DNA of 45,306 bases, from IMG/VR virus record IMGVR_UViG_3300005841_000045, positions 1 to 45,306 of that record, one strand, 5' to 3'. The stretch comes from a virus. This document shows positions 1 to 45,306 of the stretch, one piece after another (the first letter of the stretch is position 1; every line of letters begins with the position of its first letter). The position numbers were made by a program, and so were the translations under genes. The notes beneath the pieces were generated by a model that saw nothing but the letters and a program-made list of their open reading frames with translations, was not told the origin of the DNA and did no database searches.

Positions 1-155
1 GCAGGCACGGCTCGGCTGGGCCAGGCGGGGCAAGGCCAGGCATGGCAGGCAAGGCATGGCAGGCAAGGCTGGGCAGGGCTCGGCCAGGCGGAGCATGGCA
101 GGCGGGGCGAGGTAAGGCGTGGCGTGGCTGGGCCTGGCAAGGCGTAGCTAGGCAG
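1..155 (+). repeat. NNGGC pentamer array A (window start)
   Basis: The stretch reads as consecutive 5-nt units of two variable bases followed by GGC, all on the + strand, with occasional 4-nt units (usually AGGC) and rare substitutions in the GGC core. The units are not copies of each other; only the period and the GGC are conserved. The array ends about 12 bases before the GTG start of the VRR-NUC gene, so the ribosome-binding site of that gene (GGGGGAGA) abuts it. It matches in style the array at 44945-45306 that runs into the other end of the window, so the two are probably one array of about 520 bp in a circular molecule. Function unknown. Confidence 0.9.
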
Positions 156-166
156 GGGGAGACCGG

Positions 167-562
167 GTGAACACCAAACGTAAGCCGCAGGCGCCAAGAC
201 CGCCCGTCCCTTCCGAATACGAATTGCACCTGAGCGTGGCGAAATACCTCAACCACGCACTGACCGGCTGCACCTACTGGTTTCACTCGCCGCTTGGCGG
301 TTACCGCCACGCATCGGAGGCCGGACGATTGAAAAAGATGGGCGCCACCGCCGGCCTTCCCGATATCGGCGTCATCGACACCGGTCGCATCGCCTGGCTG
401 GAGCTGAAGCGGGCAAAGGGTTCCACCACCTCCCCCGCGCAGCGTTTCTGCCACGAGCAGCTCAGGCGGGCCCGCTCGCCGGTTTATGTCTGCAAAAACC
501 TCGATGACGTGGAGGCCGCCTTGAAGGACGCCGGCATCCCAGTGAAGGCGCGTGTCACATGA
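167..562 (+). CDS. VRR-NUC domain nuclease
   Basis: 131 aa, GTG start behind a GGGGGAGA ribosome-binding site. The protein shows the VRR-NUC (PD-(D/E)XK superfamily) signature: G-L-P-D at residues 63-66 and E-L-K at 79-81, followed by a helix with S-P-A-Q. In this family Asp66, Glu79 and Lys81 would coordinate metal and cleave DNA; phage members often act on branched or replicating DNA as stand-alone nucleases. It heads the replication operon directly after the pentamer array, and its stop overlaps the start of the next gene (ATGA). The fold assignment is firm from motifs; the substrate is unknown. Confidence 0.88.
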   Translation: MNTKRKPQAPRPPVPSEYELHLSVAKYLNHALTGCTYWFHSPLGGYRHASEAGRLKKMGATAGLPDIGVIDTGRIAWLELKRAKGSTTSPAQRFCHEQLRRARSPVYVCKNLDDVEAALKDAGIPVKARVT

Positions 563-705
563 ACAGCCAAAACCAAGAGAGCCTGATCGCCTCACTCAAG
601 TCGATCGCGCGCTCCTTAGAACTCCTCCTGGTGCGGCTCGACCGGATCGAGGATCGCCTCGCCGACCTGACGGAAGCGCTGCCGGACGAGGACGATGCCG
701 GCTAA
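559..705 (+). CDS. small coiled-coil protein
   Basis: 48 aa, starting at an ATGA overlap with the VRR-NUC stop and overlapping the next gene by 11 bases. Leucine and isoleucine spacing (SLELLLVRLDRIEDRLADL) predicts one amphipathic helix that would dimerise, with an acidic C-terminus. It is too short for family assignment. The tight overlaps on both sides are the main reason to believe it is translated. Confidence 0.6.
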   Translation: MNSQNQESLIASLKSIARSLELLLVRLDRIEDRLADLTEALPDEDDAG

Positions 706-898
706 GCCCGGTTGGCAACCGCGCCGCTTCCGCTGCCTCAAGTGCAAGGACGTTTGGGGCGGTTGGTTGCCGATGTTCTGTGCCGTTGATGTCTGGATCG
801 CTGTCGCGAAGGTTATGCGTTGCCCGCACTGCGGCGCCGGGTCCCGGCGCATTGTCTTCGATGACCTAAAGCCTGAGCCCGCCGATGCGGCAGAGTAA
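695..898 (+). CDS. small zinc-ribbon protein
   Basis: 67 aa. Two cysteine pairs, C-x2-C in RCLKCKD near residue 15 and C-P-H-C near residue 44, frame a short hydrophobic segment, which is the layout of a zinc ribbon. Such small proteins in phage replication operons may bind nucleic acid or host polymerase; nothing here tells which. It overlaps the previous gene by 11 bases and the next by 14, so it is translated from within a dense operon. Confidence 0.65.
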   Translation: MPAKPGWQPRRFRCLKCKDVWGGWLPMFCAVDVWIAVAKVMRCPHCGAGSRRIVFDDLKPEPADAAE

Positions 899-1286
899 CG
901 AACAGGCTGAAAAAGCCTTAAAAGAACGCGCCCAGCTCAACGCCGCATACCGTCGCGCCAAGTCGGCGCACCGCCGCGACCTCTATGAGCAAGAGCCGCG
1001 GCTGCGCCAGTTCGCGCTGCAGCTCAATCGCTTCCAAATGCCCGACGCGGCAGCATTTCTGACCTATGTCCGGGAAGAAAACCGAAGCTGGCTGGTGACC
1101 GCCCCGCCGGAATTGCGGGCCGAAGCCCTGTCCCTGGTCAATGAACGCATCCAGCGCATCCGGCAAACTCAGGGATTGGTGCCGCTGGATGATCCAATCC
1201 CTGATCTTGCGGGGCGCGCCGCAGGCGCGGAAGCGCCCGACCAGGACAACAGCGTTTGGCAACTATGCAAGCAGGAGTTGTCCTGA
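885..1286 (+). CDS. hypothetical protein, charged helical
   Basis: 133 aa, not recognised. The first 50 residues are strongly basic and helical (KALKERAQLNAAYRRAKSA), the middle has an Arg/Glu-rich amphipathic helix and the last 30 residues are acidic and probably disordered. It ends one base before the ATG of the nuclease gene that follows, so the two are likely translationally coupled. A role with that nuclease is a guess from position only. Confidence 0.7.
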   Translation: MRQSNEQAEKALKERAQLNAAYRRAKSAHRRDLYEQEPRLRQFALQLNRFQMPDAAAFLTYVREENRSWLVTAPPELRAEALSLVNERIQRIRQTQGLVPLDDPIPDLAGRAAGAEAPDQDNSVWQLCKQELS

Positions 1287-2321
1287 ATGCTCCGCGAACT
1301 CTTACATACCTACGGAACCTCGCGCCGGCGCGAGTTTAGTCACGACCGGCTCTCAACCCTGGGCTCGTCGGGCCAGGGCCGCTGCATCCGGCAGACCGCG
1401 TTCCAGCTCCTGGCGGTGCCGCCCGACGAGGGGTTTGTCGATAGCTGGGGCGCCGCCTTGCGCGGCACCGTCTACGAAGATCACTGCTGGGTGCCGGCGC
1501 TGCGCAGTTCGCTCCCGGAGGGCGTGGAGCTGCTATTTGCCGGCGATGATCAGTGCACCATGGTGGACGAAGAAGCGCGTCTCAGCGCCACCCCAGACGG
1601 TCTGATCGTGGGTCTGCCGCGAGACTGCCTCCTGGGGTTCGGGATCGAGGATTGCCTAGCCGACAGCGTGCTGGTCGAAGCCAAAACGGTCGACCCCCGG
1701 ATGCTCCTGCGCAAGCCCCGACCGCATCATGAGTTCCAGGTTCAGATGGCGATGGGGTTGGTTAGGCGGTGCACCGACTTCGCGCCGGAATACGCCGTCA
1801 TCTCCTATACGAATGCGAGCTTCTGGGACCAGGTGACGGAGTTCGCCGTGCGCTACTCCGAGCGGGTCTACGCCGCTGGGGCCGAACGGGCCCGGGCGGT
1901 GTTCGCTGCCACCGATCCCTTAGAGATGCCGCCGGAAGGCAAGCTGGCAGGCGGCGACGAGTGCAAGTACTGCGGCTGGGCGGCGCAGTGCGGCGAAGCT
2001 GAGGTGTCGCGCGTGCCCGCCGGCGGGGTGCGGCTGGATAATGATGCTGTTTCTGAACTAAAGCTGCTACGCGACGCCGAGCGCGCTCTGGCAGGCGCGA
2101 TCGACGACAACTCCTCGATGCGCTTGGTCGCGCAGGAAGCCATCAAGCGGTTCCTGCACGACCACCAGGTCCGGGCCCACAAGGGCGACGGCTGGTCGGT
2201 GACGTGGTCAACCGTCAAAGGCAGGGTGACACTTAACAAGGACGCCGCCTTAGAGGCGGGTATCGATCTGTCGCCTTATGAACAGGAGGGCAATGCTTCG
2301 GAGCGACTGATCGTAACGTGA
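1287..2321 (+). CDS. Cas4/RecB-like PD-(D/E)XK nuclease with cysteine cluster
   Basis: 344 aa. The nuclease motifs are in order: ATPDG with Asp104, V-E-A-K with Glu131 and Lys133, and a Q-x-Q-M helix starting at Gln151. One cysteine near the N-terminus (Cys33, GRCIRQ) and a C-terminal C-x2-C-x5-C (Cys226, 229, 235) match the four-cysteine iron-sulphur arrangement of Cas4, AddB and related exonucleases. Known members resect DNA ends; in phages they serve recombination or replication. The next protein and the primase downstream fit that role. An additional 100 residues after the cluster form a helical tail. Alternative: YqaJ-type viral recombinase nuclease, which usually lacks the cysteines. 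Confidence 0.82.
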   Translation: MLRELLHTYGTSRRREFSHDRLSTLGSSGQGRCIRQTAFQLLAVPPDEGFVDSWGAALRGTVYEDHCWVPALRSSLPEGVELLFAGDDQCTMVDEEARLSATPDGLIVGLPRDCLLGFGIEDCLADSVLVEAKTVDPRMLLRKPRPHHEFQVQMAMGLVRRCTDFAPEYAVISYTNASFWDQVTEFAVRYSERVYAAGAERARAVFAATDPLEMPPEGKLAGGDECKYCGWAAQCGEAEVSRVPAGGVRLDNDAVSELKLLRDAERALAGAIDDNSSMRLVAQEAIKRFLHDHQVRAHKGDGWSVTWSTVKGRVTLNKDAALEAGIDLSPYEQEGNASERLIVT

Positions 2322-2365
2322 GACCACCACCACAAACCAAGATCACCAGAACAAGGACAATCCAC

Positions 2366-3088
2366 ATGACACTCACCGATGTGACGACCCGCACGGGCAA
2401 TCTACCGGCCAACTTCTCCGACGACCCATACCTCGATTATGGCATCGAAGCCGCCACCGCCGGGGCGAATTTCCTCAAATTCTCCCGCGACGGCCAAGGC
2501 TTCACCTACGGCATGGACGGCACCGCGCTACCACTCGGCACCAAGCTCGCGGCCAATATGGCCGGAGTGCGGGTCGGCTGGCTGAAATGGGTCGACGGCA
2601 AGCCGGAGAAGGTATTGAGCTTGGTCACCGAACGCCGCAAGATCAGCCGCGACGAACTCGGCGACAACGACCCCGCGCTGTGGGAGATGCCCGGCCAAGA
2701 CCCGTGGAAACAGGCGGCCGAACTGGAGCTGGTCGACGGTCAGGGCCAGCAATACATCTTCTCCACCTCCTCCTTCGGCGGCACCAAGGGGGTGAAAAAG
2801 CTCTGCTACGACTACGCCCGCGAGCGGCGTTCCAGGCCCAGCCAGGTGCCCCTGGTGGAACTCGGCCAGCACTGGTACCCGCACCCCAAGTTTTCCAAAG
2901 TTTGGGAACCGGATTTCAACATTGTCGACTGGGTGGACGAGACGACCCTCACCCCCGCGGGGCAGCAGGCCGAGCAGACCGACCCGTTCGATCCAGAAAA
3001 CACCCCAGAACCGCCAGCGGAAAAACCCGTAGAAACAGCGGCTAAGAAGCCGGTGCCCGTCTTAAAAGCCAAAACCCCGCGGTTTTAG
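2366..3088 (+). CDS. conserved phage replication-associated protein, possible ssDNA-binding
   Basis: 240 aa from the ATG at 2366, which has AAGGA eight bases upstream; an upstream in-frame start at 2318 lacks a good site. The body carries phrases typical of a phage family found beside primases (LKFSRDG, YGMDG, ANMAGVRVGWLKW, STSSFGG), and the last 50 residues are a Pro/Glu/Lys-rich tail ending in Arg-Phe. An acidic or disordered C-terminal tail with a terminal aromatic residue is common in single-stranded DNA-binding proteins, and the gene lies between a resection nuclease and the primase. The ssDNA-binding role is an inference. Confidence 0.7.
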   Translation: MTLTDVTTRTGNLPANFSDDPYLDYGIEAATAGANFLKFSRDGQGFTYGMDGTALPLGTKLAANMAGVRVGWLKWVDGKPEKVLSLVTERRKISRDELGDNDPALWEMPGQDPWKQAAELELVDGQGQQYIFSTSSFGGTKGVKKLCYDYARERRSRPSQVPLVELGQHWYPHPKFSKVWEPDFNIVDWVDETTLTPAGQQAEQTDPFDPENTPEPPAEKPVETAAKKPVPVLKAKTPRF

Positions 3089-3161
3089 CTGAGGGAGCCG
3101 GCCGATCATCGGCTAATCTGATAGCCATCGCGCCTGACGGCGCAACGGACAACAAAACGAA

Positions 3162-3201
3162 ACCGCCCCCTCCGTAAGCTTGGCGGCAAAGAGGGGGCGG
3201 T
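3162..3201 (+). terminator. strong stem-loop before the primase gene
   Basis: An 11-bp perfect inverted repeat (ACCGCCCCCTC at 3162-3172 with its complement at 3191-3201) encloses an 18-nt loop. There is no T-run after it, so it is either a factor-dependent terminator, an attenuator or a binding site. Two weaker palindromes lie upstream in the same 176-bp gap: AAAACC/GGTTTT around the stop codon at 3071-3086 and GCCGAT/ATCGGC at 3101-3113. Confidence 0.5.
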
Positions 3202-3264
3202 CCTCACGAACGCACGGGTTTAACGCCTAGGCGCAGACGCCCGTTCAATGCCCGGACGCCACCC

Positions 3265-5775
3265 ATGCGCGATGCCAATTATAGCGAAACTATTGAGTTT
3301 CTAAGCGCGTTTTTTCGTGACACTTCCGAGGCAGTAGAACTCCGAGCACTACCCACCGGAAGCGGTGTTCCGAAAGTCGAGTTCACCCGCAACCCGCTGC
3401 GGGTCGTCGCCTTCTGCCAGCATTACGATGGGGTTGGCTGGGGGATTTACTTCGGACTTGCTACGCGGGACGAAGACGGCCTCGGTGGTAAGCGAGAGCA
3501 TTGCCGGGAATTACCAGCCGCATGGACCGAAATCGATCTCGAAAAGTTCGGCATGTCTGTCGCGGTCGCGGTCGAGATATTGCTGGCATGCCCGTTGCCG
3601 CCATCGGTCATCGTGTTTTCCGGGCACGGCCTGCACGTCTACTGGTTATTGGCCTCGCCGTTGTCGGTGACCTTCGCGCCGTTCGGGGAGGATTTGGAGA
3701 AGCAGAGGGTCGAGCTGGTAACCCGGGGCTTGGCGCGGATCTTCCACGGCGACATCAATGCCTGCGACCTGACACGCGTTCTGCGGCTGCCGGGCACCCA
3801 CAATACTAAGGAAGGCGACTGGCTTCAGTGCCGGGTGCTGGATGCCTCGTGGGCACGCTACGAGTTGGAGCAGGTCGAGGCCTTCGCAGCGCTGTCGCCC
3901 GTCCTCATAGAAGCGCCGGCTACCGACGGGCCGACCGGGCAGGAAGAGGCGGCACCAGACGACCCCTACGCCGCGTATGGCACCAACTGGCGAGAGCCGT
4001 TCGACATGGGCCGGCTCGACCTCATGTCCTACCAGGACGCCGACAACCCGATCCACCAAACCCGCCTGAAGGCCGCCGCCTCGATGGTGCAGCGCGGCGA
4101 ACTGGCCGACGAGGCGATCTTCGATTGCCTGCTGGCAGCGACGCACCGGGCGGCCGGCCTCGCCGGGGAGCGGTGGAACTGGAAACAGGAGGAGGCGGCC
4201 ATTCACCGCGAGATCGCCTCGGCGCATAAGAAATGGCCGCCTTCATCCAAGGTGGTGCAGCTTCGACCCGGCCAGCAAGCCGAACAGGAGCCGCGGCCAG
4301 CCGATGACGCGGAGATCGCGCCGGAGTTCGACGGGCTGCCGCTGAATGACCTCGGCAATGCGCTGCGGCTGCTCAAAGCCCATCGCGCGGCCTTGCGCTA
4401 CGTGCTCGGCATCGGCTGGCACGTCTGGGACAGGCGACGGTTTCGCTACGATGCCGAGAGTGGGAGAGCCCGCCGGCTGGCGCACGAGGTCGTCAAGGTC
4501 ATGCTGCTGTCGGCGTGGAAGGCAGGCGGCTCGGCCAAGAGCCGCGAGAAGATCATCAAGTTCGCGGTGGGCTGCGCCAATACCGGCCGGCTCGCCAACA
4601 TGCTGCATGAGGCGGAACCCTACCAGGCGGTCGAAGCGGGCGACCTCGATGCCGACCCGTGGCTACTCAACTGCCTCAACGGCACCGTCGACCTGCGGAC
4701 CGGCGAGCTGCGACCGCACGCCCAAGCCGACCTGATCTCCAAACTATGCGGCGCATCCTTTGTAGCCGATGCTCCCTGCCCGCAATGGGAGAAGTTCGTC
4801 GGCGAGATATTCGGCGGTGACATGGATCTGGTCGGGTTTGTGCAACGCGGTTTGGGTTATTCCCTGACCGGTTCAACCCGCGAGCAGGTGCTATTCATCA
4901 TGCACGGCTCGGGATCAAACGGCAAAACCGTATTGATCGAAACGATACAAGCAGTGCTCGGGGATTATGTTAAGCGGTCGCCGGCCGACACTTGGGCGGC
5001 GAAACCAGCCGGGGCATTAACCAATGATATTGCTGCGCTGGTCGGAGCCAGGCTGGTGTCGGTGGTCGAAACCGAGCAGGACAGGCACTTGGCCGAGGCG
5101 TTGGTTAAACAGGCGTCCGGCGGCGATACGATAACCGCTCGGTTTCATCATAAAGAGTTCTTTTCGTTTGTGCCGCAGTTCAAGTTGTGGTTTGCGACAA
5201 ATCATCGGCCGAAGATCAAGGGCACCGACTACGCTATCTGGCGGCGGATTTATTTATTGCCTTTCACGGTTAAGTTTGTCGATGCCGACAAGGTCGAGGG
5301 CTCGCAGTTAACGAAGGACCCCGACCTCAAGGAAAAACTCAAGCTAGAGCATGACGGTATTCTCGCCTGGATGGTGCGAGGCTGCCTAAAATGGCAGGAG
5401 ATTGGACTTAAGCCACCGAAGGCGGTGCGTGAGGCAACCGAGGTGTATCAAGATAGTGAAGACAATGTTAGTGGTTTTGTGCGCGATTGCTGCCACCAAT
5501 CACGCGGTCTGCAGTGCGGCACCGGGCGACTTTTCGAGGCTTACGAGGTCTGGTGCGACGAGGTTGGCGAGGAAGCGGTGTCGAAAAAGCTGTTTGGCGG
5601 CAAGTTGGACGAGCAGGGGTTCCCGCCAGGTCGGCGAACAATGGCCGAGCGGCAAAGGCAAGGTATTGATATTAACGGAGAATACGTTAAAAAGCTGGCC
5701 GCCATCGAGGCGGCAAGAGCCAAAGCCGAGGCCGAAAAAGTAAATGCTGCCAACGGGTTGCCGACAACCCCCTGA
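3265..5775 (+). CDS. primase-helicase, AEP-like primase fused to D5/SF3 helicase
   Basis: 836 aa. The N-terminal third shows a RepB-type archaeo-eukaryotic primase layout: a W-T-E-I-D motif (Glu89, Asp91), the histidine motif SGHGLHVYWLL from residue 119, and TRVLRLPGTHN near 170-180. The middle has the D5_N signature (NCLNGTVDLRTGEL). The C-terminal half is a phage/plasmid P4-type SF3 helicase: Walker A GSGSNGKT at 548-555, a V-V-E-T-E Walker-B-like motif near 595, and the sensor segment KLWFATNHRP. It would unwind and prime at the phage origin as a hexamer. A large inverted repeat with iterons lies directly downstream and may be its binding site. No strong ribosome-binding site precedes the ATG. 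Confidence 0.93.
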   Translation: MRDANYSETIEFLSAFFRDTSEAVELRALPTGSGVPKVEFTRNPLRVVAFCQHYDGVGWGIYFGLATRDEDGLGGKREHCRELPAAWTEIDLEKFGMSVAVAVEILLACPLPPSVIVFSGHGLHVYWLLASPLSVTFAPFGEDLEKQRVELVTRGLARIFHGDINACDLTRVLRLPGTHNTKEGDWLQCRVLDASWARYELEQVEAFAALSPVLIEAPATDGPTGQEEAAPDDPYAAYGTNWREPFDMGRLDLMSYQDADNPIHQTRLKAAASMVQRGELADEAIFDCLLAATHRAAGLAGERWNWKQEEAAIHREIASAHKKWPPSSKVVQLRPGQQAEQEPRPADDAEIAPEFDGLPLNDLGNALRLLKAHRAALRYVLGIGWHVWDRRRFRYDAESGRARRLAHEVVKVMLLSAWKAGGSAKSREKIIKFAVGCANTGRLANMLHEAEPYQAVEAGDLDADPWLLNCLNGTVDLRTGELRPHAQADLISKLCGASFVADAPCPQWEKFVGEIFGGDMDLVGFVQRGLGYSLTGSTREQVLFIMHGSGSNGKTVLIETIQAVLGDYVKRSPADTWAAKPAGALTNDIAALVGARLVSVVETEQDRHLAEALVKQASGGDTITARFHHKEFFSFVPQFKLWFATNHRPKIKGTDYAIWRRIYLLPFTVKFVDADKVEGSQLTKDPDLKEKLKLEHDGILAWMVRGCLKWQEIGLKPPKAVREATEVYQDSEDNVSGFVRDCCHQSRGLQCGTGRLFEAYEVWCDEVGEEAVSKKLFGGKLDEQGFPPGRRTMAERQRQGIDINGEYVKKLAAIEAARAKAEAEKVNAANGLPTTP

Positions 5776-5922
5776 TAACAACCAATACATGACGCATATG
5801 ACGGATATGACGCTGGTTTCCTGTTGTTATAGGTTTTTCTAGGTTTTTCGCGCGTATTAGGTGAAATAGCGTCATATCCGTCATATGCGTCATATCTAAT
5901 GTTATCAACACGTTGTCGGCAA
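5758..5922. repeat. nested inverted repeat with ATGACG iterons, candidate replication origin
   Basis: Three pairs of perfect complementary arms nest around one centre: 11 bp (5758-5768 with 5912-5922), 8 bp TGATAACA (5773-5780 with 5900-5907) and 26 bp (5789-5814 with 5868-5893). The 26-bp arm contains ATGACG three times at 9-bp spacing, so the element carries three iterons in each orientation. The 53-bp centre is AT-rich and has a direct repeat AGGTTTTTC. The outer arm begins inside the last codons of the primase gene. This is the expected build of an initiator-bound origin: oppositely oriented iterons around an unwinding element, beside the replicative primase-helicase. An alternative is a very stable terminator or cruciform. 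Confidence 0.75.
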
Positions 5923-5952
5923 GTGCCTGAAAACTAAGGAGGAAAATCAGAG

Positions 5953-6852
5953 ATGGCTAATAATGTCGTCCCGTTCGGCAAATACAAGGATCAACCGGTC
6001 GAAGCGATGGCGGCGGATCGGGATTACATGGATTGGTTGCTGGCGCAACCGTGGTTCAAGGATAAGTATCAGAATATTTATACTTTAATCATCAATAATT
6101 TCGCCGAACCGAGTGAGACGCCAGAGCATAACTTACTTCAAGCGCTGTTTCTAGACGACGCTTTTGTGAAGCGAGTTGTTGCTGTTCATCATTCGGGAAC
6201 TATTTATAGTAAGGTTTGGGAGAGTGAGGGGTATTTGACCAAGCTGAAGGTTTCTTTTGAGATGAGTGGGGCGGATGTATATATTGATTTATGTGGGGTG
6301 AAATTTGCTGTGGAGATTAAACCGGTAATTGGAGATGATTATCCGGCGGTTTTGCGGCAGATACGGAATACTTCATGCCCCGGACATCCAATTCTATTTC
6401 TTGAGGGGTACATTGGTGTCGGCGCGACCAAAGGGCAGTTTATTGAGGTGTTTAATAGATCTGGGGTTAAAGTTGTGTTCCGTGAGGATGCAGAACGGCA
6501 GTCTGAGATAGACTGGTCGGTTGTTATCGAGGTGTGGCGGCAGGTGGATGCGGCCGAAAAGGCGTTTAGAGAACGTTGGTGCACTGCGCCTGTGTGGGGA
6601 CCGGATCGTTTGCGGATTTATCATAAGGAATTTTATGGGAGGCTGGATGAGCAGAAAGATTTGCTTAGGCAGGCGATAAAAGAGGCGGACGATAAAGAGA
6701 TCCGCATTCACGGCGCGGCGATGGTGCGCGGCTGGCAGGCCGCTAATCGCGTGCTGGAAGATGCCGAGATCGAGAAGGCCAAGAAGGCGCTACCCGGTGC
6801 CACGGTGACCGGGGTCTGGGAGAAATCGGTAAAACCCGACACAAGATGTTGA
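5953..6852 (+). CDS. ExoX-C-like/PD-(D/E)XK protein
   Basis: 299 aa, ATG behind AAGGAGGAAA. Residues 1-55 (VPFGKYKDQPVEAMA then DYMDWLLAQPWF and a NIYTLIINN stretch) match the small domain found C-terminal in exodeoxyribonuclease X-like proteins. Residues about 100-135 hold Asp108/Asp112 followed by V-E-I-K-P (Glu121, Lys123), a PD-(D/E)XK core in which the second strand carries E-x-K. The C-terminus is helical and charged. Bases 6060-6670 are clearly AT-richer than the neighbours, so the middle was probably acquired from another source. Likely a DNA nuclease or end-binding protein of the replication module; the substrate is unknown. Confidence 0.75.
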   Translation: MANNVVPFGKYKDQPVEAMAADRDYMDWLLAQPWFKDKYQNIYTLIINNFAEPSETPEHNLLQALFLDDAFVKRVVAVHHSGTIYSKVWESEGYLTKLKVSFEMSGADVYIDLCGVKFAVEIKPVIGDDYPAVLRQIRNTSCPGHPILFLEGYIGVGATKGQFIEVFNRSGVKVVFREDAERQSEIDWSVVIEVWRQVDAAEKAFRERWCTAPVWGPDRLRIYHKEFYGRLDEQKDLLRQAIKEADDKEIRIHGAAMVRGWQAANRVLEDAEIEKAKKALPGATVTGVWEKSVKPDTRC

Positions 6853-6898
6853 TTTCACCCCTTTCACATATTGCACGGTTTTGTTAGCTTTTCTGGAT

Positions 6899-7405
6899 AT
6901 GCTCTCGGGGGCCATCCCCGGGCAGGCGCAGCGACCAGCCGCGCAAGCCTGGATGAGGCCGCCACCAAGGTCGGAAAGCCCTTGCGTGACGGTCGACGAA
7001 CTCAGAGACCGATTGGCCGACGCGGCCGATACCCTCAGACGCTTGCCGAAACCAAAGGGGCTCGAACGATCACTCCAGAGCCCCTGGCCGGATATGCTGA
7101 GGGACTGGCTGGCCTACGGTTGGGACCGTACCCAGGTCCGCCGAGCTGCCCCAACGCCGCAAGCGATTACTCGCCTCGACGAATGCCTCGCTTGGCTGCA
7201 CATCCTTAGCCCGACCCAACGCATGGTGCTGTGGGCCAGGGCGGAGGGCCTGACCTGGCGCCGCATCGAATACCTCGACCACGCCACCAATCACGGCAAA
7301 GGCCGCGGCGCGAGACAGCTCAGAAACATCATGGAAGACGGCGAGGCGCGGATTTTGTCGAAGCTCAACGGCACGCCAGCGCGGGCGAGGGGGTTGGAGC
7401 CGTGA
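6899..7405 (+). CDS. DUF6362-like helical protein
   Basis: 168 aa from the ATG at 6899; an in-frame GTG at 6986 with GGAAAG upstream would give a shorter protein starting just before the conserved block and may be the true start. The body (RDRLADAADTLRRLP, WPDMLRDWLAYG, LSPTQRMVLWARAEGLTWRRIE) matches the DUF6362 pattern, in which the last segment looks like a sigma-factor or helix-turn-helix region. Function not established. It overlaps the next gene by a GTGA. Confidence 0.7.
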   Translation: MLSGAIPGQAQRPAAQAWMRPPPRSESPCVTVDELRDRLADAADTLRRLPKPKGLERSLQSPWPDMLRDWLAYGWDRTQVRRAAPTPQAITRLDECLAWLHILSPTQRMVLWARAEGLTWRRIEYLDHATNHGKGRGARQLRNIMEDGEARILSKLNGTPARARGLEP

Positions 7406-7728
7406 TCGTCGCCCGGCAATTTCCCGATACGACCAAGCCGCACGGCAGCCGCGGCCGCGCTTGGGTGGCGGAATGCCAGGTCGATGGCAAGCCCTACCAG
7501 GCGCGGTCCAAGAGCGGTGCGCCCTACGCCTTGGCGCGGGCCCTGGTGGCGGACGGTGTGCCGGACCAGCCGATGAGCGTGGTCAGCCAAGGATTGGCGG
7601 GTGAGACGCGATACCGCTCGCTCGCCGAGATGGCGGGGAGGACGGTTGTCGAGAGCCCCAGGGAGCCGGCGTACCTTGGGCGGTACGCTGCAATGCCCGA
7701 GAGTTCCCTACGGGAAGCCGCAGAATGA
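7402..7728 (+). CDS. hypothetical protein
   Basis: 108 aa from a GTG that overlaps the preceding stop (GTGA). The first half resembles a small beta-rich domain (AWVAECQVDGKPYQARSKSGAPYALARALV), followed by a polar linker. Not recognised. It is in an operon with the DUF6362-like gene and may be co-translated with it. Confidence 0.6.
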   Translation: MIVARQFPDTTKPHGSRGRAWVAECQVDGKPYQARSKSGAPYALARALVADGVPDQPMSVVSQGLAGETRYRSLAEMAGRTVVESPREPAYLGRYAAMPESSLREAAE

Positions 7729-7774
7729 GGTGGAACGGCGTTGGCCGTCCGGAAGGTAGCCTCCTGGCGTTCCG

Positions 7775-7978
7775 GTGCCGTGGCGAGCGATCGCTCGGCG
7801 AAAATATGAAACACGCGCCTGCGCCCGCCGCGGCAAAGAGGTCGAGCTGACCTCGCCGTCGCAGGCGCGCTTGTCGCGACTGACCAGCAGCAGCGATGAG
7901 ACCATGCTGCCGTCCCGCGCCGATTTGTGTCCGAATTGTGCTGAAGAGATGGCGGCATGGTGGCGGGCGCCTCAATGA
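7775..7978 (+). CDS. small zinc-finger-like protein
   Basis: 67 aa, GTG start, no clear ribosome-binding site. It has a C-terminal DLCPNCAEEMAAWW motif and an upstream ACARRGKEVELTSPSQARL segment in which one expected cysteine appears to be arginine (C-x2-R instead of C-x2-C), so metal binding may be incomplete. A competing 41-codon frame begins at 7725 with an ATGA overlap but shows no motif. Its end overlaps the convergent regulator gene by 7 bases. Confidence 0.45.
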   Translation: MPWRAIARRKYETRACARRGKEVELTSPSQARLSRLTSSSDETMLPSRADLCPNCAEEMAAWWRAPQ

Positions 7979-8184
7979 GCCATGCCTGCGTCGAGATCTT
8001 CCAGGGCCTGACAGGCCAGTGCCACAACCCGCGGGATCGGCGCCGCGCGGTCGGTGCCGCGTTTGGCGCCGCTCTCGTAGTCGGCGAGTTGTGACACCGA
8101 GATGCCCAACGCTTCCGCCGCAGCCGCCTGGGTGTATCCCAAGCGGGCGCGCCAGGCTTTCAGGTCGGGGCCGGTCATGCCCAC
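7972..8184 (-). CDS. XRE-family HTH repressor-like protein
   Basis: 70 aa. The N-terminal half is a classic XRE helix-turn-helix (LKAWRARLGYTQAAAAEALGISVSQLADYESG). The protein is little more than the domain plus a short helix, as in small Cro/CI-like or antitoxin-type regulators. It is last in a leftward operon of three genes whose promoter region carries two TGCGCNNNGCGCA palindromes, which are plausible binding sites for it. The rightward terminase transcript would start from the same region, so it may control the switch between the two. Confidence 0.85.
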   Translation of the reverse strand: MGMTGPDLKAWRARLGYTQAAAAEALGISVSQLADYESGAKRGTDRAAPIPRVVALACQALEDLDAGMAH

Positions 8185-8414
8185 GGGTCCGATGCCTGGG
8201 TCTTATAACCACGGCGCTCGATGATGAACTCAATTGCACCGCCACGCGGAATGTGACGGTTGATGTCGCTAACAAAGTGTTCGCCGTCAGCGAGTTGGTC
8301 GGCAGTGGTTTCCGCCGCGACCGCTTCGCGAACCCATGCGCCGTATTGGGCGACGTAATGCTCGATCTGTTCCGCCTGGCGGCGCAGGGCGTCAGCTTTG
8401 GTCATCTTAATCAT
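8175..8414 (-). CDS. hypothetical small protein upstream of the XRE regulator
   Basis: 79 aa, ATG with GGAGAC nine bases upstream. The leader (ACACGGAGACA) closely repeats the leader of the next upstream gene. The N-terminal half is helical and the C-terminal half has a beta-rich GGAIEFIIERRGYK segment. It overlaps the regulator gene by 10 bases. Not recognised. Confidence 0.65.
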   Translation of the reverse strand: MIKMTKADALRRQAEQIEHYVAQYGAWVREAVAAETTADQLADGEHFVSDINRHIPRGGAIEFIIERRGYKTQASDPWA

Positions 8415-8448
8415 CTGTTTGTCTCCGTGTCCGATGTGGTGAAGGGGG

Positions 8449-8628
8449 CTAAATCAGCCCCACCTTTTCGCCGTCTTCGTCAGTGATTTCGACGACCGCC
8501 TTGCCGCTCGGAAGCATGACAACCGTGTAGGTCCAGCCGTCTTCTTCGCCCGTGTTGTTGGCGTCTGCGACGACCTGGGCCGCTGCCGCAGTGGCGAAAA
8601 TTAAGTGGTTGTTGGGAAGGATAAACAT
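8449..8628 (-). CDS. hypothetical small protein
   Basis: 59 aa read on the minus strand from ATG 8628 to TAG at 8451-8449, with GGAGACA upstream. It starts MFILPNNHLIFATAAAA and ends in an acidic beta-rich segment (WTYTVVMLPSGKAVVEITDE). It is the first gene of the leftward operon. Unrecognised; the shared leader with the next gene supports real expression. Confidence 0.6.
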   Translation of the reverse strand: MFILPNNHLIFATAAAAQVVADANNTGEEDGWTYTVVMLPSGKAVVEITDEDGEKVGLI

Positions 8629-8662
8629 CGTGTCTGTCTCCGTGTCTGATGAGATAGATATA

Positions 8663-8708
8663 TGCGCTCAGCGCAGCTAATGCAAGAGGAAAAGATGCGC
8701 TTGGCGCA
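8663..8708. promoter_or_regulatory. paired operator TGCGCNNNGCGCA
   Basis: Two palindromes, TGCGCTCAGCGCA at 8663-8675 and TGCGCTTGGCGCA at 8696-8708, lie 33 bp apart, about three helical turns, between the leftward operon starting at 8628 and the rightward small terminase gene starting at 8730. This is the expected layout of a divergent operator bound by a dimeric XRE repressor, most simply the product of 7972-8184. Confidence 0.7.
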
Positions 8709-8729
8709 GAAATATCTCGGGATTGGTCT

Positions 8730-9287
8730 GTGGTGGCGCGGCGCGTGCTAGCGACTGCGCTGCAGCAAGGCGGGCGCAGCGGGCGGCACCTGTTCAGCGA
8801 GGAGCTGTTCGAGGAGATCTGCGACCGGCTCGCTACGGGCGAGAGCTTGCGTGCGATCTGTCGCGATCCTCACATGCCCGATGAAAAGGCGGTGAGGAAA
8901 TGGGTGACTAAAGACGCCGCTGAGCTTGGTCCGCAATTCGCTCACGCGCGCGAGATGGGCTGTGAAAGCCTCGCTGAGGAGGTGATCGAGATCAGTGACC
9001 AACCGTGTCTTGGTCCTGATGGCTTTGTGGATAATGGGGCCGTTCAGCGCGCTCGACTGATGGCTGACAGTCGCAAGTGGTTTCTGTCGAAGCAGATGCC
9101 CAAGAAGTATGGTGACAAGGTCACCACGGAGGTCACCGGCGAGGATGGCGGGCCGTTGATCACGCGAATTGAGCTTGTTCCTGTTGCGGCGAGGCCCAGG
9201 CCTCAGATCGAGCACGACGACAGCGTTAACGGTAGCCCGGGGGAAGCCCGAACCCCAAAGGGAACAATAAAACGGCTGAAATCCTAG
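8730..9287 (+). CDS. terS: terminase small subunit
   Basis: 185 aa, GTG start. An N-terminal helix-turn-helix (GESLRAICRDPHMPDEKAVRKWV, residues about 37-60) is followed by a helical oligomerisation region and a disordered basic C-terminus, the layout of phage small terminase subunits that recognise the packaging site and load the large subunit. The segment WFLSKQMPKKYGDK is common in this family. Separated from the large subunit by five genes, which is unusual; the two normally adjoin. Confidence 0.85.
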   Translation: MVARRVLATALQQGGRSGRHLFSEELFEEICDRLATGESLRAICRDPHMPDEKAVRKWVTKDAAELGPQFAHAREMGCESLAEEVIEISDQPCLGPDGFVDNGAVQRARLMADSRKWFLSKQMPKKYGDKVTTEVTGEDGGPLITRIELVPVAARPRPQIEHDDSVNGSPGEARTPKGTIKRLKS

Positions 9288-9814
9288 GGTTTAGTCTACG
9301 GAGCAACCGCCATCATAGCGGTTGTCCGGCTGGTTGCCGTCGTTGCCTTATATATACGCGCGCGAGGGGGCGTGCGATAAGCCATCCCACGCCCGGGGAT
9401 GAGAGCCCCTACTTCGGCCCGGGCGAGGCAGCGGCCGGCGGGTTCGATGACCCCCACAGCTCAGCGGGCCAGGCCGGCCGCTTCCGACCCTCTCCAGCTT
9501 CGAAGCCCCCCCCTCGGACCCCCGAAAAAATGGGTTCCCATCGCGGCTGCGGTGGCCCCGCCCCGCCCGCACGTTTGTGCGATGTTCCCGTGTTTTCCCA
9601 TCTTTTTTTTTTGCTAAGCCACTGATATTTTTTTCTAAACCGCCCGCAGCCTAAACAACATATTTTTTTTGTTGATCTAGCGGGCCAGAAAGTATTCGCT
9701 AAGTATAAAATAGTAAGCCACGCTTACTAAATTCCTGCGAACCGTTCGCATTTAGCCTGAAACAGCGTGGTGAAGGTAACTGACATGAACGCCAAGGTAG
9801 AAATGGAGTGCTAG
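9288..9814. other. 527-bp intergenic region with stem-loops and T-tracts
   Basis: No convincing gene. It holds a CAACCGC/GCGGTTG stem-loop (9304-9324) just after the small terminase, a GGGCGTG/CACGCCC inverted repeat (9368-9394), and three T-tracts on the + strand: 9603-9612, 9628-9634 and 9663-9670. The T-tracts should bend DNA. Being next to the small terminase gene, the region is a candidate packaging site as well as the promoter region for the next operon. Confidence 0.6.
9704..9750. promoter_or_regulatory. -10-like element and two palindromes upstream of the secreted-protein operon
   Basis: TATAAA at 9704-9709 could serve as a -10. Immediately downstream are an 8+3+8 palindrome (TAGTAAGC-CAC-GCTTACTA, 9711-9729) and a 6+3+6 palindrome (TGCGAA-CCG-TTCGCA, 9736-9750). 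Their position just after a -10 is typical of repressor operators. No good -35 at the standard spacing is visible. Confidence 0.45.
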
Positions 9815-10183
9815 ATGTTCCGTAAAGCCTTGGTATTGCTGGCATTGTTCATAATGTCCGATTTGACATTATCGATTGCGTCGGCCCAGCAGGCGGCTTT
9901 TCAGCCGGGTGGCAACACGGTGACGTTGAGCGTGACCGGGGCGACTGCGCGGGTCCAGATCCAGGCGAGCCCGCCGGGCAATGACAATGTGCGGGTATAC
10001 AACAGCGGCACGGTGCCGGTGTTTCTGTCTTGTGGGGACGTCGCGGTGGTGGCGGTAGCGACTACCAGCATGCCGGTAGCGCCGGGGACGGTCGAGGTGA
10101 TCCGCTGTGGCCAGACTTATGTGGCGGGGATCAGCGCCGGCACCGCGGCCACGGTTTACCTGACCCCGGGTAATGGCTTGTGA
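9815..10183 (+). CDS. secreted or envelope beta-rich protein with signal peptide
   Basis: 122 aa, ATG with GGAG upstream. Residues 1-24 form a Sec signal peptide ending in an A-S-A cleavage site. The mature part is beta-rich (VTLSVTGATARVQIQA, NVRVYNSGTVPVFLSCG, GTVEVIRCGQTYVAGI) with two cysteines that could form a disulphide, resembling a small jelly-roll domain. First of three consecutive genes with export signals. It may be a decoration-like protein, but an export signal is unexpected on a virion part. Confidence 0.75.
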   Translation: MFRKALVLLALFIMSDLTLSIASAQQAAFQPGGNTVTLSVTGATARVQIQASPPGNDNVRVYNSGTVPVFLSCGDVAVVAVATTSMPVAPGTVEVIRCGQTYVAGISAGTAATVYLTPGNGL

Positions 10184-11796
10184 TTAAGGCCGCCGCGGCC
10201 TTCCTGGTCGGCTTGCTGCTATCGACTTCGGCGTCGGCCTACTTAAAGGCCGGCCCGAACGTCGCCGGCCAGGGGGCGCACCATCGCCTGCAGGGGTCGG
10301 CCGTCACCGACACGATGGCGACCAGCCTGTCGGCGGCTTACAGTTTCCGCAAAGTCAGATCGGCCTATGCCGGCAGTGCGGTAAAGCTCAGACGGACGAC
10401 GGGCGGGACCCAGGACATTGGGTTTACCGCCCAAGGCGACTTCGACACCGCGGCGGCGGCGACGTTTTGCGCCGCCACCACGTGTTTTATCGACACTTGG
10501 TACGACCAATCGGCGAACGCCAGGAACGCCACTCAGGCAACGCCGGCGAACCAACCGGCTTACATTGCCGATTGCGGCAACGGCAAGCCGTGTGCGCGGG
10601 TATTGACGGCGGGGCAGATACTACAAACGGCGGCAGCCACGTTTGTCGCCAAATCAACCATGAACACGGTGGCACGCCGCGATAGTGGAGCGGGTATTTG
10701 TTACCTTTTGCTAAAGGGCGTTAACTCGTATTTCCCCGATACGGCGAACAATTGGCGGCTGACGGACTTTAGTGTCGGTTTTCAGCTTGTGCCGGCGGCT
10801 GACGGGGCGTGGCACAGCGCTACGGCGGTAGTTGACGGCGCGGCCAGTGTGGCGGGGATTGACGGCACTGAAACGGTGGCGAACATCCCCGGCGGCGGTG
10901 GCAGTGTGTCGATCACGCTTGCCCGGCTGGACGCGGCGACGGCGGTGTGCAGTCAATCCGAGGCGCTCTTATGGGACAACTACGCGCTGAGCCAGGATGA
11001 GCGCATCGCGCTGACCAACAACCAGAAACAATACTACACCCCCCTCCCTCTCGACAATTTCGCCGCCCCGGCCGGGGCTTACGGCATGCGTCGGCTAAAG
11101 AGCAGCTACAGCGGGCCGGCGATCCGGCTCAGACGGGCCAGCGACAACGCCGAGCAGGACATCGGTTTTCTCGGCTTCACCGGCTTTACCGGGGCGCCCA
11201 TAGACACGGTGGCGGCCAACAGTTTCTGTGCGGCAACGAGCTGTTTTGTCGTGACGTGGTACGATCAGTCGGCGACGGCGCGGCATGCCGGGCAAGGCAC
11301 GCCGGCCAGCCAACCGCAGTTTATTTTCAACTGCAACGGCACCTTGCCGTGCTTTCGCTTCAGCACGCAAAACCTGATTAGCGGGCCGCAGGTAACGCCC
11401 GCGGCAGCGACGAGTTACTCGGTAGTGGCGAAGACGGATACGGCGGCAAGCTGCGCCTTTATCCAGGCTGGGGTGCAGCAGCTCACCAGCACGGCGGGCT
11501 CGGCGCAATGGCTGTTCTGGAATGGCAACCCTTTGTTTGCGACGGCGGCGCACGGGGCATGGCACGCCGGCAACGGCACGATCAACGGCGCCTCCTCGGC
11601 TCTTAACATCGACGGCACCGACACGCTTGGCAGCCTCGCGACGGTAACGACAGCGGATTGGTTGTGGACGCCTGCGGCGGGGGCGGCGGGGCCGACTTGC
11701 AGCATGGGCGAAGCGGTGTTCTGGAACGGTTATGCCCTAACGGCCAATGAGCGGGCGGTGCTGGCGGCCAATCAGCGCAGTTTCTGGGGATTTTGA
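10180..11796 (+). CDS. double-domain arabinofuranosidase-B-like protein
   Basis: 538 aa, GTG start overlapping the previous stop. A signal-peptide-like N-terminus (AAAAFLVGLLLSTSASA) precedes two tandem copies of one domain, about residues 50-290 and 300-538. Each begins with YxxRxxxSxYxGxAxxLRR, then Q-D-I-G-F, a cysteine pair around ATxCF and the W-Y-D-Q-S signature, which is the catalytic-domain pattern of alpha-L-arabinofuranosidase B (ArabFuran-catal, GH54-like). Phage members probably bind or cut host surface polysaccharide. The copies are diverged, so the duplication is not recent. Whether either copy keeps catalytic acids cannot be judged here. Confidence 0.78.
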   Translation: MIKAAAAFLVGLLLSTSASAYLKAGPNVAGQGAHHRLQGSAVTDTMATSLSAAYSFRKVRSAYAGSAVKLRRTTGGTQDIGFTAQGDFDTAAAATFCAATTCFIDTWYDQSANARNATQATPANQPAYIADCGNGKPCARVLTAGQILQTAAATFVAKSTMNTVARRDSGAGICYLLLKGVNSYFPDTANNWRLTDFSVGFQLVPAADGAWHSATAVVDGAASVAGIDGTETVANIPGGGGSVSITLARLDAATAVCSQSEALLWDNYALSQDERIALTNNQKQYYTPLPLDNFAAPAGAYGMRRLKSSYSGPAIRLRRASDNAEQDIGFLGFTGFTGAPIDTVAANSFCAATSCFVVTWYDQSATARHAGQGTPASQPQFIFNCNGTLPCFRFSTQNLISGPQVTPAAATSYSVVAKTDTAASCAFIQAGVQQLTSTAGSAQWLFWNGNPLFATAAHGAWHAGNGTINGASSALNIDGTDTLGSLATVTTADWLWTPAAGAAGPTCSMGEAVFWNGYALTANERAVLAANQRSFWGF

Positions 11797-13190
11797 TGAA
11801 GCGGTTGGCCTGGGCGGCGGCTTTGCTGCTGGCGGGGCCGGCAATGGCTGATATGTATCAGGACGCCAGCAACGCCAAGCTGCCCGGCGCGCGGGTAAAC
11901 CTCGGCCTTGGCCCGAGCGTGTCGATCATGGACTACGGCGCCGACCCGACAGGCGTGGCCAGCAGCGAGGCGGCATTCGCCAGTTGCATCGCCAGCGGCA
12001 AAGATTGTCGGGTGCCGGCCGGGACGTATCGATTGGGCTGCAGCGCGCATAACGCGGCGGCAGGCACGGCTGTCGTCGGCGATGGTGCGACAGCGACGGT
12101 GCTGAAATTGTCCAACGCCTGCGTGGTTGGTCCGTGGAGCGTGCTGTCGGCGCAGGAGGTGCGCGACCTGACGATAGACATGGCTGGCGCCACGACGGCA
12201 GCCGGCGGGTCGATTGTCGTGCAGTTGCCGCGCACCGCGGGGCCGCGGGTCGAGCGGGTGCGGGTGATCAATGCGGCGCCGCTGCGGATGTATCTGGTTG
12301 GGCTGGTGTCGGGTGGCGGTGCGACAACAGACCCAATAATCTCGCACAATTACCTGAGCATGGCGTCGCCCACCACCAGCGGCACGCAATGCGTGCTGTT
12401 CAGCAGTTCCGGCGGCGGCACGATTACCGGCGGCAGCATCGACAACAACGTCTGCGTCAATGCCGGGATGTATATCAACGCCACTGGGTTGTCGATCGCC
12501 GACAACGATGTTAGCGGGTGGAATTTCGGCGGCGGCATTACTACCGAGGCGGCGGCCGGATCGGCAAAGTACCTGATCGCCGGAAACCGCTTTCACGACA
12601 GCGGCACGGCCCTCGATGTCAACAACACGGCGGCGAGCGGTGTCGAGAATTGGGGGCCGGACAGTGTGATCGGCGGCAATCATTGCTGGAATATCGGCGG
12701 TCCCTGCGTCGGCAACGGGGGGCTGCGGGCCGTGGTGTCGAACAACCGGGCCTATGGTGTCAGCAAGGGTGTGGCGAACGGCTCGGCTTTCGAGAGCGGC
12801 AACCTCGGCAGCAGTTATAATGCGAGCGGCACGTTGTATGCCGGCAACTGGGCCGGCGACGATGGCTCGGCACTGCCGTGGTATGGCTACCGGGAGCAGG
12901 TCAACACGTTTCAGAACATCGTGTTGTTGGGGAATGATTTTCGTGGCGCACCATTGGGTCGGATTGCGCCGGCAAATCTGAGTGTGGCGACGGCAATTGA
13001 CGCGGCGAGTGCTGTTGGCGGCGGTGCATCGACGGTGGCGGCATTGCCATCCTGCGGGGCAGCGCTGAAGCACGCGGTAAAGCCGGTGTCGGACCAGAAC
13101 GGCGCCCCGACCTACCGGGGTGCCCTAACCGGCGGCGGCAGCCTGGCGGTGCTGGCGTATTGCAACGGCACGGCGTGGGAGGCGCATTGA
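11796..13190 (+). CDS. beta-helix pectate-lyase-like protein with signal peptide
   Basis: 464 aa from the ATG overlapping the preceding stop (TGATG). Residues 1-18 (MKRLAWAAALLLAGPAMA) are a clear signal peptide. The segment VSIMDYGADPTGVASSEAAF near residue 40 is the entry motif of pectate-lyase-like right-handed beta-helices used by phage tailspikes and depolymerases. Long Gly/Asn/Val repeats follow (NNVCVNAGMYINATGLSIADNDVSGWNFGGG trimmed: ladder-like), and the C-terminus holds a small beta domain. Probably a polysaccharide-degrading protein. The export signal is odd for a tailspike. Confidence 0.8.
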   Translation: MKRLAWAAALLLAGPAMADMYQDASNAKLPGARVNLGLGPSVSIMDYGADPTGVASSEAAFASCIASGKDCRVPAGTYRLGCSAHNAAAGTAVVGDGATATVLKLSNACVVGPWSVLSAQEVRDLTIDMAGATTAAGGSIVVQLPRTAGPRVERVRVINAAPLRMYLVGLVSGGGATTDPIISHNYLSMASPTTSGTQCVLFSSSGGGTITGGSIDNNVCVNAGMYINATGLSIADNDVSGWNFGGGITTEAAAGSAKYLIAGNRFHDSGTALDVNNTAASGVENWGPDSVIGGNHCWNIGGPCVGNGGLRAVVSNNRAYGVSKGVANGSAFESGNLGSSYNASGTLYAGNWAGDDGSALPWYGYREQVNTFQNIVLLGNDFRGAPLGRIAPANLSVATAIDAASAVGGGASTVAALPSCGAALKHAVKPVSDQNGAPTYRGALTGGGSLAVLAYCNGTAWEAH

Positions 13191-13447
13191 GCCCCTTGTG
13201 GCCGGTCCTGGCGGTGCTGGGGCTTCTCGTCGTCATGACCATCAGCACGGTGGCGTTCGGCACGCTGTTTGCCAGTGAAGCGACGGTGAAGACGATGATC
13301 GAGGGCAAGATCGTCTCGAGAGCGATCGTGCTTTTCCTCGTTGTCCCGACGATTGCTATCCTGTGCGTGCAGGATCGGATATCGGGCGAGGCGGCGTTGG
13401 CGGCACTGTCGGCTATTGCCGGCTACATCCTCGGCGGGACCGGATGA
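13187..13447 (+). CDS. two-helix membrane protein, holin-like
   Basis: 86 aa from a TTG at 13187 with GGGAGG five bases upstream, overlapping the previous stop. Two hydrophobic segments (VLAVLGLLVVMTISTVAFG and RAIVLFLVVPTIAILCV) enclose a short charged stretch, and a third weaker one ends the protein. Size and topology fit a holin or small inner-membrane protein, but similar proteins of unknown role are common in phages. No lysin gene adjoins it. Confidence 0.65.
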   Translation: MSPLWPVLAVLGLLVVMTISTVAFGTLFASEATVKTMIEGKIVSRAIVLFLVVPTIAILCVQDRISGEAALAALSAIAGYILGGTG

Positions 13448-13710
13448 CCAAGCCGAAGTTCTGGGCCAAGCCATTACCGTTTTGCAAGCTGTGCGGCGAG
13501 CGGGTAACCGAGCCCTGCGACCGCTGGCTGGCCTTGGAGCGGGTCAAATCGCAGCCGGTGCCGAACTGGCCCCGATACGATCCCGTAGAATTGCCGCCCG
13601 ACTGCTTTGCCGACAACATCGAGGAGGGCCCCGACCTGGGACGTTTGCCGCCCAGGCCTGCGACCCTGCCGGGTACCCGGTCCAGCATGGGTTGGACAAG
13701 GGAAAGTTAA
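13444..13710 (+). CDS. small cysteine-containing hypothetical protein
   Basis: 88 aa, ATGA overlap with the previous gene and TAATG overlap with the large terminase. A C-x2-C at FCKLCGE and a cysteine at residue about 25 suggest a metal site; the rest is proline-rich and probably unstructured. Not recognised. Position suggests translation coupled to the terminase. Confidence 0.6.
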   Translation: MTKPKFWAKPLPFCKLCGERVTEPCDRWLALERVKSQPVPNWPRYDPVELPPDCFADNIEEGPDLGRLPPRPATLPGTRSSMGWTRES

Positions 13711-15017
13711 TGCGTTCGTCGAACAGCGGCCAGATTGAACTGCCGGAGAAGTTGGTTGAGGTATTCTCAGGGGAAGCCTTGTACCGTGGTGCCTTCGGAG
13801 GAAGGGGTTCCGCAAAATCGAGATCCTTCGCAAAAATGGCTGCTGTTTATGGATTACGCTGCGCCCAGGCGAAGGAAAGCGGGGTTATTGTTTGTGGTCG
13901 AGAATTTCAAAACTCGCTTGATGAAAGCAGCATGGCGGAAGTCAAGCAAGCTATTGAGTCAGAACCGTGGCTTGCTAAGAATTATGAGATTGGGGAAAAG
14001 TACATCCGCACCAAAGACGGCCGGATTGACTTTACTTTTGTGGGCCTCCGGCGGAACATCGAAAGCGTTAAATCTACGGCGCGCATTAGGCTTCTTTGGG
14101 TCGATGAGGCGGAGCCGGTTAGTGAAGTCGCCTGGCAGAAAGCCATACCAACAGTACGCGAGGAAGGGGCCGAGATTTGGTGCACTTGGAACCCAGAGCG
14201 ACGTGCATCCGCGACAAACCAACGCTTTAGAATAAATCCACCACTTAACAGTAAGATTGTAGAGGTAAATTATAAGGATAATCCTTGGTTTCCGAGTGTC
14301 TTGGAGCAGATCCGGGCAGAAGACGAAAGACTGAGACCGGAGCAATACGGGCATATTTGGTTAGGAGATTATGCTTCCGCGCACACGGGAGCTTATTTTG
14401 CTAGGCATCTGAACGAGGCTAAGGAGCAGAACCGGATAACAAAAGTCACGCGCGACCCATTGCTTTCGATAAAGGCGTTTTGTGATTTAGGCGGTACTGG
14501 GGCGAAGAGCGATGCCTTTGCGATGTGGATCGTGCAGTTCGCCGGTCGTAACGCAATCCATGTGCTTTCGTATTACGAGGCGGTTGGCCAAACGTTGGGA
14601 ACGCACATTGAGTGGTTGCGGGATAGCGGTTGGGGAAAGTCGCAAATCTATTTGCCGCATGATGGTGCAACGCACGACAGGATTTATGACGTAAGTTTTG
14701 AGAGTGCTTTCCGGCAGGCAGGATTTCCAGTGGATGTAATTCCCAATCAGGGCCGCGGTGCCGCCAAGATGCGGATTGAAGCGGCGCGCAGGTTATTTCC
14801 GTCTGTTTGGTTTAACGAGGAAACCACCGAAGCGGGAAGAGATGCCTTAGGTTGGTATCACGAAAAGAAATCAGAAGATATTAGAGATGTTGGACTTGGA
14901 CCTGAGCACGACTGGAGTTCAAATGGCGCTGACGCATTTGGACTTATGTGCATTGCTTATGAGATGCCGCAAGGACGGCCGCAAAAGTTGAAATACCCTG
15001 CTATGGGCATAGTCTGA
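13710..15017 (+). CDS. terL: terminase large subunit
   Basis: 435 aa from ATG 13710, which has GGGAAAG upstream and overlaps the previous stop; longer open frame upstream is non-coding. ATPase motifs: Walker A GGRGSAKS at 30-37 and Walker B LLWVDEAE at 128-135. The nuclease domain shows Asp259 (FCDLGGTGAKSD) and Asp408 (SNGADAFG), metal ligands of the RNase-H-like fold. It would package DNA into proheads and cut the concatemer. Codon use from about 13720 is distinctly AT-richer than the surrounding genes, and an HNH gene lies antisense right behind it, so this segment may have been exchanged. Confidence 0.95.
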   Translation: MRSSNSGQIELPEKLVEVFSGEALYRGAFGGRGSAKSRSFAKMAAVYGLRCAQAKESGVIVCGREFQNSLDESSMAEVKQAIESEPWLAKNYEIGEKYIRTKDGRIDFTFVGLRRNIESVKSTARIRLLWVDEAEPVSEVAWQKAIPTVREEGAEIWCTWNPERRASATNQRFRINPPLNSKIVEVNYKDNPWFPSVLEQIRAEDERLRPEQYGHIWLGDYASAHTGAYFARHLNEAKEQNRITKVTRDPLLSIKAFCDLGGTGAKSDAFAMWIVQFAGRNAIHVLSYYEAVGQTLGTHIEWLRDSGWGKSQIYLPHDGATHDRIYDVSFESAFRQAGFPVDVIPNQGRGAAKMRIEAARRLFPSVWFNEETTEAGRDALGWYHEKKSEDIRDVGLGPEHDWSSNGADAFGLMCIAYEMPQGRPQKLKYPAMGIV

Positions 15018-15018
15018 T

Positions 15019-15582
15019 TTACAGCAATATCAGTTGCCCGGTAGTTGGATTGCGTAAAGTGGCTTGTTTCCTGGTATTACATTGCCGACAAGCACAACAA
15101 CTATTGGCCAGTGTGTTGCCGCCACCCTTGGAAAATGGAATGATGTGGTCGTGGGTTGGACGGAGTTTGGCGGTAAATGGTGTTTTGCACCAATGGCAAT
15201 GTTTTGAGCGGGCGCGAAGGATTTGCCATTCTGTCAGGGTAAAGGTGTTCTCGGTGGCGGCCTTGCGCGCGCGGCGCCGGTGCTCGGACGCGACTTTCTG
15301 TTCTCGTGATTTTTCCAGATTGGCTGCTCTCCAGGTCTTCATGCGTTTAGTGGCTGGGGCACGCGACTTTTCTCTGAATACAGGATCATTAGCCCAGCGA
15401 TTTTTTGCGTATTTGCGGCTACATGCACGATCACGTTCTTTTTGTTCTTCGCTGCGTACCCGCCCGGCGCGCTTTTTGTCGTATTCGCGCTGATATTCGC
15501 GCAAGTGCTCGGCGTTTTCGAGGCGCCATTGGCGCATGTATTCCTTCTTCGCCTCGGCTTCACTACGTGTACGTTCGGGCAT
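15019..15582 (-). CDS. HNH homing endonuclease (free-standing)
   Basis: 187 aa, antisense to the structural genes. The N-terminal two thirds are a basic, highly charged coiled stretch with repeated EYxREYxKKR-like phrases. The C-terminus is an HNH nuclease: C-x2-C (HCHWCKTPF), then HDHIIPFSKGG and a CRQCN pair. It begins one base beyond the terminase stop and ends in the gap before 15647, the usual place for a mobile free-standing endonuclease inserted between late genes. Cleavage of the corresponding site in competing phages would spread it. Confidence 0.88.
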   Translation of the reverse strand: MPERTRSEAEAKKEYMRQWRLENAEHLREYQREYDKKRAGRVRSEEQKERDRACSRKYAKNRWANDPVFREKSRAPATKRMKTWRAANLEKSREQKVASEHRRRARKAATENTFTLTEWQILRARSKHCHWCKTPFTAKLRPTHDHIIPFSKGGGNTLANSCCACRQCNTRKQATLRNPTTGQLILL

Positions 15583-15615
15583 CGTTAGGCTCCCTCAAAA
15601 CCGGCGGCGCATCTT

Positions 15616-15621
15616 ATTATA
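15616..15621 (-). promoter_or_regulatory. -10-like TATAAT for the HNH gene
   Basis: Read on the minus strand, TATAAT lies 34 bases ahead of the HNH start at 15582. The sequence around it (TCTTA-TTA-TAAGA) is a small palindrome. No recognisable -35. It may give the antisense endonuclease its own transcript. Confidence 0.35.
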
Positions 15622-15646
15622 AGAGACCGCAACAGGAGAAGTAACA

Positions 15647-16129
15647 ATGGCTTACGTCGCAGTATCAAATAGCCCGATCCGGGTACGCCAGACCAGCGGC
15701 GCGGTTGACCCGGGTTATGGCCAGGGCGATCCCGGGCGTCCGGATAATTCGCTGCCGGGCGGTGGCTACCCGAGCCAGGGCTTGCCGCCCGGTGGGCAGA
15801 TTGACAACAGCCTGCCCGAGCCGCCGCCGGGGATCTGGCCGCCGGCCTCTCCGGGGCATCCGTGGTTGCCGATCCCGCCGGACGCCAGCACCAAGCCGCC
15901 GCCGGGGACGGTATGGCCGCCGGTGGCGGAGAGTTTGCCGGATGGCGAGTTTTGGGTGGTGGTCGGCATTCCCGGGGTGGGTTGGCGCTATGTCTGCGTC
16001 GACTTGAACCTGCGGCCGGACAACTCTCTCCCGGGCCAGCCCGGTCACCCGGCCAATCGCCCGCCGGGGCAAGGAGCTCCGCCGCGGCCGGATCAGGGGC
16101 TCCCCCCGACCGCCGAACCGAAGCGGTAG
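15647..16129 (+). CDS. Pro/Gly-rich repetitive protein, probable virion decoration
   Basis: 160 aa, ATG behind AGGAGAAG. Apart from a short beta segment near residues 98-120 (EFWVVVGIPGVGWRYVCVDL) the protein is a low-complexity chain of Pro, Gly, Asp and Asn with repeats of PDNSLPG and QGLPP. Such chains occur in phage genes next to portal genes, but the function is unknown. The proline-rich portal insert downstream is a similar kind of sequence. Confidence 0.7.
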   Translation: MAYVAVSNSPIRVRQTSGAVDPGYGQGDPGRPDNSLPGGGYPSQGLPPGGQIDNSLPEPPPGIWPPASPGHPWLPIPPDASTKPPPGTVWPPVAESLPDGEFWVVVGIPGVGWRYVCVDLNLRPDNSLPGQPGHPANRPPGQGAPPRPDQGLPPTAEPKR

Positions 16130-16136
16130 GAACAAG

Positions 16137-16165
16137 AGGTCGCCTCGTGGCGCCCTTTCCTTTTT
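16137..16165 (+). terminator. stem-loop with T-run
   Basis: AGGTCGCC and GGCGCCCT pair with one mismatch around a TCGT loop, followed by TTTCC and five T. This fits an intrinsic terminator after the Pro-rich gene. The next ribosome-binding site (TAGGAG) starts right after the T-run, so some read-through would be needed for downstream expression, or a second promoter. Confidence 0.55.
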
Positions 16166-16175
16166 AGGAGCAGAG

Positions 16176-16367
16176 ATGAGTGCGAGTGACAGCGCGATGC
16201 TGCAGGGCCTGACGGAGCGGATCGAGAAGCTAGAGAAGACCGTCCAGGAGTTGGTCGAGCGCGTCCAGGGCAAGGAGCTGCACGGCGATCTCTACGGCCC
16301 GGAGGTCAACCACACCGAAGAGCGCGAGGCGCGTCGTGGGCCGGGTCGGCCGCCCGGAGCGCGCTGA
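16176..16367 (+). CDS. small coiled-coil protein
   Basis: 63 aa, ATG with AGGAG upstream. A heptad-like LTERIEKLEKTVQELVERV segment predicts a coiled coil; the tail (EEREARRGPGRPPGAR) is charged with an AT-hook-like GRP motif. The last 76 bases overlap the 3' end of an antisense HNH gene, which suggests that the endonuclease inserted here and reshaped the C-terminus. Confidence 0.65.
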   Translation: MSASDSAMLQGLTERIEKLEKTVQELVERVQGKELHGDLYGPEVNHTEEREARRGPGRPPGAR

Positions 16368-16888
16368 TTGGGATAGCGGGATCGTTGGTAGCAGGCGGTG
16401 CAGAGGCCGAGGGCAACGTGCTGCCGACTGGTCCCGCCGCAGTCGGTGCAGCGGTCATGTTTTCTGGCCCACCCGATAAGACCGACGTGAATGCCAGGAT
16501 GAGCGTATCGGGTGGTTAGTCTAAGATTTTCGGGGGAATTATTGAGCGTATCTTCATTGACATGATGGACGTGCTCCCAGGTTTCGAGCGGGCGTCCGAT
16601 CATAGTTTCCATGACGGCGCGATGCTCATACTTCCACCCTGTCTTAGTTTTGATCATGCGATAGACCATACCCGGGCCGGAATAGTGCAGGCGGGATGCT
16701 CCGATGGGTCGCGGTATTCTTACGGAGACGCCGCGCTGTCGGTCGGCTTTAGCTCGCATGCCATGCCCAGATATGAATTTTGGATAAATGCTAACTCGTC
16801 CGGTTTTCTTGTCGATACGGGGCGGAATTTGATTTCCGCAGCCGCAGGGGCAGATTTTTACAACAGTTCTGGAGCCGCGCTGTGGCAT
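16292..16888 (-). CDS. HNH homing endonuclease (HNH_3 type)
   Basis: 198 aa, antisense. N-terminal CPCGCGNQI zinc motif; central HNH_3 core with YEHRAVME and HVHHVNEDTLNNSPENL, which holds the catalytic His and Asn; C-terminal second zinc pair (CTDCG and CTACY). The arrangement matches phage free-standing homing endonucleases. It fills the space between the coiled-coil gene and the small protein at 16925 and overlaps the former by 76 bases. Confidence 0.88.
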   Translation of the reverse strand: MPQRGSRTVVKICPCGCGNQIPPRIDKKTGRVSIYPKFISGHGMRAKADRQRGVSVRIPRPIGASRLHYSGPGMVYRMIKTKTGWKYEHRAVMETMIGRPLETWEHVHHVNEDTLNNSPENLRLTTRYAHPGIHVGLIGWARKHDRCTDCGGTSRQHVALGLCTACYQRSRYPNQRAPGGRPGPRRASRSSVWLTSGP

Positions 16889-16924
16889 GCGTCATTATCC
16901 TCTAGCGCAATGGAGCACGATGGT

Positions 16925-17086
16925 ATGCCGTCAAGAACTAAGAAGCAAGCTAAGACGATGGCCGCGGCGGCGCACAACCCGGCCTTTGCCAAGAAGGTCG
17001 GCATTCCGCAGTCGGTAGCGAAAGATTTTAACCAGGCTGACAAGGGGGCCGGGATCTTGAAGAAGAAGGGCAAAAAGGGCCGCTGA
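16925..17086 (+). CDS. small basic conserved phage protein
   Basis: 53 aa from the ATG at 16925, preceded by GGAG; two upstream in-frame ATGs lack a site. The sequence (KKQAKTMAAAAHNPAFAKK, then GIPQSVAKDFNQADKG and a Lys-rich end) belongs to a widespread short phage family usually located just before the portal gene, as here. Function unknown; the size and basic charge suggest DNA or portal contact. It overlaps the portal start by one base. Confidence 0.75.
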   Translation: MPSRTKKQAKTMAAAAHNPAFAKKVGIPQSVAKDFNQADKGAGILKKKGKKGR

Positions 17087-19632
17087 TGAGCGACGCTTAC
17101 CGGACCCTGGGGAGCGCCTTTGCCGGCGACGATCTGCCGGGCAGCATGCGTCCTGGAGGACGCCGGCAGCCGGAACGCCCGCAGGAGATCGTCCAGGGTC
17201 TCGATCTGGACGAACTGGATGAGGAGAACGTCAAGTCGATCATCCAGGAAGAGTTGGACAGCGCCCTCGGCAAGGATGGCGGGCAGCTCAGCCACGATCG
17301 CATGGAGGCGATGAAGTATTACAACGGCGAGCCGTTCGGCAACGAGGTGGCGGACCGCAGCCAGGTCGTCATGCGCACCGTGCTGGAGGCGGTGGAGTGG
17401 GTCATTCCGGCGCTTATCCGGATCTTCACGGCATCGGACAAGCTGTGCATTGTCGAGCCGCCGCGGCCGGGGATGGAAAATATTGCCAGGCAGGCAACCG
17501 ACTTTCTTAATTACACCCTGATGAGCGACAATAACGGGTTTATGTTGCTCCACGATTGGTTTAAGGATGCTCTACTGGAACGCTTGGGTTGGGTAAAGTA
17601 TTATTGGGACACCCAGAAGACCACCGAGACCTATACGTATACAGGACTGACCAAGGAGCAATATGACGCGCTCTTGGGCGATGACGAAGACATCGAAGTC
17701 GTCAAGCTGACGAAATACACCCAGGACGCGGACGAGTTCACGATGGACCGGCCTTTTGTGCCGCCACCCGCGCCCATGCCGTTGCCTCCCCCGATGCCAA
17801 TCGGGCAGCCAGGACCGCCTGCCATGCCCGCCCCAGGGCCTCTGCCGCCAGGTCCGGGTGTTCCGGGAATGGGTGGTCTTCCTGGCGGAGTTGGTCCCGG
17901 GCCAATGCCAGGGCCGCTGCCGCCGCCTCCAGGGCTTGCCGGGCTGTCTCCAGGTGCGCCGTCGCAGCCGATGCTGCCATCACTACCGCCTCCGCCGGTT
18001 GAGCTGTACGACTGTACCTTGCGGGTTACCCGCGAGCACGGTGTTGTGCGCATCCAGAACGTGCCGCCGGAGGAGATCCTATTCTCCCGCCGGGCCAAAC
18101 GCGGCGATATCCCGTTCCTGTCCCACCGGCGCAGATGGACTTATAGCGATCTCGTCCAGCAGGGCTACGACCAGGAGTGCCTCGACCTGGTGCCGATGGA
18201 CGATAGTGCCGAGTTCAGTATGGAGCGGGTGGAGCGGCATAGCGAGGAGCAGGACTGGCCGCATGGCAACGCCAAGGGCAGCCGCAGGGAGATCTGGGTC
18301 GAGGAGAACTACTGCAAATTAGCGGTCGAGGAGTTCGACGAAGGCGGCAAGACATCTGAACTCTACCGGGTGATGACCGCCGGTAACGGCATGGTCATTC
18401 TAACGAAAGACGGCAAGGCGGCGGTCGAGTGCGTCGACGAGGTGCCGTTTATCAGCATCTGCCCGATCCCCGCCTCTCATAAGTTGGTCGGGCAGTCTCT
18501 CGCCGATCTGACGATGGATCTGCAATTGATCAAGTCGACCTTGATCCGGCAGATGATTGACAACGCTTTCCTGTCCAACTGGCCCCGCATCGAGGTCGGT
18601 GACGATAGTGTCAATGAGAATACTTACGACGATCTTCTAACTCTCCGGCCCGGCGGGATCGTCAGGACCAGAAGGCTGGGCGGCGTCCAGCCGATGATGA
18701 TCCCGTTCACTGCGGATAAGAGCTTCCCATTAGTCCAATATTTGGACGAGATCGCCCAGCTCAGGACAGGCATATCATCTCAAGGCCAGATGATCAGCCC
18801 GGACGCGCTGAACAACACCGCCGCCGCCTCGATCGCTATGTTGCAGCAATCGGCGGCGCAGCGGGTGGAGTTGTTTGCCAGGATCTTCGCTCACGGGGTG
18901 GAAGAACTGATGCGTGGGGTGATGCGCCTCATTCGGAAAAATCAGCAGCAGGAACGCATCATCCGGGTGACTGGCGGCTGGCTGAATGTCGACCCCAGGG
19001 AGTGGCGGCAGGAGATGCCGGTGACGGTGTCGGTAGGGCTCGGCACCGGCAACCGCGACCAGATATTGCAGCATTTGATGCAGGTGATCCAACTGCAGGG
19101 GACCATCGTGCAGCAGCAGGGTGGTGTCGGCGGGCCCCTGGTGTACCCGCAGAATGTCTACGACGCGCTGAAGGCCTTGCAGGAAAATGCGGGCTTTAAG
19201 AGCAGCTTCTTCGCTGATCCCAGACAAGGCCCGCCACCGGGCAGCCCGCCGCCGCCGCCGAAACCGCCTGATCCGGAGATGCTGAAGGCGCAGGCCAAGA
19301 TCCAACAGGAGCAGATGCAGGCGCAGGCCAATTCTCAGGCGATCGTCATCAAGGCGCAGGCGGAGGAGCGGCTGCTCAACGAGAAAGCCCAGGCTGACGC
19401 AGCGATCCAGCAGCAGAAGCTGCAGCACGAAAAGGAGATGGGGCTCCTCAAGGCCGAGTACGAAAAGGAGCTGGAGCGCCAGAAGGCGGAGAACAACCTA
19501 GCCGTCGGCATGGCCAAGGTCAGGATCGCGGGCGAAGCAAAACAGCGCGAGATCGAGCTGAAATACGCTGCCGGGGCTTACGACCAGCGCCCGGTGGGGC
19601 CACCCAACGGACCGGTCAATGGCGGCGCTTGA
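17086..19632 (+). CDS. portal protein
   Basis: 848 aa. The N-terminal part (YNGEPFGNEVADRSQVV, VEWVIPALIRIFTASD) and the middle (FISICPIPASHKLVGQSLADL, TLIRQMIDNAFLSNWPRIEV) match the large portal proteins of P22-like and related podoviruses; it forms the dodecameric entrance for DNA and docks the terminase and the adaptor. Two oddities are visible: residues about 223-305 are an insert made almost only of Pro, Gly, Met and Leu, and residues about 728-828 form a long Gln/Lys/Glu coiled coil like the P22 barrel. The start overlaps the previous gene; the end overlaps the next by 14 bases. Confidence 0.9.
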   Translation: MSDAYRTLGSAFAGDDLPGSMRPGGRRQPERPQEIVQGLDLDELDEENVKSIIQEELDSALGKDGGQLSHDRMEAMKYYNGEPFGNEVADRSQVVMRTVLEAVEWVIPALIRIFTASDKLCIVEPPRPGMENIARQATDFLNYTLMSDNNGFMLLHDWFKDALLERLGWVKYYWDTQKTTETYTYTGLTKEQYDALLGDDEDIEVVKLTKYTQDADEFTMDRPFVPPPAPMPLPPPMPIGQPGPPAMPAPGPLPPGPGVPGMGGLPGGVGPGPMPGPLPPPPGLAGLSPGAPSQPMLPSLPPPPVELYDCTLRVTREHGVVRIQNVPPEEILFSRRAKRGDIPFLSHRRRWTYSDLVQQGYDQECLDLVPMDDSAEFSMERVERHSEEQDWPHGNAKGSRREIWVEENYCKLAVEEFDEGGKTSELYRVMTAGNGMVILTKDGKAAVECVDEVPFISICPIPASHKLVGQSLADLTMDLQLIKSTLIRQMIDNAFLSNWPRIEVGDDSVNENTYDDLLTLRPGGIVRTRRLGGVQPMMIPFTADKSFPLVQYLDEIAQLRTGISSQGQMISPDALNNTAAASIAMLQQSAAQRVELFARIFAHGVEELMRGVMRLIRKNQQQERIIRVTGGWLNVDPREWRQEMPVTVSVGLGTGNRDQILQHLMQVIQLQGTIVQQQGGVGGPLVYPQNVYDALKALQENAGFKSSFFADPRQGPPPGSPPPPPKPPDPEMLKAQAKIQQEQMQAQANSQAIVIKAQAEERLLNEKAQADAAIQQQKLQHEKEMGLLKAEYEKELERQKAENNLAVGMAKVRIAGEAKQREIELKYAAGAYDQRPVGPPNGPVNGGA

Positions 19633-21046
19633 TTGGCTACAAAGCCTGTTGGGTGGCGGCGATCCCGAGGCGGAAGGTGCCGCGCAAGCCAGCACGGCGA
19701 TGCAGCCGGCGGTGCTGCAGCACCTCCAGGACATCATCAGCGGCAAGGTAGCGACGGGCGGCGCACTGGCGCAGAACTATTATGACCCGCAGGCTAGCTT
19801 CGCACAGAACGCGTTAAACCCGGCTGCTCTCGGGCAGGCGACCGACATCGCGATGGGGGTCGGGCCGGGAGCGATCCGAGTGCCGCGTATGACGCCTGCC
19901 ATGCAGCGGCAGATGATCACGCTCGACACGCCGTTGGCTTCGGCGCCGGAGGACGTTATCCCGACGCCGCTGGTGCCGAACACGCCGCCGGCGAAGTTTC
20001 CGCAGTACGCCGAAAGCTATCCGGAGATCGGTCCGCCGGTTTTGAAGCTCGATAAAAAGAAGGGGGAAGAGTATCTGGCCAAGCAACTGACGCCGGAGGC
20101 TACGGCTTTCAAAAAGGAACGCGAACGCATCGTCAAAGACATGAATGATGTTGGGTTCACACCTTATTTTGACCCGGCAATGCGGACCAATGTAGACCCG
20201 TCATACTACCCCCCGAACCTCGATACGGCGTCGATTGTACCGGCCAAACAGGCGACGATCGATACGCATATGTCGGTGATCGGCAGTCCGGAGGCGCGCG
20301 AGCGGCTGCAGACCGCTTATCAGCGCGGCAGCGAGATGCCGAACACCGAGCAGTGGTATGCGATGAAGCAGCTTGAGGACGAGTTCATCAAGCATTTGGG
20401 ACCGGTTGCCGGGCGGGAAGCTTTCCAGCAGAAATTTGCGACCAGCATGGCGGCGACTACCGGCGGGGCCAATCCGGAGAGCAACTTCTTGATGGCGATG
20501 TACGGCAATTATCTCCGAAATCAGGGGGCGCCGTATCCCCAGGCGGCTTACGACATGCCGTTCCCGATCGGTGGTCGGTATGCGTCAGGAAACATGGAGC
20601 AGCACCAGAAGATCTTTGACGCCGGCGGGTTCTCGTCGCTCGGTGCAGCCAACCCGAAACGCCACGATTTCTCGCAGGCATTTACCGGCAATCCGAATGT
20701 TGTGACGATGGACGAGCAGATGACATCCGGCATGGTTCCGGGGCTTAACGTACCGAATTGGTACGGCTTACATCAACAGGTGGCGCGCGAGGAGGCGGCT
20801 AAGGCCGGCGTCTCCGGGCGAGACTTTCAGGATGTCGCCTGGGGCGGGTTCAAGAACCTGAAGGACCCGAAATACACCTCGGGCCAGCCGATGATCGATG
20901 TTGTCAACGAGAGCATTGAGCGCACCCATCGGCTGACCGGCATGCCGCGCGAGGAGATCGTGCGGCGCGGCATCGTCAACAGCGAGATCCCGATGTACGG
21001 GCTGTTAGGTGCCGTCGGGCTGGGAGCGGTGGCCAACCAGTACTAG
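19619..21046 (+). CDS. conserved phage protein after the portal
   Basis: 475 aa, start overlapping the portal gene. Not assigned with confidence. The C-terminal half has well-conserved-looking phrases (KRHDFSQAFTGNPNVVTMDEQM, then NVPNWYGLHQQVAREEAAKAG) that recur in phage polyvalent proteins, and a hydrophobic glycine-rich end (GLLGAVGLGAVAN). It may be packaged into the head or injected with the DNA. No catalytic motif is evident. Confidence 0.7.
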   Translation: MAALDWLQSLLGGGDPEAEGAAQASTAMQPAVLQHLQDIISGKVATGGALAQNYYDPQASFAQNALNPAALGQATDIAMGVGPGAIRVPRMTPAMQRQMITLDTPLASAPEDVIPTPLVPNTPPAKFPQYAESYPEIGPPVLKLDKKKGEEYLAKQLTPEATAFKKERERIVKDMNDVGFTPYFDPAMRTNVDPSYYPPNLDTASIVPAKQATIDTHMSVIGSPEARERLQTAYQRGSEMPNTEQWYAMKQLEDEFIKHLGPVAGREAFQQKFATSMAATTGGANPESNFLMAMYGNYLRNQGAPYPQAAYDMPFPIGGRYASGNMEQHQKIFDAGGFSSLGAANPKRHDFSQAFTGNPNVVTMDEQMTSGMVPGLNVPNWYGLHQQVAREEAAKAGVSGRDFQDVAWGGFKNLKDPKYTSGQPMIDVVNESIERTHRLTGMPREEIVRRGIVNSEIPMYGLLGAVGLGAVANQY

Positions 21047-21222
21047 CTGTACCAGTCGAGGTCTTCGATGATCGGGCCCGCGGCCTCGTAGGTGAAGCGC
21101 AGCCCGTCTAGCTGGCGATCGGCCATGCGCCATTCGGCCGAGTCAAAGTCGGCGGCTTTCTTGCGCGCCACCAGCGCGGTGATGACGCGCTCAAGGTCTT
21201 CTTCGGTTTCGGGATGGTTCAT
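21043..21222 (-). CDS. small antisense hypothetical protein
   Basis: 59 aa from ATG 21222, with GGAG upstream; a longer frame reaching 21306 has no such site. The protein is acidic and helical (EEDLERVITALVARKKAADFDSAEWR). It ends overlapping the stop of the previous gene by four bases. Its promoter is probably the extended -10 at 21241-21249, so it may be expressed apart from the late genes. Confidence 0.6.
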   Translation of the reverse strand: MNHPETEEDLERVITALVARKKAADFDSAEWRMADRQLDGLRFTYEAAGPIIEDLDWYS

Positions 21223-21240
21223 GATTAACACTCCGGAGGC

Positions 21241-21249
21241 ATTATAGCA
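21241..21249 (-). promoter_or_regulatory. extended -10 TGCTATAAT
   Basis: On the minus strand TGCTATAAT (TGn extension plus perfect -10) lies 18 bases before the start at 21222, giving a very short leader that still contains the GGAG ribosome-binding site. Same motif occurs at 37594-37602. Confidence 0.5.
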
Positions 21250-21252
21250 CCG

Positions 21253-21438
21253 ATGGCCGTCGTGGAGTTTCGCCGGAAAGAGCCGCCCGAACCCCGGATT
21301 TGGCAATGCAACTGCGATTGCCAGGCGTTTTGGCTGTACGAGGATGGCAGCATCCAGTGCCAGGCGTGCGACGCCTTTGCCAACACAATGAAGGGGCAGT
21401 GGTCGGTGGTGGTGGCGGAAGCGGATGATCCTGCTTAA
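21253..21438 (+). CDS. small zinc-binding hypothetical protein
   Basis: 61 aa, GGAGG about 12 bases upstream. Cysteines in WQCNCDCQ and QCQACD make two pairs 18 residues apart, a zinc-ribbon layout with an aromatic beta segment (AFWLYEDGSI) between. Divergent from the antisense gene at 21222 with only 30 bases between. Function unknown. Confidence 0.6.
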   Translation: MAVVEFRRKEPPEPRIWQCNCDCQAFWLYEDGSIQCQACDAFANTMKGQWSVVVAEADDPA

Positions 21439-21519
21439 TACGGTGACGGACGGAAGCCTGACTACACCAGTGCTTGTCGGGTCGGCCGCGCCCTATCCGC
21501 CGTCGGGTCCGGCTATAGC

Positions 21520-21819
21520 ATGATCTGGGGTCGGTTTGCCCGATTTCTGGCGGAGGCAAAGAAGCCCTGGCGCTCTACTCAGCCGGTGCCGCAGAGCCAG
21601 GGCGAGTTGGGCGAAGAGGCTAGGAAGCTCCTCGACAACCCGGTTCTGATCGAAGCCTTGGACCGGATCGAGCGGAGTTTGACCAACACCTGGCGCAACA
21701 GCCGGGCGGGGGACGAGGCGGAGCGCGAGGCTTCTTACCGGCTCTACTGGGCGGTGGAAAGCTTAAAGGCGGAACTGCGAGTGATGATCGCGAATGCTGG
21801 AATGAGTAATCGGCAATGA
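21520..21819 (+). CDS. small conserved phage protein
   Basis: 99 aa. The core EEARKLLDNPVLIEALDRIE with a following W-R-N-S and RLYWAVESLKAELRVMI helix matches a short helical family common in podovirus structural operons near the portal and scaffold genes. No enzymatic motif; function unknown. ATGA overlap with the next gene. Confidence 0.7.
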   Translation: MIWGRFARFLAEAKKPWRSTQPVPQSQGELGEEARKLLDNPVLIEALDRIERSLTNTWRNSRAGDEAEREASYRLYWAVESLKAELRVMIANAGMSNRQ

Positions 21820-21977
21820 TTATTGAAATCTTGTTCATTATGGTGATGTTCCTTTGGCTCCTCACCATTCTACCGTTCCCGCCACTGGCGCCTTACTCCG
21901 GGTCTAATGTGTTCTTTGCCTTTGTCGCCGTGTTGTTGTTGGGCCTCTATCTCTTCCTGCCGGCCTTGCGCGGATGA
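21816..21977 (+). CDS. two-helix membrane protein
   Basis: 53 aa, almost entirely hydrophobic: a first segment (IIEILFIMVMFLWLLTILPF) and a second (NVFFAFVAVLLLGLYLFLP) joined by a proline-rich turn. ATGA overlaps at both ends show tight coupling with the flanking genes. Size and topology would fit a small holin or inner-membrane protein; identity not established. Confidence 0.65.
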   Translation: MIIEILFIMVMFLWLLTILPFPPLAPYSGSNVFFAFVAVLLLGLYLFLPALRG

Positions 21978-22159
21978 ACGTCGAGGGCCTTACCAACCGG
22001 CAGCTCCTGGTGCGGGCATTGAAGCGCCTTCTGGACGAGATCGAGCCGGGGATGGTTTCAAACGAAGCTATCCGGTGGGCTGAAGAGGCCCTGGGCGAGG
22101 TTGTCAGAAACAAAAAGCCCGAGAGCTTGGCTAAACTAAAGCCGAGCAAGAAAATCTAA
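21974..22159 (+). CDS. small helical protein
   Basis: 61 aa, starts in the previous stop (ATGA). An amphipathic helix (NRQLLVRALKRLLDEIEPG) is followed by a second helix and a Lys-rich tail. It is the last gene before an intrinsic terminator, closing the portal-side transcription unit. Confidence 0.6.
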   Translation: MNVEGLTNRQLLVRALKRLLDEIEPGMVSNEAIRWAEEALGEVVRNKKPESLAKLKPSKKI

Positions 22160-22162
22160 CTC

Positions 22163-22190
22163 AGCCCGGCATTAAAGCCGGGCTTTTTTA
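22163..22190 (+). terminator. intrinsic terminator
   Basis: Perfect 8-bp stem AGCCCGGC/GCCGGGCT with an ATTAAA loop, followed by six T. It separates the portal block from the scaffold and capsid genes, which must then be transcribed by read-through or from a promoter not seen here. Confidence 0.9.
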
Positions 22191-22203
22191 TAGGACAAAT
22201 CAG

Positions 22204-23328
22204 ATGAGCGACAACGCCCCCACTGTGGGCGGCGACGTATCTGTGCTGCCGAGCGACAGCCGCGCCATGACCGAAGCGCAGGTCATGGAGGGCATCGAAG
22301 GATTGCTCGACGACAAACCGAAAAAGCGACAACCGCGGACGCTGGAGACCCGGCCACTACCGTTGCGCGACAGCGCGATGGGGCCGGATGACCAGTCAGC
22401 GGCAGAGGAGCAAGGGTCGGATGACCCGAAGCCTGGACCGGAAGATCCGGCCCCCAGTGATGAGGAGGAGGAGGACGAAGCCTACGAACCCGACCTCGAA
22501 CCCGCCCAAGAGGGCGAGGACGGGTCGGACCATCAAGGGATCGAGCCGCCAAACAGTTGGAGTAGAGAAGACAAGGAAGTGTTCCGAGCGCTCCCACCCG
22601 AAGCACAGGCGGTTATCGCCCGGCGGGAGAGCGAGCAGAACAAGGCCTTTACCCAGAAGACCCAAGAGATAGCCGAACATCGCAAAGCACTCGAAAGTAC
22701 TTTTCTCACTGTTCAGCAGGAGCGCGAAGCCTACGCTAACAATCTGCAACAACTGTTGTTTGTCGCTGCCCCCGAGGCTCAGAAGTTCCAAGAGATCGAT
22801 TGGCAGCGACTAGCCCAGGAACAGCCGGCCGACTATGTGCGGCTCTCTGCCGAACGCGACGCTCTCAGAGGTCGCATCGGCGGTATCCAGCAGGAACTGC
22901 AACGGGTTGCGGCGCAGAGCAGAGAGGCTCAGGCGTGGCAATTCCAGCAGACCGTGCAGGCCGAGCAACAGAAGCTGCGCGAGGCTATCCCGGAATTTGC
23001 CGACCCCGAGAAGGGGCCACGGAAAATTGCGGAGATGCGGCAGTGGCTTCAGAAAAAAGGCTTTGCCGACCAGGAAATCAGCCAGGTGGTGGATCACCGG
23101 GTGCTGCTTGTGGTCGAGGAGGCGATGCAGGCCGACCGGCAGAAAGTGATCCGCCGGGAGGCTCAGCAGAAGCGCAGCAACGGCAATGGCATTCCCGTAC
23201 AACCGCCCGGCGCTTCACGACAGAGGCCGGACAGTCGGGCAGCCCAACGCCGCAATGAAAAGATGGCAGCGCTCAAGCGTAGCGGCAGTGAAAAAGACGC
23301 GATCGGCTATCTCATGGAGATCCTCTGA
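22204..23328 (+). CDS. scaffolding protein
   Basis: 374 aa. The N-terminal 110 residues are acidic and disordered, the centre has the scaffold-typical W-S-x-E-D-K-E-V-F and LPPEAQAVIARRE segment, and residues about 130-280 form a long Gln/Glu-rich coiled coil; the basic C-terminus would bind the capsid shell. Position directly before the capsid gene and length are right for the internal scaffold that templates prohead assembly and is expelled before packaging. Confidence 0.82.
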   Translation: MSDNAPTVGGDVSVLPSDSRAMTEAQVMEGIEGLLDDKPKKRQPRTLETRPLPLRDSAMGPDDQSAAEEQGSDDPKPGPEDPAPSDEEEEDEAYEPDLEPAQEGEDGSDHQGIEPPNSWSREDKEVFRALPPEAQAVIARRESEQNKAFTQKTQEIAEHRKALESTFLTVQQEREAYANNLQQLLFVAAPEAQKFQEIDWQRLAQEQPADYVRLSAERDALRGRIGGIQQELQRVAAQSREAQAWQFQQTVQAEQQKLREAIPEFADPEKGPRKIAEMRQWLQKKGFADQEISQVVDHRVLLVVEEAMQADRQKVIRREAQQKRSNGNGIPVQPPGASRQRPDSRAAQRRNEKMAALKRSGSEKDAIGYLMEIL

Positions 23329-23365
23329 CAACCGACGCCTTACACCGCCTTAGGCAAGCGGCACC

Positions 23366-23388
23366 GCCACCGTCGCGACGACGGCGGC
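23366..23388 (+). other. stem-loop between scaffold and capsid genes
   Basis: CCGTCG-CGA-CGACGG, extended by GCC/GGC across one mismatch, gives about nine pairs without a T-run. It may stabilise the capsid messenger or attenuate scaffold read-through. Confidence 0.4.
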
Positions 23389-23413
23389 ATTCCCTCTTGA
23401 TGGAGCCTTCTCT

Positions 23414-23515
23414 ATGGCAATTATCTCAGGAACCGCGACTACCTTTGCGGGTAGTCCAGGAATGCAGGGGCTCAGGGAGGACCTGAGCGACATGATCTAC
23501 AACCTAAGCCCGTCT
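23414..23515 (+). CDS. major capsid protein, exon 1
   Basis: 34 codons starting MAIISGTATTF and ending DMIYNLSPS, with GGAG eight bases before the ATG. This is exactly the N-terminus of DUF5309-type capsid proteins, which normally continue with D-T-P-F. Here the frame runs into a stop within 45 bases, while the D-T-P-F continuation appears 942 bases later. The best reading is an exon interrupted by a group I intron, joined after TCT at 23515 to GAT at 24458. Confidence 0.85.
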
Positions 23516-24457
23516 GGATTTCGGACCTTTGACGTAGTATGATCATCGCCTCTGTGAGGGGTGATGATGCGTGTTTCCGTTCAATGTGAGTGGTGCGGCA
23601 AAGAAGAGCGGGTGATCCCCGCAAGAGCGGTAAAATACCGCTTCTGTTCTTACGCCTGTAGAGGGGCGTGGCGTGCGGTCAACTGGCGTGGGGAAAATCA
23701 CCCCAATTGGCAGGGGGAAAGGATACGCGAGGCGCTTTGCCAGCATTGCGGCAAGAGCTTTGCCTTCAATCCCTATGGGGAGTACGTCAACAAGCCTCAT
23801 CAATTCTGTTCTCCGGAGTGCAAAAAGGCGGGTCAGAAACGCTATTACGGCGTTGAACATCCGCTCTACAATCCGAATTCTCGCCGGGCTAACCGACGAG
23901 GGCGGCACGGCGCATGGGCGCGCGCGGTCATCGGCCGAGATAGCGCTACATGTCAGCACTGTGGGGCAGCAGGTGTCGAACTCCACGCGCACCATATTAT
24001 GTCGTACGAGCAATATCCCGAGCTTCGCTGGGAAGTTAGTAACGGGGTTACGCTCTGCTACCGATGTCATTGGGCGGTACATACTGCATCAGATGCAAAC
24101 GGGGTGAATTCGGGGGATCTCCGACCGGGTAATGCCGAGGACAATCCCGAGCCAAGCTTCGGGCGAAAGCCCGTTGAAGGTGTAACGACTAGAGGCCGAG
24201 CCTACCGCCGATGGGATGGCAATTGCGAGGAATGCGGCAAGTTCATATCGAAGCGCTGGAGCGACACGGTCGGTAAGGCCCATCTCTTCTGCTCTCGAAG
24301 CTGTGCTTCCAAGTTCCAATGCAGGCGCCAATACGCCCCCAAAACGGCCATGGCAGTAATTGCCTCCACGAGCGCCCTGCCCGAAAGGGATGATATAGTC
24401 TGACCTGCCGGGTAACCGGTAGAAGTGCGGATAAAGAGCCGCACGATAACAGGGGTG
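23516..24457 (+). ncRNA. group I intron in the major capsid gene
   Basis: 942 nt. P1: GTCTG across the 5' splice site pairs with CGGAC downstream, with the last exon U opposite G, as group I chemistry requires. The intron ends in G (24457). Core elements seen: the AATCCCGAGCC stretch (24143-24153), a CGGGC-GAAA-GCCCG hairpin (24160-24173), R-like AACGACTA with GACTA at 24187-24191 pairing to TAGTC at 24396-24400 (P7), a CCGG-GTAA-CCGG hairpin (24408-24419) and GTGCGG/CCGCAC (24425-24444). Both tetraloops are GNRA. Splicing joins the capsid frame as N-L-S-P-S-D-T-P-F. Confidence 0.9.
23561..24403 (+). CDS. intron-encoded HNH endonuclease
   Basis: 280 aa; GTG and two following ATG codons are possible starts behind GAGGGG. 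N-terminal zinc pairs (CEWCGKEE, FCSYACRG, CQHCGKSF, FCSPECKK) are followed by the HNH core (CQHCGAAGVELHAHHI, then NGVTLCYRCH). The frame continues through the ribozyme core (P4-P7) and adds a further zinc finger (CEECGKFIS, FCSRSCASK) coded in the region between the two P7 strands; the stop codon directly follows the P7 3' strand. It would cleave intron-less capsid genes and drive homing of the intron. Confidence 0.88.
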   Translation: MMMRVSVQCEWCGKEERVIPARAVKYRFCSYACRGAWRAVNWRGENHPNWQGERIREALCQHCGKSFAFNPYGEYVNKPHQFCSPECKKAGQKRYYGVEHPLYNPNSRRANRRGRHGAWARAVIGRDSATCQHCGAAGVELHAHHIMSYEQYPELRWEVSNGVTLCYRCHWAVHTASDANGVNSGDLRPGNAEDNPEPSFGRKPVEGVTTRGRAYRRWDGNCEECGKFISKRWSDTVGKAHLFCSRSCASKFQCRRQYAPKTAMAVIASTSALPERDDIV

Positions 24458-25312
24458 GATACCCCATTCACCAGTAATGTCGGCCGTGGAACTGCCGACG
24501 CGGTTTATCACGAGTGGCAAACCGACAGTCTAGCTGCCCCGAATACTGCCAACGCGCAGTTCCAGGGCGACGACATTGCGACTTTTACTGCCGCATCAGT
24601 GACGACAAGGCTGGGTAATAGAACCCAGATCTCTAGAAAAGAAGTCATCATCTCGGCGACGCTGGACGCGGTGAACAAAGCCGGCCGGCGCACCGAGCTG
24701 GCCTACCAGCTCACCAAGCGTGCCAAGGAGCTGAAGATCGACATCGAAGCGATCCTGCTCTCGAACCAGGCCAAGGTCGTTGGTGCGGCGGCAACGGCGC
24801 CGAAAGCTGCCAGCGTGTTGAGCTGGATCAAGACCAACGTCAGCCATGTCGGCACCAATCCTACTGGAGACGGGACCGATGCACGGGTAGACGGCACGCC
24901 GCGGGCCTTTACCGAGGCGATGCTCAAAACGGTGATGGCGAGCGTTTACAACAACAGTTCGGAGGACCTCGACGTGCTGATGGTGGGCGCGTCGAACAAA
25001 GCGGTGGCCTCAGGGTTCGCCGGCGGCGCACAGAAGACCTACGACGTGTCGGATCGTAAGTTGGTTACCACGATCGACGTGTACGTGGGCGATTTTTCGA
25101 CCGTGAGGATCATCCCCAACCGCTTTATGCGGGTGCGGGATGCGCTCCTGCTCAATTGGTCACTCTGGTCGGTCGATTGGTTGCGGCCGATCCGGCAGTT
25201 CGAGTTGGCCAAGACGGGCGACGCCGAGAAGCGGATGCTTGTGGGTGAATGGACATTGCGGGCCAACAACGAGGCCGGCAACGGAGCCGTTTACGACCTC
25301 ACGGCGCCGTAA
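24458..25312 (+). CDS. major capsid protein, exon 2 (DUF5309 family)
   Basis: 284 codons plus stop, giving a 318-aa protein with exon 1. Family phrases in order: DTPFTSNVGRG, YHEWQTDSLA, GNRTQISRKEV, then ELAYQLTKRAKELKIDIEA with the C-terminal strands ending in the usual VGEWTL/ALR-like segment. These are DUF5309 (HK97-fold capsid protein) features. Upstream in-frame codons from 24425 belong to the intron and are not translated in spliced messenger. A strong terminator follows. Confidence 0.9.
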   Translation, partial: DTPFTSNVGRGTADAVYHEWQTDSLAAPNTANAQFQGDDIATFTAASVTTRLGNRTQISRKEVIISATLDAVNKAGRRTELAYQLTKRAKELKIDIEAILLSNQAKVVGAAATAPKAASVLSWIKTNVSHVGTNPTGDGTDARVDGTPRAFTEAMLKTVMASVYNNSSEDLDVLMVGASNKAVASGFAGGAQKTYDVSDRKLVTTIDVYVGDFSTVRIIPNRFMRVRDALLLNWSLWSVDWLRPIRQFELAKTGDAEKRMLVGEWTLRANNEAGNGAVYDLTAP

Positions 25313-25326
25313 CCGGACCTGAACAG

Positions 25327-25361
25327 AAGGAGGGACAACTCTGGGGTTGTTCCTCCTTTTT
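25327..25361 (+). terminator. intrinsic terminator after the capsid gene
   Basis: AAGGAGGGACAAC and GTTGTTCCTCCTT form a 13-pair stem with one G-T wobble around TCTGGG, followed by TTTTT. It is a strong terminator just behind the capsid stop. Confidence 0.9.
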
Positions 25362-25519
25362 CATGGCGCGTCCGGCAACCGCTTAGCGCAGCGCGGGCAC
25401 CATCGCCGTTCTGTCGCGACCAGGCCACGCACCCGCGCCCTCGGGTGGCCAAACAACCGGCACAACGCCCGAGCCCACCAGCTCGGCTCGACAACGACCC
25501 ATTCATCGGTGACTTGCAT
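25361..25519 (-). CDS. small antisense zinc-finger protein
   Basis: 52 aa from ATG 25519 with a strong GAGGAGG nine bases upstream. It has the order LCRLFGHPRARVR then WCPRCAKRL, a C-x5-H...C-x2-C arrangement that fits a zinc site. Its start codon shares the same CATG with the divergent + gene at 25518, an unusual two-way start. The gene ends at the T-run of the capsid terminator. Confidence 0.55.
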   Translation of the reverse strand: MQVTDEWVVVEPSWWARALCRLFGHPRARVRGLVATERRWCPRCAKRLPDAP

Positions 25520-25838
25520 GACCGAATACCTCCTCAACCACGATCTCCAGACTGGCATCTACGAGACCTTCGAGTACAACGAAGACACCGGCGACATAAT
25601 TATTAGAAGATGGGCCGACGTGCAGCCGGTGCTGGATGCCAACAAATCCTTCCACTTAGAGAGCGACGGCAAGGGCAAGGATGCCTGGCTGGCGGCGCGC
25701 ATCCCGGACAACATCGCGCAGGATTGGCTCACCCGCTTCGGCATCAACGCCTGGAAGGGCGAGCACTGGCCGATGGTGAAGAAGCTGCTGCAAGACCCCG
25801 AATGGCGGGATTTACGCCCCACAAGTTTTAAACTTTGA
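25518..25838 (+). CDS. small conserved phage structural-region protein
   Basis: 106 aa, starting MTEYLLNHD. The phrases TIYETFEYNEDTGDIIIRRWAD-like, VLDANK, then IPDNIAQDWLTRFGI and LLQDPEWRDLRPTSFKL recur in a small phage family found next to the capsid gene. Function unknown. Start codon lies inside the same CATG as the antisense start at 25519. Confidence 0.7.
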   Translation: MTEYLLNHDLQTGIYETFEYNEDTGDIIIRRWADVQPVLDANKSFHLESDGKGKDAWLAARIPDNIAQDWLTRFGINAWKGEHWPMVKKLLQDPEWRDLRPTSFKL

Positions 25839-25840
25839 GT

Positions 25841-25877
25841 TATAATATGCGGCCTGACCGGGCGTTGCTGCGCCCGG
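25841..25877 (+). promoter_or_regulatory. -10-like element and stem-loop before an inserted endonuclease
   Basis: TATAAT at 25841-25846 begins right after the previous stop, and CCGGGCG-TTGCTG-CGCCCGG (25858-25877) makes a 7-bp hairpin. They precede the endonuclease-VII-like gene, which may bring its own promoter. No clear -35. Confidence 0.4.
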
Positions 25878-25908
25878 CCAAGCCTAACCATCGGCAAGGG
25901 AGTGAGCC

Positions 25909-26532
25909 ATGCCAGAGGCTGATGACATATTACCGCGATTTCGTCGCGCCGCAGCCCGTAAGGCCGGGCTTATGTATTATTTTACAGGCAAGCCTTGCCC
26001 TAAGGGGCACGTTACATATCGACTAACAAAAACTGCACATTGTATTGAGTGTGACGTATTAAAACGCCAGGCGTACAAAGCTAAGAATTTGGCGCATTGG
26101 CATGACAAATACGATAATGATCCGGAATTTAGGGCAAGTCAGCAAAAGCGTATTCGCGAGAGATGGAAAGATCCTAAATTTCGAGAGTATCGCCGTGAGT
26201 ATCATAGAAGGCGATACAAAGAAGACCTAGCATTTCGTGAGATAAAAAAATTAGCAGCGATTGCCAATCGCAAAAATGGCGGTCATCGCTGGTCTACGCT
26301 TGGTGTTAGTCGAGAAAAATTTACAGAAATGCTTGCTTCCCAAAATAACTTGTGTGCAATTTGTGGTAATGCTCTGGATGGTGGAAAGGAAACCCATTTA
26401 GATCATAATCATAAAACTGGTAAAATTAGAGGTATTTTGTGTCGTGGATGCAATCACGGGATTGGTCACTTTTATGAAAAGATCGAACTGATGCGAAATG
26501 CCATTAGATACTTGGAGAAGTATAATGTGTAA
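25909..26532 (+). CDS. endonuclease VII-like (His-Me finger) mobile nuclease
   Basis: 207 aa. N-terminal GKPCPKGH then CIECD; long charged helix with Arg/Tyr/Lys; C-terminal CAICG...HLDHNHKTGKIRGILCRGCNHGIGH, the recombination-endonuclease-VII signature with the catalytic His and zinc cysteines, ended by AIRYLEKYN. Base composition is strikingly AT-rich against its neighbours, which marks recent transfer. Most likely a free-standing mobile endonuclease inserted between the capsid-side gene and the adaptor gene; a Holliday-junction resolvase role is less likely because of its position. Confidence 0.88.
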   Translation: MPEADDILPRFRRAAARKAGLMYYFTGKPCPKGHVTYRLTKTAHCIECDVLKRQAYKAKNLAHWHDKYDNDPEFRASQQKRIRERWKDPKFREYRREYHRRRYKEDLAFREIKKLAAIANRKNGGHRWSTLGVSREKFTEMLASQNNLCAICGNALDGGKETHLDHNHKTGKIRGILCRGCNHGIGHFYEKIELMRNAIRYLEKYNV

Positions 26533-26574
26533 TTGCAAGCACCTGAGACCAACCAGTTTTAAGCTGTAGGGCGC

Positions 26575-27564
26575 ATGGCACTTTCGACCTACACCGACTT
26601 GCGGACCGCCGTACTTGGCTGGCTAGCCCGGCCGGGCGATCCGTTGGTGGCACCGGCGGTGCCCGATATGGTCCGCCTGTTCGAGGCCGAGGCCAACCGG
26701 CGCCTCAGAACGATCGATGCCGAGCGGCACGCGGTTCTGACCATGGACACGAACGGGTTTATGGTATTGCCGCAAGATTGCTGGGCTATCCGGTCGGTCG
26801 CCTTGAACGGGCTGCAATTGCAGTTCATGCCGCCCGGATCGGAAGTGTTTTCGCAGCCCGGTGGCAGTCCCCGCTATTACAGTTTGCTCGGCTACAACCA
26901 GGGTGCGGAGGATGGTCAGGGCGGGCAATGGCTGGAGTTCTGGCTGTTTGTTGGTCCCACCGCCGGCGGCACTATCGAGTTGATGTATCAGGTCGGCGTG
27001 CCGCCGCTCGGCGCTACCAGGCCAACCAACTGGCTCCTGGAAACCCATCCCGATGCCTACACCTTTGGCACCCTGGCCGAGGCCGAGCTTTACATCGGCC
27101 ACGACGAGCGGGCGCCGATGTGGCTACAACGGCGCGACGCGGTATTCGCCTCGATCGAGGCGTTTGACCGCAAGACCCGCTGGGCCGGCCCGATGCAGAT
27201 CCGGGCGCACGGTATCCAAACCAGCGCCGGCAGTGCCAGCGGCGGGGCGGCGCCCGCTCCGGTTCCGTTACCGGTTGCCGAGGCGGCGGTGCGGGTGGTC
27301 AATCCGTTCTCGGGCGCCCTAGTGGTGATGTTGGCTGGCGAGCGGGCTTTGTATGTCGCTGGCGGTCCTCGCGCCGCCCTGACGATTTGGTTGCCGCCGG
27401 CGGAGCCGGACATGTTGGTGGAGATCAGTTTTGCCAACCCCGTGACGGCGCTGACGATAGCGGATGCCGGCGCCGCGCCCTTATCGCCCCCCGAGAATGC
27501 TTACGGTCCAGGTGCCGGATTGCAGTTCCGTTATCTAGAGACGGGTTGGGTGTACTGGGCATGA
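26575..27564 (+). CDS. head-tail adaptor protein
   Basis: 329 aa. Residues 1-200 fit podovirus adaptors that dock under the portal: TYTDLRTAVLGWLARPGDP, the MVRLFEAEANRRLRT helix and PTNWLLETHPDAYTFGTLAEAELYIG. The remaining 120 residues after a Gly/Ala/Pro linker form a separate beta-rich domain (IWLPPAEPDMLVEISF) not usual in short adaptors. It would seal the portal after packaging and hold the tail. Confidence 0.75.
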   Translation: MALSTYTDLRTAVLGWLARPGDPLVAPAVPDMVRLFEAEANRRLRTIDAERHAVLTMDTNGFMVLPQDCWAIRSVALNGLQLQFMPPGSEVFSQPGGSPRYYSLLGYNQGAEDGQGGQWLEFWLFVGPTAGGTIELMYQVGVPPLGATRPTNWLLETHPDAYTFGTLAEAELYIGHDERAPMWLQRRDAVFASIEAFDRKTRWAGPMQIRAHGIQTSAGSASGGAAPAPVPLPVAEAAVRVVNPFSGALVVMLAGERALYVAGGPRAALTIWLPPAEPDMLVEISFANPVTALTIADAGAAPLSPPENAYGPGAGLQFRYLETGWVYWA

Positions 27565-27635
27565 CCATCGCGCCGATGCGATCGATCATACGAAGGATTG
27601 TATGCCCACCGCTTGTCTGGTGTCGAGTGGCTTAG
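27561..27635 (+). CDS. possible 24-aa peptide
   Basis: An ATGA overlap with the adaptor stop opens 24 codons (MTIAPMRSIIRRIVCPPLVW, then four more). It is basic and hydrophobic. The overlap supports translation, but nothing else does. Confidence 0.25.
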   Translation: MTIAPMRSIIRRIVCPPLVWCRVA

Positions 27636-27656
27636 GGGACGAGGGGTAGCAAGCCG

Positions 27657-29261
27657 GTGACTATAGCAAGTTGGCCAGAATGGCTGCCGGATCAGCCGGA
27701 TTTCGGCAACACCGGCAGCCCGGTCATCAAGAACTGCGTGCCGCTGACCCAGAAATCCTACGGCCCGATGCCGACGGGGGTGCCGTGGAGCGACAACACC
27801 CTGGACGAGGTCTGCCAGGGTTCCTACTCACTCCGCGCCCCGGACGGGCAGGTCTACATCTTCGCCGGCGACCGGCAAAAGCTCTACCAGGTGGTGCCGA
27901 CCACTAAAAACTTGGCCGACGCCTCGCGCACTACCGGCGGGGCTTATGCGACGCCGCCCATCCTCTTGGCGGGCGGTCACTGGTCGATGACCAGCTTTGG
28001 CGACCGCATCATCGCGACCAACGGGGTGGACCCGATCCAGAGCCTGGCCTTGGGGGATGCTAACTTCGCCGATCTGCAGCCGGGTGACCCGCTGGCCGAC
28101 CCGGTCGTTGCGCCTGCGCCGGTCGCCAAATACGTCGCGGTGGTGAAAGACTTCCTGATGGTCGGCAACACCGTCGACGACGTGGACGGGCCCAGACCCT
28201 ATCGGGTGTGGTGGTCGAGCATCAACGACCCGCCTTCCTGGCCAGTCCCGGGAAGCATAGAAGCGCAACAGGTCATGAGCGATTACCAAGATCTGGTGCA
28301 AACCGACCTGGGCAACGTCACTCAGTTGGTCTCCGGTTTTTCTCCCGGTAGCGATGTCGTTATTTTCTGCGAGAGGGGGATTTACACAGCCTCCTTCACG
28401 GGACCGCCACTCATCTTCCAGTTTAGAATTGCTCAAGGTGCCAGCGGCACGATGGCGCCGCGTTCGGTGGTGGTGGATCACGCACGCGACCAGAGCGGCG
28501 CCGTCCGGCCGGTCTGTTACTACCTGTCGTCCGATGGCTTTGCTGCCTTTGACGGTAGTGCCTCTTACCCCGTCGGCGCCCAGAAATGGGACGCCTTGTT
28601 CTGGCGCGAGCTGGACGACCAATACCTGACTTATGTTCAGGGTATCCGCGACCCGCGCTCTCGCAGCGTCATCTGGGCCTATCCAACGGTCGGTTCAAAC
28701 GGTCTTCTCAGCCGTCTTTTCGTCTACAACTGGGAGCTTTCCCGCGCCTCCTACATCGACCTCGATCCGCCGCTGACGCACGTCGAGTGGATGACGGTCG
28801 CGATGTACGGCACCATCTACAACCTCGACAATATCGACGGGCTCGGCGACCTCGACACCATCTTGCCGTCCTTTGACGATCCGTTCTGGACCGGCAACAT
28901 GGCGTCCAGGCTATCCTTCTTTGACCGGGATCACCGTCTGGTAATCGGTGGCGGCCCGGCGATGGCGCCTACTTTAGAAACCGCCGAGATGCAGCCAAAC
29001 GATGGCAGGCGGGCGTGGGTGCGGATGACGCGGCCCCTCAATGACGGCAACGCCACCGCGACAATCGCGGTTGGCCACCGCGAGCGGCAGACCGATCCCG
29101 TCACCTGGGATCCGCCGGTCGCGCTCAATGAGATCGGGGAGTGCCCGCAGCGGACTACCGGGCGATATCTGCGGTTTCGGATGCAGATGCCGGCGGGGCA
29201 GACCTGGAGGCAGCTTCAGGGCATAGAGCTTGACCTTTTCCCGGAAGGTTCGCGGCGCTGA
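27657..29261 (+). CDS. tail or DNA-stabilisation protein (P22 gp10-like)
   Basis: 534 aa, GTG start behind GGGGTAGC. Beta-rich with repeated short strands and Asp-Gly turns throughout (LYQVVPTTKNLADA, SFGDRIIATNGVDPIQSL, VKDFLMVGNTVDD, YYLSSDGFAAFDGS), which is how beta-propeller tail proteins look. Position after the adaptor is that of the P22 gp10 tail-hub protein, and homologues in such phages carry the GDRIIATNG and DGFAAFDG phrases. The assignment to gp10 function is by position and fold impression. Confidence 0.65.
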   Translation: MTIASWPEWLPDQPDFGNTGSPVIKNCVPLTQKSYGPMPTGVPWSDNTLDEVCQGSYSLRAPDGQVYIFAGDRQKLYQVVPTTKNLADASRTTGGAYATPPILLAGGHWSMTSFGDRIIATNGVDPIQSLALGDANFADLQPGDPLADPVVAPAPVAKYVAVVKDFLMVGNTVDDVDGPRPYRVWWSSINDPPSWPVPGSIEAQQVMSDYQDLVQTDLGNVTQLVSGFSPGSDVVIFCERGIYTASFTGPPLIFQFRIAQGASGTMAPRSVVVDHARDQSGAVRPVCYYLSSDGFAAFDGSASYPVGAQKWDALFWRELDDQYLTYVQGIRDPRSRSVIWAYPTVGSNGLLSRLFVYNWELSRASYIDLDPPLTHVEWMTVAMYGTIYNLDNIDGLGDLDTILPSFDDPFWTGNMASRLSFFDRDHRLVIGGGPAMAPTLETAEMQPNDGRRAWVRMTRPLNDGNATATIAVGHRERQTDPVTWDPPVALNEIGECPQRTTGRYLRFRMQMPAGQTWRQLQGIELDLFPEGSRR

Positions 29262-29290
29262 TGTGTCCTGTTCGAGCAGCGGAAGATTAG

Positions 29291-29521
29291 ATGGCCGCGC
29301 ACAGCCCGCTCACCACCACCGTGCCCACAGTGCCGCCGGATCAGCCGCCGCAAGCCTGGGCCTCATGGCTGCGCGGCATGGCGGAGAGCCTTAATTTGCT
29401 TGCCGCCCGCGCCAACAATGTGCCGCCGGACGCGGCCAACGATGCAGCAGCGGCCGCGGCAGGCGTACCGGTCGGCGGTCTCTACAAAAACGGCAGTGTT
29501 TTGATGGTGCGGGTTGCCTGA
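29291..29521 (+). CDS. small conserved phage protein
   Basis: 76 aa, GGAAGA upstream. The end AAAAAGVPVGGLYKNGSVLMVRV is a motif repeatedly found in short phage proteins of the tail region. N-terminal half is Pro/Thr-rich. Function unknown; overlaps the next reading frame by eight bases if that starts at TTG 29514. Confidence 0.6.
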   Translation: MAAHSPLTTTVPTVPPDQPPQAWASWLRGMAESLNLLAARANNVPPDAANDAAAAAAGVPVGGLYKNGSVLMVRVA

Positions 29522-29930
29522 AGTCAGCGTGCGCTTGCCGCCGCTCGATGAACTGGCGGAACGCTGGCGGTACATCGCGCCGCTCCTTGCCAAGTCTACC
29601 CTCCGGGCCGGCGGCGCTTACGAGCCGGTCGATGTCTTGCGGGCGGCGTTTGCTGGCCAGTTCGGTATCTGGATCTGTGAAATAGACCGCAAGGTCGCCG
29701 CCGTCATCGTCACCGAGATCAAGCAGTACCCACGCCGCCGCGCGCTCGAAATGATCTTTGCCGGCGGCAGCAACATGGAAATGTGGATCAAGCCGTTGAT
29801 TGAAGCAATTGACCGGCACGCGCGGGAAACCGGGTGTCAGTGCATCACTACGCTTGGCCGCCCCGGGTGGCTGCGCGCTTGGGGGGCCGAAGCGACCGGC
29901 GACATCGCGATGCTGCGAAGGGTTGAATAG
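29514..29930 (+). CDS. GNAT-like phage protein
   Basis: 138 aa from TTG 29514; GTG 29529 is an alternative start behind the stop of the previous gene. The order FGIWICEIDRKVAAVIVTEIKQYPRRRALEMIFAGG-like strands then LIEAIDRHARETGC and GRPGWLRAWG fits the acetyltransferase-like small proteins often found between tail genes. No clear acetyl-CoA loop, so activity is doubtful. Confidence 0.6.
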   Translation: MPEVSVRLPPLDELAERWRYIAPLLAKSTLRAGGAYEPVDVLRAAFAGQFGIWICEIDRKVAAVIVTEIKQYPRRRALEMIFAGGSNMEMWIKPLIEAIDRHARETGCQCITTLGRPGWLRAWGAEATGDIAMLRRVE

Positions 29931-31421
29931 ATGGGCAAGCCGTCGCAGACCAACGCCACCAGTACCGCCATTAACCCGGTGCAGGTGGCACAACAACCTT
30001 ATCTCAACTACGGTTGGGGGCAGGCGCAGAACCTCTACCAGAACAACCCGCAGACTTATTACCCCGGCCAGACCCTGGCCGACTATATCCCGCCCAACAC
30101 CCTGCAAACCCAGGGCTACCAGGACCTCTACAACACCGGGCAGAACGTCACTGCCGGCATGTGGCCGACTGCCAACACCGCATTCCAGCAAGCTGCCGGC
30201 GGGCAATATGGCGGGGCCTACAACCCGGCCTATCCGTTTTACCAGCAGTTCGCCGGCGGCTCCGGGCCGGTGATGAATAACTATCAGGCGCTGGAGAACG
30301 ATGCGCGGCAGGGTGGTCAGCAATACGCGAGTGCGGTCGGGCAATATGCCGCCCCCTCGATGGCATATGGCGCCCAAGGTGCTGCCAATAACAATCTGGG
30401 ATTGAGCCAATTAGGCCAGACAGCCTCGGGCTATTACCTGAACTCCAACCCGTACATGGCCCAGATGGTCCAGTCGGCGATGGACCCGGTGACCCGCAAC
30501 TACCAGACCAGTGTTGCTCCCTCGCTCGATGCCGCCGCCAGCGCGGCGGGGCGGTACGGTTCGGGGACCCAGGCCGGGCTTACCAGCACGGCGCAGCAGA
30601 ACCTCGGCCGCAGCCTCTCTGACCTGTCGGGCAACCTCTACGGACAGCAATACGCGAGGGAGCGCCAGGCGCAGGACGCCGCCGCACAAAACTATGGCCA
30701 GCTCTACAATGCTGGCCTCAACCTCGGCCTGACCGGGGCGCAGCAGGCCGCCAACATCCAGGGTGCTGCCGGCAACCAGTATTGGCAGGGTCAGACCGCA
30801 GCGCAAAACGCCGCCAACCAGTACGGTGCGACTTCGCTGGCCGGCACCGCCGGGCTATCGAGCGGCTTCAATCAAGGCAATCAGAACTCGCTCGACGCCT
30901 TGCGGATGTACCCTGGCCTGGCGCAGGCCGCTTACTCGGGGCCGCAGGCGACGATCCAGGCGGGGACTGGTCTCACCGCGCAAGACCAGCAATACCGCCA
31001 GTTCCAGCAGCAGCAGATCCAAGACCAGATGGCGCGCTATTACGGGGTGCAGCAGGCGCCATGGCAGGGGCTGGAGCAATTCATGCACACGATCGGTCAG
31101 CCGCAGCAAGGCAGCAGCACCCAGACGACACCCTATTTCTCCAACCCGGTTGCCGGGATCGGCAGCCTGTTATCCGGGGTCGGCGGGCTTGCTACCGCGT
31201 TTTCCGATCGCCGCTTGAAAGAAGACGATCAGGTCGTTGGCAAGATTGGCGATCTGCCGATCCACAGCTTTAAGTACAAAGGCGATAACCAGCAGCGCGT
31301 CGGCTTTATGGCCGACGAGGTCGACCCCCAGGCGGTCATCGAACACCCCAGCGGATACAAGATGGTGAATTACGAGCGGGCCTTGGGCAGCGCGCTTAAC
31401 TCCTTTATGAGCAAGAACTGA
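29931..31421 (+). CDS. tail fibre/structural protein with S74 chaperone domain
   Basis: 496 aa. Long Gln/Asn/Gly/Ala/Tyr-rich body (many YGQ, NYG, AQQ repeats), then a C-terminal intramolecular chaperone of the peptidase S74 family: the catalytic SDRRLK with Ser425 and Lys430, IHSFKYKGDNQQRVGFMADEV, and MVNYERAL. In known members this domain trimerises the fibre and cuts itself off. Here the body lacks a beta-helix signature, so it may be a head-tail component carrying a fibre-type end. Confidence 0.8.
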   Translation: MGKPSQTNATSTAINPVQVAQQPYLNYGWGQAQNLYQNNPQTYYPGQTLADYIPPNTLQTQGYQDLYNTGQNVTAGMWPTANTAFQQAAGGQYGGAYNPAYPFYQQFAGGSGPVMNNYQALENDARQGGQQYASAVGQYAAPSMAYGAQGAANNNLGLSQLGQTASGYYLNSNPYMAQMVQSAMDPVTRNYQTSVAPSLDAAASAAGRYGSGTQAGLTSTAQQNLGRSLSDLSGNLYGQQYARERQAQDAAAQNYGQLYNAGLNLGLTGAQQAANIQGAAGNQYWQGQTAAQNAANQYGATSLAGTAGLSSGFNQGNQNSLDALRMYPGLAQAAYSGPQATIQAGTGLTAQDQQYRQFQQQQIQDQMARYYGVQQAPWQGLEQFMHTIGQPQQGSSTQTTPYFSNPVAGIGSLLSGVGGLATAFSDRRLKEDDQVVGKIGDLPIHSFKYKGDNQQRVGFMADEVDPQAVIEHPSGYKMVNYERALGSALNSFMSKN

Positions 31422-32041
31422 TGGCAGACATCTCCACCTGGTCGCCGGTCGACGAGAGCAACAACCAACCGCCACCGGACGGCTGGCCGGAAAATCAGAG
31501 CCCATCGTCGGTGAACAACTGTGCCCGCGCCATGATGGGCGCCGTCCGGCGATTTTACGACCAGATCATCGCCGGCACCCTGTCATTGCCGTACCTGCCG
31601 ATCACCGGCGGCACGATTACCGGCAACATCACCGCCAACGTCGTCACCGGGCAGCAACTGACGAGTAACGGCAATGTCGATGTCGCCGGTACGGTAACTG
31701 CGACCACCGGCCACTTCGCCGGCGACATCACCGGCAATGTCATTAGCAGCAACCAACTAACCAGCAACGGTAATATCAATTCAACCGGCCTAATCACCGC
31801 CGGCGGCGGGCTCACCTCGCCAGGCAACATTAGCGGCAACGTCCTTACCGGTAACGCAGTCAACTCGAACGGCAATCTCGGGGTGGCCGGAACCGGCAAC
31901 ATCGCGGGCGACCTTGGGGTAGCGGGTACGGTATTTGCGCACGCCTTTGTCGATACCGACGGGCTGTTCTCGGTGTTCGACACCTTGCGCGATTTGCAAG
32001 CTCGGGTCGAGGCTTTGGAAGGAGCAGCACATGCGCGGTGA
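31421..32041 (+). CDS. repeat-rich fibre protein
   Basis: 206 aa, one-base overlap with the S74 gene. The N-terminus (WPENQSPSSVNNCARAMMGAVRRFYDQI) is the conserved attachment region seen in many phage tail-fibre genes. The body repeats short strands of G-N-I/T/V-x-G-x-V (about a dozen GNI, GNV, SNG phrases), consistent with a trimeric beta-helical shaft. The end has a coiled-coil (FDTLRDLQARVEALEG). Confidence 0.75.
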   Translation: MADISTWSPVDESNNQPPPDGWPENQSPSSVNNCARAMMGAVRRFYDQIIAGTLSLPYLPITGGTITGNITANVVTGQQLTSNGNVDVAGTVTATTGHFAGDITGNVISSNQLTSNGNINSTGLITAGGGLTSPGNISGNVLTGNAVNSNGNLGVAGTGNIAGDLGVAGTVFAHAFVDTDGLFSVFDTLRDLQARVEALEGAAHAR

Positions 32042-32192
32042 CATGACGCCCCGGGAAGAGCGCGTGCGGGCGCGGGCCCAGCGTTTATGGCAAGAGGCCG
32101 GTCAGCCAGAAGGCCGGGACGAAGAGTTCTGGCACCGGGCGGAACGAGAGATCGCCGCCGAGATCCACCAGGAGAGGAACCCAGATGTCTGA
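32031..32192 (+). CDS. DUF2934-like small protein
   Basis: 53 aa from ATG 32031 with AAGGAG upstream. REERVRARAQRLWQEAGQPEG then DEEFWHRAEREIAAEI is the DUF2934 signature (ERI-x-RA-x-LWE-x-AG-x-P-x-G). The function of the family is not known; it is frequent in bacterial genomes and occurs in some phages. Confidence 0.75.
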   Translation: MRGDMTPREERVRARAQRLWQEAGQPEGRDEEFWHRAEREIAAEIHQERNPDV

Positions 32193-32934
32193 TTACGCAG
32201 CACTCCGAGAACTCTATTACGAAGCCTTGCAGATGATCCCGGATGGGGGCGCTACCCGCGGGGGCGCTACCCCGGCGGAAGGCCGTGCCGCGCCGGGCGA
32301 GCGGCAGATGTCGGAGGGGCTCAGGCGCGATCTCGAAGCCTATGGCGGGCGGAACCAGGACCCCAACGCCGAGCCCGCACTGATGCAAGCGCGCACCCAA
32401 GCCGAGTGGCACCAGGCACAACAGGCGCTGGTCTTGGCCGAGACCCCGCCGGAAGAATTGGCGATGGCAATGGGGGTGTCGGACGGGGTCGAGCCGTCGA
32501 AACAGCAAGGCGAGCGAATGCACGAACAGCGCGCCAAGGACGCGGCAGACCGGGTCGAGCAGTCGAAGCGCGACGTCGAGGCCATGCGGCAAGGCGAGTT
32601 CCGTTCGGGGGGTGTCGGCCGCTCGGCGCCGCAACCGGCTTCGACCCCGGGCTATGTCCCAGCTCCGGTGCAGGGCCAGACCCCGCCGGTTCCGGGGCGC
32701 CAATCCCCGCAGAACCCGACCCACCGGGAGAGCCACGAGCAGACCGCCGAAGCGCACCGCCAAGCGGCGGCGATCCACGGGGAAGCGGCGCAGAACCCGG
32801 CCAACCAGGCGCAGCACGGCGTCGCCCAGGCGGCGCACGAAGAGCAGGCCGCGGCGCATGAGAAAGAAGCGCAAGGTCAGCCAGGTGCGCCGGAAGCCAG
32901 GACGCAACCCAAGAACGGCAAGCCGGCCAAGTAA
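32185..32934 (+). CDS. low-complexity helical protein
   Basis: 249 aa. Rich in Ala, Gln, Glu and Arg with long predicted coils (ERMHEQRAKDAADRVEQSKRD) and Pro-rich linkers; the C-terminal 80 residues are a His/Gln/Ala repeat (EAHRQAAAIHGEAAQNPANQ). Tandem copies of GGGGGCGCTACCC near 32245-32272 encode a duplicated GGAT-R/P phrase. Position before the ejection proteins suggests an internal virion protein; no catalytic motif. Confidence 0.6.
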   Translation: MSDYAALRELYYEALQMIPDGGATRGGATPAEGRAAPGERQMSEGLRRDLEAYGGRNQDPNAEPALMQARTQAEWHQAQQALVLAETPPEELAMAMGVSDGVEPSKQQGERMHEQRAKDAADRVEQSKRDVEAMRQGEFRSGGVGRSAPQPASTPGYVPAPVQGQTPPVPGRQSPQNPTHRESHEQTAEAHRQAAAIHGEAAQNPANQAQHGVAQAAHEEQAAAHEKEAQGQPGAPEARTQPKNGKPAK

Positions 32935-32946
32935 GGGACACTACCT

Positions 32947-35475
32947 ATGGCGGATCAGCGGGAGACCACCGGCTATATGGCCCTCCTAGGGGACGCCCCG
33001 GCGTCTTCTAGCGGCGGCGGTTGGCTTAGCGGCCTGCCAGGAGGGGGCGGCAGCCCCCTCGACCTCTATGGCGACCTGTTTACGCCCGAGCAAAAAAAGG
33101 CACTGCAGCAGCGGGAGCTAAGCCAGGGCCTATTTCGCATGGCCGAAAAGCTCGGGCAGGCGGCGCAGCCGCAGCGGGTACCGGTCAATACCCTGGGCGC
33201 CTTGGGCAGTGCCTTGGGAGCTTTCGGCACCGGCAGCGATATAACGGAGCAGGCGCTCAAGGGTATGCAAACGGCGGAGCAGGTGCGGGCGTTAAAGCAG
33301 AAGCGGGATTTGGCTGCAAAAGTCCTCCCGTTCTTCTGGAAAACCGCTGGTGGCGACATTTTGCAGTCACCATCGGACACCCCGCCGGCTCCGGGTGCGG
33401 TGCCGTTGGGACCCGCTCCGACCGCTCCCGGAGCACCTACCGGCGGGCCGCTTGCCAGCAACGCACCACCGCCACCGCCTGGAGGAGCGCCATCGCAGAT
33501 CGGGCTCCCCGGCCCCGGCCTGTCGCCGTTTGGCCTGCCGGATACCTCACAGATCGGGCTTCCGCCACCCGGCACGTCGCCATTTGGCCTGCCGCCCGGG
33601 CAGCAATCCGGTCTCCTGCCGCCGCCGCCGGGCGCCAATCCGCAGATGGGGCAGGGGGGCGGGCTGCTAGCCGGCCTCCCTTTCGACCAAACCGCCCCTG
33701 GAGCGGGTGGGGATGATCTATCGAATATCCGGGTCGAGCAGTTGAGCGGCGAGGCGGCGCCAGCCGGGGCTGACGTGCCGTTCCCCACCACAGCCAACCC
33801 AGCCAAACCGAAAAGCGCTTGGGCGCAAGGCGTCACCTACGATGCGCCCAGCCGACCGTATGATCCGTCAGTAGACCGTCCCGCCAATGCCGCGGTCGGG
33901 CCGGAGGAGAGAGGTTTACTGGCCCGTGCCAAAGCCCCCGACACGGTTATTCCGCCGCCTCGCGATAACAGAAGCACTCTGCTTGACGAGATCGCGCGCC
34001 GCGAAAGCGGCAACCGCAACATCATGCAGCAACTGGTGCCGACCACCCAATCGACCGCTCAGGGCCCCTGGCAGATAACCAACGAGACGTGGCGCGACAT
34101 TGCACCCAAGGTCGGGATCGACACCGAGAAGTACCCCAACGCCATGTCGGTGCCCGTTGAGGTGCAGCGGGTGGTAGCAGACCGGCTCCTGCAGGAGCGC
34201 GGCACGGGGCCGTGGAAGGCGATGCGTGTCGCCGATACCGGGGCGCCTGGAGCCGTGCCGGGCATGCCATCCGCGGCGGCAGCAGCTGCTGTCACTGCTG
34301 GCGGCAAGATCCCCGGCCTCAATATGACACCGCAGCAACTCGCCTCCTTTAACGCCATGTTCGAGATGGCTGGGCTTGGTGACCCGTTTAAGTCACTGTT
34401 GGACACCTATTACAAATCGCCGGCTTATCTGATGCAGGCGGAAGGCGCGAAAGCGCTAGGTGCGCTTCCCTTCGAGGGGCCCAAGGCCGCCGCCATCGCC
34501 GCTGCACAACAGCAATACATCCAGCAAAACGCTACCCATCAGAGCGACCTCGACATTGCCAAAGAACTTCTGACTAAAGGCGGCCTGGTGCAGATGCCGG
34601 ATGGCAGTTACAAACAAATCACCAGTATTCAGGAGGGTTTGGCAGCGGTCGACATCGCCAAGGAAAAGGCAAAATCCGACCTGCAACTTGTCGATACAAC
34701 ACTAACTTTCCCGGGAGAAACCGAACCCCGCACAGTGCAAATGACGGGCGCCCAAGCCAGAGCCGTGGCGGAAGGACGCCCAGTGCAGGTCGGCGGCGTT
34801 ACCATCCCGCCGATGACCGGCATCAAACTTGGCAAGCCGCAGGTGAGCGAGGCCGATAAAGCCCGCATCGGAATTGACGCGCAACTGGCAAAAGAGGTCG
34901 GAGACCAAGCCTTGCAGGCGCGCCGATTGCTGCCCTTGGTCGATGAGGCTTTAGTCCTTGCCCGCAAGACACCAGAGGGGTTAGCGGGGCCGGCATCGGC
35001 GAAAATCGCTCAAATTGCCGCTGCCTTCGGGGTCGCTCCGACCCCGGGTCAATCAAACGCTGAAACACTCGGGGCGATCAATCAACGCTTGATACCGCTG
35101 GTTCGCGAACCAGGGTCCCAGTCAAACGCGGAGATGGATGCTTATCTGGCCGCCGGCCCAGGGCTCGCATTGACGGCTGACGGCCGGGTCAAGATCGCCG
35201 AAATGACCAAGGCAATCGGGCAGCGGGCGATCGCAGTCGCGGAGGTTTATCGCGACACCATCGGCGACCCCTCCTCAGTACGCCGCGCTAAACTGGACGC
35301 ATTGGACAAACCGCTGTTTACGCCGGAGCAACGCGCGGCGATGCAGGTCGCTTCCGCGCCCGCTACGACGGCGCCGGCGGTTGGTGCTGCCGGAGGGGCG
35401 CCGCCAGTACCCACCGCAACCGGGCCAAAAGGTGAAAAATATATTCTGCGTAATGGCCAGTGGGTGCCGCAGTAA
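32947..35475 (+). CDS. ejection/internal virion protein with transglycosylase-like domain
   Basis: 842 aa. An N-terminal helical region (LFTPEQKKALQQRELSQGLFRMAEKLG) is followed by a long Pro/Gly linker (about residues 140-240) and a lysozyme-like domain at about 343-425: ARRESGNRN with the probable catalytic Glu351, STAQGPWQIT, and VADRLLQERGTGPWKAM. The rest is helical with coiled-coil stretches. In podoviruses such proteins leave the head first and open the peptidoglycan for DNA entry. It is the only cell-wall hydrolase I can see in the window. Confidence 0.78.
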   Translation: MADQRETTGYMALLGDAPASSSGGGWLSGLPGGGGSPLDLYGDLFTPEQKKALQQRELSQGLFRMAEKLGQAAQPQRVPVNTLGALGSALGAFGTGSDITEQALKGMQTAEQVRALKQKRDLAAKVLPFFWKTAGGDILQSPSDTPPAPGAVPLGPAPTAPGAPTGGPLASNAPPPPPGGAPSQIGLPGPGLSPFGLPDTSQIGLPPPGTSPFGLPPGQQSGLLPPPPGANPQMGQGGGLLAGLPFDQTAPGAGGDDLSNIRVEQLSGEAAPAGADVPFPTTANPAKPKSAWAQGVTYDAPSRPYDPSVDRPANAAVGPEERGLLARAKAPDTVIPPPRDNRSTLLDEIARRESGNRNIMQQLVPTTQSTAQGPWQITNETWRDIAPKVGIDTEKYPNAMSVPVEVQRVVADRLLQERGTGPWKAMRVADTGAPGAVPGMPSAAAAAAVTAGGKIPGLNMTPQQLASFNAMFEMAGLGDPFKSLLDTYYKSPAYLMQAEGAKALGALPFEGPKAAAIAAAQQQYIQQNATHQSDLDIAKELLTKGGLVQMPDGSYKQITSIQEGLAAVDIAKEKAKSDLQLVDTTLTFPGETEPRTVQMTGAQARAVAEGRPVQVGGVTIPPMTGIKLGKPQVSEADKARIGIDAQLAKEVGDQALQARRLLPLVDEALVLARKTPEGLAGPASAKIAQIAAAFGVAPTPGQSNAETLGAINQRLIPLVREPGSQSNAEMDAYLAAGPGLALTADGRVKIAEMTKAIGQRAIAVAEVYRDTIGDPSSVRRAKLDALDKPLFTPEQRAAMQVASAPATTAPAVGAAGGAPPVPTATGPKGEKYILRNGQWVPQ

Positions 35476-37523
35476 TGTCCGACCTTCCGCCCCTGCCGCC
35501 CGGGTTTACACTCGACGCACCCTCCACTGGCAGTATCCCCCCACTACCGCCGGGGTTCACCCTGGATGCGCCATCGCAGGCGGGCTCAGAGCAGCTTGGC
35601 GGCTTCATGCGCTACCCGGCGATGGCCGGCAGCGCGCTGGTCAAGGGTGCTCTCCAGAGCGCCGGCGCGGTGGGCGATCTGGAGAATTGGACGCACAGTC
35701 TCTTTACCCGCGGCATCTACGACCCGCTGCACCGTGCGATTACCGGGCAACCGGCCAATCTAGCGTTAGCGGCAACACCCGGTAACGATCCCCTGACCGG
35801 TCAACCGGCCACCGATGTCTTGGGACGGCTTGCCGGAGGAGGGCTCAATTCAAGCAATCTGGTGGCCGGCGGCAAGGCGCTGGGCGCGGTCGACCGTTCG
35901 GATCTGACGCCACAAACGACCGGCGAGAAGTATCTGACGGCTGGTGCCGAGGGCGTTGGCGGGGCCTTGCCTTATCTATGGTTAGGAGGGATGAACCCCG
36001 CATCTCTCCTGCGCGGAGCGACCCAAGGCGCGGTAGCCGGGACGGCCGGTGAGGCGGGTGCACAAGCCTTTCCTGAGTACGCGAATGCAGCTCGTGCCGG
36101 CGCCAGCCTCCTGGGCTTCGGTTTGGGCGGCAAGGCCTTCGATCTGGTCAATAAGGGTGTTTCGGCCGCCCGCGGCCTGACCAGCCCGGTGGTCGATGCC
36201 TATCGCAATCTCGGGATCGAGCCGACATTGGCGGGCGATGTGACCGGCTCACCGGTCATGCAGCAGTTGCAAGCCTTCGCCGGCAAGAGCCTGGCAGGTG
36301 GCGGACGGGTCGGGGAAGCCCGCACCCGGGCACTCGACCAATGGGGCAGAGCCCTGGACGACACGGCGGCCGGCTATGGTGCAGCTAGAACCCCGCAGGA
36401 GGCAGGGCTTGCTCTGCAAGACGAAAGCCGGGCGTGGATGCAGCAGTGGCGACAGGCGCAACAGGCAGCCGAGCAGGCCGTTGGCGCAAAAGTGCCGGTG
36501 ACCGCTCCCGTCGATCTGGCTCCCGTCAACCAGGTGCTGAATGCCGCTACCCGCCGAATGCCAGGCTTGCCGAGCGTCGCCGGCATTCATGACAACCCGA
36601 CCTTTCAAAACCTGCGCGCCGCCCTGGCAACGGATGCCCCGACCGGTACTGCCCGTTGGGAGGACATCCGCCAGTGGCGCACCGCGGTCGGCGAGGAGCT
36701 GGAGAAGTCGCTGTTGTCCGGTGACGGCAACCAAGCCGCTTGGCGCCGGCTCTACGGCTCATTGAGCCAATCCCTGGGCGACACGGCTTTTGCCCACAAC
36801 GCGCACGACGAATGGCGCGCCGCTAACGAGATCACCAGCCAGGGTCATCAGTTTGTCGAAAATGCCGTGGGCAAGTTTATCAATGCCCGCAACCCAGCGG
36901 CCAACACCATAGCCCCGGAAGACGCTTACCGGGCCGCGATGCGCGGGTCGAACGTCGGCGGCACAACCTTGACTGACATCCGCCAGCAGATGCCTGCGGC
37001 GGCTGACGAGTTAGCGGCATACAAACTGCGCAATGCCGGCTCGGCGGCACTGCAAAACGCCCCCGGCACCGCGGTGTCGCCGCGTACCTTGGTCAGCAAT
37101 CTGTCGCCGCAGAAGCTGGCGCCGGAGGCGCGGGACGCCCTTTTTGCCGCTGACCCCGATCTCGCTCGCCGGGTACAGGATCTGGCGACGGTCGGTGAGC
37201 GGATGCGAGCCACCGAGCAGTTCGCCAACACGTCCAATACCGGCGGGTACATGGCTGCAATGGAAGCGGCAATGGGCCTGCTTGGGGCGCCCGCTGCCGC
37301 GGTCGGCGCATTCAAAGCCGGCAGTGGCGGGCCTTTGGCTGCCGGTGCCGCTTTAGGCTCGGCGGCGGCACCCCTGTTGCCAGGGTATGTCGCTGGGCGG
37401 GCCACGACCAGCCCGGCCCTTACCCGCTTCCTGGCGGCCCCGACAACCCCACCGGGGCCAACCGCGCTGCCGAATATCGTTGCCAGGCTTTACCCGGAAC
37501 TGCGCGGTCTGCTCGGGTATTAG
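35475..37523 (+). CDS. large internal virion (ejection) protein
   Basis: 682 aa, TAATG overlap with the previous gene. The N-terminus has two exact copies of PPLPPGFTLDAP (residues 5-16 and 22-33), a motif that recurs in phage internal proteins. The long middle is helical with Ala/Gly-rich stretches and a hydrophobic segment (PYLWLGGMNPASLLRGA), and the C-terminus has GYMAAMEAAMGLLGAPAAAVGAF membrane-like helices. The make-up fits a protein injected to form a channel through the envelope. Confidence 0.7.
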   Translation: MSDLPPLPPGFTLDAPSTGSIPPLPPGFTLDAPSQAGSEQLGGFMRYPAMAGSALVKGALQSAGAVGDLENWTHSLFTRGIYDPLHRAITGQPANLALAATPGNDPLTGQPATDVLGRLAGGGLNSSNLVAGGKALGAVDRSDLTPQTTGEKYLTAGAEGVGGALPYLWLGGMNPASLLRGATQGAVAGTAGEAGAQAFPEYANAARAGASLLGFGLGGKAFDLVNKGVSAARGLTSPVVDAYRNLGIEPTLAGDVTGSPVMQQLQAFAGKSLAGGGRVGEARTRALDQWGRALDDTAAGYGAARTPQEAGLALQDESRAWMQQWRQAQQAAEQAVGAKVPVTAPVDLAPVNQVLNAATRRMPGLPSVAGIHDNPTFQNLRAALATDAPTGTARWEDIRQWRTAVGEELEKSLLSGDGNQAAWRRLYGSLSQSLGDTAFAHNAHDEWRAANEITSQGHQFVENAVGKFINARNPAANTIAPEDAYRAAMRGSNVGGTTLTDIRQQMPAAADELAAYKLRNAGSAALQNAPGTAVSPRTLVSNLSPQKLAPEARDALFAADPDLARRVQDLATVGERMRATEQFANTSNTGGYMAAMEAAMGLLGAPAAAVGAFKAGSGGPLAAGAALGSAAAPLLPGYVAGRATTSPALTRFLAAPTTPPGPTALPNIVARLYPELRGLLGY

Positions 37524-37594
37524 GGTCGACTGCTCAGCATGCCGTAGACGACCATCGCCCCGATCATGATGAAATATACACTTACCCAAAGCAT
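37520..37594 (-). CDS. 24-aa single-pass membrane peptide
   Basis: Minus-strand ATG at 37594 with GAGGA nine bases upstream; the product is one hydrophobic helix (VSVYFIMIGAMVVYGML). It ends overlapping the stop of the convergent ejection gene by four bases. Too short for the usual gene finders; the ribosome-binding site is the main support. Confidence 0.45.
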   Translation of the reverse strand: MLWVSVYFIMIGAMVVYGMLSSRP

Positions 37595-37602
37595 GCTATA
37601 AT
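37594..37602 (+). promoter_or_regulatory. extended -10 TGCTATAAT
   Basis: A TGn-extended perfect -10. Downstream on the + strand there is only about 40 bases before the terminator at 37635-37667, so an RNA from here would be very short. It may be a decoy created by the overlapping minus-strand ribosome-binding site. Confidence 0.3.
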
Positions 37603-37634
37603 TCCTCTGTCTAAAGCACGTGCCTCGGAGAAGT

Positions 37635-37667
37635 CCGGCGGAATTGCAGCCCCCGCCGGGCTTTTTC
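37635..37667 (+). terminator. intrinsic terminator of the structural operon
   Basis: CCGGCGG and CCGCCGG pair around an 11-nt loop (an alternative pairing is AGCCC/GGGCT), followed by five T. It stops the rightward structural transcript before the leftward genes. Confidence 0.75.
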
Positions 37668-37711
37668 TGCGTCTTAGGGGTGGCCCGCCGAACCGGGGTG
37701 ACACATGTCAC

Positions 37712-37969
37712 TCACTTCTGCGCCAGCGCATCGAGCTTGAGCGACATCGCGATTAGCTGGTCCTCCATTCCGCCCAGCCGGTCATCGATCGAGTTAAGGC
37801 GCCCCTCAAGCGCCGCCGTCACCTCGACCATTTGCCGCGATAGGGTTGCTGCGACCGCCTGATACCCCGCCTCACGCTGCTCGTCGCGCAGCCGCATCAG
37901 GCCCATGTCCTGCTGGATGCGGTCGAGCCGCTGCCCCAGCAGCCTCCAGTTCACCACATCGTCGCTCAC
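37712..37969 (-). CDS. small coiled-coil protein
   Basis: 85 aa, GTG start in a GTGA overlap. Two coiled segments (NWRLLGQRLDRIQQDMGLM and RLNSIDDRLGGMEDQLIAMSLKLDALAQK) predict a long coiled coil. It is translated after the small membrane protein, an arrangement seen in accessory phage membrane operons. No family name. Confidence 0.65.
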   Translation of the reverse strand: MSDDVVNWRLLGQRLDRIQQDMGLMRLRDEQREAGYQAVAATLSRQMVEVTAALEGRLNSIDDRLGGMEDQLIAMSLKLDALAQK

Positions 37970-38112
37970 TGCAGCTTTACCGCCAGCGGCTGTTCCAGCC
38001 GGACAGTGATCTGCTGCGCGCCTTGCGGCCAGAGGTGACCGGCCAGCCCGCCCGCAGCGGAGATCGCCGCAGCGGCAAGCAGGATCATCGCCGCCGCTTT
38101 GGTTGCCGTCAC
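37966..38112 (-). CDS. small single-pass membrane protein
   Basis: 48 aa from GTG 38112. MILLAAAAISAAGGLAGHLW is one membrane helix with the rest short and beta-like. Stop overlaps the next start (GTGA). It could be an outer or inner spanin-like piece but has no lipobox. Confidence 0.55.
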   Translation of the reverse strand: MTATKAAAMILLAAAAISAAGGLAGHLWPQGAQQITVRLEQPLAVKLQ

Positions 38113-38114
38113 GC

Positions 38115-38339
38115 CTAGCCCCCGAGCAGTTTGAAAAAAGCCGCGCCGGCGGCGAAGAATGCGGCCCCCATGGTCATGCCGGATACCACTAAGGCCCATG
38201 GCGCCAATTTCATTTCCTGCCGCACACGATCGTGTTGTGTTCGGTTTAAATCGATACCGACCCGAGCCTGGTCGTGCTGCGCCAGCATCAGATCGATGTG
38301 CGCCAGCTTTTCTCGAATATCGAGAGGTGCGTCGCTCAT
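38115..38339 (-). CDS. small membrane protein, holin-like
   Basis: 74 aa from ATG 38339, GGAGG eight bases upstream. The N-terminal half is a charged helix (REKLAHIDLMLAQHDQARVG) and the C-terminal third is a hydrophobic alanine/phenylalanine-rich region (WALVVSGMTMGAAFFAAGAAFF). This is the first gene of a three-gene leftward cassette of small membrane/coil proteins that is the best candidate for the lysis accessory genes. Confidence 0.6.
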   Translation of the reverse strand: MSDAPLDIREKLAHIDLMLAQHDQARVGIDLNRTQHDRVRQEMKLAPWALVVSGMTMGAAFFAAGAAFFKLLGG

Positions 38340-38515
38340 AAGGTGTCCTCCTTCGTCCCGGCCGATCACGCCCGGAACGCAGTACAGGGGCCGCCAAAAG
38401 CAGCACCGGAAACGAAGGAGAACCTCGGAGACTGGCGCCGCGCTCTTAACTGCGGTGATCGCCGCAGTGGGTGATATCTAGGATGCCCGCCAGCCAATGT
38501 CTCGAAAATAGATGG

Positions 38516-39190
38516 TTAACAGACTTGGCGGCGGCGACGCAGCGCCGCCCCCAACCACAACAGGCCAGCTCCGAGCAGGCCCAGGGTGCCCGGCTCTGGC
38601 ACAACCGCGATCTGCGAGATCGTGTCGGTGATGCCGGTTACGGTCGCGTTGTCACCGGTGGCGATGTGCTGGTTGACCACCATGTCCAACGTGGTGTTAC
38701 CGAAAATCTCGGTCACTGGACAGGTCGAGGTGATCGGGTTGACGGTGCGGGTGCAGGAGAACGTCGTACCGTTGGCCGACCCGGTCAGGGTCGCCGACGC
38801 ACTAGTCCCGGCCGGGGTCGAGTTCAGGGTAAAATCCTTCTCCAAATCGTGGATCTGGAAATTGCCCGCCAAGGCCGGATTGATCGCGACCTCGTAGGTT
38901 ATGTCGCCCGATGCGTTGGGGCCCACCGTGCCGATAAAGCCAATCGTGACGTCGCCCTGCAGCGACAGAGCGCTGAAGGTGGCAAGACCGCTGCCGGTGA
39001 TCGAGCCAGTGACGCTGGCGTTGCCGAACAGCTTGTCGCCCGCCGAGACGCAGTTGCCGCCTGATAGCTGGGCCAAGGTGGCGGCACCGGAGAGCCCGAG
39101 GTCGAGTGTGGTGCCGCTGCAGACCAGCGCATGAGCGGACGCGGCCCAGAGGAGGGCGGCGGCGGCGGCAAGCGGTGCTAGATGCTTCAC
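38516..39190 (-). CDS. PEP-CTERM sorted exported protein
   Basis: 224 aa from GTG 39190 behind AGGAGG. Residues 1-20 (KHLAPLAAAAALLWAASAHA) are a signal peptide. The last 29 residues carry the PEP-CTERM signal: V-P-E-P-G at about 197-201, a hydrophobic helix (LGLLGAGLLWLGAAL) and an Arg-rich end. In bacteria with an exosortase this tag is cut and the protein sent to the outer surface or extracellular matrix. The body is Gly/Thr/Ser-rich and beta-like with four cysteines. Such a gene is unusual in a phage and was probably taken from a host that has exosortase. Confidence 0.85.
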   Translation of the reverse strand: MKHLAPLAAAAALLWAASAHALVCSGTTLDLGLSGAATLAQLSGGNCVSAGDKLFGNASVTGSITGSGLATFSALSLQGDVTIGFIGTVGPNASGDITYEVAINPALAGNFQIHDLEKDFTLNSTPAGTSASATLTGSANGTTFSCTRTVNPITSTCPVTEIFGNTTLDMVVNQHIATGDNATVTGITDTISQIAVVPEPGTLGLLGAGLLWLGAALRRRRQVC

Positions 39191-39372
39191 GTGAAAACCT
39201 CCTTTTGGAGGCAGCCCGGTCAATACCAACGCAACCGGCATGCCGGGGGTTACGACGTAATGATTTCAATTAGTTAGATCATGTGGTGTCGGCGTTCCTT
39301 ACACCTTTAGCCTGACAAATCCCGACATATGGCGGGAAGACTCAGTTTCGTGCTGGCAAGTTTTCCGACACC

Positions 39373-39591
39373 CTAATGCCGGTCCTTTAGTTCGACCTCG
39401 CTCTCCCGGATACCGACCAGGATGGCGTTCTCGCAAGCCTCCAGCACCTCCGCGTGGTCTTCCGGTAACGAGAACAGCGCAATCACGTGACCTAAGACGA
39501 GCCCCATCGAGAAGATGATCCGGTCCGGTGCCTCGCCCTCCAGCGCCGCCTCGATGCGGTGCACCAGCAGGATCGGCGGCTCGCTGTCCAT
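39373..39591 (-). CDS. small hypothetical protein
   Basis: 72 aa from ATG 39591 with GGAGG upstream. Helical, acidic (EAALEGEAPDRIIFSMGLVLGHVIALF and EDHAEVLEACENAIL). It overlaps the next upstream gene by one base. Not recognised. The 182-bp gap at 39191-39372 shows no gene; it must hold the promoter for the PEP-CTERM gene. Confidence 0.6.
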   Translation of the reverse strand: MDSEPPILLVHRIEAALEGEAPDRIIFSMGLVLGHVIALFSLPEDHAEVLEACENAILVGIRESEVELKDRH

Positions 39592-39821
39592 CAGCTTCCC
39601 TCCACCCGGGTGAGTGAGCGCATGGCGTAGCCCAGCCGCTCCAACTGCTTCAAAAACGCCACCGCCGCGTCGTATTCGCTGCACCGCACGTCCACCAACC
39701 CGCCGCCCTTGTGCTGGGCGGTCAGGCGGTAATGGTGCGGCACGGGCACCCGCTTTTGCACCTGCACGATACCGGCCTCGAAACGGGCGGTCTGCCCGGT
39801 CTCTAGCGTGATGTCGGTCAT
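39591..39821 (-). CDS. small hypothetical protein
   Basis: 76 aa from ATG 39821 with GGAGGG upstream. A beta-rich first half (ITLETGQTARFEAGIVQVQKRV) and a helix with EYDAAVAFLKQLERLGYA. No family name; in an operon with the previous gene. Confidence 0.6.
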   Translation of the reverse strand: MTDITLETGQTARFEAGIVQVQKRVPVPHHYRLTAQHKGGGLVDVRCSEYDAAVAFLKQLERLGYAMRSLTRVEGS

Positions 39822-39834
39822 TTTGCCCTCCCCC

Positions 39835-39981
39835 TCATAACGACAGCGCGAGGCCAAGGCCGACCAGCAACAGCCCAACCAGGAGTGCCTCGATGCGGCT
39901 GTGCGGGTCGCAGGCGAGGGCTATTGCCGGCAAAGCGCCGGTCGCTCTATCCCCCATCCATTCCCCCATCCATTCCCCCAT
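39835..39981 (-). CDS. small single-pass membrane protein
   Basis: 48 aa. The N-terminus is a threefold repeat MGEW-MGEW-MGD made by tandem copies of GGGGGAATGGAT; the C-terminal part is one membrane helix (RIEALLVGLLLVGLGLALSL). Each repeat provides a possible start ATG, so the true start could be any of the three. Weak ribosome-binding site. Confidence 0.45.
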   Translation of the reverse strand: MGEWMGEWMGDRATGALPAIALACDPHSRIEALLVGLLLVGLGLALSL

Positions 39982-40164
39982 TCGTTTCCCGGTAGGGAGC
40001 TTTTCTTGGATACGTATGCGGACTGCCTGAATGGTATAATTGGCAGGTTTACTGGCGTTTTCTGATGTATGGCGACTTATAAAGACGGGGGTATGGCGGA
40101 GAGAAGGTCCGCCAAACTGCAATAAAAACATTAATGATTTCAATCTATTAAAATTTACCATTGT

Positions 40165-40389
40165 TCACCTTCCCCCATTCCATCCCCCACGCGTCGGCAA
40201 CGTATGCGGACTTGTGCGGTCTATTAGCGACCTAAAGGAGTCCAGGTCGATCAGCCGCCGCCCGCAGATTACCACCGACCTGATGTCGCCCGCCCGGATC
40301 AGCTTGTAGATGCTGTCCTTACTCAACCCCGAGATGACGCGGAACTGCTCGACGGTCGCGGTGATGGGCTCGATCGCGCGCTCAGCCAT
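40165..40389 (-). CDS. excisionase-like helix-turn-helix protein
   Basis: 74 aa. VEQFRVISGLSKDSIYKLIRAGDIRSVVICGRRLIDLDSFRSLI is the winged-helix (HTH_17/MerR-excisionase) layout: helix-turn-helix, a basic strand, then a terminal helix. Such proteins act as excisionases or transcription regulators. No integrase is visible in the window, so a regulator role is as likely. C-terminus ends in a purine-rich repeat region. Confidence 0.75.
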   Translation of the reverse strand: MAERAIEPITATVEQFRVISGLSKDSIYKLIRAGDIRSVVICGRRLIDLDSFRSLIDRTSPHTLPTRGGWNGGR

Positions 40390-40392
40390 TGG

Positions 40393-40485
40393 CTACACCA
40401 GAACCGCTAGCCACGCGACCAGCACCACCGCGCACAGCGTCGCCAGCGGCAGGAACAGCAGGGAGTCGATGTGTTGGCGGGGCAT
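40393..40485 (-). CDS. 30-aa single-pass membrane peptide
   Basis: ATG 40485 with GGAGG five bases upstream; stop at 40395-40393, three bases before the next ATG. The peptide is one hydrophobic helix (LLFLPLATLCAVVLVAWLAVLV). Strong ribosome-binding site and position at the head of an operon support it. Confidence 0.5.
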   Translation of the reverse strand: MPRQHIDSLLFLPLATLCAVVLVAWLAVLV

Positions 40486-40520
40486 GCGGACCTCCGGGAC
40501 GAGAGCGCAGCCCAATGGTT

Positions 40521-40565
40521 GGACGATTTGTCCGCATAGTCAAGTCAAAACTGGACAATTTGTCC
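40521..40565. promoter_or_regulatory. paired operator GGACNATTTGTCC
   Basis: GGACGATTTGTCC (40521-40533) and GGACAATTTGTCC (40553-40565) are 32 bp apart, three helical turns, in the 129-bp gap between the leftward small genes (start 40485) and the rightward methyltransferase (start 40615). A related copy lies at 42669-42681, inside the start region of the XRE gene, which makes that protein the likely binder. Confidence 0.65.
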
Positions 40566-40614
40566 CGCCAACGCTAAGCTCGCGACAGAAGCGAATCCGT
40601 CAGAGAGACGCAGT

Positions 40615-41613
40615 ATGTCCGAATCGCCGGCGGCGCCGACCGCTTTAATCCGCTATGACGCTGCGCGCCGCGCGCTGGCCGAGGCGGTGCGATTCGATGA
40701 CATCAAGCAAATTCGCGATGTCGCGGTGGCGGCGCAGGAATATGCGCGCCAGGCCAAAGATTCCGAGCTGATCGACAACGCCACGGAAATCCGCAAACGG
40801 GCGGAACGCCGCGCCGGCGAAGTGCTGGCCGAGATGGCGGCAAATGGCGAGCGGCCAAAGGGCAGAAAGAAAGAATCGCACACTGCTATTCTTTCCACTA
40901 TCGGCGTGAGCCCAACCCAATCCTCGCGTTGGCAACAACTGGCGAAGATGCCTACCGAGAAGTTTGAGGCGCACGTCAGCGCAGCAAAGAAATCGGCCGT
41001 CGCCAGCCTCAACTACGCCACCAGTCAAGCCGACAAACGAGAGCGGCGGGCGACACGGGAACAGGAACTCGCCGATAAGACGATCGCTGCATCTCATGAA
41101 CTCGGCGTCAAACAATATGGTGTGATCTACGCCGACCCGCCGTGGCACTTCAAGCCATACTCAGATGTCACGGGTATGGATCGGGCGGCGGAAAACCACT
41201 ACCCGACGATGACCTTCGACAAGATCAAGGAACTGCGGGTGCCCGCAGCACCCGATGCCGTGCTGTTCCTCTGGGCCACCGTGCCAATGCTGCCGGAAGC
41301 ACTGGAGGTAATAACGGCTTGGGGGTTCAGCTACCGGAGCCACTGCATTTGGGTTAAACACAAGATCGGCACCGGCTACTGGTTTCGCAATCGCCACGAA
41401 ATTCTACTGGTCGGTACTCGCGGAAATATCCCGGCACCGGCCCCCGGCGAACAATACGAATCGATCATCGAAGCCGAGGTCGCACGGCACAGCGCGAAGC
41501 CGTTCCGCTTCACCGAAATCATCGAGGAGTTGTTCCCGAACTTGCCGCGGATCGAGATGTTCCACCGCGGCGAGACCTATGACGGCTGGGATTACTGGGG
41601 CAACGAATCGTGA
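40615..41613 (+). CDS. MT-A70 family adenine N6 DNA methyltransferase
   Basis: 332 aa. The catalytic D-P-P-W is at 174-177 (ADPPWHFKPYSD), followed by FLWATVPMLPEALEVITAWGF and WVKHKIGTGYWFRNRHEILLVGTRG, the full MT-A70 signature. These proteins bind AdoMet and methylate adenine N6. The first 130 residues are a helical, charged region shared by many phage and plasmid members. Its stop overlaps a nuclease gene, and both lie behind the same operator pair, so the two look like one functional unit. In addition it may simply guard phage DNA from host restriction. Confidence 0.9.
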   Translation: MSESPAAPTALIRYDAARRALAEAVRFDDIKQIRDVAVAAQEYARQAKDSELIDNATEIRKRAERRAGEVLAEMAANGERPKGRKKESHTAILSTIGVSPTQSSRWQQLAKMPTEKFEAHVSAAKKSAVASLNYATSQADKRERRATREQELADKTIAASHELGVKQYGVIYADPPWHFKPYSDVTGMDRAAENHYPTMTFDKIKELRVPAAPDAVLFLWATVPMLPEALEVITAWGFSYRSHCIWVKHKIGTGYWFRNRHEILLVGTRGNIPAPAPGEQYESIIEAEVARHSAKPFRFTEIIEELFPNLPRIEMFHRGETYDGWDYWGNES

Positions 41614-42302
41614 TTTCTAACGCGATTCGTGCGCTGGTTGACCTCCAGCTCCACCAACTGGCGCGGGTGAGATTCAGGCCCGATCCGCTGCTTGGCTCGT
41701 ATTCGTCACTAGCCAGCATCCTGGCTTCTGCGCCAAAACGGCATGGGCCATTGATCGAGGCGGCGATCAACGAAACGCTCAGAAATGACAGTGATTACGT
41801 CGTCTGGACGGAAAGGAAGTTTCTCGTTCCGCACGCCGCCGACCATGCCGTACAGGCTCAACAGCCTGACGAAATCGCAATGACCCGGTTGCCTTACGGT
41901 AGTCCGCACCGGACGCTGCAGATTGACCTCATGGCATATTCGCGCTCGCGCCGACGACTCGGAGCCTATGAAATTAAGCGTGCCAACGGGGCGCATGACG
42001 CCGGGAAACTGCGTTCCCTGCGCCGCGATGTATTTGCTGTTCAGACTACTCTTGCCAGTTATGGCGCGGCGCGCCGCCTCATCGTCGATGAGGCGATATC
42101 TCGGGTCATTTGCTATTATGGACAACGATCACTGCCGCCGCCGTGGTCGATCATCAACACCGAACTCGATCGCCATTTCGGTTGCGACATCCGGCCAGCC
42201 GTCGAGGCAATGACCGATTATTTTCGCGCCCGCATCGCCGACTTTATCGAAGGGATCGACGACTTCCGACCGGAGTTACGGCAAATGGTGCTGCCGCTGT
42301 GA
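41610..42302 (+). CDS. PD-(D/E)XK protein, possible restriction endonuclease
   Basis: 230 aa, GTG start inside the methyltransferase stop (GTGA). A PD-(D/E)XK core is visible: TLQIDLMAY with Asp106, then G-A-Y-E-I-K-R with Glu121 and Lys123. N-terminal helices (RHGPLIEAAINETLRND) precede it and a helical tail follows. Genetic fusion of expression with an adenine methyltransferase points to a restriction partner, but its target site is unknown, and similar proteins can be repair nucleases. The 3' end overlaps the convergent XRE gene by 27 bases. Confidence 0.7.
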   Translation: MISNAIRALVDLQLHQLARVRFRPDPLLGSYSSLASILASAPKRHGPLIEAAINETLRNDSDYVVWTERKFLVPHAADHAVQAQQPDEIAMTRLPYGSPHRTLQIDLMAYSRSRRRLGAYEIKRANGAHDAGKLRSLRRDVFAVQTTLASYGAARRLIVDEAISRVICYYGQRSLPPPWSIINTELDRHFGCDIRPAVEAMTDYFRARIADFIEGIDDFRPELRQMVLPL

Positions 42303-42683
42303 GAGCTCCGAGCGATTCCCTTGAGGCTGCTCTTGATGACCACGCTTGCGGCGATTCTTAGATTTCCCCGTCAAAACAAACTCTATGTCACGGCCTACAA
42401 TCGAAGCAAAGCGCTGTACCAAATACGCTGGCATCGGGCTTCTCCTTTCATATTTCCGATATCGCTCGGCTGGAATGTCTAGAGCTTCCGCCATCTGCTC
42501 TTGCGTCCATCCGCCAGTCTCACGGAGATGGCGAACCCTGTCGCACAGAGCCTTATTAAAGGCCGCCGCGTTCTCCCAAACCATTCGGACATTTTGGCCG
42601 CTATCCGCGCCTCGGACACGGCCCAACATGTCCAGCCAAATTCGGGGCAATTTTTCGCTTGATTGACCGGACGAATTGTCCAA
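42276..42683 (-). CDS. XRE-type regulator, possible controller protein
   Basis: Up to 135 aa; the frame opens with a TTG at 42683, ATGs at 42629 and 42584 are alternatives and the domain is intact from the last. Core: RVRHLRETGGWTQEQMAEALDIPAERYRKYERR, a standard XRE helix-turn-helix, then a Lys/Arg-rich tail. It lies antisense after the methyltransferase-nuclease pair, like controller proteins of type II restriction systems. An operator-like palindrome lies across the first codons of the frame, so it may regulate itself. Confidence 0.78.
   Translation of the reverse strand: MDNSSGQSSEKLPRIWLDMLGRVRGADSGQNVRMVWENAAAFNKALCDRVRHLRETGGWTQEQMAEALDIPAERYRKYERRSPMPAYLVQRFASIVGRDIEFVLTGKSKNRRKRGHQEQPQGNRSELSQRQHHLP
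42669..42681. promoter_or_regulatory. operator GGACGAATTGTCC
   Basis: A near-copy of the paired operators at 40521-40565, located in the first codons of the longest reading of the XRE gene and 14 bases ahead of the divergent gene at 42695. If used, it argues that the real start of the XRE gene is farther in. Confidence 0.6.
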
Positions 42684-42694
42684 TCGTTTAGACC

Positions 42695-42898
42695 ATGCGG
42701 GATGATTGGGCAGATATCGAGCGCCTGGGGCGCGAGTTGGGGGCAGGCGAAGAAGCCATTCGGAAATGGCGGACGCGCGGGGTCCCTGCGAAATGGCAGC
42801 TCAAGATCATGGATGCCGATCCAAAGGCCCGAATCGCCCGTGCCGCTTTCGATAATCCCCCAGGATCGCGACGCGCTCTCCGAGAGACCGCCGCGTGA
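42695..42898 (+). CDS. Cro-like small DNA-binding protein
   Basis: 67 aa. GRELGAGEEAIRKWRTRGVPAKWQLKIM is a compact helix-turn-helix of the Cro/YdaS style, in which W-R-x-R-G-V-P-A-K-W is the recognisable turn. It is divergent from the XRE gene with only a short space between, the classical repressor/Cro arrangement of a switch region. Confidence 0.7.
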   Translation: MRDDWADIERLGRELGAGEEAIRKWRTRGVPAKWQLKIMDADPKARIARAAFDNPPGSRRALRETAA

Positions 42899-42937
42899 TG
42901 CTCACCGGCATTGCCGCCAAGCCGCCCGGTGAGCATC
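42897..42937 (+). terminator. stem-loop after the Cro-like gene
   Basis: A 12-bp perfect inverted repeat, GATGCTCACCGG with CCGGTGAGCATC, encloses a 17-nt loop and starts in the stop codon of the Cro-like gene. No T-run follows; it probably ends or attenuates that transcript. Confidence 0.5.
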
Positions 42938-42989
42938 CGCCATTCCACCTCGGTTCTTCTGCTGCCAACCGTAGCAGTGAGGCCGAGGA

Positions 42990-43247
42990 ATGCCTTTACC
43001 CAATCCGGGTGAGCGAGGCGTGACGGACGAGTCAATCATTCGCGCCGCGCTCCCGTATCACGGACCAAAACGGCTGGCGCGTCTTATGGCAGTGCCGGTC
43101 GAGACTGCCCGTCACTGGTACTACAAGCACATGTCCTCAGCTCGCCGCCGCGAGTTGGCGATGGCGTTGCTTGCCGAAATGGACGCGCAGGAGGTCGAGC
43201 GAGGGGCCGTGCGCCGCCGCCTCGCCGAATGGGCGGCTGACGAATGA
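42990..43247 (+). CDS. HTH-like hypothetical protein
   Basis: 85 aa from ATG 42990 (GAGG upstream); GTG 43020 is an alternative. RAALPYHGPKRLARLMAVPVETARHWYYKHM fits a helix-turn-helix, and the tail (ARRRELAMALLAEMDAQEVERGAVRRRL) is a coil. Not recognised. First gene of a short chain running up to the second pentamer array. Confidence 0.65.
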   Translation: MPLPNPGERGVTDESIIRAALPYHGPKRLARLMAVPVETARHWYYKHMSSARRRELAMALLAEMDAQEVERGAVRRRLAEWAADE

Positions 43248-43262
43248 AACCCCGGGGGGACG

Positions 43263-43343
43263 ATGCGATGGCTGGCCGGCTGGGTCGCGTATTGGATCGC
43301 ACGCCTATTGCACAGGCGCCACCAAAGATCGGAGTCGCAATAG
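43263..43343 (+). CDS. 26-aa hydrophobic-basic peptide
   Basis: ATG with GGGGGGA upstream, product MRWLAGWVAYWIARLLHRRH plus six residues: an amphipathic or membrane helix with a basic end. Position in a chain of tiny genes supports it weakly. Confidence 0.4.
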   Translation: MRWLAGWVAYWIARLLHRRHQRSESQ

Positions 43344-43395
43344 GTCAGGAGTAGCGCGTGGCAACCCCTGAACGTCGCATCAAAGGTAACTCGCC

Positions 43396-43494
43396 ATGAC
43401 GAACCCCTGGCCGCAGCTAGCAGCCCCTGGCGGTCAGGTCAGGCGCGGGCGGCTCGCCCCTATCGGGCCGCCCGTGCCGCATGGCGAGTCATGA
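43396..43494 (+). CDS. 32-aa hypothetical protein abutting array B
   Basis: ATG overlapping the stop of a 13-codon frame (43358-43399, GTG start behind CAGGAG) in an ATGA. AAAGGT precedes the ATG. The product (MTNPWPQLAAPGGQ and a Pro/Arg-rich rest) is not recognised. Its stop codon touches the first units of the second pentamer array, so any transcript of this chain runs into the array. Confidence 0.4.
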   Translation: MTNPWPQLAAPGGQVRRGRLAPIGPPVPHGES

Positions 43495-43757
43495 CCGGCA
43501 GGGCAGGCGCGGCTTGGCGTGGGATGGCTTGGCTTGGCGGGGTGTGGCAGGGCAGGCCGGGCAGGGCCTGGCTCGGCCCGGCGCGGCGCGGCAGGGCCGG
43601 GAGTGGCAGGCATGGCTAGGCGCGGCGCGGCAGGGCCAGGCTCGGCTGGGCAGGCGGGGAGTGGCGTGGCTGGCCGAGGAGTGGCTCGGCTTGGCTCGGC
43701 GCGGCAGGCGCGGCCAGGCGCGGCTAGGCATGGCGAGACGCGGCAGGGCGTGGCGAC
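43495..43757 (+). repeat. NNGGC pentamer array B
   Basis: About fifty units of two variable bases plus GGC, always on the + strand. Phase is held even across units whose last C is changed (for example TGGGATGGC, GGGGTGTGGC), and 4-nt units such as AGGC shift it by one now and then. The array lies between a chain of very small genes and the operon at 43833, upstream of a stem-loop. Open frames run through it on both strands only because stop codons are rare in this composition. Confidence 0.9.
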
Positions 43758-43769
43758 TAATTGCGGAAA

Positions 43770-43802
43770 CTTCCGGCCCACCAGGCGGGGGTGGCCGGGA
43801 AG
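43770..43802 (+). other. stem-loop following array B
   Basis: CTTCCGGCCCACC and GGTGGCCGGGAAG face each other with two mismatches around a 7-nt loop, followed by a pyrimidine tract (TCTCTTTCTCTCC). It could end a transcript that reads through the array, or protect its 3' end, before the ribosome-binding site of the next gene. Confidence 0.5.
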
Positions 43803-43832
43803 TCTCTTTCTCTCCGCCCAAAGGATTACGGA

Positions 43833-44498
43833 ATGCCACTTGACGCGAACGCGCCACCGAGCACCGGCAAGGCCGCCACCGCCCGCGCTGTCGCAATTTC
43901 GCCGCCAAAGTTCGATCGCGCCGAGATCATGATTGTCGGCACAACTCCGTATGTGCAGCACAATTTTGCGGCTAAGGCGATTGCGCAAATTGCCGAGACG
44001 CAGCGCGAAGGAAGCCGATCTCGGAAGGGCAAGAAGCGCGAGGCCAGGGACTTCGAGGCCGATTGGCACGCCGCGATGCACATCTCCTCCGAAGGCTGGT
44101 GCGGCATCCCGGCGCCGGCCTTTAGAAATGCCCTGATCTCGGCCTGCCGCCTGGTCGGCTTCGCCATGACCCGGGCCAAGCTCTCGATCTTCATCGAGGC
44201 CGATGGCGTCGACCGCGATGGCTACACGCCGCTCGTCCGCATCATTGGCGACCCTGAGCCGCCGGGCGAACCGCAACCGGTGCGCAACGAAAGCGGCGTG
44301 GTTGACCTCCGCATGCGCCCGGTGTGGCTTCAGTGGCAGTGCCTACTCCGGCTGCGCTGGGACGCCGACCAGTTTAGCGCTGCTGATGTCCTGAACTTGC
44401 TCGCTCGTGCCGGCATGCAGGTGGGCATCGGCGAAGGGCGACCGGACAGTCCGAACAGTAATGGTCTGGGCAATGGATGTTGGGAGGTAGGTCGATGA
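43833..44498 (+). CDS. conserved phage protein with RAMP-like glycine-rich end
   Basis: 221 aa from ATG 43833 with AAGGA seven bases upstream. Core phrases: IVGTTPYVQHNFAAKA, HISSEGWCGIPAPAFRNALISAC, RAKLSIFIEADGVDRDGYTPLV, then VDLRMRPVWLQWQCLLRLRWD, and a C-terminal GIGEGRPDSPNSNGLGNG. The alternating strands and the last Gly-x-Gly...Gly-x-Gly loop resemble RAMP (Cas5/6/7-type) RNA-binding folds. I cannot confirm that without structure prediction. Similar proteins are widespread in phages without CRISPR. It stands between two pentamer arrays, which is the reason to look twice. Confidence 0.75.
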   Translation: MPLDANAPPSTGKAATARAVAISPPKFDRAEIMIVGTTPYVQHNFAAKAIAQIAETQREGSRSRKGKKREARDFEADWHAAMHISSEGWCGIPAPAFRNALISACRLVGFAMTRAKLSIFIEADGVDRDGYTPLVRIIGDPEPPGEPQPVRNESGVVDLRMRPVWLQWQCLLRLRWDADQFSAADVLNLLARAGMQVGIGEGRPDSPNSNGLGNGCWEVGR

Positions 44499-44935
44499 CA
44501 GTCGAGACTGAACTTCGCGGGTTGATGGACGAGGAAGGCTTCCTGAAGCCAAAGGAGATCATTGATTGGGCTCGCGCAAATACAGATAGTGAAATCTACA
44601 AACATCTGGAATGGAACGACGCAAAAGCCGCAGAAGCGCATCGGCTCGATCAGGTGCGCCGACTGATTGTCGTCTATCTCCGCGACGATAACGGTCAGCG
44701 CGAAACCATCAGCTTGATGCAGGATCGACGCGACGGGTCGGGCTACCGGAACCTGCGACCAGTCATGTCTAATCGCGAGCTGCGCCGGATGGCGCTGCGG
44801 CAAGCGCTGCGCGAATTGCGCAGTTTTGAGCGGCGATACAGACACCTGGAAGAACTGGCCGCGATTTTTGATGCCGCCAATAACATCGGCGCCGGGCTTG
44901 ATGACACCGGCGGCACTGCCGCCACTGCGGCGTAA
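44495..44935 (+). CDS. conserved phage partner protein
   Basis: 146 aa, ATGA overlap with the preceding gene. EEGFLKPKEIIDWARANTDSEIYKHLEWNDAKAAEAHRLDQVRRLI is a conserved-looking N-terminal half; the centre is beta-like (QRETISLMQDRRDGSGYRNL) and the C-terminus a helix (RQALRELRSFERRYRHLEELAAIFDA). Families like this accompany the preceding gene in other phages. The molecular role is unknown. It is followed directly by the third pentamer array. Confidence 0.7.
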   Translation: MTVETELRGLMDEEGFLKPKEIIDWARANTDSEIYKHLEWNDAKAAEAHRLDQVRRLIVVYLRDDNGQRETISLMQDRRDGSGYRNLRPVMSNRELRRMALRQALRELRSFERRYRHLEELAAIFDAANNIGAGLDDTGGTAATAA

Positions 44936-44944
44936 ACCACCTTT

Positions 44945-45306
44945 GGCATGGCGTGGCGGGCGCGGGATGGCGCGGGATGGCTCGGCAGGGCTCGGCATGG
45001 CCGGCAGGGCTTGGCGAGGCAGGGCAGGGCCAGGCCGGGCCTGGTGTGGCTCGGCGCGGAATGGCAGGCACGACGAGGCACGGCGAGGCAGGGCATGGCG
45101 CGGCGAGGCGAGGCAGGCATGGCTCGGCTGGGTGTGGCACGGCCTGGCTCGGCCCGGCAAGGCTGGGTGTGGCAGGCATGGCTCGGCTCGGTAGGGCGCC
45201 GACGCGGCACGGCCGGGCGCGGTAGGGCAGGCGTGGCGTGGCTTGGCCCGGCAGGGCGCGGCACGGCTCGGCTCGGCCGGGCAGGCGTGGCTAGGCCGGA
45301 CGTGGC
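44945..45306 (+). repeat. NNGGC pentamer array C (window end)
   Basis: About seventy units with the same rules as arrays A and B: two variable bases then GGC on the + strand, some units ending in A or T instead of C without loss of phase, 4-nt AGGC units in front of ATGGC or GTGGC. Phrases such as TGGCAGGCATGGCTCGG recur within it and in array B. It runs off the window end in unbroken phase-like order and probably continues as array A. Confidence 0.9.

What the first reader, a model, noticed from the sequence alone, without database searches (positions are those of the whole stretch)
43495..45306. Three arrays of a degenerate NNGGC pentamer, strand-biased, 5-nt phased
Seen directly: arrays at 43495-43757, 44945-45306 and 1-155 consist of 5-nt units in which GGC is fixed on the + strand and the first two bases vary. 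All sixteen dinucleotides occur across the arrays. Phase is mostly kept even where the last C is replaced. Units are not copies, so this is not an ordinary microsatellite; it is closer to a conserved frame with a free two-base payload. It is not a CRISPR array (no long repeats, no spacers). I know no described phage element with this build. Inference: it could be a protein-binding lattice, a structured RNA, a replication or packaging barrier, or a recombination site.
Basis: partly seen in the sequence, partly recalled or inferred. Interest (0 to 1): 0.88.

Follow-up and report, generated by a model that had tools for sequence, protein, structure and literature searches.

The report
Phage RNA-guide array (VIPR system)
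The odd NNGGC arrays are guide-RNA arrays of VIPR, a CRISPR-like system first reported in 2026 that phages use against rival phages; at least one guide in this phage reads out a conserved stretch of the DNA-packaging gene terS of other phages but mismatches its own copy.

Summary
The arrays are real: 34, 44 and 21 GGC pairs at lag 5, against shuffle maxima of 9, 10 and 6, on one strand only. They flank a two-gene cassette. Gene 43833-44498 (phrog_4652) is a RAMP/Cas7-fold protein homologous to PDB 36pp 'SUSP1 Vipr protein'; gene 44495-44935 (phrog_15946) sits where the accessory gene vap is expected. This is a VIPR system (Viral Interference Programmable Repeat; bioRxiv 2026.04.26.720920, PMC13142463). 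GGY is the scaffold, the NN dinucleotides are the guide, and DNA is read as (NNx)n with one base skipped per unit. The same cassette with same-strand arrays occurs in phages and prophages of Mycobacterium, Gordonia, cyanobacteria, Streptomyces, Sphingomonas and others. The array divides into 8-12-unit blocks, mostly separated by a 4-nt unit, usually GGCA. Decoding with the 1-nt-skip rule gave natural targets: block A2 matches terS of other phages 18/18 (0 of 3000 shuffles as good) but its own terS only 16/18. A relative (L016) carries a block matching this phage's terS 18/18 and its own only 15/18. Skipped bases fall on codon wobble positions. Observation confirmed; new member of a known, very recently described kind. 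Transcription, processing and interference were not tested.

The parts
43495..43757 (+). Array A: GGCNN units in five blocks separated by GGCA; predicted vrRNAs (guide RNAs)
43555..43599 (+). Guide block A2, units CG AG CT TC CC GC GC AG CG; read antisense with wobble skipped = R L A A G E/D S/R L R, the helix-turn-helix motif of the small terminase
   Evidence: pattern scan of IMG/VR, contexts, terS test 18/18 with 0 of 3000 shuffles as good
43833..44498 (+). vipr: RAMP/Cas7-like guide-RNA-binding protein (phrog_4652); ATG at 43833, upstream TTG alternative at 43761
44495..44935 (+). Putative vap (VIPR accessory protein), phrog_15946, overlapping the vipr stop by ATGA; mostly helical, only weak winged-helix resemblance
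44945..45306 (+). Array B: GGCNN blocks B1-B6 and the start of B7, mostly separated by GGCA (GGCG and GGCC at the first two boundaries)
45003..45062 (+). Guide block B2 (12 units); antisense decoding resembles the small-terminase motif T-R-x-W-L-L-S-K-L (suggestive only)
   Evidence: 15/18 against a terS gene, 68 of 3000 shuffles as good
45116..45170 (+). Guide block B4 (11 units); antisense decoding fits the small-terminase motif Y/F-G-D-x-V-T-Q-E-I
   Evidence: 16/18 against the terS gene of L160, 7 of 3000 shuffles as good
1..155 (+). Continuation of array B across the record ends (probable); ends just before the next gene (VRR-NUC/RusA-like nuclease, 167-562)
   Evidence: L016 has vipr-vap-array-recE in the same order
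8730..9287 (+). terS, small terminase (phrog_1482; Pfam Sf6_terminase): the window's own copy of the targeted gene
8825..8851 (-). Own-terS site homologous to the A2 target: only 16/18, i.e. spared self site
9158..9184 (-). Site in this phage's terS matched 18/18 by a guide block of the related phage L016 (L016's own terS: 15/18)

Best explanation
The locus is a phage VIPR system. The GGCNN arrays are transcribed with the flanking genes' sense into RNA in which each GGC(NN) pentamer is taken up by one Vipr (RAMP) subunit. GGY is the protein-bound scaffold and each NN pairs with DNA; one target base opposite each GGY is skipped, so a guide of n units reads a 3n-bp dsDNA site as (NNx)n. Bound DNA is silenced, helped by the accessory protein encoded next to vipr. 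Here the guides are packed head to tail without the 3' tail known from SUSP1, in blocks of 8-12 units separated mostly by a 4-nt GGCA unit; a block is probably one guide. At least one block (A2), very likely B4 and possibly B2, is directed at the small-terminase gene of competing phages; skipping the wobble base makes it read a conserved protein motif, while the phage's own terS carries mismatches. Shown here: array statistics, Vipr homology and fold, cassette conservation, target matches with controls. Inferred: transcription, processing at GGCA, RNP formation, silencing.
For: Vipr profile hits PDB 36pp 'SUSP1 Vipr protein', E 2e-10; the Felixounavirus homologue hits it at 2e-128. The AlphaFold model (pLDDT 86) matches only CRISPR RAMPs in its top 50 PDB hits. 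In 67 relatives and reference phages (L009-L075) a strict GGC-lag-5 test finds arrays on the coding strand in 46 and on the other strand in 1; more degenerate G[GT][CT]NN arrays occur in many of the rest. vap lies beside vipr in 62 of 67. Published mechanism: PMC13142463. Target evidence: L016 block vs this phage's terS 18/18, L016's own terS 15/18. Window block A2: 7 exact hits in IMG/VR, 4 of them terS genes (two distinct sequences), against 1 non-terS hit for the same units in reverse order; 18/18 in terS, 0 of 3000 shuffles; skip 0, 2 and 3 give at most 14/16. Sphingomonas prophage block L080 hits nine rival vipr genes 16/16, own vipr 13/16.
Against: No RNA or functional data for this phage. 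The SUSP1-type 3' tail was not found, so block = guide is inferred. Three of five scanned window blocks gave no exact IMG/VR hit (B2, B4, B6) and the two C3 hits look like chance. Of 14 blocks tested on terS, two to three stand out; targets of the rest are unknown. In the held set as a whole the excess for the 1-nt skip is modest and partly non-independent. The putative vap is not detectably homologous to the SUSP1 accessory protein.
Confidence: 0.94

Rival explanations
1. A TRAP-like RNA lattice: a ring or filament protein binds GGC triplets spaced by 2-nt linkers, and the linkers carry no information.
For: Triplet plus 2-nt spacer and 8-12 units per block resemble TRAP sites (from general knowledge); Vipr is a RAMP-fold protein.
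Against: The dinucleotides are informative: A2 in its real order matches terS 18/18, no shuffle does, and the self copy is mismatched; L080 dinucleotides match nine rival vipr genes.
Confidence: 0.03
2. Replication origin or iteron lattice, packaging or recombination site acting as DNA.
For: Neighbouring genes include primase/helicase, RecE and a RusA/VRR-NUC nuclease.
Against: Arrays follow vipr-vap into very different contexts: next to the immunity repressor and excisionase, tail genes, DNA ligase, always in the coding sense of vipr; unit content differs strongly between UmaThurman and Pipp although the genes are close.
Confidence: 0.02
3. Low-complexity or repeat-expansion product without function, or a translated repeat peptide.
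For: GGCNN is open in several frames, and some arrays are annotated as small ORFs.
Against: 4-nt units shift the frame repeatedly; units are not copies; 0 of 1000 shuffles reach the periodicity; conserved with one gene pair across distant phages.
Confidence: 0.01

Closest known systems
VIPR systems (PMC13142463), e.g. Escherichia phage SUSP1 / Felixounavirus
   Same: vipr RAMP gene, neighbouring small accessory gene, noncoding GGY/NN pentamer tracts in the gene sense, 1-nt-skip decoding, targets in rival mobile elements
   Different: Here the guides form one continuous tail-less array in blocks separated mostly by GGCA; in SUSP1/Alf5 each guide is a separate ~100-nt RNA with a structured 3' tail (and the paper). 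The accessory protein (phrog_15946) is not detectably homologous to the Felixounavirus one. Observed target gene: terS. [quoted passage not shown] S18, not readable here), which may be this layout.
Class 1 CRISPR-Cas (type III Csm3/Cas7)
   Same: RAMP fold; guide RNA carried by a protein filament; periodic non-pairing of bases
   Different: No cas operon, no repeat-spacer array, no adaptation genes; 5-nt rather than 6-nt period and non-contiguous pairing
TIGR-Tas
   Same: Phage-encoded guide-RNA array with one main protein (from general knowledge and the abstract)
   Different: Different protein (Tas) and different array; not compared by sequence here

Membership tests
VIPR | Vipr protein: minimal RAMP with RRM core, G-loop, thumb | tested here: met
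   hmmsearch to 36pp E 2e-10; Foldseek top hits all CRISPR RAMPs; conserved GxGxGEGRP loop. The thumb was not examined separately.
VIPR | Noncoding tracts of GGY/NN pentamers flanking vipr, same sense | tested here: met
VIPR | 9-16 repeats per vrRNA | tested here: inconclusive
   Window blocks hold mostly 8-12 units and 316 clean blocks in the set 7-13, mode 9; the true RNA ends are unknown
VIPR | Invariable structured 3' tail after the repeat tract (SUSP1 clade) | tested here: not met
   Blocks follow each other directly with only a 4-nt unit between; the paper says array architectures vary between types, so this feature is not defining for all VIPR
VIPR | 1-nt-skip target recognition with natural targets in rival mobile elements | tested here: met
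   (sequence evidence only)
VIPR | Accessory vap gene next to vipr | tested here: inconclusive
   Conserved neighbour in 62 of 67 loci; weak winged-helix similarity only, no detectable homology to the Felixounavirus accessory protein
VIPR | vrRNA expression, co-purification with Vipr, transcriptional repression | not testable with these tools
   needs wet-lab work
CRISPR-Cas array | Near-identical direct repeats separated by unique spacers | tested here: not met
   Only low-identity period-5 families were found in the arrays; no Rfam match in the window

The most novel reading that the evidence does not exclude
Tail-less, GGCA-separated VIPR arrays form a distinct guide architecture in which several guides converge on one essential gene (terS) of competitors at protein-motif level, with reciprocal targeting between related phages and built-in self-sparing mismatches; processing would occur at GGCA boundaries.
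Probability: 0.4. Interest if true: 0.72.

Novelty: new member of a known kind. Interest (0 to 1): 0.62.

Why it matters
VIPR is proposed as the root of CRISPR effectors and is described so far in one preprint. This phage gives an independent case found from raw sequence. It supports the 1-nt-skip code with controls on data the authors did not report in the text read here, names a concrete natural target (terS), and shows self/non-self discrimination between related phages that carry guides against terS. It also shows what to look for elsewhere: long GGCNN arrays next to phrog_4652, currently annotated as hypothetical genes or left blank in many actinobacteriophages.

Tried and rejected
Rfam on the window and nine relatives: nothing, so no Rfam hammerhead was seen in those. 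tRNA: none. Pfam on both genes: nothing significant. The hit of the vap profile to the TAL effector Hax3 was set aside as a repeat-inflated match to a short motif. Exact IMG/VR scans of window blocks B2 (10 units), B4 and B6 (9 units each): no hits; C3: two hits without a convincing context. Self-targets in the window genome: no block reaches a perfect match; only A2 (16/18, terS) and weakly A4 exceed shuffles. The L100 to L020 18/18 match extends no further than 9 of 12 units and was not counted as evidence. Any exact A2 match translates antisense to RLAAG[ED][SR]LR by construction, so hits L107, L108 and L110 (not shown to be terS) were not counted. In one search the printed codon position for antisense frames is off by one phase, because the 26-base match lacks the final skipped base; the wobble assignment was rechecked by reading the codons and. 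Assignment to one of the seven published VIPR types was not possible because the supplement is not readable here.

Full report
Observation. GGC is the main but not the only triplet. The phase steps back by one base at 4-nt units. Across the window and its relatives these are overwhelmingly GGCA (623 of the 4-nt units; the next most common type counts 30), and they divide the arrays into blocks; 316 clean blocks hold 7-13 units, most often 9, and 83% begin with GGC. The unit before GGCA often ends in AA or AT. In the window two of the 4-nt boundaries are GGCG and GGCC. Arrays B and 1-155 are probably one array across the record ends. A relative (L016) has vipr, vap, a single 594-base array and then recE in the same order, but the near-identical contig L015 continues 8 bases differently, so the exact join is open.

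Context. Between the arrays lie two genes: 43833-44498, a member of phrog_4652, and 44495-44935, a member of phrog_15946. A blastn search with the region hit Cyanophage Cy-LDV1, Mycobacterium cluster F phages and Gordonia phages, and in each of those inspected a GGCNN array sits beside the same two gene families, in the orders array-A-B, A-array-B or A-array-B-array. A profile search of IMG/VR gave 61 more loci and of GTDB genomes 25 (Sphingomonas, Mesorhizobium, Streptomyces, Microbacterium and others). A strict GGC test on the 67 loci L009-L075 finds arrays on the coding strand of gene A in 46 and on the opposite strand in one; AT-richer relatives carry G[GT][CT]NN variants. Gene B is a neighbour in 62 of 67.

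Identity. A profile of gene A matches PDB entry 36pp, 'SUSP1 Vipr protein' (E 2e-10), and the Felixounavirus homologue is nearly identical to it. The AlphaFold model (pLDDT 86) finds only CRISPR RAMPs, mostly Csm3, among its 50 best PDB matches. The preprint PMC13142463 (bioRxiv 2026.04.26.720920) describes VIPR: a Vipr RAMP, an accessory gene and vrRNAs of 9-16 YNNGG repeats whose NN dinucleotides pair with double-stranded DNA while one target base per repeat is skipped, used mainly against competing phages and able to silence genes. The window fits this in gene pair, array unit, array strand and phage setting. Differences: no 3' tail between blocks, and an accessory protein without detectable homology to the Felixounavirus one.

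Targets. I tested the published code on these arrays. Scanning 1012 nine-unit guides from the held loci against 1.8 Mb gave 18/18 matches only for the 1-nt skip in real order (2, against 0 in all eleven control settings). A whole-block test gave 25 matches with at most 2 mismatches for the 1-nt skip against 4-9 for the controls, but several of these are repeated hits on homologous vipr genes. One of the 18/18 matches is informative: a complete block of L016, whose Vipr is 79% identical to this one, matches this phage's terS at 9158-9184 (minus) 18/18, while L016's own terS, 79% identical to the window's TerS over 141 residues, matches 15/18 at the homologous site; the skipped bases are wobble positions. 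Conversely, window block A2 read antisense codon by codon is R-L-A-A-G-E/D-S/R-L-R, the helix-turn-helix motif of small terminases. Its (NNx)9 pattern has seven exact hits in IMG/VR; four are terS genes (L104, and L105/L106/L109 with the same protein), whereas the same units in reversed order have one hit, not shown to be terS. The window's own terS matches 16/18. Against 82 terS genes, A2 scores 18/18 (0 of 3000 shuffled orders as good), B4 16/18 (7 of 3000; peptide YGDKVTQEI) and B2 15/18 (68 of 3000; TRKWLLSKL), all antisense with wobble skipped; the remaining blocks show nothing. [quoted passage not shown]

Mechanism. Most likely the array RNA is bound by a Vipr filament, one subunit per pentamer, and cut or bounded at GGCA so that a block is one guide; the RNP binds rival terS and silences it, with own terS spared by mismatches. 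Identity, cassette conservation and target matches are shown; transcription, processing and silencing are inferred from the preprint. The role of GGCA is my inference.

Verdict. It is a new member of the VIPR kind, described months ago, with a continuous tail-less array and terS as a decoded target.

Noticed in passing
L065:6620-7090, L067:6640-7190, L069:6600-7060: Divergent relatives whose arrays consist of ~65-75-nt repeats with a constant part (ATGAAAAGTTT...ATTTGCC) and a variable part in which G (or C) recurs every fifth base; their accessory gene is fused to a winged-helix DNA-binding domain (PF00486).
   Followed up: partly
L080:7075-7114: Sphingomonas soli prophage guide block matching the vipr genes of nine other loci 16/16 (motif EDMVRVGM), own vipr 13/16: guide against rival VIPR systems.
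   Followed up: partly
L033:6673: Guide block that near-matches (at most 2 mismatches) vipr genes of several relatives at the motif RVKYDADQFT.
   Followed up: no
L016:2913-2957 and a second similar block in the same array: Two near-identical guide blocks differing in two dinucleotides, as if covering two alleles of one terS site.
   Followed up: no
L010:3986-4372, L013:3986-4144: GGCNN arrays annotated as small hypothetical genes in Mycobacterium phages (Donkeykong 48, ByChance 39), probably mis-called ORFs across guide arrays.
   Followed up: no
L011:3920-4243 versus L012:4001-4270: Gordonia phages UmaThurman and Pipp have closely similar vipr proteins but largely different arrays: fast guide turnover.
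   Followed up: no
window 5789-5896: Short 9-nt direct repeats (ATGACGCAT, CGTCATATC) in the gap after the primase gene, where G+C drops to about 0.52; possibly iteron-like.
   Followed up: no
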